A DNA stretch of 37,516 bases, taken from Candidatus Gastranaerophilales bacterium (GTDB lineage Bacteria > Cyanobacteriota > Vampirovibrionia > Gastranaerophilales > Gastranaerophilaceae). The notes under the pieces are model-generated. The model saw nothing but the letters and a program-made list of their open reading frames with translations. It ran no database searches and was not told the DNA's origin. Both the position numbers and the translations under genes were made by a program. Within the stretch, counting starts at the first letter, position 1, and the number at the start of each line of letters is the position of its first letter. Where the stretch lies: positions 1-37,516 of the forward strand of contig CALVEO010000014.1 in assembly GCA_944326615.1 (NCBI GenBank), written 5' to 3'. Below are positions 1 to 37,516 of the stretch, piece after piece.

Positions 1-894
1 TCGACTTTTGAAACAAAAGACGGATTTTTAAGAGTTATGGATATGTTGATTGATGCTTACAAAGCTCAAGGCAAATCCCAAGAGGAAGCTGAAAAATGTG
101 CTAACAAACATTTTATTGCAGTAACTGATAAAAATTCTGAAAAAAGTGAACTTAGAAGAACATCAAACGAAAACGGCTGGCTAGGCGACTTATATATTCA
201 TGATGATGTAGGCGGACGTTTCTCGGCATTTGACGACCACGCTTTATTTACACTTGCTTATGCCGGTATGAAAAAAGAAGATATGGTAAAAATGTTAAAT
301 GCAGCTCAGGAAGTTTCAACAGAATCATTAACAGCAGATTTAGATGTAAATGATGCATTGAAAGAAGGTATTTTCTGGGCTAATGCTAAAATGAACGGTA
401 TTTTAACAACAGTTCATCAGTATATGGGTTCAATCTTTGAAAATACGGTTTACTGGCACGCTCAAATGCAGAACGAATCTGTTAAAGATACTCTAAAACA
501 GGTTGCAAAAGTTCCTGATGCAATGCATCATTCTGCAGAAGCTCACTTTAATCCTGCAAACAAATTTGCATTCGCGTTGACTGTACCTCAGGATAACGGA
601 GTTTGCAGAGAAAATGCTGAAAGTTATGTTGAAGCTTTGACAAAATCTTACACATCAACGGGAGCATTTTTCTTAGAAACTGCAAAAACCTCTGGCATGG
701 GCTTAACTCCTGAAGCAGCAGGTGCAATAACTCAATTAAGAGCATTTGCAACAGTTTATCAGGAAATCGTTGAAAAAATCAGCGAAAACAAATCATTCCC
801 TGAAGTTCTCGACAGCGTATTGCAGCCGCACGTAGAATTCTACAAAAAGAATTTGAAAGGCGGAGTTGTAGTTCCGGGAAGGATATCTAAATAA
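1..894 (+). CDS. pgi: Glucose-6-phosphate isomerase, C-terminal part (5' end outside window)
   Basis: The frame is open from base 1 (first residues STFETKDGF) to a TAA at 892-894, so this is the last 297 residues of a longer protein. GPI interconverts glucose-6-phosphate and fructose-6-phosphate in cytosolic glycolysis and gluconeogenesis. The segment DVGGRFSAF matches the family signature around a conserved G-G-R-[FY]-S, followed by a run of helices. The far C-terminus (HPHVEFYKKNL-like end, a final VVPGRISK) has no added domain. The second classical GPI signature is not obvious, so this is a divergent member. An ATG at 37 is internal, not the start. A nested palindrome follows the stop. Confidence 0.72.
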   Translation, partial: STFETKDGFLRVMDMLIDAYKAQGKSQEEAEKCANKHFIAVTDKNSEKSELRRTSNENGWLGDLYIHDDVGGRFSAFDDHALFTLAYAGMKKEDMVKMLNAAQEVSTESLTADLDVNDALKEGIFWANAKMNGILTTVHQYMGSIFENTVYWHAQMQNESVKDTLKQVAKVPDAMHHSAEAHFNPANKFAFALTVPQDNGVCRENAESYVEALTKSYTSTGAFFLETAKTSGMGLTPEAAGAITQLRAFATVYQEIVEKISENKSFPEVLDSVLQPHVEFYKKNLKGGVVVPGRISK

Positions 895-924
895 GCGTAG
901 TAGCTACATATCAATATATATATA

Positions 925-1024
925 AACAACACCATTTTACTAAATAAGTCGTTCTGAACTTGTTTCAGAATTTTGACGGGCTGCTGAATTAAATTCAGCA
1001 TGACTGAGGTAAAATGGTGTTGTT
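925..1024. repeat. Nested palindromic element between convergent genes, possible bidirectional terminator
   Basis: A perfect 16-bp inverted repeat (925-940 with 1009-1024) encloses two smaller hairpins: TTCTGAA/TTCAGAA at 952-958 and 964-970, and TGCTGAATT/AATTCAGCA at 982-990 and 992-1000. It fills the gap between pgi (plus) and a prepilin gene (minus). The inner hairpins of the CTGAA...TTCAG type resemble dispersed palindromes known in several bacterial genomes. The whole could stop transcription from both sides, but lacks a clean T-run. Confidence 0.7.
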
Positions 1025-1042
1025 GTATTTACGTTTTTGTAA

Positions 1043-1783
1043 TTAATATTTGGGATAATCCTTAGGTATTTGCCAGCTGTTAAAATATAAGTATGCACCG
1101 CAAAACATCCCGCTTGCGCCGGATTTACAATTATCCTGAATTAAATCAATATTTATTCCGGTGCCATAAACCCATAAGCCTGCATGCAGGATATTATGCA
1201 TATTAGTTTCTTTTAATGCTGCTTTTGTTAATGTTAAAAGAAAAATATCTTTTCCATACATGTTAGGTCTGACTTTACCATTAGTGTCTATATAAAAATG
1301 TGCATGGGAATTTTGATTTTGAAAAGCTAGTAATGTCCCGTCAGATAATTTTACTTTTGCGTAGGCTCCATCTTTAATTGAAAGATGTGCGTTTCCGTTA
1401 AGGTAATATATTACACCATCATCACTCCAGCATTCTGATGAAACATTATCTTCGCAGTTTTTGGTAATATTAAGATATGGAACAAAATATTTGTTGAAAA
1501 AATCTTTTGTAGACAAATTCCAATCCCAATTTTCAATTTCTCCGTAATCAAGTTCTGACATTTTATAGGTCTGATTTAAAACAGAATATGCTTTTTTAAA
1601 ACGATTTACAGATTCAACAATTTTCTTATGAGAAATCAAAGATGGCATTGTCAATGCAGCTACCACTCCTATTATACCGAGAGTTATAAGAACTTCGGCT
1701 AAAGTAAATGCAAATTTATATTGTTCGGATTCAGTAACTTTAGATGACGTAGTAAGTGTAAATAAATAGAAATATTTTATCAT
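1043..1783 (-). CDS. Type IV prepilin-like protein A
   Basis: Residues about 26-50 carry the class III/IV prepilin signature: Ala, then FTLAE with Glu at +5 of the mature protein, then a hydrophobic helix containing LITLGIIGVVAALT. Prepilin peptidase should cut before the Phe and methylate it, leaving a 219-residue pilin or pseudopilin that assembles through its N-terminal helix. The body has several Cys and a D-x-N-G-x-x-x-P-N-x-x-G-x-D motif that recurs in the two other prepilins of this window, perhaps a metal-binding loop. The start has a ribosome site (AGAGGA) and a good upstream promoter. Unlike the other two, its leader is short and lacks coding repeats. Confidence 0.85.
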   Translation of the reverse strand: MIKYFYLFTLTTSSKVTESEQYKFAFTLAEVLITLGIIGVVAALTMPSLISHKKIVESVNRFKKAYSVLNQTYKMSELDYGEIENWDWNLSTKDFFNKYFVPYLNITKNCEDNVSSECWSDDGVIYYLNGNAHLSIKDGAYAKVKLSDGTLLAFQNQNSHAHFYIDTNGKVRPNMYGKDIFLLTLTKAALKETNMHNILHAGLWVYGTGINIDLIQDNCKSGASGMFCGAYLYFNSWQIPKDYPKY

Positions 1784-1817
1784 AAAATCCTCTTTTTTAA
1801 TTATCTTTTATATGTAT

Positions 1818-1846
1818 ATATTACTTTATATTTCTAAATAAGTCAA
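1818..1846 (-). promoter_or_regulatory. Promoter of prepilin A
   Basis: Read on the minus strand: TTGACT at 1846-1841, 17-bp spacer, TAATAT at 1823-1818. It lies about 35 nt before the prepilin start and overlaps the first of two direct repeats. Confidence 0.65.
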
Positions 1847-1867
1847 TAATTTATTACTTTATATTTC
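1820..1867. repeat. 15-bp direct repeat, 33 bp apart, in a divergent promoter region
   Basis: ATTACTTTATATTTC occurs at 1820-1834 and again, perfectly, at 1853-1867. The 33-bp spacing is about three helical turns. The repeats sit between the prepilin gene and the divergent XRE regulator, and the first covers the -10 box of the prepilin promoter. They are candidate operators for the XRE protein; low-complexity AT sequence is the alternative. Confidence 0.6.
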
Positions 1868-1913
1868 CTGTTAATATTCACAGATTATTTCTATTATTGT
1901 TAGAAAGGTTTAT

Positions 1914-2225
1914 ATGAGTTTAAAAAAAATTTTTGCGGAAAATTTGAAAAAAATAAGAAAACAAAGAGGCCTAACTCAAGAAGAACTGGCTGAACTTGTA
2001 AATGTCGCCCCCAGACATATTTCTTTTATAGAAACAGCAAAAAGTTTTCCTTCATGTGATTTACTCGAAAGATTAAGCAAAGTGTTAAACATAAATTTTA
2101 CCAAATTTTTTGAGTATGAAAGTGAAATTTCAAGAGATGAAATCTTAAAACAGATAAATAATATTGCCACAAGATTAGATGACAAAAAACTTAAATATAT
2201 ATATAAAATGGTAAGTGAATTATAA
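1914..2225 (+). CDS. XRE-family HTH transcriptional regulator
   Basis: This 103-residue protein has an N-terminal Cro/C1-type helix-turn-helix at about residues 7-62, seen as LKKIRKQRGLTQEELAELV followed by the recognition-helix region and a conserved FIE, then L-x-x-L-S-K-V-L. A short C-terminal helical tail of about 35 residues may dimerise. A ribosome site (GAAAGG) lies 6 nt before the ATG. The divergent prepilin gene and the 15-bp direct repeats upstream suggest control of itself and perhaps of the prepilin. Confidence 0.85.
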   Translation: MSLKKIFAENLKKIRKQRGLTQEELAELVNVAPRHISFIETAKSFPSCDLLERLSKVLNINFTKFFEYESEISRDEILKQINNIATRLDDKKLKYIYKMVSEL

Positions 2226-2249
2226 AGCTCAATTATTCACATTTTGATG

Positions 2250-2258
2250 TGGTATGAT
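2250..2258 (+). promoter_or_regulatory. Extended -10 promoter for a leaderless start
   Basis: TGGTATGAT is an extended -10 (TG-n-TATGAT). Its end lies 7 nt before the ATG at 2266, so transcription would begin at about the A of that ATG. No convincing -35 is seen. Confidence 0.5.
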
Positions 2259-2265
2259 TATTTAT

Positions 2266-2979
2266 ATGGCGACAAATTTTGATTTTTTAAAAAAAGTTGA
2301 TAAGAATTTATACGGAATAATTTCAGAAGCCGAAAAACTTTACAGAGATGAGTATTTTGAACAATGCATGACCCAGACAAGAAAGTTCGGCGAAAACGTC
2401 TGTAAAAAAGTTCTCGGGAAAAATTATACCGTTGAAAAGACGATGCCGCAAGGCGCAGGCGGCATAAAAACTTTCGATAATATGCTTGCAACGTTAAATG
2501 ACTGCTCGACAGGTACGGAAACCGAAAAAGAGTTTATAAATGATTTATATTTCCTGAAAAAACATGGCAACAGTGCTGTTCATTCATCTTCCGTAAAAAA
2601 AGACGGCATGACAGCTTTAGAATGTCTTAAACGAGCATTTGAAATTGCAATAAGCTATTCTGTTTTTCACCGCGGAGCAGGTTCTGATATTTTGAGACTT
2701 CATTATGACACAGAACTTCTCATAACAGGTAAAAAAAGCGGGAAAACTCTGGCAGAAAAATATACAGAAGAAAAGGCAAAAACTGCTGTATCAACCAAGC
2801 CAAAAACTTCCGCAAAGCCGCGTAAAACAACATCTAAAAAATCAAAAAAACAATCCTCTGTTATGGTCTGCAAACCACCCCAAAAAAGAATTTCATTTTA
2901 TTGGATTTTAACAGGAATATCTTGCATTATTTCCATAGTAATCATACTGGTTTTATTTATATCAATCCATATTTCTTAA
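2266..2979 (+). CDS. DUF4145-like protein with C-terminal membrane anchor
   Basis: This 237-residue protein has a helical N-terminal domain (about residues 1-140) containing LYFLKKHGNSAVHS. That resembles the R-x-x-G-N-x-A-x-H motif of DUF4145/HsdR-N-like domains. A Lys/Pro/Ser/Thr-rich linker follows (about 160-205), then one hydrophobic segment at about 213-235, so the N-terminal domain would face the cytoplasm from a C-terminal anchor. I chose ATG 2266 over ATG 2254 because 2254 lies inside the -10 box. No ribosome site is visible, consistent with a leaderless mRNA. Its 3' end overlaps the convergent cca gene by 18 bases. Function unknown. Confidence 0.6.
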   Translation: MATNFDFLKKVDKNLYGIISEAEKLYRDEYFEQCMTQTRKFGENVCKKVLGKNYTVEKTMPQGAGGIKTFDNMLATLNDCSTGTETEKEFINDLYFLKKHGNSAVHSSSVKKDGMTALECLKRAFEIAISYSVFHRGAGSDILRLHYDTELLITGKKSGKTLAEKYTEEKAKTAVSTKPKTSAKPRKTTSKKSKKQSSVMVCKPPQKRISFYWILTGISCIISIVIILVLFISIHIS

Positions 2980-4194
2980 GGTATTTAAATAATTAATTTC
3001 ATCATCTTTTGTCATATCAGGATTTTTCAGTTTTTGTTTAAGTATTTCATCAAAAATCTGCTGGTATTTCGGCGACGGCTTTATCCCTGAATTTTTCAAA
3101 TCATCACCGGTTATTTCAATTTTAATTTTTCTTAAATCGTCAAGGTAATACCTTGCCCCCTGCTCGTCTTTTAAAATTCCGTAAAGCAAAACTGTTTCAA
3201 GGCGCGCATTTTCAAACGCTTTATAAAGTTCAAAATCAGTTTTCAATACACTCTCCGGCACATCATTGAGAATTTTTTGTTCTATCTTTGTGAGAGGCAG
3301 ACGGGACAAATCGCCGAGAACTCCGACGTAAACAAGCCAGAAAAAATTTTCGCCTGCTCCCTTGAAACTTGGCTGCAGATAATCATTTATCAGTTTTTCA
3401 ATATTAACATCAGGCAATTCAACATCATTCGGCGTTACAAGTTTATAAATCTTTTCGTTTATAAATCTTTCAAATGCATACTGATAACTGTGCCCTCTCT
3501 CTTTGTGAGAGGGCAGAATTTCGCCTTTCGCCTTCGGGGAAAGGCTGAAATTCGGGTGAGGGTCAAAAGTTTCAATCAGTTCTTTTTTAACCCTTTTATA
3601 GCTCATATCGTAATTTATATTATCAAGATAATCCTGCTGGAGTTTTTTTGTATGTTCATCAAGTGCAAAGCCGAAACGTACTGAAAATTTAAGTGCTCTG
3701 ATAATTCTTGTCGGATCATCAATAAAACTTTTGTCATGCAAAACACGCAGTTTTTTATTTTTCAAATCATCAAGTCCGCCGGTATAATCAACAATTTCGC
3801 CTGTAGTAACAGATTTAGCCAGTGCATTTATTGTAAAGTCGCGTCTCATAACATCTTCTTTCAACGAGCAACCGATTTTATCAACAACAGGAAGATGTCC
3901 TTTGCGCGGGTAGCTTTCTGAGCGTGTCGAAGCAAAATCAACAATTATCATATCCTTCTCCCCAATGCGGGAGAAGGTGCCCGAAGGGCGGATGAGGGGT
4001 GAAAGTTTCACCCTGACAGTTCCGAAATCAGGATTTACCTGAACAACTTCGCCAAATTTTGAACAATATTCTATTGCGTTTCCTACACAGGTTATATCAA
4101 TATCAAAGGATTCACGTCCGAGAAGTTCATCTCTGACGACTCCGCCTATGAAAAACAGTTTGTTTGAAGTATCCTTTATATTGATGATGTTCAT
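2962..4194 (-). CDS. cca: CCA tRNA nucleotidyltransferase / poly(A) polymerase family protein
   Basis: It adds or repairs the 3' CCA of tRNA. The head domain shows GGVVRD at residues 17-22 and the metal-binding DID at 31-33, then IVDFASTRSESY, MRRDFTINALA and the DDPTRIIRA(L)KF RNA/nucleotide-binding segment typical of class II enzymes. Two stretches do not fit the family, residues about 64-81 and 212-235. Each is encoded exactly by a DNA palindrome (separate entries), so both look like in-frame insertions into loops. The start at 4194 is preferred over ATG 4230 because a full promoter (TTGTTA-17-TAAAAT) ends 7 nt before it and no ribosome site is present. The 3' end overlaps the convergent DUF4145-like gene. 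Confidence 0.85.
   Translation of the reverse strand: MNIINIKDTSNKLFFIGGVVRDELLGRESFDIDITCVGNAIEYCSKFGEVVQVNPDFGTVRVKLSPLIRPSGTFSRIGEKDMIIVDFASTRSESYPRKGHLPVVDKIGCSLKEDVMRRDFTINALAKSVTTGEIVDYTGGLDDLKNKKLRVLHDKSFIDDPTRIIRALKFSVRFGFALDEHTKKLQQDYLDNINYDMSYKRVKKELIETFDPHPNFSLSPKAKGEILPSHKERGHSYQYAFERFINEKIYKLVTPNDVELPDVNIEKLINDYLQPSFKGAGENFFWLVYVGVLGDLSRLPLTKIEQKILNDVPESVLKTDFELYKAFENARLETVLLYGILKDEQGARYYLDDLRKIKIEITGDDLKNSGIKPSPKYQQIFDEILKQKLKNPDMTKDDEINYLNTLRNMD
3491..3562. repeat. In-frame palindromic element 2 inside cca
   Basis: Stacked hairpins: TGCCCTCTC (3491-3499) with GAGAGGGCA (3507-3515); GAATTTC (3516-3522) with GAAATTC (3547-3553), enclosing GCCTTTC (3523-3529) with GAAAGGC (3539-3545). 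On the coding strand it begins CCCTCACCCG, close to CCCTCATCCG in the other element of the same gene. It adds about 24 residues (PNFSLSPKAKG... KERGHS) between IETFD and YAFERF-like sequence, with no stop or frameshift. Confidence 0.8.
3954..4013. repeat. In-frame palindromic element 1 inside cca
   Basis: CCTTCTCCC (3954-3962) pairs with GGGAGAAGG (3969-3977), GCCC (3979-3982) with GGGC (3986-3989), and GGGTGAAA (3997-4004) with TTTCACCC (4006-4013). It encodes about SPLIRPSGTFSRIGEK between the strands GTVRVKL and MIIVDFA of the nucleotidyltransferase head. In the family these strands are normally joined by a short turn. The sequence type (CTCATCC...CTTCTCCC...GGGAGAAGG) resembles dispersed palindromes known in many bacterial genomes. 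Confidence 0.8.
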
Positions 4195-4201
4195 GTAAAG
4201 C

Positions 4202-4230
4202 ATTTTAGCGTAAAATGAATTTATTAACAA
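4202..4230 (-). promoter_or_regulatory. Promoter of cca (leaderless)
   Basis: On the minus strand: TTGTTA at 4230-4225, 17-bp spacer, TAAAAT at 4207-4202, then 7 nt to the ATG at 4194. Confidence 0.6.
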
Positions 4231-4241
4231 GTTAATAAATG

Positions 4242-4345
4242 AGGGTAAGAGGGTAAGAAGATAAGAGGGTAAGATATTTAATAAATTATTTTGTGCGTCA
4301 GCACCTATACAAGCTTACCTTCCTATCATCCTACCTTCTAATCCT
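4242..4345. repeat. 8-bp-unit inverted array, element A
   Basis: Left arm 4242-4273 is four 8-bp units: AGGGTAAG, AGGGTAAG, AAGATAAG, AGGGTAAG. After a 40-nt spacer, the right arm 4314-4345 holds four units whose reverse complements are AGGATTAG, AAGGTAGG, ATGATAGG and AAGGTAAG. It lies between cca and the helicase gene, ending just before the helicase ribosome site. Elements B, C and D in this window share the architecture but use different units. Confidence 0.75.
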
Positions 4346-4364
4346 CCTGTAATAAGGAGACAAT

Positions 4365-7300
4365 ATGCTTCAGGAAGCTTCGCGCGCAATAAATTCAGCA
4401 TTTAATAACAGTTTTATAAAAAAACTAAGCCAGTATCTTCACGACTGTGTGAGAGAAGAAGTTAAAAGCTCAACCTTTAGAAACCTGAAAGGCGACAAAG
4501 ATAACAAATGGATTTTTCTAAAAGGTGATGAACAGTTATTCTCTACAGGGGCTGAATATGTTTCACTTGACGGCAGCGACCCGAAACTGACCGAATTAAT
4601 GATACAAAGCGATCTGGGACAAAAAGATAAATACCTTATCTACGGCTATCTTTTCCTTGTCGGCAAAAGTTCAAAATCAAAAAAACATAACGAATTTTTA
4701 ACCCCGCTTTTATATATGCCCTGCAAACTTGAACGAAACGGTGTGAATATCAATTGCCTTCCGCTCGATGAAGTTTTATCGCTCAACACAGGCGCACTTG
4801 CCGCTTTAATGCGGAAAAATGACGACGAAGATGAAGTTGACCTGCTTCTTGAAGGTATTCTTGATGTTGTGCCTGATCTTCCTATAACAAAAGAAAAACT
4901 CGATATCTTTTTGACTACACTAAAATCTCTTGTTCCGGAAATCGAAATTGCCGAAAACCCCGGAGATTACAAAGAGGACGATAATATTACAAAGGCAAAA
5001 GATTTTTATAAAGAAAAAATAGACGGCGAAAACATAGACGAAATTATTGAAGAAGAAACCGAACAGGAAAAACAAAAAGTTAAACTGGAAAAAATCGCAG
5101 TAACTTACCAGAGCGCAATAATCTTGACCAAACGCCCGTCAGTAACCGCAGGAGTATTGCACGAATTAACCCAGATTGCCGAAAAACCGTCAGGAATATA
5201 TAGAGAAACAGCCCTGAACATAATTAATGAAGAATACGCACAGAGCAGGGAAAAATCTGTTCCGCTTAAAGATATGAATAAAATTACTGATTTTTACCCT
5301 ATCACTCCGCTTTCTTTAAGCGACAGCCAGCTTCAGGTTATCAAAAACATTGATAACAGTAAATTTGTAGCTGTTCAGGGGCCTCCGGGAACAGGCAAAT
5401 CCCAGACAATAGTAAACCTTGTCGCACACCTTGTAGCAAACGGCAAGACAGTTCTTGTCGCTTCCCGTATGGATAAAGCTGTTGACGTTGTTGCAGAACG
5501 TTTGAATGAACTCGGTGCATCACACATGGCACTCAGGGCAGGACGTTTGAATTACCAGAGACAGTTGAGCGAAGAGTTAAACAATCTGCTCTCACAAAAC
5601 AGCGATTTGGACGAAAGTGTTGAAGATATTCTGCTTGTTGATGTTAAAGACATGAAAGACCACCTTGATATGTTAAAAAACATGGAGGTTAAGTCTGAAA
5701 CTATTATAAAACTTGAAAAAGACTGGCACGACAAGTTATTGGAAGTAGAAGAACAGGAAAAACTTCTCGGCAAAAAAGAATTTATCAAAAAAAGCCTTAA
5801 AAAAGGCGAGATCGATATTGTATCGGGGATTATAAAAATTCTTGAACACAATATGGAAAAAGCCGGATTTATTTCAAAAATAGCGAACTTTACAAGTCTT
5901 GGCCAGCTCAAAAAAACTCTGGATTTGAAAGAATTTGACGTAACTTATGAAACCCTCGGCAGATTAAAACAAGAGCTTGATTTTGCGAATATGGAATGGT
6001 CCTTGAGACAAATCGAAGCTGAAATCCAAAAAACAGGCAATCTTCACATGCTCTCAGAACAAATCCGTACAATGAAACGCAAACAAAAAAAACTTGCGAT
6101 AAACATTTTGAAAAATAAACGCCGCGAAGCACTGAAAAGCCTTTTGCGGGACGAAAACAAACGCAGAAGATTAAAAGTCCATGCAAAATCACTTGTTACA
6201 AACAGAAAACGCCTGCAAACCAATATTCTTGAAGAAGAAGATTTTAAACCATTATTGGAAGCTTTCCCCTGCTGGTGCGTAACAACTTATGCAGTATCGG
6301 ATTCACTCCCGCTGAAACCCGGTATGTTTGATGTTGCAATCATTGATGAAGCTTCCCAATGCGATATCGCAAGCTGTTTCCCGATATTGTTCAGGGCAAA
6401 ACGTGCTGTAATTGTTGGTGATGACAAACAGCTTCCGCATTTATCATTCCTTGAAAAAGCTAAAGAACAATCTTTCTTAAGCCAGTACGGCATTCCCGAT
6501 AAATACCAGCTTATGTGGCGTTTCAGAACAAATTCAATGTTCGATTTGGCAGATTATTATTCAATGAATTCCGTTATGCTGGATGAGCATTTCAGAAGCC
6601 TTCCGCCGATTATTAATTTTTCAAACCACGAATTTTACAATGACAGAATTCGCGTAATGAGAAAAGACAAACCAGATGAAAAAGTTCTGGAGCTTGTCGA
6701 AGTCCTTGACGGCAAAGTCGATTTTGACGCAACACGTAATCTTCCAGAAATCGAAGCACTGGTTAAAAGGCTGCATGAAATAATAATAGAAGATGAAAGG
6801 CAAAATCCCGACAATCCTGTATCGGTTGGTATAATTTCACCGTTCAGGGCGCAGGTGGAACAGCTGAAAGTTTCTGTCTCAAAAGTGCTTTCAGATTATA
6901 TGATAAAAAAACACCAGATAGAAATCGGTACAGCTCACACATTTCAGGGTGATGAACGCGATATTATGCTGATTTCATGGGCGGTTGCGGATAATAGCTA
7001 CAATCAAAGTCTCATATTTTTACAGAAACCTAACCTCTTTAACGTAGCAATCACAAGAGGACGCAATAAAGTTATAAACTTTATCTCCCGTAACCCGAGA
7101 GAACTCCCCGAAGGGCATTTCAGAAATTACGTATCATATATGCAGCTTTATCAAGACCGCAAACAGGCAATGCTTTCAGGCGACATAGATGAAAATATAT
7201 ACAAAAATCCGCTTGAGCGCGAAGTTGCGGAGAAAATAAGAGAACTGGGACACAGGGTCGTTGCAGGAGCAGAAATTGCAGGCCTCAGCGCTGATTTGCT

Positions 7301-7481
7301 TGTTGATGACAAATTCGTAGTTGAAATTGACGGGCTTGAAGACAAAAATGGCGATAGAATTTCTAATGTAAAAAAACAAGCTATAATTGAACGTTCAGGT
7401 TTTAAGGTTAAACGCATAACATACCGCGAATGGCACTATTCCCCGAAAGCCTGCCTTGACAGAATTTTGATTGAAGATTAA
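4365..7481 (+). CDS. Superfamily 1 helicase with C-terminal nuclease domain
   Basis: This 1038-residue cytosolic protein has the DNA2/NAM7-type UvrD-like helicase motifs: Q-like SDSQLQVIKN, Walker A GPPGTGKS at residues 339-346, a long charged helical insertion (about 410-620), Walker B with DEAS at 661-664, motif III VGDDKQLPHLS, then EHFRSLPPII, TAHTFQGDERDIM and NVAITRGRNKV. Residues about 948-1035 form a separate domain with REVAEKIRELGH...ADLLVDDKFVVEIDG, like the DUF559/Vsr-type PD-(D/E)xK nuclease fold. The first 300 residues are not recognised. Such helicase-nuclease proteins act in repair or in phage defence; no other defence gene adjoins it. A ribosome site (AAGGAG) lies 7 nt before the start. 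Confidence 0.85.
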   Translation: MLQEASRAINSAFNNSFIKKLSQYLHDCVREEVKSSTFRNLKGDKDNKWIFLKGDEQLFSTGAEYVSLDGSDPKLTELMIQSDLGQKDKYLIYGYLFLVGKSSKSKKHNEFLTPLLYMPCKLERNGVNINCLPLDEVLSLNTGALAALMRKNDDEDEVDLLLEGILDVVPDLPITKEKLDIFLTTLKSLVPEIEIAENPGDYKEDDNITKAKDFYKEKIDGENIDEIIEEETEQEKQKVKLEKIAVTYQSAIILTKRPSVTAGVLHELTQIAEKPSGIYRETALNIINEEYAQSREKSVPLKDMNKITDFYPITPLSLSDSQLQVIKNIDNSKFVAVQGPPGTGKSQTIVNLVAHLVANGKTVLVASRMDKAVDVVAERLNELGASHMALRAGRLNYQRQLSEELNNLLSQNSDLDESVEDILLVDVKDMKDHLDMLKNMEVKSETIIKLEKDWHDKLLEVEEQEKLLGKKEFIKKSLKKGEIDIVSGIIKILEHNMEKAGFISKIANFTSLGQLKKTLDLKEFDVTYETLGRLKQELDFANMEWSLRQIEAEIQKTGNLHMLSEQIRTMKRKQKKLAINILKNKRREALKSLLRDENKRRRLKVHAKSLVTNRKRLQTNILEEEDFKPLLEAFPCWCVTTYAVSDSLPLKPGMFDVAIIDEASQCDIASCFPILFRAKRAVIVGDDKQLPHLSFLEKAKEQSFLSQYGIPDKYQLMWRFRTNSMFDLADYYSMNSVMLDEHFRSLPPIINFSNHEFYNDRIRVMRKDKPDEKVLELVEVLDGKVDFDATRNLPEIEALVKRLHEIIIEDERQNPDNPVSVGIISPFRAQVEQLKVSVSKVLSDYMIKKHQIEIGTAHTFQGDERDIMLISWAVADNSYNQSLIFLQKPNLFNVAITRGRNKVINFISRNPRELPEGHFRNYVSYMQLYQDRKQAMLSGDIDENIYKNPLEREVAEKIRELGHRVVAGAEIAGLSADLLVDDKFVVEIDGLEDKNGDRISNVKKQAIIERSGFKVKRITYREWHYSPKACLDRILIED

Positions 7482-7516
7482 ATATCTTAAGTCATTGCAT
7501 GTTGAGCCCCAAAAAT

Positions 7517-8407
7517 CTATTCATACACCCTGCATTTTCCATCTTTGATATAATTCATATTTTTTTCATAAATAACATGAGCTGTGCAGGCATCGCCTCT
7601 GTTAAGATAATAGTCACTATTTAGAACTCCTGAAATACCTGCCGGGACAATTCTATCTTTATAAATTACAAAAGTATGCAAATCAATACCCAGAGTATTA
7701 GGAGGAGCACTGCCATTAACGTCAACTCTTAAATATCCGCAAGGATCGCCTTCATTTCCACAGGAATTGCCAAAAGTTAAAGAAGAAATATATGTACCAT
7801 CATTTAAAATTGCATTTGAATAGGAATCCCGTTCATTCAAATTTAATCCAAAAGATTGAGAGCCAATAGACTTATAGCCTAAATCCGGGAAACATCCAGC
7901 TTCTGTTTTCCCGCAGAATTTTAAAACATTCATATATGGCAGTAAATAATATAAAATATCATTTTCATCCTTTTTTGAAACCTGATAATCAATCAAACTC
8001 CATTCAGAAATCTCGCCATTATCCTGTTTTGCTCTTACATAAACATTACTTATAACAGAATAAAATTTGTTCAATTTAGATACATATTCCTGAATTTTAT
8101 ACTTTTGAATTAAAGAAGGCATAGTAAGTGCGGCCACCACTCCGATAATTCCTAATGTTATCAAGACTTCAGCTAACGTAAACGCGGCGCGACGAAGATT
8201 GTTGGAAGTGGCTACGTGCGTATTACCTTCCACCAAAGTAAACGCAGCTTGACGAATGTCGTCAAAGTGGGCTACGTGCGTAGCACATTCAGCTAACGTA
8301 AACGCGGCTTGTTTTCTCTCCAAATTCTTTTCTGAAACCGGAGAATTTACATCACAAAAACCGGCAAAACATGTTTCAGGAGCGGCTAAATGCCCCCCCC
8401 CCGACAT
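7517..8407 (-). CDS. Type IV prepilin-like protein B with repeated, probably phase-variable leader
   Basis: The mature part begins at residue 76 with FTLAEVLITLGIIGVV, the prepilin methylation/cleavage signature, and includes the D-x-N-G...P-N-x-x-G-x-D motif and several Cys. The leader is abnormally long (75 residues) and contains two 20-residue repeats, residues 34-53 and 54-73. Each restarts with AAFTLxE, so three cleavage-like sites exist, of which only the last precedes the hydrophobic helix. In-frame translation at the given G10 tract must begin at ATG 8407, which has no ribosome site. The good start (GGAG, ATG 8430-8428) is in another frame and meets TAG at 8388-8386. One more G, or two fewer, would join it to the pilin. 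Confidence 0.8.
   Translation of the reverse strand: MSGGGHLAAPETCFAGFCDVNSPVSEKNLERKQAAFTLAECATHVAHFDDIRQAAFTLVEGNTHVATSNNLRRAAFTLAEVLITLGIIGVVAALTMPSLIQKYKIQEYVSKLNKFYSVISNVYVRAKQDNGEISEWSLIDYQVSKKDENDILYYLLPYMNVLKFCGKTEAGCFPDLGYKSIGSQSFGLNLNERDSYSNAILNDGTYISSLTFGNSCGNEGDPCGYLRVDVNGSAPPNTLGIDLHTFVIYKDRIVPAGISGVLNSDYYLNRGDACTAHVIYEKNMNYIKDGKCRVYE
8189..8308 (-). repeat. 60-bp coding tandem repeat in prepilin B leader
   Basis: Two 60-bp units (20 codons each) plus a partial third over the mature N-terminus. The shared DNA words are the GTAAACGC-type segment encoding AFTL and a following GGCTACGTGCGTA-type segment encoding THVA. Each unit encodes an A-F-T-L-x-E motif, then x-x-THVA, a variable part and R-R or R-Q. 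Confidence 0.85.
8393..8402 (-). promoter_or_regulatory. G10 tract at prepilin B start, candidate slipped-strand switch
   Basis: Ten consecutive G on the coding strand, 26 nt into the reading frame of the ribosome-site-preceded ATG (MKKISLQECR-). At ten, that frame ends at GGC ATT TAG after 14 residues. At 8 or 11 it would run into the prepilin. Such tracts slip during replication in phase-variable surface genes of other bacteria. Confidence 0.75.
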
Positions 8408-8463
8408 TCTTGTAAACTAATTTTTTTCATAATCCTGCTCCTTATTATTTATCTTACTGTTTT

Positions 8464-8492
8464 ATTATAACATACCTTTCGGAATATTTCAA
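8464..8492 (-). promoter_or_regulatory. Promoter of prepilin B
   Basis: Minus strand: TTGAAA (8492-8487), 17-bp spacer, TATAAT (8469-8464) preceded by TG-T (extended -10). The predicted mRNA has a leader of about 27 nt with the GGAG before ATG 8430, supporting that start over ATG 8407. Confidence 0.75.
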
Positions 8493-8520
8493 TAAATTAT
8501 ACGATAACAGAAATTATAGA

Positions 8521-8550
8521 AAAAGGCAGAATTCAACGCAATCCGCCTTT
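8521..8550 (-). terminator. Rho-independent terminator after prepilin C
   Basis: Minus strand: AAAGGC (8550-8545) pairs with GCCTTT (8527-8522) with a short imperfect inner stem, followed by a T-run. It separates prepilin C from the promoter of prepilin B. Confidence 0.65.
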
Positions 8551-8578
8551 ACAAAATCTTGATTAAATATAAATTGTA

Positions 8579-9499
8579 TTAATCAAATCTCTTATTTTCT
8601 GAATATCTTTCATAATCTAATTTATTCTTTAAAAAGATAGTTTTTAATGCCCCATAACTACCACTACTTGGCTGTAATTTTTGCGGTTGAACAATAATTT
8701 GATGAACGTCAGCCCCATATTGATTGGGGCCTTTGTTTGCACCATTAACATCAATAACCACAGTTGCACATCTTGTATCCGTAATAGTTTCTGTTTCACC
8801 TGTATTAAATCCGTTTTCATCTTTTACATTACTTGTATATGTCCATGGTTCACAAGTCTGTCTTATATCTCTAAAAGAAATTGAACTCCCGTCAACAAGT
8901 AAGAGTCTCGGAAAACCAAAAGATTCCTTCTTAACACCACCCGTACCATTATTTGTAGGTTTTGCCAATTTAACAATATATGTACTTCCACACCCTTTGC
9001 CGGATGATTCACATACCTTTGCTCCGTTATAATATGCTGCTATAGCTTTTGCTACATCCTCTTTTTTGCCGTCGCCGTAAGCAAAAATTGAGGAATAATC
9101 AACTGAACCTGTATCTGCTAACATTCTGTTAAGTACATTCATAAAATTTGAATAACTTTTTTTAGATTGAGCAATCAAAACCTGATCTTTATAGCGTTGA
9201 ATTAAAGAAGGCATAGTAAGTGCGGCCACAACACCGATAATTCCTAATGTTATCAAAACCTCCGCCAGAGTGAAAGCGGCGCGACGAAGATTGTCAAAGT
9301 GGACTACGTGCGTATTACCTTCCACCAAAGTAAACGCGGTTCGACGAATACCGTCAAAGTGGACTACGTGCGTAGCACCCTCTGCCAAAGTAAAAGCTCC
9401 TTGTTTTCTCTCTAAATTCTTTACTAAAACCGGATAATTTACATCACGCAAACCGGCAAAACATGCTTCAGGAGCGGCTAAATGCCCCCCCCCCGACAT
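8579..9499 (-). CDS. Type IV prepilin-like protein C with repeated, probably phase-variable leader
   Basis: The leader closely matches that of prepilin B: MSGGGHLAAPE start, Cys-Phe-Ala-Gly, KNLERKQ, then 20-residue repeats at 34-53 and 54-73, each with AFTLxE and THVVHFD. The mature pilin begins at residue 76 with FTLAEVLITLGIIG. The body after about residue 105 is unrelated to B and rich in Gly, Ser and Thr, with Cys pairs and the D-x-N-G...P-N-x-x-G-x-D motif. ATG 9499 has no ribosome site. The start behind GAGGAG at 9522-9520 is out of frame because of a G10 tract and ends at TAG 9480-9478. Leader and promoter are shared with B, so the two loci can probably recombine. Confidence 0.8.
   Translation of the reverse strand: MSGGGHLAAPEACFAGLRDVNYPVLVKNLERKQGAFTLAEGATHVVHFDGIRRTAFTLVEGNTHVVHFDNLRRAAFTLAEVLITLGIIGVVAALTMPSLIQRYKDQVLIAQSKKSYSNFMNVLNRMLADTGSVDYSSIFAYGDGKKEDVAKAIAAYYNGAKVCESSGKGCGSTYIVKLAKPTNNGTGGVKKESFGFPRLLLVDGSSISFRDIRQTCEPWTYTSNVKDENGFNTGETETITDTRCATVVIDVNGANKGPNQYGADVHQIIVQPQKLQPSSGSYGALKTIFLKNKLDYERYSENKRFD
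9281..9400 (-). repeat. 60-bp coding tandem repeat in prepilin C leader
   Basis: Two 60-bp units in phase with the reading frame, each containing a GTCAAAGTGGACTACGTGCG word on the plus strand. They are the same unit type as in prepilin B (8189-8308), and differ between the two genes mainly by scattered substitutions. Confidence 0.85.
9485..9494 (-). promoter_or_regulatory. G10 tract at prepilin C start, candidate slipped-strand switch
   Basis: The same arrangement and the same length (ten G) as at 8393-8402. The ribosome-site-preceded frame from 9522 stops after 14 codons at this length. Confidence 0.75.
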
Positions 9500-9557
9500 T
9501 CTTGTAAACTAATTTTTTTCATAATCCTACTCCTCATTATTCATCTTACTGTATTAT

Positions 9558-9586
9558 ATTATAACATATATTTTTCTATATTGCAA
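9558..9586 (-). promoter_or_regulatory. Promoter of prepilin C
   Basis: Minus strand: TTGCAA (9586-9581), 17-bp spacer, TATAAT (9563-9558) with TG-T before it. The downstream leader is nearly identical to that of prepilin B. Confidence 0.75.
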
Positions 9587-9590
9587 TAAA

Positions 9591-9619
9591 TAAAAAGCCC
9601 CTTTTCTTAAAGGGGCTTT
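9591..9619 (-). terminator. Rho-independent terminator after fabF
   Basis: An 11-bp perfect stem (9594-9604 with 9609-9619), TCTT loop, and a T-run on the minus strand. It ends the acpP-fabF transcript. Confidence 0.9.
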
Positions 9620-9645
9620 ACATCACTATATAGTCTATTACGTTA

Positions 9646-10899
9646 TTATTTAACTTCTTTAATTACAATTGAAGCATTCTGCCCGCCAAAACCAAATGAA
9701 TTTGACAGAGCAACATGAATATCGGCTTTTCTTGCTTTATGCGGAACATAATCAAGATTTCCGACTTTCTCATCCTGATTGTCAAGGTTAATTGTCGGCG
9801 GAACAAGATGTTCATTTATTGTTTTAACGCAGGCAATACATTCAACAGCACCTGTAGCGCCTAGAAGATGTCCATGCATTGATTTTGTTGAACTTACAAG
9901 AAGATTTTTGTTTTCGTCTTTGCTGCCGAACAAACCTTCTATAGCTTTAGATTCAGCAATATCACCTAACCCTGTGCTTGTACCATGCGCATTAATGTAA
10001 TCTACATCTGACGGTTTCAATCCTGCATCTTCCAGCGCAAATTTCATAGAATGAGTAGCGCCTTTGCCTTCAGGATCAGGAGCAACAACATCATAAGCAT
10101 CAGCAGTCTGGCCGTAACCGACGACTTCAGCGTAAATTTTTGCACCGCGTTTTTTAGCATGTTCGTATTCTTCAAGAATAAGAACACCAGCACCTTCAGA
10201 CATTACAAAACCGTCTCTATCAACATCCCAGGGGCGTGAAGCTTTTGTCGGTTCATCATTACGTTTTGAAAGTGTTCTTGCACTAGAGAAAGCTCCAATA
10301 CCAACATCACAAATTGTTGCCTCGCAGCCTCCTGCAACAACAATATCAGCATCACCGTATTGAATAGAACGGAATGCATCGCCTATAGTATGTGTACCTG
10401 TTGCACAGGCAGACACTACAACTTTATTCAAGCCTTTAAAACCGTATTTCATAGAAATTCTGCCTGATGCCATATTTACAATCATCATAGGAATTGTGAA
10501 AGGTGAACATTTATTAGGACCTTTTTCAAGAATTCTTACATGATTTTCTTCAAAAGTTCTGAATCCGCCCGCTGCAGAGCTGACCATGACACCTATTTTA
10601 TAAGGATCAACATCATTAACTGCTTCAAGTTTTGCATCTTTAACAGCCTCATCAGCAGCAATCATTGCAAACTGGATGTATCTGTCCATTTTTTTAGCTT
10701 CTTTAGGATCCAGATATTCTTCGGGGTTAAAATTCTTAACCTCGCCTGAAATTTTAACAACATGTTTTGAAATATCAATAAGTTCAGACGTACTGATTCC
10801 GCTTTTTCCTTCTACAAGACTATTCCAAAATTTGTCAACGCCTACACCAAACGGAGTTACGGCTCCAAGTCCTGTGATAACTACTCTTCTTTTTGTCAT
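9646..10899 (-). CDS. fabF: 3-oxoacyl-[ACP] synthase II (KAS II)
   Basis: This 417-residue cytosolic enzyme condenses malonyl-ACP with acyl-ACP in fatty-acid elongation. The catalytic triad is visible: Cys165 in SACATG, His305 in NAHGTSTG and His344 in GHLLGATG. It is full length for FabF. It lies downstream of acpP in the same orientation, as in many bacteria. It is the only elongating ketosynthase in the window, and so also the nearest candidate partner for the ketosynthase-less acyl-ACP cluster at 17.9-25.3 kb. Confidence 0.95.
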   Translation of the reverse strand: MTKRRVVITGLGAVTPFGVGVDKFWNSLVEGKSGISTSELIDISKHVVKISGEVKNFNPEEYLDPKEAKKMDRYIQFAMIAADEAVKDAKLEAVNDVDPYKIGVMVSSAAGGFRTFEENHVRILEKGPNKCSPFTIPMMIVNMASGRISMKYGFKGLNKVVVSACATGTHTIGDAFRSIQYGDADIVVAGGCEATICDVGIGAFSSARTLSKRNDEPTKASRPWDVDRDGFVMSEGAGVLILEEYEHAKKRGAKIYAEVVGYGQTADAYDVVAPDPEGKGATHSMKFALEDAGLKPSDVDYINAHGTSTGLGDIAESKAIEGLFGSKDENKNLLVSSTKSMHGHLLGATGAVECIACVKTINEHLVPPTINLDNQDEKVGNLDYVPHKARKADIHVALSNSFGFGGQNASIVIKEVK

Positions 10900-11016
10900 C
10901 TCTTTACCTTTTTAAAACTATCTTTTAATAAATATACGAGGGGAAAATCATTATTAAATTTTCGCCCCCGCATAAAATTATTTAACAGCGTCAAAACATT
11001 TAACGCCGGATGTTAT

Positions 11017-11250
11017 TTATTTGCTGTGAGCATCAATGTAGTTTACAGCATCTTGAACTGTTTGAATTTTTTCAGCTTCTTCATCAGGGATTTCGCATCC
11101 GAATTCTTCTTCAAAAGCCATTACTAATTCTACAGTGTCTAAAGAATCAGCGCCTAAATCAGCTGTAAAGCTTGCTTCTGGAGTAACTAAAGCTTCATCA
11201 ACGCTTAATTGATCTACAACTACTTTTTTAACTTTTTCAAATGTACTCAT
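11017..11250 (-). CDS. acpP: Acyl carrier protein of fatty-acid synthesis
   Basis: A 77-residue acidic helical protein carrying acyl chains on 4'-phosphopantetheine at Ser36 in [10 protein letters not shown]. The start at 11250 (MSTFEKVKK) follows GAGGA with good spacing. An ATG 15 bases upstream overlaps that ribosome site and is less likely. It has its own promoter at 11296-11324. The 117-base gap to fabF contains an imperfect hairpin (10940-10968) that might attenuate transcription. Confidence 0.95.
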
Positions 11251-11295
11251 TTCTAATTTCCTCATAATTAATTACTATACTATTTGTTCTCTAAT

Positions 11296-11324
11296 ATTAT
11301 ACTTAGAGCAAGAATTTTTTGCAA
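11296..11324 (-). promoter_or_regulatory. Promoter of acpP-fabF
   Basis: Minus strand: TTGCAA (11324-11319), 17-bp spacer, perfect TATAAT (11301-11296), giving a leader of about 40 nt. Confidence 0.75.
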
Positions 11325-11375
11325 GGAATTTACAATCCTCTCATCATTTTGTTAAAAATCTTTACTTTTTTGAAG

Positions 11376-11493
11376 TCAATAAGCCTAAAAGTTAATAAGT
11401 GAATAAGTTCTTTACAAAAGCAATATTCTAAAATATTCACAATAACTATTTTACGAAATGACTTATTAACTCATTAACCTATTCACCTAAAGA
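11376..11493. repeat. 8-bp-unit inverted array, element B
   Basis: Left arm 11376-11407: TCAATAAG, CCTAAAAG, TTAATAAG, TGAATAAG. After a 54-nt spacer, right arm 11462-11493, whose reverse complements are TCTTTAGG, TGAATAGG, TTAATGAG and TTAATAAG. It ends 3 nt from the fabG stop and lies upstream of the acpP promoter. Confidence 0.75.
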
Positions 11494-11496
11494 CTT

Positions 11497-12228
11497 TTAA
11501 ATAATTAACGCACCAGCAACTTCGATTGCCTGACCTGAAACGTAATCAGCATCGAGTGCAAGATACTTAACAGTTTTTGCAATATCTTCCGGAGTTCCGA
11601 GTCTTTTCATCGGAATTGCTTTCATATATTCTTCTATATTCGGAAGGTTAGCAGTCATAGCTGTCTGGATAAAGCCCGGGCACACTGCGTTAACTCTGAT
11701 ATTTCTTGAGCCGAATTCTTTGGCAAGAGTTTTAGTTAAACCTACAAGACCTGCTTTAGAAGCTGAATAGTTTGCCTGACCGGGGTTTCCATGCAAGCCG
11801 ACAACGCTTGACATGTTAATGATTGATCCCTGACGGGCTTTCATCATGTGTTTAATAACGGCATGTGTTACGCAATAAGCACTTGTAAGGTTAATTTTAA
11901 TAACTCTTTCCCACTGTTCCATATCCATTCTGATGAACAAGCCGTCTTTTGTAATACCTGCATTGTTTAGCAAAACGTCAATTCTGCCATGTTCTGCAAT
12001 CATTTTATCAACATTTGCCTGAACTTCTTCATCATTAGAAACATCAAATCTATAAAAATAAGCGTTTGCTCCCAATGCTTTTATTTCATCAAGAGCCGGC
12101 TGAGCTTTTTCAGCTTCGCAAATATCGTTGATAATAATGTCGCATCCTGCTTTTGCAAGTTCTTTAGCACAAGCAAGACCAATACCGCGCGAACCGCCTG
12201 TAATCAATGCAATTTTTCTTTCTGTCAT
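11497..12228 (-). CDS. fabG: 3-oxoacyl-[ACP] reductase
   Basis: A 243-residue short-chain dehydrogenase that reduces 3-oxoacyl-ACP with NADPH. The nucleotide loop TGGSRGIG (10-17), NNAG (88-91), the catalytic Ser141, and Tyr154-x3-Lys158 in NYSASKAG are present, with PGFIQTAMT following. It is probably co-transcribed with fabD, 41 bases upstream. It has a clear ribosome site (AAGGAG). Confidence 0.94.
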   Translation of the reverse strand: MTERKIALITGGSRGIGLACAKELAKAGCDIIINDICEAEKAQPALDEIKALGANAYFYRFDVSNDEEVQANVDKMIAEHGRIDVLLNNAGITKDGLFIRMDMEQWERVIKINLTSAYCVTHAVIKHMMKARQGSIINMSSVVGLHGNPGQANYSASKAGLVGLTKTLAKEFGSRNIRVNAVCPGFIQTAMTANLPNIEEYMKAIPMKRLGTPEDIAKTVKYLALDADYVSGQAIEVAGALII

Positions 12229-12269
12229 TAATCTTTCTCCTTATTTTTGCTGCGGAAAACCACAGCCTT

Positions 12270-13265
12270 TTATACACACATTAATTCTTCTTTTAAAGAA
12301 GCTATAGTTGCATCCAGTGATGCTTTATCGTAAATATTAAATACTTTGGCATCAGGTACAATTTTTTTATTCAACCCTGCAAGAACTTTACCAGGTCCTA
12401 TTTCAACAAAAATTTCAACGCCATCTGATGACATTTTCTGAATTGTATGAGTCCAGTGGACTGATGAATAAATCTGTTTCGGCATTTTTACCCTGAAATC
12501 AGAACTGTCAACAGTTTCAGAAGCATCAACATTTGTAATAACAGGGATAGAAGCGTTGTTTAAATCCAGTGAATTTACAAAACTTTCAAACTCATGCCCT
12601 GCTGCTTCCATAAATTTTGAATGGAAAGCGCCGGAAACAGCAAGAGGAACAACACGCCTTACACCATTTGCCAACATATAATCTGATGCAGCTTTTACGG
12701 CGTTTTCATCTCCTGTGATTACGACCTGAGCCGGAGAGTTGTAGTTTGCTACATCAACATAACCAACTTTTGAGCCTTCCTCTAATCCGGCTTTTAACTG
12801 TTCTTCGGTAGCATTCAAAACCGCAGCCATAGCCCCGCCGTTTTTTTGACCTGCCGGACAGTCTTTTTCAGACTTATTCTTCCCACATGAAGCCTCATTC
12901 ATCAAATCAGCGCGTTTTTGAATAGCTTTTAAAGTTGTTTCCAGGGACATAACGCCTGCTTCATACATTGCGCAGTATTCACCTAACGAATGCCCTGCAA
13001 CATAATCGGGTTTAATATTCATTTGAGACTTCAAAGCCTCCAAAGCCGCAATAGACATTGTAACAATACATGGCTGGGTGTTAACAGTCTGTTTAAGTGC
13101 ATCTTCAGGCCCTTCAAAACACAATGACGCAACACTTTTGCCTAAAACCTTGTCAGCAGTGTCAAAAACATTTTTTGCACTCTCAAAACTTTCATACAAA
13201 TCTTTTCCCATGCCAACAGCCTGAGCTCCCTGCCCCGGAAAAAGAAACGCTATTTTTTTTGCCAT
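12270..13265 (-). CDS. fabD: Malonyl-CoA:ACP transacylase
   Basis: A 331-residue enzyme that loads malonate onto ACP. Active-site residues are Ser93 in GHSLGEY and His215 in GAFHSKF; the N-terminal FPGQGAQ is intact. Residues about 126-143 (Cys, Lys and Gly rich) look like a small insertion before GGAMAAVL compared with the usual family loop. Its 5' leader holds a REP-like hairpin, and its promoter shares 27 of 30 positions with that of the neighbouring hepT gene. Confidence 0.94.
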   Translation of the reverse strand: MAKKIAFLFPGQGAQAVGMGKDLYESFESAKNVFDTADKVLGKSVASLCFEGPEDALKQTVNTQPCIVTMSIAALEALKSQMNIKPDYVAGHSLGEYCAMYEAGVMSLETTLKAIQKRADLMNEASCGKNKSEKDCPAGQKNGGAMAAVLNATEEQLKAGLEEGSKVGYVDVANYNSPAQVVITGDENAVKAASDYMLANGVRRVVPLAVSGAFHSKFMEAAGHEFESFVNSLDLNNASIPVITNVDASETVDSSDFRVKMPKQIYSSVHWTHTIQKMSSDGVEIFVEIGPGKVLAGLNKKIVPDAKVFNIYDKASLDATIASLKEELMCV

Positions 13266-13284
13266 ACGTAATCCCTTCTCAAAC

Positions 13285-13304
13285 GTCGGGCAAGTATGCC
13301 CAAC
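13285..13304. repeat. REP-like hairpin in the fabD 5' leader
   Basis: GTCGGGCA and TGCCCAAC form an 8-bp stem with one mismatch and an AGTA loop, flanked by ACGT and CCTAC. On the minus strand it is GTAGGTTGGGCA...TGCCCGACG-like. It lies between the predicted transcription start and the fabD ribosome site. Confidence 0.6.
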
Positions 13305-13328
13305 CTACTCTCTAACTTTCCTGCCTCA

Positions 13329-13357
13329 ATTATACAATAAACACGAAAAAAGTAAAT
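13329..13357 (-). promoter_or_regulatory. Promoter of fabD-fabG; copy 1 of a flanking direct repeat
   Basis: Minus strand: TTTACT, 16-bp spacer, TATAAT (13334-13329). The plus-strand sequence beginning ATTATACAATAA and ending GTAAAT matches 14076-14105 at 27 of 30 aligned positions, including bases outside the promoter boxes. Confidence 0.7.
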
Positions 13358-13379
13358 AATTAAGGTTTTGTATTACTAT

Positions 13380-13667
13380 TTAATTTATTTTATTCAAATC
13401 ATTCTCAATAATCTTTAAAAAATCAGGTTTTAAACTGTCCAGAACAACGATATCTACTTTATAAGGAAAAGTTGAATTTTCAAATATACCTCTGATTTTT
13501 AATAATTCGTTAAAAGGAATATCGCCCTTTAAAGCTATGTCAACATCAGAATATTTCTGAGCCTTGCCCTGCGTTCTGGAGCCAAAAATAAAAATTTCCA
13601 CATCAGGCAAAACACTTAAAATGGTAGTTTTTATAAATTCAACGTATTTATCTTCCAAATCTATCAT
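13380..13667 (-). CDS. mntA: MntA-type nucleotidyltransferase antitoxin (MNT)
   Basis: A 95-residue minimal nucleotidyltransferase with the full G-S-x10-D-x-D motif (Gly29-Ser30, Asp41, Asp43) after the strand IFIFGSR. In studied HEPN-MNT pairs this protein AMPylates the HEPN toxin on a Tyr and so neutralises it. It overlaps the upstream HEPN gene by 4 bases (ATGA), the usual coupling of these pairs. The pair sits inside the fatty-acid gene block. The family was formerly named HI0073-like. Confidence 0.9.
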   Translation of the reverse strand: MIDLEDKYVEFIKTTILSVLPDVEIFIFGSRTQGKAQKYSDVDIALKGDIPFNELLKIRGIFENSTFPYKVDIVVLDSLKPDFLKIIENDLNKIN

Positions 13668-14065
13668 TTTAATTTACCCGCAAGATACAAAATTTCTTCA
13701 TAAAATGCAGGAATTATACTCACAACTTTCAAAGCAATTTCTTCATTATATGTATGAGAAGTCAAATTTCGCATGTTCCTGTAATTAGTCCATATTTCGA
13801 GATCAGATTTAAGCAAGTCCAAACGGTTTGCAGTCCTTATCATATCATTAAATGACATGTGTTCAACATCATCAACAACAAATGCCCGTTCAAAAAAATA
13901 TTTCCTCAAAGTTTTTAAGGCTATTGAATATGTAAACTCAAATCTTTGAATTACCGAATCTCTTATTCCGTCATCTGTTACGTCTTTTTGGTATCTTACA
14001 AGAATTTCTCCAAGTCTTTTTACGGCATTTTCAAGTGATGATATATCAAAAGTTCCTTCTCTCAT
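13664..14065 (-). CDS. hepT: HepT-type HEPN toxin (HI0074 family)
   Basis: A 133-residue all-helical protein. RDSVIQRFEFTY and LKTLRKYF fit the HI0074/TIGR01987 family, once called nucleotidyltransferase substrate-binding proteins. The RNase motif R-x4-H-x-Y is exact (Arg99, His104, Tyr106), the Tyr being the AMPylation site in studied pairs. The promoter TTTACA-17-TATAAT lies 10 nt before the ATG and no ribosome site is visible, so the leader is nearly absent. The module is therefore transcribed on its own and is bounded by an upstream terminator. Confidence 0.9.
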   Translation of the reverse strand: MREGTFDISSLENAVKRLGEILVRYQKDVTDDGIRDSVIQRFEFTYSIALKTLRKYFFERAFVVDDVEHMSFNDMIRTANRLDLLKSDLEIWTNYRNMRNLTSHTYNEEIALKVVSIIPAFYEEILYLAGKLK

Positions 14066-14075
14066 AATTACATAG

Positions 14076-14105
14076 ATTATACAATAATCACCGAAAAATG
14101 TAAAT
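14076..14105 (-). promoter_or_regulatory. Promoter of hepT-mntA; copy 2 of a flanking direct repeat
   Basis: Minus strand: TTTACA (14104-14099), 17-bp spacer, TATAAT (14081-14076). It is the direct-repeat partner of 13329-13357, 747 bases away. The -35 box begins just after the upstream terminator. Confidence 0.75.
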
Positions 14106-14108
14106 ATA

Positions 14109-14132
14109 TGGCGGGAAAAGAGCTTCCCGCCA
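14109..14132 (-). terminator. Terminator between the plsX-fabH transcript and hepT-mntA
   Basis: Perfect 9-bp GC-rich stem, TGGCGGGAA (14109-14117) with TTCCCGCCA (14124-14132), loop of 6. On the minus strand it is followed by an AT-rich tract. Confidence 0.75.
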
Positions 14133-14140
14133 GAATATCT

Positions 14141-14374
14141 TTATTTATTATCCGAATTTTTAGATGATTTTATAAATACATCGTCATTTAATAAACCGAT
14201 TTTTTCTTTGCAAAATTCACATTCCGGCTTAAACGGCTTACAAAACCACTCGGTATCTTTTTTAACCTGTTTTGCTCTCGCAATTTTTACAGAATCTCCA
14301 TGATAAAAAACATCTGTAAATCCGCTTAATTTTGAAAAATTTGTCTTTAATCCTTTTATACTACCAATACCCAT
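14141..14374 (-). CDS. Small Cys-containing hypothetical protein
   Basis: A 77-residue protein that I do not recognise. The first third is GIGSIKGLKTNFSKLSGF. The C-terminal part holds three Cys in a WFCKPFKPECEFCKEK segment, possibly a metal site, and the end is charged. The ATG at 14374 lies one base after the fabH stop and follows GAGGGG, so it is translationally coupled to fabH. A GTG 18 bases upstream inside fabH is a less likely start. A terminator follows directly. Confidence 0.6.
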   Translation of the reverse strand: MGIGSIKGLKTNFSKLSGFTDVFYHGDSVKIARAKQVKKDTEWFCKPFKPECEFCKEKIGLLNDDVFIKSSKNSDNK

Positions 14375-14375
14375 A

Positions 14376-15386
14376 CTAGCAAATCCCCTCACGCAGTCTT
14401 ATAATTGCTCCACCCCAGGTCATTCCGGCGCCAAATCCACACAGAACAGCTGTTGTTCCGAGTTTTACATTGCCTTTTTCAACGCTTTCAGCGAGCGCAA
14501 TAGGAATTGAAGCTGCAGATGTGTTGCCATAGTATTTGATATTTGTAACGACTTTTTCATCAGGATAACCCAGTCTTTCCTGAACAGCCTGAATAATTCT
14601 TATATTCGCCTGATGCGGAATCAGATAATCTATATCTTCAGGCTTCAAACCTGCATCAGATATAAGATTTTCAACGTAATGCGGAAGAACTTTTGCAACA
14701 AATGTATAAACACCGCGTCCGTTCATTCTTATACCTTTTGGTTTTTCTTCATACTGCTCCACAAGCGGGCAATTTTTTCCGTCAAATGAAAGTTCTATTA
14801 AATTTCCGTAGTTTCCGTCAGCTTTAATATCAATTGCAATAATATCGTCAATACCGTCCTCTGCCTGAGTTACAACCATTGCACCGGCACCATCGCCAAA
14901 TAAAATTGAAGTGCTTCTGTCTTCCCAGTTTACAAGGCGTGAATTGTTATCTGTTGCGACAATCAAGATATTTTTGTACATACCTGATGCAATATATGCT
15001 TTTGCAATGCTTAAGCCGTAAATCAACCCCGAGCACGCTGCAGTTATATCAAAAGCCGGGATTTGAGCTTTTATTCCTAATCTTTGATGAATATGACATG
15101 CTATTGCAGGATACAAATCAGGCGGTGCAGAAGATGCTGCCACAATTAAATCAATATCATCGGGTTTCATCTTTGCTTTTTCAAGAGCTTTTTCAGCAGC
15201 TTCCAAGCCTAAATCAATAGCGTTTTGCTCGCCTGATACAACACGTCTTTCCTTAATCCCCGTACGTGTATAAATCCATTCGTCAGATGTTTCATATAAC
15301 TGTGTCAAATCATCGTTTGTAATAACTGTCTCGGGTAAACTGTATCCTACTCCCGCAATTCTCAACGGAATTAATTTATCTGTCAT
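14376..15386 (-). CDS. fabH: 3-oxoacyl-[ACP] synthase III (KAS III)
   Basis: It starts fatty-acid synthesis by condensing acetyl-CoA with malonyl-ACP. Catalytic residues are Cys118 in TAACSGL, His258 in PHQANIR and Asn288 in GNTSAAS; the C-terminal GFGAGMTWG is intact. At 336 residues it is slightly longer than average. It starts 6 bases after the plsX stop, so the two are one transcript. Confidence 0.95.
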   Translation of the reverse strand: MTDKLIPLRIAGVGYSLPETVITNDDLTQLYETSDEWIYTRTGIKERRVVSGEQNAIDLGLEAAEKALEKAKMKPDDIDLIVAASSAPPDLYPAIACHIHQRLGIKAQIPAFDITAACSGLIYGLSIAKAYIASGMYKNILIVATDNNSRLVNWEDRSTSILFGDGAGAMVVTQAEDGIDDIIAIDIKADGNYGNLIELSFDGKNCPLVEQYEEKPKGIRMNGRGVYTFVAKVLPHYVENLISDAGLKPEDIDYLIPHQANIRIIQAVQERLGYPDEKVVTNIKYYGNTSAASIPIALAESVEKGNVKLGTTAVLCGFGAGMTWGGAIIRLREGIC

Positions 15387-15392
15387 ATATTT

Positions 15393-16451
15393 TTATTCCT
15401 CATAAAACTTGGCTATTTTTTCGTTTATACCTGTTTCAACGGCAAATTTTGCGACTCTTACGGCATTTTTAATTGCATAAGCTTTGCTTCTTCCATGGGA
15501 TATAACAGTTATTCCTTTGACGCCTAAAAGCAGTGCTCCGCCGAATTCTTCATAGTTAATTTTTGTATAAATTCTTTTCATAAACGGTTTTGCAAGCAGC
15601 CCTATAACTTTGCCGAGTAAATCTGCCTTAAATTCCTGTTTCAACATTCTGAATAACATCTGGGATGTGCCTTCTGTCACTTTTAAAGCAACATTACCGA
15701 CAAAGCCGTCGCAAACTACAACATCGCAGACACTCAGGAAAATTTCTTTACCTTCAATATTTCCGACAAAATTCAATTTATCCTGCTGTTCTTCAAGAAG
15801 TTTATATGTAGCCTGTGCAAGTTCATTTCCCTTGCCAGCCTCTTCGCCTATATTCAAAACTCCGACTCTCGGATGTTCAATACCGAGAACATTTTTAGAA
15901 AAAGTAGCACCCATAATAGCGAATTGATGAAGCATTTCAGGAGTACAGTTACTGTTTGCACCACCGTCAATAACAACAATAGGTTTCTTTATTGTAGGCA
16001 GAGTAACTGCAATTGCAGGTCTGTCAATTCCGGGAATTCTTCCTAAACCGAATAAGCTTGAGGCCATAGCAGCGCCGGTTGAGCCTGCGGCAACAACAGC
16101 ATCGGAACTTCCCTGGGCAACTGCATCAACTGCCAGAACGATAGATGATTTTTTCTTTTTACGAATAGCCTGCCCGGGGGCTTCACCCATTTCAATAACC
16201 TCAGAGGCATGGGTAATTTTAATATCAAGTTTAGACGTATCAATTTTCATGCGGTATTTTGCAGCACCACCCTTGCCATGGTCAGTCATAAAGCCTTCAT
16301 GGGAAATTTTATCAAGCTCCTGCTCAATTCTATCCTGTTTTCCAACAAGTTCAATTGCTACGCCATATTCTTTTGCTGCCCAAACAGCACCTGCCACAAT
16401 TTCGTGAGGAGCGTGATCACCGCCCATTGCATCTATTGCTATTCTTGTCAT
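15393..16451 (-). CDS. plsX: Phosphate acyltransferase PlsX
   Basis: A 352-residue enzyme making acyl-phosphate from acyl-ACP for phospholipid synthesis. It begins with the hallmark IAIDAMGGDHAP and includes ASEVIEMGEAPG, GSTGA and DGFVGNVALK. GGAGAGGGAT precedes the start. The rpmF-plsX-fabH order is the common bacterial arrangement. Confidence 0.95.
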   Translation of the reverse strand: MTRIAIDAMGGDHAPHEIVAGAVWAAKEYGVAIELVGKQDRIEQELDKISHEGFMTDHGKGGAAKYRMKIDTSKLDIKITHASEVIEMGEAPGQAIRKKKKSSIVLAVDAVAQGSSDAVVAAGSTGAAMASSLFGLGRIPGIDRPAIAVTLPTIKKPIVVIDGGANSNCTPEMLHQFAIMGATFSKNVLGIEHPRVGVLNIGEEAGKGNELAQATYKLLEEQQDKLNFVGNIEGKEIFLSVCDVVVCDGFVGNVALKVTEGTSQMLFRMLKQEFKADLLGKVIGLLAKPFMKRIYTKINYEEFGGALLLGVKGITVISHGRSKAYAIKNAVRVAKFAVETGINEKIAKFYEE

Positions 16452-16465
16452 CTTATCCCTCTCCG

Positions 16466-16566
16466 TTATAAAGATACTAAATTTCTAAGGCCTTAAAGGC
16501 AATAAGGCATTTCGTTGAAATATTATATGAAAGACTTATTGCCTTAGTATCTTAATGCCTTAGTAT
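16466..16566. repeat. 8-bp-unit inverted array, element C
   Basis: Left arm 16466-16506: TTATAAAG, ATACTAAA, TTTCTAAG, GCCTTAAAG (9 nt), GCAATAAG. After a 28-nt spacer, right arm 16535-16566, whose reverse complements are ATACTAAG, GCATTAAG, ATACTAAG and GCAATAAG. It fills the gap between rpmF (stop 3 nt away) and plsX. Confidence 0.8.
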
Positions 16567-16568
16567 TC

Positions 16569-16913
16569 TTATTCTTCTTTCTCAGCAACTTCAGTTTCAG
16601 CTTTAGCTTCATCTTCTGCTGCTTCTGCTTTAACTTCTTCTACTGCGGGTTGTTCTTCAACCTTTTCTGCAGCTGCCGCCTTCTTGGTTGATTTTTTAGC
16701 CGGTTTCTTTTCTTCTTTAACCGGAGCTTCTTCAACTCTGTCTTTAATGCTTACGGGTTTTCCTTTGTAAGTTCCGCAAGCTGTGCATACTGTGTGTGTT
16801 AATACTGTTGCTCCGCAGTTAGGGCACTTTGTAGTTTCCGGTTTTGTTGCTTTCCAGTTACTTCTTCTGTGTCCTTGTGCTGAATGTCCTGTTCTTTTCT
16901 TAGGTACTGCCAT
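16569..16913 (-). CDS. rpmF: Ribosomal protein bL32 with long acidic tail
   Basis: Residues 1-57 are a normal bL32: MAVPKKRTGHSAQGHRRSNW, then a four-Cys zinc site (CPNCG...CTACG). The usual protein ends near here, but this one continues for about 57 more residues, very rich in Ala, Glu and Lys (for example KKAAAAEKVEEQ), ending EKEE. The extension is low-complexity and probably disordered. Reading frame and codon use continue without a break. Confidence 0.93.
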   Translation of the reverse strand: MAVPKKRTGHSAQGHRRSNWKATKPETTKCPNCGATVLTHTVCTACGTYKGKPVSIKDRVEEAPVKEEKKPAKKSTKKAAAAEKVEEQPAVEEVKAEAAEDEAKAETEVAEKEE

Positions 16914-16955
16914 TTTTCTTTTTCCTTTTTTATTTTCTTATACTACTTATATTTC

Positions 16956-17444
16956 TTATTTACCGTCAATCTTAATGTTTTTAAATACATCTAATCTCGG
17001 GTCGGATAAATTTTCTTCTTTCAAAAATTTATTCCCATTACAATTTATACCACAAACTTTTTTATTTGGTAAATTTAATATTACAGATTGATACAATAAG
17101 TCATAAATATCAATTTCATCAGCGCCGTCAAGATCGGTTACAAACTGTCCTTCTTTTAGTTCAAGCTCCTGCCCGTAATCATCCAGCAGGGCTTTTTTGG
17201 CAAACATTTCATCTATATCAAAATCAAATTTATGCTCAAATTCATTTAGGCATAAATCGCATTCAAGTTTTACGCATCCTTTGACATTGCCGCTGACTTC
17301 TATAAATTCGCCGAGTGATTTTATTTCCAAATCAGATATTACAGGAGTAACACAATTGAGTCCCTCAATTTTATCCTCAAAATGGAAATCAAGAGACTTG
17401 GAAGGTGTATTTTCAAGTTCTTCTATTGAAATTTTGTAATCCAT
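16956..17444 (-). CDS. DUF177 (YceD-like) protein
   Basis: A 162-residue protein with the family core in which two Cys appear as LECDLCLNEFEH, after a strand-rich first half and before a DxxEM-like segment. A further Cys pair (CGINC) lies near the C-terminus. DUF177 genes sit directly upstream of rpmF in most bacteria and affect 23S rRNA or ribosome assembly in plants and bacteria. It starts 1 base after the stop of the preceding small gene. Confidence 0.82.
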   Translation of the reverse strand: MDYKISIEELENTPSKSLDFHFEDKIEGLNCVTPVISDLEIKSLGEFIEVSGNVKGCVKLECDLCLNEFEHKFDFDIDEMFAKKALLDDYGQELELKEGQFVTDLDGADEIDIYDLLYQSVILNLPNKKVCGINCNGNKFLKEENLSDPRLDVFKNIKIDGK

Positions 17445-17445
17445 C

Positions 17446-17697
17446 TTATCCTACGTACTGTTCTTCTTGAATTGCAAGAGCTGCAATCTGATTTGAGATA
17501 AAGCTGACTTTTTTTAAAGGTCCTAGAGTTTCTTTTTCAATCAAAACAGCTGAAGTGCTTTTAATAGACTGTTGTAATTCTGCGTAAAGTTCTTCCGGTT
17601 TTTCAACATACAGAACCAAAGGTGCTGTTGAACCTTTCAAAAAAACTAATACGGAAATTCTTTTTTTAATATTTTGTGCATTAAATTGCTGTGCCAT
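17446..17697 (-). CDS. Small hypothetical protein, first gene of the rpmF/fab transcript
   Basis: An 83-residue protein, not recognised. It alternates beta and helix: RISVLVFLKG, APLVLYV, a helix EELYAELQQSIKS, a strand TSAVLIEKE, then KKVSFISNQIAALAIQEE. ATG 17697 follows GGAG with 7-nt spacing; the GTG at 17703 is less likely. It is the first gene after the promoter at 17736-17765. Confidence 0.65.
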   Translation of the reverse strand: MAQQFNAQNIKKRISVLVFLKGSTAPLVLYVEKPEELYAELQQSIKSTSAVLIEKETLGPLKKVSFISNQIAALAIQEEQYVG

Positions 17698-17735
17698 TTT
17701 CACACTCCTTTTATTTTATTGTAGCAAGCATCAAA

Positions 17736-17765
17736 ATTATAAAATAAAAGTAGAAGTATTGTCAA
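17736..17765 (-). promoter_or_regulatory. Promoter of the DUF177-rpmF-plsX-fabH transcript
   Basis: Minus strand: perfect TTGACA (17765-17760), 18-bp spacer, perfect TATAAT (17741-17736), giving a leader of about 35 nt. Confidence 0.8.
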
Positions 17766-17790
17766 TTTCATAAGATATGTTATTTGTATA

Positions 17791-17814
17791 TTTCCCTCTC
17801 CCAAGATAGGGAAA
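17791..17814. promoter_or_regulatory. Inverted repeat between the divergent fab and acyl-ACP promoters
   Basis: TTTCCCT (17791-17797) and AGGGAAA (17808-17814) with a 10-nt gap, 26 bp upstream of one -35 box and 18 bp upstream of the other. It could be an operator shared by both transcripts. Alternatively it is a worn copy of a CCCTCTCCC-type dispersed palindrome. Confidence 0.45.
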
Positions 17815-17832
17815 GTTTATATTACATAAAAT

Positions 17833-17861
17833 TTGACTTTACTAATCAATTAAGTTATAAA
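17833..17861 (+). promoter_or_regulatory. Promoter of the acyl-ACP tailoring/export cluster
   Basis: TTGACT (17833-17838), 17-bp spacer, TATAAA (17856-17861), about 19 nt before the first acyl carrier protein start. Confidence 0.65.
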
Positions 17862-17880
17862 TATTATTAGGTGAATTAAG

Positions 17881-18147
17881 ATGTGTTTGGAAAAAGAAAT
17901 TAAAAATTTAATTATTGAATCGCTTGAATTAGAAGATATAACATCAGATGATATTAAAGATGATGAGCCGTTATTTATAAGCGGATTAGGCTTAGACAGC
18001 ATTGATGCTTTAGAACTTGGCATGGCTTTAAAGAAAAAATATCATATTGATTTAAGCGAAGATAAAGAAGAAAATAAAAAGCATTTTTACTCTGTTAAGA
18101 CTATAGCTGACTATATCAGAAGCTGTAAAGGCTCTGAGAAAAAATAA
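17881..18147 (+). CDS. Acyl carrier protein 1 of aryl-polyene-like cluster
   Basis: An 88-residue phosphopantetheine-binding protein with attachment Ser40 in GLGLDSIDALEL. It is distinct from the housekeeping acpP: the motif is DSID and the spacing of acidic residues differs. It is the first gene of a plus-strand operon. Pairs of adjacent ACP genes at the head of the operon are typical of aryl-polyene and flexirubin clusters. Confidence 0.87.
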   Translation: MCLEKEIKNLIIESLELEDITSDDIKDDEPLFISGLGLDSIDALELGMALKKKYHIDLSEDKEENKKHFYSVKTIADYIRSCKGSEKK

Positions 18148-18162
18148 AAAGGATTGGCAAAA

Positions 18163-18411
18163 GTGGCAAAATACTCAAGAGAACAAATTTTCGATAGATT
18201 AAAAAGTATTCTGGCTGATGATTTTGAAATTGAATCTGATAAACTCGTGCCGGAGGCTAATTTATTTGAGGATTTAGAGCTTGACAGTATTGACGCGGTT
18301 GATTTAGCAGTTAAACTGCAGGAATTTACGGGACAAAAAATACCGCCTGAAAATTTTAAACAGATAAAAACTCTTGAGGATGTTGTTACAGCCGTCGAAA
18401 AACTGGTTTAA
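18163..18411 (+). CDS. Acyl carrier protein 2 of aryl-polyene-like cluster
   Basis: An 82-residue ACP with Ser42 in DLELDSIDAVDL. The GTG at 18163 is preferred because AAGGA lies 9 nt before it; a TTG 9 bases upstream touches that ribosome site. It is 15 bases downstream of ACP 1. Confidence 0.85.
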   Translation: MAKYSREQIFDRLKSILADDFEIESDKLVPEANLFEDLELDSIDAVDLAVKLQEFTGQKIPPENFKQIKTLEDVVTAVEKLV

Positions 18412-18432
18412 AACAGTGGAACGGAAGGCAAA

Positions 18433-18876
18433 ATGTCAGAAGGACAAGCCGTTTACATAAAAAAACTTAAACCTTTATTGCCGCTTTGTGGTACTTTATG
18501 TGTTGTTTTGCTTTTTCATTTCAGTAAAATTTACGTGTTGAAATTTTATCCCGTTATTGTAAATACATTTATCTTTTGTGTATTTTTCGCATCCCTGTTT
18601 TGCAGGGAAACTGTTATACAAAAAATCGCAAAAAAAATGGAAGGCGGAGTTTTAGATGATTTTACAAAAAATTATACACGTAATCTTACTTATGTCTGGT
18701 GTGTTTTTTTGTTTATAAATCTTTCAATATCAATAGCAACTGTTTTTATGCCAGCAAAAGTGTGGGAATTATATAATGCCTGTATTTCATATATTGCACT
18801 CGGTGTAATGTTCGGGGTAGAATATATTGTAAGAATTATTTTGAGAGCAAGGCACAAAAAACATGCAAACCAATAA
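18433..18876 (+). CDS. COG4648-type four-helix membrane protein
   Basis: A 147-residue inner-membrane protein with four hydrophobic segments (about 14-35, 37-57, 75-98 and 108-132) and a basic C-terminus. Small membrane proteins of this type occur between the ACP and acyl-ligase genes in aryl-polyene clusters; their role is unknown. A ribosome site (GGAAGG) is present. Its end overlaps the next gene by 14 bases. Confidence 0.7.
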   Translation: MSEGQAVYIKKLKPLLPLCGTLCVVLLFHFSKIYVLKFYPVIVNTFIFCVFFASLFCRETVIQKIAKKMEGGVLDDFTKNYTRNLTYVWCVFLFINLSISIATVFMPAKVWELYNACISYIALGVMFGVEYIVRIILRARHKKHANQ

Positions 18877-20125
18877 AAAACCTTTCATATTCAAAACATC
18901 AGGTTCAAGCGGAGAGCCTAAAACTGTAAAAAAAAGTTATGAAGCACTTCTTGCAGAAGCACATGACATGGCAGATTTTTTCAAATTTCCGCCTGATACG
19001 GTGATAGTATCAACAGTAAGCCCCGAGCACATGTACGGCATAACATTTACCGTTATGCTTCCGGATGTTGCAGGATGCAGAGCTGATAAAGAAAGAATTT
19101 TTTATACCGAAGATATAAAAGATTACGAAAAATTTGTTTTTGTATCAACTCCTTCTTTTCTTGAAAAACTTGCAAAATATGAGTTCACATTTAAACATAA
19201 ACCGCAGATGATTATAAGTGCAGGTGCAAAACTAAATGATAAAGTTTTTGAATACTTTGAAGGAATATCAAAGGGTGTTACCGAAATTTATGGAAGCTCG
19301 GAAGCCGGTGTTATTGCATACAGACAATCACATAGCAGTCTTTTAAAACCATTTGCAAATGTTTCTATTCAAATTAAAGACGGCAAAACTATAGTAAAAT
19401 CAAATTATTTTGACGAACCGGAAATTGTTTTAGATGATGAGCTTGAATTTTTTGATGAAGGTTTTAAAGTAAAAGGACGCAACGACAGGATTGTAAAAAT
19501 TCAGGAAAAACGTATCTCTTTAGCGGAAGTTGAAAATGATTTAAATTCATCTGATTTAATTGAAAAGTCATATTGCCTGAAGTTGAATGACAGACTTTGT
19601 GCGGCAGTTGTATTGGATGAAAAAGGCAGACAAATTTTAGAAAAAAACGGAAAATTTAAACTTGTAAAAACTATAAAATCTAATATGGCGGGTGCAGCGG
19701 CACGCTGCAAAAAATGGCGTTTTTTGTTCGATCTGCCAGTAAATGAACGCGGAAAAGTTAACGCAAAAAGAATAAAAGAAATTTTTAATACAAATATAAC
19801 TTATCCTTATGTTATTGATTATTTAATAAACAGTACAGATGCACAATTTGATTTAATTTTCCCCCGCGAAAGTAATTTCTTTAGTGGACATTTCACAAAT
19901 TTCCCGATTTTGCCCGGAGTTGTACAATTATTTTTTGTAAAAGAATTTATAAAAGACGGATTTAACCTTGATTTTGTACCGCAAAAGTTTAAGAAGATTA
20001 AATTTTCATCTATTATAAAACCTGATGAAAAAGTAAGCCTCTGCCTGAAAAAATCGGAAAATTCTATTGATTTTAAGTTTACAAAAGGTGATAAAATTTT
20101 TTCTTCCGGCACTTTTGTTTTATAA
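18863..20125 (+). CDS. Acyl-ACP/AMP ligase fused to a hot-dog dehydratase
   Basis: Residues 1-310 are a short adenylate-forming enzyme: phosphate loop TSGSSGEPK (12-20), IYGSSEAG, GRNDRIV and a C-terminal ERGKVN with the catalytic Lys. They would activate an acyl or aryl acid and load an ACP. Residues about 315-420 are a FabZ/ApeI-like hot-dog domain with GHFTNFPILPGV and the catalytic His343. The acidic residue expected five positions after the PGV segment appears to be Phe (by eye), so dehydratase activity is uncertain. In aryl-polyene clusters the two functions are, as I recall, separate neighbouring genes. Confidence 0.8.
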   Translation: MQTNKKPFIFKTSGSSGEPKTVKKSYEALLAEAHDMADFFKFPPDTVIVSTVSPEHMYGITFTVMLPDVAGCRADKERIFYTEDIKDYEKFVFVSTPSFLEKLAKYEFTFKHKPQMIISAGAKLNDKVFEYFEGISKGVTEIYGSSEAGVIAYRQSHSSLLKPFANVSIQIKDGKTIVKSNYFDEPEIVLDDELEFFDEGFKVKGRNDRIVKIQEKRISLAEVENDLNSSDLIEKSYCLKLNDRLCAAVVLDEKGRQILEKNGKFKLVKTIKSNMAGAAARCKKWRFLFDLPVNERGKVNAKRIKEIFNTNITYPYVIDYLINSTDAQFDLIFPRESNFFSGHFTNFPILPGVVQLFFVKEFIKDGFNLDFVPQKFKKIKFSSIIKPDEKVSLCLKKSENSIDFKFTKGDKIFSSGTFVL

Positions 20126-20132
20126 TAATGTT

Positions 20133-20546
20133 ATGAAAAAGATTTCGGCAGAGATGATACTTGATGTGCCTTTTTATGACGCTGATTCAATGAAAATTGT
20201 ATGGCATGGGAATTATGTAAAATATCTTGAGATTGCAAGATGTGATTTGCTGTCAAAAGTCGGCTATACATATTTAGATATGATGAATGAAGGGATTGCT
20301 TATCCGGTTGCGACTATGGAATTGAAATATATAAAGTCTGCAAAATTCGGTCAAAAACTCAAAATTATAACAGAAATCACTGAATATGAACCTGCTCTGT
20401 ATCTAAAATACGAAATTTTTGATAATGAAACAGGCGAAAAGCTTTTTAAAGCAAAAAGCATGCAGATATGTATTGATGCAAAAACAGGGGAAAGTATCTA
20501 TAGCGCGCCAAAAAAATTTGTTAAAAAACTGGAGGAGTATGAATAG
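20133..20546 (+). CDS. Acyl-CoA/ACP thioesterase, 4-hydroxybenzoyl-CoA thioesterase type
   Basis: A 137-residue single hot-dog domain protein: FYDADSMKIVWHGNYVKYLE matches the family start, in which the second Asp is catalytic, and MELKYIKSAKFGQ follows. It should hydrolyse an acyl thioester, releasing or proofreading chains on the cluster ACPs. There is no ribosome site; a TATAAT ending 6 nt before the ATG overlaps the stop of the previous gene, so it may also start a leaderless mRNA. Confidence 0.82.
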   Translation: MKKISAEMILDVPFYDADSMKIVWHGNYVKYLEIARCDLLSKVGYTYLDMMNEGIAYPVATMELKYIKSAKFGQKLKIITEITEYEPALYLKYEIFDNETGEKLFKAKSMQICIDAKTGESIYSAPKKFVKKLEEYE

Positions 20547-21063
20547 ATTTTTAGCTTTAGCGGTTTTAATTTTAACCGGAACAAATTTTTGTCTTGCATC
20601 AGATGATATTTTTAATCATCCGTCAACAAGCAAAGAAATTTCTAAACTGATGCCGGAATTGAAAAACGCATCATGCAAATTTGAGCAAGAAAAATATATA
20701 AGCTCAACGGTTTTAAAATCAGGCGGAAATTTTAAATTTATTAAAGATAAAGGCGCAATTTTTGAAACTTTATACCCGATAAAATCCACTGTCTCTTACA
20801 CATCATCACAAAACAGGCAGATGAATGATGTAATTGTTGCTATTTCAAATAAAAATTACGCTTATCTGGATAAAAATTTCAATTTATACTACAAGTACGA
20901 AAATGAAAAATGGATTGTAGGGCTGAAACCTAAAAAAAGTTCTGCTGTTTCTTCACAGCTTAATAATATTATCATTAAAGGAAAAACCGACATTGATAAT
21001 ATCAAAATTGATACGGTAAAAAACGGAATTACGGATATTTCTTTTAAATGCATAACAAATTAA
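20539..21063 (+). CDS. LolA-like periplasmic protein
   Basis: A 174-residue protein with a signal peptide (MNRFLALAVLILTGTNFCLA, cut after about residue 20). The following beta-rich region FEQEKYISSTVLKSGGNFKFIKDKG is the typical opening of the LolA/COG2834 fold. It probably chaperones a lipid-like product across the periplasm. The start follows GGAGGAG and overlaps the thioesterase end by 8 bases. Confidence 0.78.
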   Translation: MNRFLALAVLILTGTNFCLASDDIFNHPSTSKEISKLMPELKNASCKFEQEKYISSTVLKSGGNFKFIKDKGAIFETLYPIKSTVSYTSSQNRQMNDVIVAISNKNYAYLDKNFNLYYKYENEKWIVGLKPKKSSAVSSQLNNIIIKGKTDIDNIKIDTVKNGITDISFKCITN

Positions 21064-23255
21064 TTAATATTTTGAGAATATTTTTTATTTTAATCCTTGT
21101 AACTCTCGGGGTTCTGGTATTTTTTAGGCCTGCAAATACCGAAACAAATATTTTGAAAGCAGTATTTTCCTCAACTGAAGATAATATTCTTGTAGACTTG
21201 AGCAGTAAATTTTCAGCAAGGATTAACGTAATAGTCGAAAACGAAAGTCCTGAAAAATCGGAAGAAATTGCAAAAACTATATATGCAAAACTCGATAAAA
21301 ACATTTTTTATACATCAGATGTAAATATCACAGGTGTTTTATCAGATTACGAAAAATATCATAATAATCTGCTATCACCAGAAACACGCAGGCTTTTAAT
21401 AAACAAACAGTACAATATCGTTGCAGAAAAAGGGCTTGAGGCTTTATATAATCCTATTATGCCGCCGATAGGTTCAATAGAAGATGATCCTTTTCTTCTG
21501 TTGACTGATTTTGTCATGGGGTTTTCTGAGAATAAAGAAGTCTCAAATTTTACACCCGTTCAATTTAACGGAAAATATTACAGCCTCATTATGCTGAATG
21601 TTGACAGTGAAATTGCATTATCACCTTCTGTTTTGAATGACGAAGTTAAAAAATTAACCGATATTCAAAAAGAATATTCAAAAGACGGAACAAATGTGTA
21701 TCTAACAGGCGCTCCTGTGCACTCTTATTTTGCAAGCAGTCATTCTATTTTTGAAATTAACCTGATAAGCATTCTTTCGATTATTTTTATAATATGCCTT
21801 GTATATTTTTATTTCGATTCAATTATCCCTCTAATCCCTATTGGTATAAGCATTGGCGCCGGAATTTTTGCGGGCTGGAGCATGGTATCTTTAATATTCA
21901 AAGATATACATATTTTGACTTTTGTATTTTCAACAACATTAATCGGAATTTGTGTTGACTATTCGCTTCATTATTTTGTATCACTTCAAGCTAACAAGTC
22001 AGGGCAAGATGCTTTAAAAGAAATATTTAAAAGTTTATCGGTCAGTCTGTTGACAACTGTCGGAGCTTTTATTGTTCTTTTATTTTCAAATTTTATTCTT
22101 TTAAAACAAATTTCGGTATTTACAATAACAGGTCTTGTAACCGTATATTCAATCGTTGTTCTTTTTTATCCTGCTGTATTTAGCAAAACCGGAGGACAAA
22201 ATAAAAGTGCTGCAAATCTGTTACAAAAACTATTAATGATTAAAAAATGTCCTCACCTTGAGAGAGGAACAATTTCGAGGCGGGGACTAAATATCATAAC
22301 TCTAATTGCTTGTATAATCCTCATCTTTGGATTTTCCCGTATAAGCTTTGACGACAACATAAAAAACATGTACGTTCCGCCGAAATTTCTTGTTAATGCT
22401 GAAAAACTATTTGCAGAACTTGCAGGAACAGGCAGCGACATTTCATTTTTTGTTGTTAAAGGACAAAATCTTCAAGATATCTTAGAAAAAGAAGAAGCAA
22501 TTTCTGATAAGCTTGAGAGTAAAAATGTGACATACCAGGCATTGAGCCGTTATATGCCTTCAATTAAACGCCAGATGTCAAATCAGTATTTAAGAAAACA
22601 GCTTTACAAAGACAAAATCGAGGAATATGCAGTATTTTTACCCTCATCGCAGAGAATTAAGCTCATTAAAGAAAAAAATAATATAGGATTTTTAACATTA
22701 AACAACAATTTTGATTTATTTAAGAAAAATTTTTTAATAGATAAAAATACTTCAATAATGGTTTTATATAATTACGAAGGCGGCACAATAGAAGGCGCGC
22801 GTTTAATTTCTCTGCAAAAAGACATCTCATCACAGCTCAGAAAATGCAGAATAATATGTTTAAGCCTGCTTTTGCCTATTTTCTTATTTTTATACCTTCT
22901 TCTTGCAAAAATTTATGATTTCAAATCCGCGTTAAAAATAATTTCGCCATCAATTTGTGCTGTATTATTTGTATTTGGGATGCTCGGGCTTTTTAACTGT
23001 CATGTGAATCTTTTCCATCTGCTTGCAATATTTTTGATAATCGGGTTCGGGCTTGACTATTCTGTATTCAGATTTGGAGGAAACAAAAAATCTTCAGATG
23101 CTGTATTGATGTCTTGTATGACAACGGTATTTTCATTTGCGCTTCTGGGGTTTGCAGGATTTAAGCTCATAAGCTCGCTCGGCACCGTACTTTCGCTCGG
23201 ACTTGTAAGCTCGTATATTTTTAGTTTAATATTGATACAGAAGGTAGGAAGATAA
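21048..23255 (+). CDS. MMPL/RND-type lipid exporter
   Basis: A 735-residue inner-membrane protein with the duplicated RND plan: one helix (about 6-25), a large periplasmic loop (to about 230), five or six helices (230-390), a second single helix (about 412-430), a second loop, and five helices at the C-terminus. Acidic residues within membrane segments (GLDYSVF, GICVDYSLHY) fit proton-driven transport. It overlaps the LolA-like gene by 16 bases, as the pair does in aryl-polyene clusters. The last codons and stop lie inside element D. Confidence 0.88.
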   Translation: MHNKLINILRIFFILILVTLGVLVFFRPANTETNILKAVFSSTEDNILVDLSSKFSARINVIVENESPEKSEEIAKTIYAKLDKNIFYTSDVNITGVLSDYEKYHNNLLSPETRRLLINKQYNIVAEKGLEALYNPIMPPIGSIEDDPFLLLTDFVMGFSENKEVSNFTPVQFNGKYYSLIMLNVDSEIALSPSVLNDEVKKLTDIQKEYSKDGTNVYLTGAPVHSYFASSHSIFEINLISILSIIFIICLVYFYFDSIIPLIPIGISIGAGIFAGWSMVSLIFKDIHILTFVFSTTLIGICVDYSLHYFVSLQANKSGQDALKEIFKSLSVSLLTTVGAFIVLLFSNFILLKQISVFTITGLVTVYSIVVLFYPAVFSKTGGQNKSAANLLQKLLMIKKCPHLERGTISRRGLNIITLIACIILIFGFSRISFDDNIKNMYVPPKFLVNAEKLFAELAGTGSDISFFVVKGQNLQDILEKEEAISDKLESKNVTYQALSRYMPSIKRQMSNQYLRKQLYKDKIEEYAVFLPSSQRIKLIKEKNNIGFLTLNNNFDLFKKNFLIDKNTSIMVLYNYEGGTIEGARLISLQKDISSQLRKCRIICLSLLLPIFLFLYLLLAKIYDFKSALKIISPSICAVLFVFGMLGLFNCHVNLFHLLAIFLIIGFGLDYSVFRFGGNKKSSDAVLMSCMTTVFSFALLGFAGFKLISSLGTVLSLGLVSSYIFSLILIQKVGR

Positions 23256-23318
23256 GAAGATAGGAGGATAAGCAATTAACTGTAAATAACTTAACTTATT
23301 CCTGCTCGTCCTGACTTC
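23241..23318. repeat. 8-bp-unit inverted array, element D
   Basis: Left arm 23241-23272: AAGGTAGG, AAGATAAG, AAGATAGG, AGGATAAG, covering the last codons and TAA stop of the MMPL gene. After a 22-nt spacer, right arm 23295-23318, whose reverse complements are GAAGTCAG, GACGAGCA and GGAATAAG. It is the least well preserved of the four elements. It lies just before the ribosome site of the methyltransferase gene. Confidence 0.65.
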
Positions 23319-23335
23319 TAATATGAGGATAAAAA

Positions 23336-24388
23336 ATGAAATACAGAAGAATAAAAAAACATATATCACCACAGGTAAAGGCACTGGCTGATGCGCAAAA
23401 AATTGCCTTTGCTCCATTAACTTTTCAGGCAGTTAATGCAATGCTTAAATTCGGGATTTTAAAATTTCTGGAAGAAAACCCATCAACCGTTAACGAAATT
23501 ATTGAGAACTGCAAAGTCTCAAAATACACCGCAGAAACACTGCTTGAGGCTGCATGTGCTGCAGGGCTTGTGATTAAAACGGAGGATAAATATACAAATT
23601 CTCTTGTAGCATCAGCATTTTTAAACAATGAAATGACAAAAGTCAATTTCAATTTTGTCAAAGATGTATGCTATCTCGGAGCTTCAGAGCTTGCAAATTC
23701 TTTTGAAACATCAGAGCCTATGGGGTGCAGAAAATTTATCGGAAATTACGACACAATTTATAATGCGCTCCATTTGCTGCCTTGTGATATGAAAAAAAGC
23801 TGGTTTGAATTTGATCATTTCTATTCAGACAGATGTTTTGACGAAGTTTTGAAAATTATTTTTGAAAATAACCCCGCTGAAATTTTTGATGTCGGCGGAA
23901 ATACAGGTAAATTTGAACGCGCATGCCTTGAATTTGATAAAAACTGCACTGTTAATATGATTGACCTTCCTGAAAATATAGATGAAGCCAAAAAACATCT
24001 CAAAAATGACAGATTAAAGTTTCACAGTGTTGATGTTCTTAAAAATTCTATGCCGAAAATTTCAGGCGCAGTATTTATGAGCCAGTTTCTGGATTGTTTT
24101 TCGGAGGAACAGGTTATTCATATTTTGAAAAATATTAAAAATTCAATGACTGATAATACAAAAATCTTTATTCTTGAACCTTTTACTGACAAACAGTTTT
24201 TTGAAGGCGCACAATATTCGCTAGTCCATATATCACTTTATTTTACATGTATGGCAAACGGTAAAAGCAAAATGTATTCAGAAAAACGAATGCTGGAAAT
24301 GATTGAAAAAGCAGGACTCAAACTTCACAAAAAACATGAAAATATCGGAGTACATGATTACACGCTATTGGAAGTGCTGAGTAAATAA
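23336..24388 (+). CDS. SAM-dependent O-methyltransferase-like protein
   Basis: A 350-residue protein with an N-terminal winged-helix dimerisation domain (about residues 25-110). A Rossmann domain follows with motif I IFDVGGNTGKFE and an acidic end of strand 2 (MIDLPENI). This is the plan of small-molecule O-methyltransferases. In the cluster context it may methylate an aryl head group. GAGGA precedes the start. Confidence 0.8.
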   Translation: MKYRRIKKHISPQVKALADAQKIAFAPLTFQAVNAMLKFGILKFLEENPSTVNEIIENCKVSKYTAETLLEAACAAGLVIKTEDKYTNSLVASAFLNNEMTKVNFNFVKDVCYLGASELANSFETSEPMGCRKFIGNYDTIYNALHLLPCDMKKSWFEFDHFYSDRCFDEVLKIIFENNPAEIFDVGGNTGKFERACLEFDKNCTVNMIDLPENIDEAKKHLKNDRLKFHSVDVLKNSMPKISGAVFMSQFLDCFSEEQVIHILKNIKNSMTDNTKIFILEPFTDKQFFEGAQYSLVHISLYFTCMANGKSKMYSEKRMLEMIEKAGLKLHKKHENIGVHDYTLLEVLSK

Positions 24389-24427
24389 CTAAATTGGTTT
24401 TGTATAATGATAACGGGATTAAAATAA

Positions 24428-25342
24428 ATGCTAAAATGGTACGAAGTCAAAGAACAGGCTGCAGGACATAAAAGGTTAATGCTTCTGTGGTACATATACA
24501 AAATTGCAGGTAAAAAACCTGTTCAATTTATCGTGTTTTTTGTAACACTTTTTGCATTTACAGGCGCATGGCAAATAAGAAAGTGTTCGCAAAAGTTTCA
24601 AAAAATTGCATCAGGCAACGGCAGCTTAATCAGGGCTTTCAAACATTTTTTAAGCTATTCCTACAGTTTAATAGATACAATGGAAATATTTACGGATAAT
24701 TTCGGGATTAAAAACATTTATTTTGCCGATGAAAACGATAAACAAACTCTTTACAAAGATTTTTTTGCAAAAAAGGGTGTGTGTTTTCTATGTTCGCATC
24801 TCGGAAATATCAATGCAATGAGAACATTTTTTAAATCCGGAACTGAAATCGACTGGATAAAAGTAAATATGTTTCTTGAAGTTAATCAGTGTAAAATTTT
24901 CAAAAATTTTCTCTCGAAAATTGCACCTGATAACCCGATAAATGTTTACCCTGTTGAAAATATAGATTTGACAACATCAATTGATATAAAAGAAAGACTG
25001 AATAACGGAGAAATTATTTTCATAGCAGGAGACAGAACTTCTGCACATAATTCTGACACAGTTTTTACTGCAGAATTTTTAGAACACAAAGCCAACTTTC
25101 CTGAAGGAGCTTTCAGATTTGCGCTGATGATGGACGTACCGGTTTATTTTATTGCGTGCACAAAAGAAAAGACAGGAAAATACGCAATCCGTCTGAAAAA
25201 ATTTGTGTCAGATGCAAAACGGCGTGAAAAATTGGCAGAACTGCAAAACGAATATATAAAATTTTTGGAAGATTTAACAAAAAATTATCCTCTTCAATTC
25301 TATCATTTTTATGACTTTTTCTGTGATAAAATTTGTTTATGA
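24428..25342 (+). CDS. LpxL-like acyltransferase (COG4261 type) with altered catalytic acid
   Basis: A 304-residue protein with one hydrophobic segment at about 33-50 and a lysophospholipid-acyltransferase domain. The motif SHLGNIN aligns with H-x4-(D/E) of the family but has Asn in place of the acid; GDRTS and FPEGAFRFA follow as usual. It could acylate a glycerol or sugar anchor, or be altered in activity. A TATAAT at 24403-24408 may add an internal promoter. The 3' end overlaps the next gene by ATGA. Confidence 0.75.
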   Translation: MLKWYEVKEQAAGHKRLMLLWYIYKIAGKKPVQFIVFFVTLFAFTGAWQIRKCSQKFQKIASGNGSLIRAFKHFLSYSYSLIDTMEIFTDNFGIKNIYFADENDKQTLYKDFFAKKGVCFLCSHLGNINAMRTFFKSGTEIDWIKVNMFLEVNQCKIFKNFLSKIAPDNPINVYPVENIDLTTSIDIKERLNNGEIIFIAGDRTSAHNSDTVFTAEFLEHKANFPEGAFRFALMMDVPVYFIACTKEKTGKYAIRLKKFVSDAKRREKLAELQNEYIKFLEDLTKNYPLQFYHFYDFFCDKICL

Positions 25343-25977
25343 TAAAAACAATTATTTTTGATTTGGACGGAACTTTATTAAACACTCTTGAAGATTTAAA
25401 AGAAGCAGCAAATTTTGCGCTGTCGGAATTTGGTTATCCGAAAAGATCACTGGAAGAAATCAGATGTTTTGTAGGAAACGGTGTTAAAAAACTTATTGAA
25501 CGGGCTGTTCCTGAAAATTGCAAAAATGTTGATGAGTGTCTTTGTGTGTTTAAAAAAAATTATTCGGAAAATATGTGCAGACACACAGTTCCTTATAATG
25601 GTATCGTAAAGATACTGTCAGATATAAAAGCTGAAGGTATAAAAATCGGCGTTGTATCTAACAAATTTGATTCAGCAGTTAAAGAGCTGTGCAAAAAATA
25701 TTTCGGAGATTTGATAGACATTGCAATCGGGCAGGCTGATGATGTTCCTAAAAAACCGGCGCCCGATGGAATTTTTAAGGCAATGAAAGAGCTGGGTGCT
25801 GATAAAAATTCTACAATCTATGCAGGAGATTCAGATGTAGATGTTCAAACAGCAAAAAATGCCGGGCTTAAATGTATCGGCGTAACATGGGGATTTAGAG
25901 ACAGAAAAAATCTTGAAGGTGCTGATTTTATTATTGATAACCCATGTGATATAATTAAAATTATCAGGAGTATGTAG
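25339..25977 (+). CDS. gph: HAD-family phosphatase, phosphoglycolate phosphatase-like
   Basis: A 212-residue HAD hydrolase: nucleophile Asp8 and Asp10 in FDLDGTLLNT, a helical cap (about 15-80), VVSNK for motif II, Lys in PKKPAPDGI, and GDSDVDV for the Mg-binding motif. This pattern is closest to Gph; the true substrate is open. The ATG at 25339 overlaps the previous stop. Probably a housekeeping gene at the operon end. Confidence 0.8.
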   Translation: MIKTIIFDLDGTLLNTLEDLKEAANFALSEFGYPKRSLEEIRCFVGNGVKKLIERAVPENCKNVDECLCVFKKNYSENMCRHTVPYNGIVKILSDIKAEGIKIGVVSNKFDSAVKELCKKYFGDLIDIAIGQADDVPKKPAPDGIFKAMKELGADKNSTIYAGDSDVDVQTAKNAGLKCIGVTWGFRDRKNLEGADFIIDNPCDIIKIIRSM

Positions 25978-26391
25978 ATGCAAAAGCTTTCTGTAAGTCT
26001 TGAAGATTATATTGAAGAAATATATAAACAAATATTGAAAACCGGACAGGCTAAAGTTACTGCAACAGCCGATGCTTTAAAGGTTAAAAAAGCTTCTGTT
26101 ACAGGTGCTATGAATGTTTTAGCTGAAAAAAAACTCATTAACTACGCACCTTATTCTCCAATTACACTGACACCTGAGGGTGAAAAAATTGCAAAAAATA
26201 TATTAATGAAACATGAAAAACTTTCAGAATTTTTTATTGAAGTCTTAGGAATTGATAAAGAAGAAGCACTTGAAACAGCCTGCAAAATGGAACATATTGT
26301 ATCCGACAAACTCTTTTGTAATATGGTAAAATTAACCGGATATGTAAAGAAAGAATTAAAAGACAAAATCCAAGATATTTATAACTCTTAA
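25978..26391 (+). CDS. DtxR/MntR-family metal-dependent regulator
   Basis: A 137-residue protein: winged HTH at about 1-65 (SVSLEDYIEEIYKQ, VKKASVTGAMNVLAEKKLI) and a dimerisation/metal domain containing LTPEGEKIA, HEKLSEFF and the conserved Cys and HIVSD. No SH3 domain. It normally represses iron or manganese genes; no metal transporter is in view. The ATG follows the HAD stop directly, with AGGAG inside the end of that gene. Its stop overlaps the stop of the convergent gene. Confidence 0.87.
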   Translation: MQKLSVSLEDYIEEIYKQILKTGQAKVTATADALKVKKASVTGAMNVLAEKKLINYAPYSPITLTPEGEKIAKNILMKHEKLSEFFIEVLGIDKEEALETACKMEHIVSDKLFCNMVKLTGYVKKELKDKIQDIYNS

Positions 26392-27125
26392 AAAATAAAT
26401 TCAAAGACAACAGCGTAAATCTTTTTATCCGAATAATTTGATATTACATATACTGCAGAGTTATATATACTGGTATTAACAGTGATTGTTTTTTGTATAA
26501 TTCCTGCCGATTCACTTTTTTCATTTGCCTTATTGTTCAAAACTTCAATATCAGGCTGATTTGAAGTTGTTGAAGTTTTGAATAAAAATAATTCTGCAGT
26601 TAAATCATGTTTTTCGAACGGGTCTGTTACATGTGTAATTTTTAATTCTCTTACACCCTGCGGGAGATTAAATTTGACAGAATCAAATGTTTTTCTTTCA
26701 ATTGACGTATCATATATTAAAAGATATTTTGAATGCGGACAATAGTGTATTTCGTTCAGACTTAATGCTTTTTTAAGATAAGGATAATTTTTGTTTATTC
26801 TTGCGTAAAATTCCGAATTTTGCTCCTCTTCAATACAAAAAGGCACAAGCGGATTAACAGATCCTCTGACACATCCTGCAGCTAAATGTTGTTCCGCTTT
26901 TCTCTTATAAAGCCATCCGCCTAAACCTAATAATGCAGCACCACCTATAGAACCTAAAGTTATAGCAGTAACAGCACCGCCTGATAATCCGTCTTTATCT
27001 TTTGGGGTAGATGAGGAGGGCGCATCATTAATCGTAAATACAAATGTTGGTTGTCCAATACGGGCATTTGTACAAGGCGTTGTAAGTGCAAAAATTATTA
27101 ATAATATACATATTTTTTTCAGCAT
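26388..27125 (-). CDS. Exported/membrane protein of unknown function in the usher locus
   Basis: A 245-residue protein with an N-terminal signal-like segment (to about ALTTPCTNA), a Ser/Pro linker, a Gly-rich hydrophobic helix at about 48-68 (TAITLGSIGGAALLGLGGWLY), then KRK. A beta-rich C-terminal domain of about 170 residues follows. Not recognised. It starts 1 base after the stop of the gene before it, and both diverge from the chaperone-usher genes, suggesting an accessory or anchoring role. Confidence 0.6.
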   Translation of the reverse strand: MLKKICILLIIFALTTPCTNARIGQPTFVFTINDAPSSSTPKDKDGLSGGAVTAITLGSIGGAALLGLGGWLYKRKAEQHLAAGCVRGSVNPLVPFCIEEEQNSEFYARINKNYPYLKKALSLNEIHYCPHSKYLLIYDTSIERKTFDSVKFNLPQGVRELKITHVTDPFEKHDLTAELFLFKTSTTSNQPDIEVLNNKANEKSESAGIIQKTITVNTSIYNSAVYVISNYSDKKIYAVVFEFIF

Positions 27126-27126
27126 A

Positions 27127-27606
27127 TCAAACCCGTCCCAGTGTAATAATCAGTTTTGCTCTGTATGAAGTACGTACAGTTGTATCATGTGCTATAACCT
27201 GCGGAACAAAATAATCTGTTTCAATTTTGTCATGAGGATTATTGATTGTATAAGAAGATGGACTTACGGATAAATCCTCATTTTTCATCGGGTATCTCCC
27301 GCATGTGCTGCAGCAATTTTCAAATTTTGCACTTACCTGTATAGGATCTGCCAAATTAGTAGTAATCCTAACAGTAAAAGGATTTAGACTTAATCTGTAA
27401 TTTTTTTCATCAATCTGTTCTGTCTGTCTTATTTCAACATTTTGTAGTTCGGCATCCTTATCATATTCTACATTGTCTACTATAATTTTTTCGATATGCA
27501 AAACCTCAGGAACTACAGATTGCAGAGTTTGCGTTGATTGACTTTCGGCAAACGCTGAAATAGCAGTAAATAAATTTATAACAATTAATAAAACATATTT
27601 TTTCAT
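27127..27606 (-). CDS. Secreted small protein, possible fibre subunit or adhesin
   Basis: A 159-residue protein with a clear signal peptide (MKKYVLLIVINLFTAISAFA). The mature part is beta-rich: PEVLHIEKIIVDN, a Cys cluster ENCCSTCGRY, and a terminal strand RAKLIITLGRV that resembles the last strand of pilus-like domains. The upstream in-frame ATG at 27666 would bury the signal peptide, so 27606 is preferred. It diverges from the chaperone-usher genes over a 122-base promoter region. Confidence 0.6.
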   Translation of the reverse strand: MKKYVLLIVINLFTAISAFAESQSTQTLQSVVPEVLHIEKIIVDNVEYDKDAELQNVEIRQTEQIDEKNYRLSLNPFTVRITTNLADPIQVSAKFENCCSTCGRYPMKNEDLSVSPSSYTINNPHDKIETDYFVPQVIAHDTTVRTSYRAKLIITLGRV

Positions 27607-27728
27607 ATCTCTTATCAAAAATTTAGTATTAATTTTTCTAAATACAAATTCTCCATACGGGTACAAAAATTATTATCCTATTTTTTTCAACAATCGGTTA
27701 TTTTTCTGTTTCAAAAAAGATTTTATAA

Positions 27729-28646
27729 ATGAATGCAAAGGTTCAAAGTAAAATGAAAATAATAATTAGAATTATTATGTTTTTGTTATTAATTTTAGAG
27801 TGCCCTTCAGTCATGGCTGATTCAAATATTCAGGCTGATATTGCAGGTTCACCTGTAATTACAGATAATTTAATTACGGCAAATATAAATTTAACATATT
27901 TACAAATAGGATTTTCCAGACTTTTTGCCAATACATTAGACGAATACATAATAAACAATAACAATCCGCAGATTAAAATTCCAGTAACAAATTTATATTT
28001 ATTATGCGACGGACAGGCATACCAGTTAAGCAATACAGGAATGCAGCTGTTCTATATAGATATGCTAGATTTCACAAGAACTGCCCAGAAAAATATCACT
28101 CTCCGTCTTGAAAATACAGGTGAATTGCCTGCCGGTACATATTCCGTACCGATAAGGTTTGTAAACAGAACAAATATAGCACTTGAATATGAATGCGAAT
28201 TTCTATTCTCTTTCACTATTGACGAAAAACAATCAATTTCATCATTCAGCGGAGAACCTAATATTATCTTGAGTGAAGATGATGTTTTTAACAAACAGGT
28301 TTCAATAAAAAATAAAAATGATATAAGACTTGATATTACTTCAAATACAGATTGGAAATTGTGGCTTGATACATCAAATATAAAAGAATTAGAGGGAGAG
28401 TATTCATTTTTAATAAAAAATGCAGCCGGCAGCATAACAAATTATGAACAGAATTATGTTCGCCTGCTGCCAAACCAGCACTATCTTCTCGCCCGCGGGA
28501 CTTCAACAATTGAAGGACTTCAGCCAGGAAATAATGTTCCGTCAAATATTGTAATTGAATATTCTTTTAAAAATTCTGACGCAGACAGTTATTTAAAAGA
28601 AGGCATAAGACAATATCCTTTGACTTATGTAATAGAAAGGGAATAA
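27729..28646 (+). CDS. Secreted beta-rich protein, first gene of a chaperone-usher-like operon
   Basis: A 305-residue protein with a signal peptide (hydrophobic IIIRIIMFLLLILE, cut after about VMA-). Two beta-sandwich halves seem present: residues about 35-165, ending in ENTGELPAGTYSVPIRF and the EYECEFLFSF strand, and about 175-300. The PAGTYSVPIRF/strand pattern is like fimbrial subunits. It may be a tip adhesin or large subunit. The start could instead be ATG 27753. Two bases separate it from the chaperone gene. Confidence 0.6.
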   Translation: MNAKVQSKMKIIIRIIMFLLLILECPSVMADSNIQADIAGSPVITDNLITANINLTYLQIGFSRLFANTLDEYIINNNNPQIKIPVTNLYLLCDGQAYQLSNTGMQLFYIDMLDFTRTAQKNITLRLENTGELPAGTYSVPIRFVNRTNIALEYECEFLFSFTIDEKQSISSFSGEPNIILSEDDVFNKQVSIKNKNDIRLDITSNTDWKLWLDTSNIKELEGEYSFLIKNAAGSITNYEQNYVRLLPNQHYLLARGTSTIEGLQPGNNVPSNIVIEYSFKNSDADSYLKEGIRQYPLTYVIERE

Positions 28647-28647
28647 T

Positions 28648-29475
28648 ATGAAAAATTTATTAAAAATTATCACAGCCGCTGTTATAATGACAGTTTACGC
28701 ATCTCAGGGATTTTGTGCAATCAAAGTTATGCCTACGTTGATTGAGCTAAACGCAAACAAAAGTAAAAACAATTATCTTACAACATCATTTTTCGTCCAG
28801 GCTGATAAAAATGAAACTATAAGATTCAAACTTTACCCGGAATACTTTACCATAACCGATGAGGGTAAAATGAGTGCAGTTCCATCATCTAAGAATTCTG
28901 ACAATCTAATTCCGCATGCAAGATTTGTGCCAAATGAATTTACTTTGCAAAATGGTATTCCACAACTTGTAAGAGTAACATTCACAGATATTAAAACCCT
29001 GCCTGATGGTGAATCCAGAATGGTCATGTTTATAGAAGATGTAGCCGCAAAAGAAATTCTGCTTCCCAATAAAAATAAGAATGTTAATACAAAACTAATT
29101 GTAAAAACACGACTTGGAATTCCGATTTATGTTGATAAAGGCCGCTTTATAAAAACAGGCTCTATTGACGAACTTGCTGTAGAAAAAAATAACAGAAATC
29201 TTGTATATAAAATGAGCCTAAGCTCAGGCGGGAACAGCAAAGTTAGATACCATGGCAAAGCTCAGATTATAAAAGATAAAAATCTTATAAAAGAATTTAA
29301 TTTAAACAGCAACACAATCAGAGCAAACGGCATACTGGAAGAGCAGGGTATGCTGCCTGATAATCTTGCAGAAGGCGATTACATATTGAAAATTATTTTA
29401 ACTTATAAAAACGAAAAAGGGGAAAATAAAAATCTTATAAAAGAAACCCCATTTAATGTTAGCAATTCAATTTAA
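28648..29475 (+). CDS. PapD-like periplasmic pilus chaperone
   Basis: A 275-residue protein with a signal peptide ending about SQGFCA. The first domain contains IKVMPTLIELNANKSKN, ARFVPNEFTLQNGIPQLVRVTF (the edge-strand segment preceding R-V in pilus chaperones) and a later GIPIYV. The second, C-terminal domain is beta-rich. The pattern fits archaic or alternative chaperone-usher systems, not the classical Pap type. Its role would be donor-strand capping of the two downstream subunits. Confidence 0.82.
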   Translation: MKNLLKIITAAVIMTVYASQGFCAIKVMPTLIELNANKSKNNYLTTSFFVQADKNETIRFKLYPEYFTITDEGKMSAVPSSKNSDNLIPHARFVPNEFTLQNGIPQLVRVTFTDIKTLPDGESRMVMFIEDVAAKEILLPNKNKNVNTKLIVKTRLGIPIYVDKGRFIKTGSIDELAVEKNNRNLVYKMSLSSGGNSKVRYHGKAQIIKDKNLIKEFNLNSNTIRANGILEEQGMLPDNLAEGDYILKIILTYKNEKGENKNLIKETPFNVSNSI

Positions 29476-29484
29476 GGAGAGAAA

Positions 29485-30096
29485 ATGAGAAAAACAACAA
29501 AACTTTTAGCATCATTATTCACACTTTCAACAGCATGTTTGTGTGTTCAGGCAGAAACCTTTGACACCCAAATTTTAAGAGCTACACTGCCTGCTTACGT
29601 AGATATTAAAGCAGAAACAGACGTGCAGACAAAAACCATTGATCCGGCAACAGGTGCACTTGACAGCGGGTTTTCATCGGTCTTTACAATACAGGCAAAT
29701 GATAAAGTTGATCTTTATCTGACCGCAAAAGCAGATACCCAAAACGGCTTTGATAAAGCATTTTTCAAAAAGAACGGTATTGTCTATGTAATTTTGACAA
29801 ACACAGGCAAAAAACCTGCTGCTTCAGCAATTGCAGATATCAGAACAGGCACAGCAATCCCATCAAATAACGCAAATGCAATTGCATATCCTGTAACAGG
29901 CGTAAACATCAGCGGTGCAACATCTGTTGAACCTCAATATAATGACGGCAAAGACCAGTATGAATTTAGTGTAAATCCTGGGGTAACAATGGCAACAACA
30001 ACAGTATCGCCGGCAGTGGATTCAACAACATATTCTTTTGATGATAATGCCGGAACTTATGAGGCACATATAACATTAACAGACACTACAACATAA
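29485..30096 (+). CDS. Fimbrial subunit-like protein 1
   Basis: A 203-residue protein with a signal peptide (cut after about CVQA). The mature part is a Thr/Ala/Asp-rich beta-sandwich: DTQILRATLPAYVDI, TIDPATGALDSGFSSVFTI, the AYPVTG segment and the final strand YEAHITLTDT. No Cys pair follows the signal. Strong ribosome site (AAGGAGAG). It is paralogous to the next gene and, by its even composition, probably the major subunit. Confidence 0.7.
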   Translation: MRKTTKLLASLFTLSTACLCVQAETFDTQILRATLPAYVDIKAETDVQTKTIDPATGALDSGFSSVFTIQANDKVDLYLTAKADTQNGFDKAFFKKNGIVYVILTNTGKKPAASAIADIRTGTAIPSNNANAIAYPVTGVNISGATSVEPQYNDGKDQYEFSVNPGVTMATTTVSPAVDSTTYSFDDNAGTYEAHITLTDTTT

Positions 30097-30108
30097 AAAA
30101 GGAGACAG

Positions 30109-30714
30109 ATGAAATACTGTTTTACAATATCACTGTCAATCTTACTGATCGCACCGGTTTGCTACGGTGCGGCAGTAATGGACAGTACATTGACGACAAT
30201 TATTCCTTCTGCAGCAATTGTTCAGGCTGTATCAAATTCTAAAAATAACTGCGTAATAAATCCTGAAAATGGTTCTCATACAGGTCTGGAAGCTGCGTTT
30301 AACGTAAAAACAAACGGAGATGATAATACGTATGATTTTATTATATCAAGTTCTATTGACACGCTTGCAGGAACAAAAAATGCTTATGTTATGAATAACA
30401 ATAAATTGTATCTTATGCTTGCAAACAAAGACAGATTGCCTGACGGAGATGCTGTTTCGGATATTCTTTCCGGTTCTTTGGTCAAAAACCCAAATATAAT
30501 TGCATACCCTGTTATAAACAATTCTGTTTACGACATAAAGCCTGTTGAATATAACGGAAATCTTTCTTGCAAAATTCTTAGCGGAGGACAGCAAGATTTG
30601 AATATTTCGCAATTTGTAAGCAATAATCCGTTAGCAAATACATATTCCATAAGCGAAGATACTGCAGGTGTTTATGAATCAGTAATTATGCTGAATGTAT
30701 ACAGGAAACCCTGA
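30109..30714 (+). CDS. Fimbrial subunit-like protein 2
   Basis: A 201-residue protein with a signal peptide (cut after about CYGA). Shared landmarks with subunit 1: TIIPSAAIVQ, INPENGS-TGLEAAFNV, AYPVIN and the last strand YESVIMLNV. It is more diverged and is probably a minor subunit or terminator. It follows an AAGGAG site and overlaps the usher-like gene by one base (TGATG). Confidence 0.7.
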   Translation: MKYCFTISLSILLIAPVCYGAAVMDSTLTTIIPSAAIVQAVSNSKNNCVINPENGSHTGLEAAFNVKTNGDDNTYDFIISSSIDTLAGTKNAYVMNNNKLYLMLANKDRLPDGDAVSDILSGSLVKNPNIIAYPVINNSVYDIKPVEYNGNLSCKILSGGQQDLNISQFVSNNPLANTYSISEDTAGVYESVIMLNVYRKP

Positions 30715-33464
30715 TGAAAAAATTTTTATTGTTTATAATTTTTTTTATGGTTGGAAACTGCTGTGCTTTTTCACAAACACCATCCACTACTGTTACTTCT
30801 ATAACTGTTAATGATACAGATTTATATGATATAGAAGTTTATATGGACAATAAAAGTAATATCTACATTCCCGTTAAACAAACCGCTAAAATTTTTAATA
30901 TACCTGTTTCCGTAAATCACTCACAAAAGGAGCTTACATTTTCAAATTATGAAGGCAAAAATATTCTTGTAAACAAAAACGGAGTTTTTTATAAAGACGG
31001 AAATCAAATATCACAATCCCGATTTCAAAAAGACGGCATTATTGAAATTGATGAATTTTATATTCCTCCTGATACAGCTTCAATTATTTTTAATTCCGTT
31101 TTTGATATAAATAAAAATTCTCTAATGGTTAGTGTTACAAACAAATATATTGAAAAAACTGTTTCTGAATCAGCAGGAGAAAAAGATGAGCCGGAAATTC
31201 TCCAGCCCCGGCAAAAAGGAAAACTTTCATTTGACACATTTGAAATTAATAATTCAATGATGAATGATTCAACAAAACAAGTTTACTTGAATGCTGTTCA
31301 AAATAACGTTATGTTTAATAATAACACACGCATGAGTTTAAAAGGACAATTATACGAAGGCGATTATGCACTGAACTTTAATACAAACAATTACGCCGAA
31401 CAATTTTTTTCATTCGGAGGGCTCAGTTTTACTTATAAAAATAAGTGGCGTGACAAATATTATGAACTCGGTCAGGTTTCAGGCTTCAGGGATAATTATA
31501 ATTCAATAGGCACAATGCTTATCGGTGCACAAATTTCAGATTACGATGAAAAAGCTGATAAAAGCATTAATACCGTCAAAAATAAACTTTTAAAAAAAGG
31601 AGAAGCAAAACACCGCTTTTTTACCGGGATTTCAGGTTTTAATAACAGATTGTTCAGCTCAAACGGATATATTTATCAAATGACATCAAAAAAATTCGTG
31701 GCAGGTATTAACAGACAATACGGGATTAGTGATAATTTAAAGCTTGATACCAAAATCGTTTATGACAAAATTATCAAAAAAAATGATAATGCCCTGTTTT
31801 TGACAAATTTTTATGACAATTCATCAATTCTTTCATCAGGAGTTTACCGTAATCCAAACACTATGGAAGGGGCAAGTATTATAAATAGTTTAAGCCTATA
31901 TAAAAATGAATTTTATAAACTCAATGCACTGGCAGCATTTTCTGTAATGAAAGATTTTAATTACGATTCAGGTAAATATAAACCGGGCTACTCTCTTTCG
32001 CTTGAAAACATAATGGATTACAAAAATACAACATTAAAATTTCGTTTATATCAGCAATCACCAAACTATTACACAGCAGGCTCTGATTCAGGCTTTATAT
32101 GCGACAGACTGGGAGCGGAAATAAGTACGAATTATTCGCGGGAAAATTTAAGTACAAACTTGCGTTACACAAGATACTTTTCAAATTTAGACAGACGATA
32201 TTCAGGCGGAATTACCGTTTTTGACGAAGCAAATATTAACGCAAATACCAAAATATTTGATTTTGCCAAAGTCAGGTTGAATGGGAATTTAAGACGCGGC
32301 GAAAATAACACTGGAAAAAATCTTAATTACTACTACAATCTGAATGCATCAAAAAATATAAACAATAATCTCACACTTGAAGCAGGTCATATGGGTAATG
32401 CCTATAATACAGAATATATTTCCAATATAAATTCTAACGGATTTAACAGCAATTATGACTCAACATATATCAATGCAAATTTCAGAGTCCCCAAAAATAA
32501 AGGAGTAATAACTCTCGGACATGACATAGTTAATTACAAATCAGGTAACACAAAAAATGATTATAATATGATAAAAGTTAATTATAAATTTCCGGAAATC
32601 AAAAGAATCATTCTGGGTTTAGGCATAGGCTACAAATATGAAGGACTTGATAACGGCTGTACATATAGTGCAGCTCTCGGCTATAGAACAAAAACTGGTA
32701 TGATAATGAGTTTGAATTACCAATACAATACCGCGATGGGTTATATTTTTAATAATATGTATATACCTTCAAATTCAAGACATTCCATAAATTTTACCAT
32801 GAATGATACATTTGCATTCTCACAAACAGGACTTCAATCAATCGGGACAAATTCACCCGGAGAAGGCTTTGTTGAAATTGCAGCATACATTGACAGAAAT
32901 AATAATAAAATTTTTGATAAAGATGATTTAAAAATTTCTGATGTTCCTTTTGTAGTAAGCTGGAAAAGCCATCCTGTTAAAACTAAACGAAACGGTTTTT
33001 GTCCGTTGCAAAGTGTTGAAAAAGGAGTTTATGAAGTAAAGCTTGATACAGATAATCTGCATGTTAATCTTTCGCCTTTAAATAATATTAAACAACAGAT
33101 TTATGTTGACGCGCAAAAGACAACCAGAGTTGAATTTCCACTTCGCAGCTCAGTTGGCAACATTTCAGGAAAATTGATCATAACTGATGATTTTGACCGC
33201 AAAATGACAATTTCCGATTTTATAGTCTCTCTGCAGGATATGGAAGAAAATGAAATTGCATACTCTACTGTAGATTCTGAAGGGAATTATTACTTTTCGG
33301 GAATTTCTCCGGGTAAATATAAAGTTATTTTAGATCCAAGCTTTATTAACGATTATAATCTAATTCCGGACGAAAAATCAGGTGCGCTTATAATTGATAT
33401 TCCTTATATTTATAAAGAATTAGCAGAATTTAGCAACCAAAATCTTTTGTACAAATGTTACTGA
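30714..33464 (+). CDS. Usher-like outer-membrane protein with copper-amine-oxidase-N-like domain
   Basis: A 916-residue protein. After a signal peptide (to about CCAFS) comes a domain at about 24-135 whose SITVNDTDLYDIEVYMDNKS, YIPVKQTAKIFNI and KELTF pattern resembles the Cu-amine-oxidase N-terminal domain found ahead of some cyanobacterial ushers. Residues about 165-700 alternate aromatic-rich strands (NYNSIGTMLIG, NTRYF-like) as in a large beta-barrel. Two C-terminal beta domains follow, the first with AAYIDRNNNKIFDKDD and the second with GNYYFSGISPGKYKV, like SdrD-B/carboxypeptidase-regulatory folds of ushers. Operon position after chaperone and subunits supports the usher role. Confidence 0.7.
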   Translation: MKKFLLFIIFFMVGNCCAFSQTPSTTVTSITVNDTDLYDIEVYMDNKSNIYIPVKQTAKIFNIPVSVNHSQKELTFSNYEGKNILVNKNGVFYKDGNQISQSRFQKDGIIEIDEFYIPPDTASIIFNSVFDINKNSLMVSVTNKYIEKTVSESAGEKDEPEILQPRQKGKLSFDTFEINNSMMNDSTKQVYLNAVQNNVMFNNNTRMSLKGQLYEGDYALNFNTNNYAEQFFSFGGLSFTYKNKWRDKYYELGQVSGFRDNYNSIGTMLIGAQISDYDEKADKSINTVKNKLLKKGEAKHRFFTGISGFNNRLFSSNGYIYQMTSKKFVAGINRQYGISDNLKLDTKIVYDKIIKKNDNALFLTNFYDNSSILSSGVYRNPNTMEGASIINSLSLYKNEFYKLNALAAFSVMKDFNYDSGKYKPGYSLSLENIMDYKNTTLKFRLYQQSPNYYTAGSDSGFICDRLGAEISTNYSRENLSTNLRYTRYFSNLDRRYSGGITVFDEANINANTKIFDFAKVRLNGNLRRGENNTGKNLNYYYNLNASKNINNNLTLEAGHMGNAYNTEYISNINSNGFNSNYDSTYINANFRVPKNKGVITLGHDIVNYKSGNTKNDYNMIKVNYKFPEIKRIILGLGIGYKYEGLDNGCTYSAALGYRTKTGMIMSLNYQYNTAMGYIFNNMYIPSNSRHSINFTMNDTFAFSQTGLQSIGTNSPGEGFVEIAAYIDRNNNKIFDKDDLKISDVPFVVSWKSHPVKTKRNGFCPLQSVEKGVYEVKLDTDNLHVNLSPLNNIKQQIYVDAQKTTRVEFPLRSSVGNISGKLIITDDFDRKMTISDFIVSLQDMEENEIAYSTVDSEGNYYFSGISPGKYKVILDPSFINDYNLIPDEKSGALIIDIPYIYKELAEFSNQNLLYKCY

Positions 33465-33589
33465 TTTACAAAATTATCAATAACAAAGACAACAGTGTTA
33501 TACAGTTTATATCAAAATTGACATTTTTTTACGGGTTATGCTACCGTATTATAAGCAGAGAGAATTTGCACTAATTATACGGAGGAAAT

Positions 33590-35146
33590 ATGCAGACCAG
33601 TACCCCGATTACGCAACATGCGGAAAAACATCTTAACCCTTGGATAGTCATGATACCTGTAATGCTATCGGTATTCATGTTCGCATTAGATGAAACAATT
33701 TCAAACGTAGCATTGCCATACATGGCAGGGAGTTTTTCCATAAGCCACAATGAATCCACATGGATTATTACAAGTTATCTTGTTGCAAGCGGTATCGTAA
33801 TTCCGGCAGTTGATTTTTTCTCTAAACTTCTGGGGCGAAAAACATATTTTCTTATCAGCTTAACCATTTTTACAATAGCGTCGGTACTATGCGGTCTGTC
33901 AACATCAATGCCAATGATATTATTTGCAAGAGTTCTGCAGGGTATTGGAGGCGGCGGAATTATGCCTATTTCACAGGCAATAATTTTTGAAATTTTCCCT
34001 AAAGAAAAACGTGCGGCCGCAATGGCCGTATTTGGGCTAGGCGTTGTAATGGCTCCGATTATGGGGCCGGCACTAGGTGGGTGGCTCACTGAAACATGGT
34101 CGTGGCCTTTTATTTATTTTATTAATGTGCCGTTTGGTATTATTGCCTTTCATCTGACAAAAATGCTTGTGTTCGATCCGCCTTATGCAAAAAAACAGAA
34201 AAATGTAACTATGGATTATTCCGGATTTTTCTTCTTATGCGTATGGCTTTTAACATTGCAGATTGTTCTTGATAAAGGTAATGATGCAGACTGGTTCGGG
34301 GCTGCATGGATTTGCAAAACTTTCGCAATATCTATGATGGCAATGTTAGCATTCTTTACAATTCAGATAAAGAAAAAGAAACCTCTTATAGATTTATCAA
34401 TATTAAAAGACAGTAATTTTTTCTTCGGGACAATAGTATTAATGGTATTGATGGGTGTAATGATGGCCTCGGCAGCAATATTACCTTCAATGCTTCAAAG
34501 ATTAATGGGATATACATCATTCCTGAGTGGTATTTCAATGATTCCGCGCGGCGCCGGATGTCTTCTGGCAACCGTTATATGCGGTGTTTTGACCCCGAAA
34601 ATAGGGACGAAACCTTTGATTATAGCAGGTCTTATAATTCTTGGCATCGGCGGTTTAATGTTCGGAGAAATAAATACAAATATTGCATTAGTTGATATTG
34701 CTCTTCCAAACTGCGTATTCGGCCTGGGAATGATTATGGCAATGGTTCCGATGATGAATTTGTCTTGCTCAACACTATCAAATGACGAGCAGACAAATGC
34801 AGCAGGCGTTCAAAATCTTTTAAAAAACATAGGTGCAGCAATCGGAACTTCTCTTGCAACAACAATGATTTCACGTTTTGGTCAGGCACACCAGATGATG
34901 ATGGTCGGACATTTGAACTTTTCAAACGACGTATACACACAAAAACTAAACGCTCTGGCATCTACTTTTGCTTCAGGTACAGATATTGCAACAGCAACAC
35001 ACATGGCTCAGGCTCAGCTTTATAATCAATTATTACAGCAGGCAAGCCTATGGGGCTACGTGGAAACTTTCAGATATTTCGGCGCGGCAGCATTCGTCAT
35101 AATCCCGCTTGTTGTAATCTTTATCCGTCATAAAAAAACTGCTTAA
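33590..35146 (+). CDS. DHA2-family (EmrB-like) multidrug exporter
   Basis: A 518-residue MFS protein with about 14 hydrophobic helices. Motif FALDETISNVALPYMAG opens it, and the loop-2/helix-5 motif is seen as RVLQGIGGGGIMP...GPALGGWL. It would export drugs or bile-type compounds through proton antiport. A very strong GGAGG site precedes the ATG. A TACGG-N9-CCGTA inverted repeat at 33530-33548 upstream might be an operator. Confidence 0.92.
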   Translation: MQTSTPITQHAEKHLNPWIVMIPVMLSVFMFALDETISNVALPYMAGSFSISHNESTWIITSYLVASGIVIPAVDFFSKLLGRKTYFLISLTIFTIASVLCGLSTSMPMILFARVLQGIGGGGIMPISQAIIFEIFPKEKRAAAMAVFGLGVVMAPIMGPALGGWLTETWSWPFIYFINVPFGIIAFHLTKMLVFDPPYAKKQKNVTMDYSGFFFLCVWLLTLQIVLDKGNDADWFGAAWICKTFAISMMAMLAFFTIQIKKKKPLIDLSILKDSNFFFGTIVLMVLMGVMMASAAILPSMLQRLMGYTSFLSGISMIPRGAGCLLATVICGVLTPKIGTKPLIIAGLIILGIGGLMFGEINTNIALVDIALPNCVFGLGMIMAMVPMMNLSCSTLSNDEQTNAAGVQNLLKNIGAAIGTSLATTMISRFGQAHQMMMVGHLNFSNDVYTQKLNALASTFASGTDIATATHMAQAQLYNQLLQQASLWGYVETFRYFGAAAFVIIPLVVIFIRHKKTA

Positions 35147-35216
35147 AAAAATATTGCCCTCATGTGTATAGCAATCACAAATTTTCTCCTGTTTAATGAA
35201 TAAAAAAGGAGGAGAA

Positions 35217-35522
35217 ATGTTTTACAATGTATTAAAAGCTAAAGATATTGTTGACTTAGGAGACGAAAAATTTAAACGGGAAATCTTAATGGAACAAAAC
35301 GATAACAGTTTATCTGTTATAGCAATGAAGAAAAACGAAATTATTGACACGCACACATCAATCTGTGATGCAGCCGTATATGTTCTGGACGGAGAAATTG
35401 AACTTCATTTTGACGCAGAAAAATTCAAAGTTGACAAAGGCGAAATATTAATGTTTAAAAAAGATACTGAACATAAAGTGTTAGCCCTGAAAGACAGCAA
35501 ATTTCTTTTAATAAAAATATAA
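35217..35522 (+). CDS. Small cupin-domain protein
   Basis: A 101-residue single-domain beta-barrel: IDTHTSICDAAVYVLDGEIELHFD, then VDKGEILMFKKDTEHKVLAL. The metal-binding His set is partial: His in DTHT and EHK, while the usual E-x6-G region has VLDGE. ATG 35217 follows AGGAGGAG with ideal spacing, so the upstream ATG at 35196 is rejected. A terminator follows at once. Function unknown. Confidence 0.75.
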   Translation: MFYNVLKAKDIVDLGDEKFKREILMEQNDNSLSVIAMKKNEIIDTHTSICDAAVYVLDGEIELHFDAEKFKVDKGEILMFKKDTEHKVLALKDSKFLLIKI

Positions 35523-35525
35523 TTC

Positions 35526-35550
35526 AAAGTCCGGTTCTGCCGGACTTTTT
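35526..35550 (+). terminator. Rho-independent terminator after the cupin gene
   Basis: AAAGTCCGG (35526-35534) pairs perfectly with CCGGACTTT (35540-35548), loop TTCTG, then T-run. Confidence 0.9.
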
Positions 35551-35581
35551 AACAAGCAAATCATACCGTTTTGAAAATGTA

Positions 35582-35610
35582 TTGACAAAATCAAGATAGT
35601 GTTTTATTAT
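35582..35610 (+). promoter_or_regulatory. Consensus promoter of the RHH/NifX-like gene (leaderless)
   Basis: TTGACA (35582-35587), 17-bp spacer, TATTAT (35605-35610). The ATG at 35617 follows 6 nt later, so it should be at or within a base of the transcription start. Confidence 0.75.
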
Positions 35611-35616
35611 ATAAGT

Positions 35617-36255
35617 ATGCAAAACAACTGTTCCGGAAACTTCAACAACAATAGCTGCCCGAAAGGTAACTGGGGCGGGAAAAGATTAAACGCAGGCCGC
35701 AAACGAACCTGCATAAAAAAAGTTCCGTATAACAGAAGAATTAACGAAAATATACTAAATATCTTAAAAGCCTATGCAAATTCACATAATATGACAGAAA
35801 CAGAAGCATTAGAAAGCGCAATACTACTACAATCAAATATTGATAAACTAAAAGGAGATAAAATTATGAAAATTGCAATTCCAACAGAAAACGGAAAATT
35901 ATGTTCACACTTCGGGCATTGTGAATCATTTACATTTGCAGAAGTCAACCCGGAAACAAAAGAAATTCTTAATATTGAAAACAAGGTTCCTGAAGAAGGC
36001 ATCAGCTGCCAGAGTGCAGGCTGGATATCAGAACAAGGCGCAAATATAGTTCTTGCAGGCGGGATGGGAGGCCGGCCTCTTGCAATATTTAACCAGAACG
36101 GTGTTAAAGTAGTTACCGGCTGTCCGGAACTTGAAGTAGAAGAAGTAGTGAATGCTTACCTTAATTCAACACTAACAACAGGTGAAAATTCATGCGGCGG
36201 CGAACACAGCCATTGTCATAATCACGAACATCACCACTGCCACCATGGTGGATAA
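35617..36255 (+). CDS. RHH-like DNA-binding domain in frame with NifX/NifB-like cluster-binding protein
   Basis: Residues 1-83 contain NWGGKRLNAGRKR, a basic segment common in small ribbon-helix-helix proteins, then VPYNRRINENILNILKAY and TETEALESAILLQ helices. Residues 84-190 are the dinitrogenase iron-molybdenum-cofactor fold: MKIAIPTENGKLCSHFGHCESF, GISCQSAGW, VLAGGMGGRPL, and GCPELEV. The tail is His/Cys rich (HSHCHNHEHHHCHH), a likely metal site. An internal AAGGAG lies 8 nt before the in-frame ATG 35866, so both a 212-residue fusion and a 129-residue short form may be made. No nitrogenase gene is nearby. Confidence 0.82.
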   Translation: MQNNCSGNFNNNSCPKGNWGGKRLNAGRKRTCIKKVPYNRRINENILNILKAYANSHNMTETEALESAILLQSNIDKLKGDKIMKIAIPTENGKLCSHFGHCESFTFAEVNPETKEILNIENKVPEEGISCQSAGWISEQGANIVLAGGMGGRPLAIFNQNGVKVVTGCPELEVEEVVNAYLNSTLTTGENSCGGEHSHCHNHEHHHCHHGG

Positions 36256-36298
36256 ACCTGATTGTAAAAGTCAATAATATTAAAATATCTCAATACCG

Positions 36299-36336
36299 CA
36301 CCCATTTCCTATTAAATATATTACAAAAAATGGGTG
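36299..36336 (+). terminator. Weak terminator-like hairpin
   Basis: CACCCATTT (36299-36307) pairs with AAATGGGTG (36328-36336) around a 20-nt loop, with only a short T-run. It lies between the NifX-like gene and the MarR promoter. Confidence 0.4.
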
Positions 36337-36374
36337 TTTGAACATATATTTTTCTGTAATATAAAAAATAATTC

Positions 36375-36403
36375 TTGACAATTGTTAGATATCTAACTAT
36401 AAT
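36375..36403 (+). promoter_or_regulatory. Promoter of marR-like gene with palindromic operator in the spacer
   Basis: Perfect TTGACA (36375-36380), 17-bp spacer, perfect TATAAT (36398-36403). The perfect 14-bp palindrome GTTAGATATCTAAC at 36384-36397 fills the spacer up to the -10 box, an ideal place for autorepression. Confidence 0.85.
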
Positions 36404-36434
36404 TAAATTGAATTTTACTTAGGAAAAATAAAAT

Positions 36435-36842
36435 ATGCGAAAAACTCTTTCACTTATCTCAAAAATCCATGAAAAAGGCAACAATTTTATTATCAGCCAG
36501 CTAAAGGCTAACGGTACAGAAGAGCTTGCACCAAGCCATGGCGATATTTTAGTTTTGCTATACAAATACAAAAAATTAACAATGAAAGATATTGCAGACA
36601 AAATTCACCGCACCAAACCAACTGTGACAGTTCTAATTAATAAACTTGAAAAATTAAATTACATAAAAAGGGAAAAATCCCCAAAAGATAGCAGAGTTAC
36701 TTATATTCATCTGACTGCAAAAGGAGAAGAATTTAAACCTGTTTTTGAAAATATTTCAAAAGATTTAAACAATTTATTGCACAAAAATTTGACACACGAG
36801 GAGGTGATTACTTTAGAAAAAATACTTGAGAAAATGCAATAA
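36435..36842 (+). CDS. MarR-family transcriptional regulator
   Basis: A 135-residue winged-helix protein: HGDILVLLYKYKKLTMKDIADKI, the recognition helix RTKPTVTVLINKLEKL, and the wing REKSPKDSRVTYIHLTAKG with the conserved D-x-R, between N- and C-terminal dimerisation helices. It probably binds the palindrome in its own promoter and the related site before the next gene. Confidence 0.92.
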   Translation: MRKTLSLISKIHEKGNNFIISQLKANGTEELAPSHGDILVLLYKYKKLTMKDIADKIHRTKPTVTVLINKLEKLNYIKREKSPKDSRVTYIHLTAKGEEFKPVFENISKDLNNLLHKNLTHEEVITLEKILEKMQ

Positions 36843-36878
36843 ATCTTAAAAGAATAAGATTTGTAGTTAAAAAATTTA

Positions 36879-36922
36879 TTGTAAAAAACAAAAAATTTTA
36901 GTAGAATAGTTAGATGTCAAAC
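36879..36922 (+). promoter_or_regulatory. Promoter and MarR-like operator of the second cupin gene
   Basis: TTGTAA (36879-36884), 17-bp spacer, TAGAAT (36902-36907). GTTAGATGTCAAAC at 36909-36922 matches 12 of 14 bases of the operator in the MarR promoter and covers the transcription start. Confidence 0.75.
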
Positions 36923-36940
36923 AAATAGAAAGGAAAAATT

Positions 36941-37318
36941 ATGGTTAATTATCAAAAAGAAGAACTCGGGAAGTTACACGATATCATTAAACTCGAAAAC
37001 GGAAAAGTATTTCTTCATGATTTACTTAAATTAACAAGCTGCGAAATTTCAATAAATACAGTTCCTAAAGGCTTCAAAGTGCCATTCAACCACAAGCACA
37101 AACAGAATGAAGAGATTTATATTGTACTTAAAGGAAACGGAATTATAACAATAGATGGTGCCAATGTTCCAATCAATGAAGGTTCAGCAGTAAAAATTCT
37201 GCCTTCAGCCTCAAGAACAATTGAAAACACAGGAAATGACGAAATGCAGTTTATATGTATTCAGGCAAAAGCGGATTCTCTTGAGCAATACGGACTTGAT
37301 GATGCCGAACTTTGTTAA
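36941..37318 (+). CDS. Cupin_2-domain protein, probable MarR target
   Basis: A 125-residue cupin barrel with the metal motif FNHKHKQNEEIYIVLKGNG (two His and Glu) and a second motif INEGSAVKILPSA. The third His is replaced in SASRTI-, so metal binding may be altered. Ribosome site AAGGA. A strong terminator follows. The substrate is unknown; redox or sugar-related cupins under MarR control are common. Confidence 0.85.
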   Translation: MVNYQKEELGKLHDIIKLENGKVFLHDLLKLTSCEISINTVPKGFKVPFNHKHKQNEEIYIVLKGNGIITIDGANVPINEGSAVKILPSASRTIENTGNDEMQFICIQAKADSLEQYGLDDAELC

Positions 37319-37338
37319 CTAATATTTAAAACTTATAA

Positions 37339-37366
37339 AAAAAACAGGCCTGGGTGCCTGTTTTTT
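37339..37366. terminator. Bidirectional rho-independent terminator
   Basis: An 11-bp stem (37339-37349 with 37356-37366) of A6 + CAGGC and GCCTG + T6, loop CTGGGT. It works on both strands, between the cupin gene and the convergent partial gene. Confidence 0.9.
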
Positions 37367-37405
37367 ATCGGCAGCAACGGGAATTTGCTTAGTCGTAGGC
37401 GAAAT

Positions 37406-37516
37406 TTATGAAAAATTGTATTGAGTAGTAATTTCGCCATTTGGCAGTTCAAAAATAATTTTCCCGTTGATGCAGTAAACATTTGGAATTCCATTTTTAC
37501 GGTTATTTTCCTGAGC
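37406..37516 (-). CDS. C-terminal end of an unidentified protein (partial)
   Basis: The minus strand is open from the window edge to TAA at 37408-37406: 36 residues including NGIPNVYCINGKIIFELPNG and ending TTQYNFS. Two short strand-turn-strand pieces (IPNVYCINGKIIFE, LPNGEITTQY) look like beta-rich repeats. Too little to name. Confidence 0.5.
   Translation of the reverse strand, partial: AQENNRKNGIPNVYCINGKIIFELPNGEITTQYNFS

Follow-up and report, generated by a model that had tools for sequence, protein, structure and literature searches.

What are the inverted arrays of 8-bp units that recur along the window, by which we mean the whole 37,516-nt stretch of DNA analysed here, and what put them there? 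The window belongs to a Gastranaerophilales MAG of 1.96 Mb in 78 contigs, and the PlsX loci related to its own, which reach 100% protein identity, belong to Candidatus Gastranaerophilales / Melainabacteria MAGs. The genes around the arrays are ordinary and include a poly(A) polymerase-head protein, an AAA helicase, an acyl carrier protein, an SDR, PlsX, L32, an MMPL protein and an O-methyltransferase.

Layout of the four window elements

Element A (4242-4345), read directly, has the plan originally predicted for it, with four octamers of the TARG type on one side of a 40-nt spacer and four inverted ones on the other (Table 1); its arm identity is 0.78 and its RNA-fold z is -5.9/-4.9. The other three elements had been assigned to the same plan in exact 8-bp phase. 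This holds for element B (11376-11493), which lies in the gap between the genes of a fabG-like SDR and the acyl carrier protein, both on the minus strand; it is built of TNAATAAG units, among which CCTAAAAG is degenerate, and its arm identity is just 0.69. Element C, whose left arm contains one 9-bp step, follows it less strictly, as does element D (23238-23321), in which a clean left arm faces a degenerate right arm with one 9-bp step and CCTG replacing CYTA. Sense-strand folding z ranges from -3.2 to -5.9 for elements A, B and C, and the fold of element D hardly rises above shuffles (z -0.9/-1.8). The left arm of D also contributes (23238-23255) the stop codon of the MMPL ORF, which ends at 23255, and the C-terminus of this protein therefore differs between relatives with and without the element. 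The window additionally holds a 60-bp tandem repeat at 9259-9397 (2.3 copies, 79% matches).

Table 1. Coordinates of the window elements and of the arm copies associated with prepilin-like genes
Feature	Location	Strand	Description
Element A left arm	4242..4273	+	four 8-bp TARG-type units: AGGGTAAG AGGGTAAG AAGATAAG AGGGTAAG
Element A spacer	4274..4313	.	40 nt; small hairpin GTGCG..GCAC within
Element A right arm	4314..4345	-	minus-strand units, from the spacer outward: AAGGTAAG ATGATAGG AAGGTAGG AGGATTAG
Element B left arm	11376..11407	+	TCAATAAG CCTAAAAG TTAATAAG TGAATAAG
Element B spacer	11408..11461	.	54 nt
Element B right arm	11462..11493	-	minus-strand units, from the spacer outward: TTAATAAG TTAATGAG TGAATAGG TCTTTAGG
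Element C left arm	16470..16507	+	one 9-bp step; rpmF-plsX gap
Element C spacer	16508..16532	.	
Element C right arm	16533..16566	-	TAAG-ending units
Element D left arm	23238..23272	+	GAAGGTAGG AAGATAAG AAGATAGG AGGATAAG
Element D spacer	23273..23294	.	
Element D right arm	23295..23321	-	degenerate; CYTG (CARG-class) units
Prepilin-associated arm copies	G000 C1:12571, C1:62574, C4:27595, C6:61335, C10:30076, C15:6954, C16:25529, C37:15053		

Periodicity, copy number and dispersal

A motif-free scan, combining lag-p self-match in two arms with an inverted match between them, was applied to 435 kb of the window genome, a sample partly picked around known hits. It returned 13 elements at p=8 against 0 in first-order Markov sequence, so that the 8-bp autocorrelation with an inverted partner for which a genome scan had been proposed stands out from the background. 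There were 0 elements at p=6-7 and p=9-13, and 7 versus 2 at lag 14; with relaxed cut-offs the p=8 count was 22 versus 3, and the longer lags exceeded the Markov level as well. The TAAG core named in the original prediction as common to the elements is borne out in the form TARG, which occurs in phase in both arms of 17 of the 18 strict motif-free elements from this and related sequence. Genome-wide, the pattern TARG-N4-TARG-N4-TARG-(15-45)-inverse has 30 matches, which overlap in phase and reduce to 17 loci, and its reversed control has 0; three-unit single arms number 230 versus 27. Pattern searches and the 435-kb sample extrapolate roughly to ~95 arrays per genome; exact patterns miss degenerate copies and thus undercount.

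A copy measures ~65–120 bp, and each of its two arms, inverted relative to one another, holds about four units of 8 bp (N4-TARG here and N4-CARG in related genomes). The spacers are short and AT-rich, and are often themselves palindromic (TTTACNGTAAA) or carry a GTGCGC hairpin; at several sites a single arm stands without a partner. Composite copies exceed 300 bp, and in those designated L010, L019 and L021 (G000 C25:25137-25540, C37:6332-6375 and C52:11268-11600) other palindromes (GTGCGC..GCGCAC, CCCTCTCC..GGGAGAGGG and AAAAGAAAAAGAATATT) are nested in octamer arms in the manner of a Russian doll. As to an association with promoters, the GTGAATAAG class, judged by eye, often begins right after a TTAACA-N17-TATTAT-like stretch.

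Near-identical copies occupy unrelated loci of the window genome (C2:11360, C5:45855, C30, C32, C36, C37 and others), and genome G077 holds three identical 85-bp copies. With gene calls taken as simple long ORFs, which makes the placement figures approximate, 26 of 32 arrays are intergenic, versus an intergenic share of 13% of the sample (p=3e-18), and placement is neutral to the orientation of the flanking genes (p=0.56); divergent gaps and gene interiors also hold elements. All six arrays located within ORFs lie directly ahead of a prepilin-like N-terminus recognised by sequence, and the two such ORFs that were profile-tested matched prepilin-type models. At least eight copies of one octamer arm, followed by shared repeats, directly precede the FTLAEVLITLG-type N-terminus of prepilin-like genes (Table 1); these arms may encode part of long leader peptides.

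The comparison of orthologous gaps among relatives that had been suggested for these elements revealed presence and absence at gaps A and B. Within one genus, gap A is short and empty in G002, G004, G005, G006, G010, G012, G013 and G016; it is filled in G000, G001, G007, G009, G011, G014, G017, G018 and G019. Its units are of the CARG class in eight genomes, of the TARG class in G000 and of a 7-bp type (GTGAAGN) in G015. Gap B is filled in the window and its closest relatives (L033, L035, L042), and the element is missing in L039 and other, more distant loci; a palindrome of 7-bp units occupies the fabG-acpP gap in L036, L037 and L044. Inverted elements of 7-bp units (GTGAARN or similar) were also noticed at gap A in L193 and in the rpmF-plsX gap in L107. 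The latter gap bears 8-mer elements in some species only, with differing units, and a simple hairpin in most relatives without 8-mers.

Exact-pattern counts range from 0 to 30 among genomes of the same genus, and the element therefore looks dispensable. Of 193 relatives, 17 have complete TARG elements; across the phylum the figure is 22 of 386 genomes, with matches that include plain tandem repeats (e.g., in G282). CARG elements are found in 5 of 116 genomes. The genomes richest in copies are G000, G077, G058 and G042. Inverted TAGGGGTG-type 8-bp elements occur outside the class in the large genomes G208, G220 and G449, presumably oxygenic cyanobacteria. The IMG/VR viral contig L275 carries an octamer element at 3666-3744; as this lies between the terminase and portal genes, it is phage- or prophage-borne.

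The TIGR03960 radical-SAM gene of G000 contains two in-frame inserts of 87 nt each, for which relatives possess intact empty alleles (KALCEGENSGRW). On the gene tree, alleles with and without the insert at site 1 are intermingled, which requires repeated loss, repeated gain or gene exchange, and exchange between species may be the source of the pattern. The TARG class occupies this site in G000 and in G008, each accompanied by close relatives of the CARG class, and at least two changes must therefore have taken place there. The filled and empty flanks, both at gap A and at the radical-SAM sites, are too diverged for reading a target-site duplication.

Origin and upkeep of the arms

Multi-copy dispersal, orthologous presence and absence, in-frame insertion, spacer inversion and the mixing of unit classes are all directly seen, and the four window sites are probably copies of a non-autonomous dispersed palindromic repeat, similar to MITEs or Rickettsia palindromic elements (RPE), with a new arm architecture. 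Copies would spread by inserting between genes and, on occasion, in frame within them. Each arm might be a series of tandem sites recognised by a trans-acting protein, either a transposase or another recombinase. We infer this from the fixed 8-bp pitch and TARG/CARG core; recognition arrays would explain why pitch and core are kept as the other bases drift, and why two arms need not match. A search of the Y1 family found no transposase flanked by octamer arms, and gave no Y1 match in several element-bearing genomes. The sole RAYT-like Y1 gene of G000 (L235:130-660, contig C19) is preceded by a REP-type palindrome of its own (GTAGGTTGGGGTTTCTACCCCAAC) and contains a related stretch in inverse orientation, with no octamer arms nearby. 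Since this gene bears a different palindrome and element-bearing genomes exist without a Y1 match, RAYT/Y1 was rejected as the mover.

Over all 28 paired elements, arm identity is 0.714 within a site versus 0.662 between sites (p=0.011), an excess that arises because unit classes differ. Inside the main AGGG class (15 paired elements) the relation is reversed, with 0.727 within versus 0.769 between (p=0.996). The expectation that arms match best within a site thus fails in this class, and maintenance of each site by arm-arm pairing is left unsupported, as main-class arms are closer between copies than within them. Their likeness between copies fits copying of the whole element from a master with two different arms.

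The presence of different unit classes at the same site across species implies that some changes occur in place. What the dispersed-repeat reading explains least is how both arms at a fixed site come to carry another unit class; resident copies may have acted as donors for conversion, or a new copy may have inserted at the same target. An alternative, suggested by the class changes at radical-SAM site 1 and in our view unlikely, holds that the pitch (8 or 7 bp) is inherited and that a homogenising process active in each lineage overwrites the units of both arms where the element stands; this process may be conversion from resident copies or templated resynthesis.

It is also unlikely that the elements are RNA hairpins, serving as intercistronic terminators, stabilisers or attenuators and selected for base pairing in the transcript. 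The sense-strand folding of A, B and C speaks for such hairpins, as do the operon gaps that elements occupy (rpmF-plsX, fabG-acpP and ribosomal protein genes) and the simple hairpin seen in the rpmF-plsX gap of most relatives without 8-mers. However, G·U and A·C mismatches on the sense strand stand at 95:104, and at 26:48 for in-gene copies (p=0.014, which is not reliable because the copies are mutually related); with no G·U preference, transcript pairing is not visibly what keeps the arms. Elements also lie in divergent gaps and inside genes, the same gap lacks the element in many species, and no terminator-like T-tract follows the full stems. Among the window elements, a terminator scan found only one short stem, internal to C and on the antisense side. 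Identification as intrinsic terminators, with a GC-rich stem and a T tract at gene ends, was rejected on the missing T-tracts and the orientation-neutral placement. The purely intergenic hairpin role entertained in the original prediction is not supported, given that placement, the mismatch ratio and the copies within coding sequence.

We hold it improbable that the elements are local replication products, in which each site would separately have acquired its 8-bp repeats by strand slippage and its inverted partner by template switching between the arms. Two observations on single copies speak for it. The spacer of element B has the window orientation in L033 and is the reverse complement in L035 and L042, with flanks that keep their orientation; the spacer of element A matches the orthologous spacers of G009, G014, G017 and G018 only as the reverse complement. 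Such a flip would result from an inversion across the arms, from template switching or from reinsertion the other way round. Furthermore, two long copies (C25 and C52) have 32-nt arms that match at 32/32 positions. The 7-bp version at the same gaps in other species, and the site at which both arms changed their unit class, also agree with local production. Against it, copies at unrelated sites have main-class arm types in common and the two arms of one site differ. The 4-mers vary around a conserved TARG core, which pure slippage would not yield, and filled and empty in-frame alleles differ by one whole element. Slippage alone thus fails on the near-identical copies at unrelated sites and on whole-element presence and absence; of the proposed template-switch copying, the part that survives is that inversion or template switching seems to act on single copies, and the part that does not is maintenance of the arms within a site.

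An equally improbable suggestion is that the arms act at the DNA level, as arrays bound by a protein that organises the chromosome or has a regulatory role; ectopic recombination would have spread them, and selection would have kept them at some sites. This would suit the fixed pitch and core with variable filler, the strong intergenic enrichment and the arms found singly, but it is countered by the variable counts in same-genus genomes, by the elements within coding sequence and by an 8-bp pitch that is out of step with the DNA helical repeat.

Comparison with known repeat families

The dispersed repeat favoured above appears to be a bacterial family of mobile palindromes that has not been described. 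No named repeat family had been recognised in it from the start, and this agrees with our searches: Rfam returned no match, and the literature, queried with sequence strings and general terms in a coverage with few subscription papers, returned no description of such an architecture. The result is an apparently undescribed repeat family in an uncultured gut lineage sister to cyanobacteria, and the filled and empty alleles of a conserved gene can be used to date and map insertions. The puzzle it poses is what preserves the pitch of 8 bp and the four core bases when, in both arms, the remaining positions of the unit are exchanged.

RPE are palindromic, ~150 bp long and present in many copies, both in intergenic DNA and in frame in unrelated protein genes (PMC10969869). 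The elements described here share these habits, being palindromic, multi-copy, intergenic and, at the two radical-SAM sites of G000, inserted in frame into a protein gene. They differ in belonging to another phylum and in their periodic 8-bp arms, of which the review passages on RPE (PMC10969869) make no mention; the comparison is one of descriptions.

With MITEs (such as Nezha of cyanobacteria, Correia and ERIC) they have in common that they are short, non-autonomous, dispersed and polymorphic, with multiple copies, inverted arms, no coding capacity of their own and empty orthologous sites in relatives. In contrast to the single terminal repeat of a MITE, the arms are tandem 8-bp arrays; the Y1-family search yielded no parent transposon, and the diverged flanks let no target duplication be read. 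REP/BIME sequences associated with RAYT (Y1) are likewise small intergenic palindromes that form composite clusters, and one RAYT-like gene exists in G000; however, this gene carries a GTAGGTTGGGG..CCCCAAC palindrome. Membership in the RAYT-mobilised REP/BIME group was set aside, the gene being accompanied by another kind of palindrome.

Cyanobacterial STRR / TAACTGA heptamers are intergenic arrays with a 7-bp unit, present in cyanobacteria and in other phyla as well (PMC4679880). The 7-bp versions in the same gaps of relatives resemble them, as do the TAGGGGTG-type inverted elements of presumed oxygenic members. STRR are mostly direct repeats of one exact unit, whereas the present elements have degenerate 8-bp units with a fixed core in two inverted arms, and they were not classed as STRR, that is, as direct exact 7-bp tandem arrays. 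Heptamer and octamer arrays have long been known in cyanobacteria; that presumably oxygenic genomes of the phylum also show the present architecture suggests that these arrays might share a mechanism with mobile palindromes.

Follow-up and report, generated by a model that had tools for sequence, protein, structure and literature searches.

The prepilin gene at 7517..8407 on the minus strand raises the question whether a run of ten G close to its start acts as a phase-variable switch that was captured in the OFF state. The window, i.e. the whole stretch of 37,516 nt that was analysed, contained just two G runs of at least 8 nt, one in this gene (prepilin B) and one in the adjoining prepilin A. 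Overlapping G 8-mers occurred six times in the window, compared with 0.04 expected in shuffles, so that runs of this length exceed chance.

Frame logic of the two window loci

Prepilin B is preceded on the minus strand by a sigma-70 promoter (8464..8492) composed of TTGAAA, a 17-nt spacer and TATAAT, with an extended -10 (TG before the -10 element). This arrangement, TTGAAA-17-TGTTATAAT at 8492-8464, matched 11/12 consensus positions and scored highest among 12 promoter matches in the region, in line with the proposal of the first-pass annotation that a strong promoter serves the 8430 start. It is followed by the Shine-Dalgarno sequence AAGGAG (8438..8443), a 7-nt spacer and the strong start ATG (8428..8430). 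The frame opened here reads MKKISLQEC-R, enters the G10 tract (8393..8402, flanked by TC and CA) and continues into CATTTAG, where it is closed by an in-frame TAG (8386..8388); the state with n = 10 G is thus OFF. The coordinates first given for start, tract and stop all held when the minus strand was re-read. Translation from ATG 8430 yields 17 aa at n = 9, 14 aa at n = 10 and 304 aa at n = 11, and the pilin motif is reached at n = 11 (equivalently 8), not at n = 9 or n = 10, which bears out the initial claim that 8 or 11 G join the strong start to the pilin. The prepilin B frame itself (7517..8407, minus strand) comprises 296 aa when counted from ATG 8407 (8405..8407), a codon that is in frame at n = 10 and, as had been noted, lacks a Shine-Dalgarno sequence; it is not general in the family, being confined to the two window copies.

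Prepilin A, whose matching leader, tract and stop had been overlooked together with dozens of similar switches elsewhere in the genome, carries a sigma-70 promoter of its own (9558..9586, minus strand; TTGCAA, 17 nt, TATAAT, extended -10; 10/12 positions). Its strong start ATG (9520..9522) again opens MKKISLQEC, and its G10 tract (9485..9494, flanks TC and CA) is followed by a TAG (9478..9480) that closes the frame at n = 10. The prepilin A frame (8579..9499) encodes 306 aa from ATG 9499, or 314 aa from ATG 9522 at n = 11. ATG 8407 and ATG 9499, which both lack a ribosome site and are in the pilin frame at n = 10, are the starts that an ORF finder reports. Both proteins contain a class III N-methylation signal followed by a hydrophobic helix, with PF07963 (N_methyl) and TIGR02532 above cut-off, and no LPXTG motif was found in either of them, the signal being of the type IV kind instead. 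The leader before the cleavage site is not short, with about 70-80 residues in the window prepilins. For the leaders of this pair, dN/dS was about 0.39 (dN 0.11, dS 0.29).

Each leader also harbours two in-frame 60-bp repeats (8189..8308 in prepilin B, 9281..9400 in prepilin A, both on the minus strand), and in both genes the units repeat the start of the prepilin signal (AAFTLAE). Such AAFTLAE-repeating units are present at many prepilin loci of the genome and contain a short palindromic stretch, GCTACGcaCGTAGC; relaxed matches beyond the window fall in other prepilin leaders. Their appearance suggests palindromic elements that a removable leader can accommodate.

Putative switch loci in the genome and its relatives

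The DNA around each run of at least eight G was examined in the window's genome (G000; 1.96 Mb, 78 contigs). It contained 74 such runs (five G9, 64 G10 and five G11), 61 of which sit shortly 3' of a start codon that has a ribosome site; on the coding strand, about two thirds of these read as G and one third as C. When 52 scorable switch loci were considered, 45 needed exactly one additional base, five were ON and two, both G9, needed the loss of one base. Most of the loci code for prepilins, and their frames measure about 200-550 aa. Upstream of the run, the pilin frame of most OFF loci contains no start that has a ribosome site, and it is interrupted within a few tens of nt. The part of the leader that follows the tract ranges from 8 to about 300 residues elsewhere in this genome. 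Many of the prepilin genes (L007, L013, L019, L030 and others) show up to about 300 codons of mosaic repeats from the run to the prepilin signal; these are open in the pilin frame (e.g. VIAHLLRNLEFVLKRSRN.CAMTGLN and CHCERQNGASQSHN) and resemble translated dispersed repeats. Four further mid-gene or 5' G/C10 runs (C53:4637, C59:2179, C53:10281 and C4:49429), most of them with TC...CA flanks, are in frame at n = 10 and lie in genes for a GT2 glycosyltransferase, a PMT_2-type mannosyltransferase and two other long proteins. Glycosyltransferase genes are a classic phase-variable class.

Relatives were compared using one genome per species, so that length variants were seen among paralogs and species. 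Exact G10 runs are abundant in 29/33 genomes of the genus, the maximum being 169 in G026; the order's other families contain few of them. Across the genus, G9 and G11 are about tenfold rarer than G10; about 84% of the runs of 9-11 G in 19 species, and 94% of the runs in G026, are exactly G10. Tracts flanked by C were split 59:about 940:59 between lengths 9, 10 and 11 (about 6% each for 9 and 11), where the middle figure rests on an estimate, judged from the runs listed, that C flanks about 95% of the G10 runs. Lengths of 9 and 11 are comparatively common among runs whose flanks differ, which makes it doubtful that G10 is a mere attractor for any G run. In five species pooled, 127 of 132 G10 loci (115/120 when counted by distinct leaders) need n = 2 mod 3. 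This register is shared by G-sense and C-sense genes and by all distances mod 3, and with 120 leader peptides on both strands its simple descent from one copy is unlikely. Overall, 14 of 173 scored loci were ON; of the G11 loci with C flanks, 14 were sampled in about a dozen species of the genus, and 13 of these were ON.

The fixed length and direction are kept in the G10 genomes and broken in three others. G029 has mainly G9 tracts (mode 9, needing 8) and some G12 (needing 11), G002 has tracts of 9-14 G in mixed registers, and RGIG8857 has near-identical paralog leaders with 10, 11, 12 and 13 G. A tract length fixed in all relatives had been named at the outset as an observation that would speak against a switch; this is borne out in part, since G10 shows a striking constancy throughout most of the genus, but lengths of 9 and 11-14 occur in other species. 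In G002, which has 82 runs, C after the run is often replaced by A and switches are also found on GT8 and FkbM genes; this genome looks like a case of ordinary phase variation with longer, looser tracts. Three members of the genus (G013, G023 and G027) have at most one such run, and the whole switch system seems to be absent from some species; G013 also lacks a full MutS1 match. Strain variants of the switch were sought in viral contigs, and none were found there.

A TATAAT element is present 20-60 nt upstream of 93/173 switch starts, as opposed to 881/18162 control ATGs (5%). In the n = 10 frame, the median distance from the run to the stop is 10 nt, compared with about 32 nt for the same frame deeper in genes (p about 1e-19), and the G10-OFF configuration therefore looks like a selected state; in the n = 9 frame, the stop follows after 26 nt. 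The pilin frame after the run has a dN/dS of about 0.16 (214 pairs pooled). This indicates purifying selection despite the OFF state seen in the assembly, and hence translation at a frequency sufficient to preserve the frame. C precedes the run in 99% and follows it in 100% of G-sense genes, with a purine thereafter; in C-sense genes, read on the G strand, the respective values are 100% and 95%. Since the flanks are alike on the G strand in either gene orientation, the KC-G10-CR element is conserved as DNA rather than as RNA or codons. Such strand-independent flanks favour a process acting on DNA.

Replication slippage as the probable switch, and competing explanations

These data are probably best explained by slipped-strand on/off phase variation of a large, default-off repertoire of type IV prepilins, with about 50 switches in the window's genome. 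The proposal that prepilin B is a phase-variable pilin recorded in its OFF state, made from this one locus, is the best-supported reading, its frame logic being repeated at about 50 loci of the same genome and in relatives. According to this model, the strong start would be translated into the G10 tract and, at n = 10, terminate at once without producing pilin. Slippage during replication to G11 (or G8) would join the start to the pilin frame and turn the gene ON, and a slip back would return it to OFF. The leader precedes the prepilin cleavage site, and residues encoded by the tract would thus be removed from the mature pilin. A population mostly OFF at each locus is expected because nearly every locus is at G10, with the ON state one insertion away; single cells would then express few pilins from a large repertoire. 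We infer the slippage rate, the reversibility within one lineage, cleavage, expression and the biological role of the switch. Loss of mismatch repair as a cause of tract instability is unsupported for this lineage, MutS1 being present in nearly all members of the genus; given its presence, switching may be slow. If the phase-variation model is correct, peptides spanning MKKISLQECRGGGHLAAPE are expected just from G11 samples.

Several observations speak against phase variation, among them the presence of MutS1 and the small share of loci that are ON (14 of 173). The uniformity of G10 exceeds that of known phasomes, such as that of C. jejuni, in which the major lengths are spread over G8-G11, and the direction is nearly fixed in G10 genomes (+1, hardly ever -1), a bias not foreseen by simple neutral slippage. 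Mutational biases like those of C. jejuni would make G11 short-lived and hold lengths near G10, and an ON state at 11 would keep the loci mostly OFF, an arrangement fitting for a large repertoire. A more far-reaching proposal, which we regard as tentative and rather unlikely, is that KC-G10-CR is more than a passive slippery run and that a dedicated process silences as many as about 170 genes, most of them for pilins, and opens a few of them at a time, resulting in near-exclusive pilin expression. Such a process may consist of a factor that recognises the element in DNA and fixes the tract at ten G, or of a slip by one base with a bias in direction or rate.

Because length and direction are so strict in the G10 genomes, slippage at the level of expression remains the main rival of replication slippage. 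RNA polymerase slippage (+1 base) or -1 ribosomal frameshifting at G10 would let every locus yield a small, steady proportion of in-frame product from unchanged DNA, a scheme that also suits the early zero-frame stop and the purifying selection on loci assembled in the OFF state. It is at odds with the finding that mRNAs with G runs and with C runs follow the same rule, that the flanks are conserved on the G strand of the DNA and not on the RNA strand, and that the run can be read in any phase, all distances mod 3 being represented. In addition, G11 ON alleles are present in the DNA, and other species use 9, 12 or 13 G with -1 or mixed directions. The variation seen in G029, G002 and RGIG8857 means that the run changes length in the DNA and that one programmed shift does not fit all species. 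Taken with these points, an expression-level mechanism appears unlikely.

An error in the assemblies, with a true length of mostly 11 (ON) that is reported as 10, is improbable. Tract lengths in databases can be wrong, as for an annotated G11 of Bifidobacterium breve that was 59% G12 (PMC9187656), but the same assemblies hold G11 and longer runs, G10 is also dominant in genomes made up of few and long contigs (G007, about 8; G025, about 5), and a general loss of one base would break the non-pilin mid-gene runs, which are in frame at n = 10. Finally, a constitutive start at ATG 8407, with the upstream start due to chance or giving a leader peptide, is very improbable: ATG 8407 and ATG 9499 do lie in the pilin frame in both window copies, but the former has no Shine-Dalgarno sequence and is separated from the run by only 5 nt, ATG 8430 is the start that suits the promoter and ribosome site, most OFF loci lack an upstream pilin-frame start that has a ribosome site, and ATG 8407 was rejected as a general start for its absence from other OFF loci of this kind.

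Known systems and biological meaning

Homopolymer phase variation of pili is of a known kind; the novelty lies in the lineage and the scale, in a single default-off register and in flanks that are conserved. The closest likeness is to the pilus switch of Bifidobacterium (bbr_0113 and bbr_1889; PMC9187656), likewise from a gut commensal, in which a strong promoter and start serve a short upstream frame, an intragenic G10/G11 tract precedes a pilin frame without start signals of its own, and a one-base slip restores the frame from a default OFF state. At a G10 pilus locus of B. breve, replication slippage was demonstrated, with 93.4% G10 and 6.5% G9 in one culture, and the tract mixture shifts with conditions in mice (PMC9187656). 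The Bifidobacterium pili are sortase/LPXTG pili with a Sec signal, encoded in one or two clusters per genome, whereas the proteins described here are type IV prepilin-like and encoded at about 50 loci (up to about 170 runs per genome), in G and C sense, with a uniform +1 register and conserved flanks. Type IV pilus assembly genes (pilB, pilC and pilD) have been reported in a relative (PMC5877343).

Neisseria pilC1/pilC2 and other poly-G genes share the in-frame homopolymer, slipped-strand mispairing and pilus-related ON/OFF switching, but comprise two pilC genes with G9-20 and on average about 15-20 poly-G tracts per genome (PMC5953494), compared with at least 74 tracts, nearly all G10, here. 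The phasome of C. jejuni consists mostly of glycan and surface-modification genes. It resembles the present system in its many coding-region G/C runs that control surface structures (PMC4965091), with 29 loci of G>=7 in strain NCTC11168 (PMC4965091), and differs in that lengths are spread over G8-G11, whereas mainly pilins in one shared register are found here. PMC4085013 cites an insertion bias at G8-G9 and a deletion bias at G10-G11 in C. jejuni, which produce a length attractor near G10. Genes with programmed transcriptional slippage, such as those of IS elements (PMC5009743, PMC1088944), similarly combine a homopolymer with an early zero-frame stop and a conserved direction; the runs analysed there were of A and T (PMC1088944), in contrast to the G/C runs, strand-independent DNA flanks and ON alleles in DNA seen here.

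No description of phase variation of this kind in Melainabacteria/Vampirovibrionia was found in the literature searched, which covered a minority of subscription papers. The number of tracts per genome is well above the poly-G counts for C. jejuni (29 loci) and Neisseria (about 15-20). The switch genes would probably be called by annotation pipelines as short fragments or with wrong starts, and this common gut lineage is therefore likely to have a large surface repertoire that is misannotated. If a dedicated process does act on the KC-G10-CR element, a relative of cyanobacteria that is not photosynthetic would express its surface pilins in a nearly exclusive manner.
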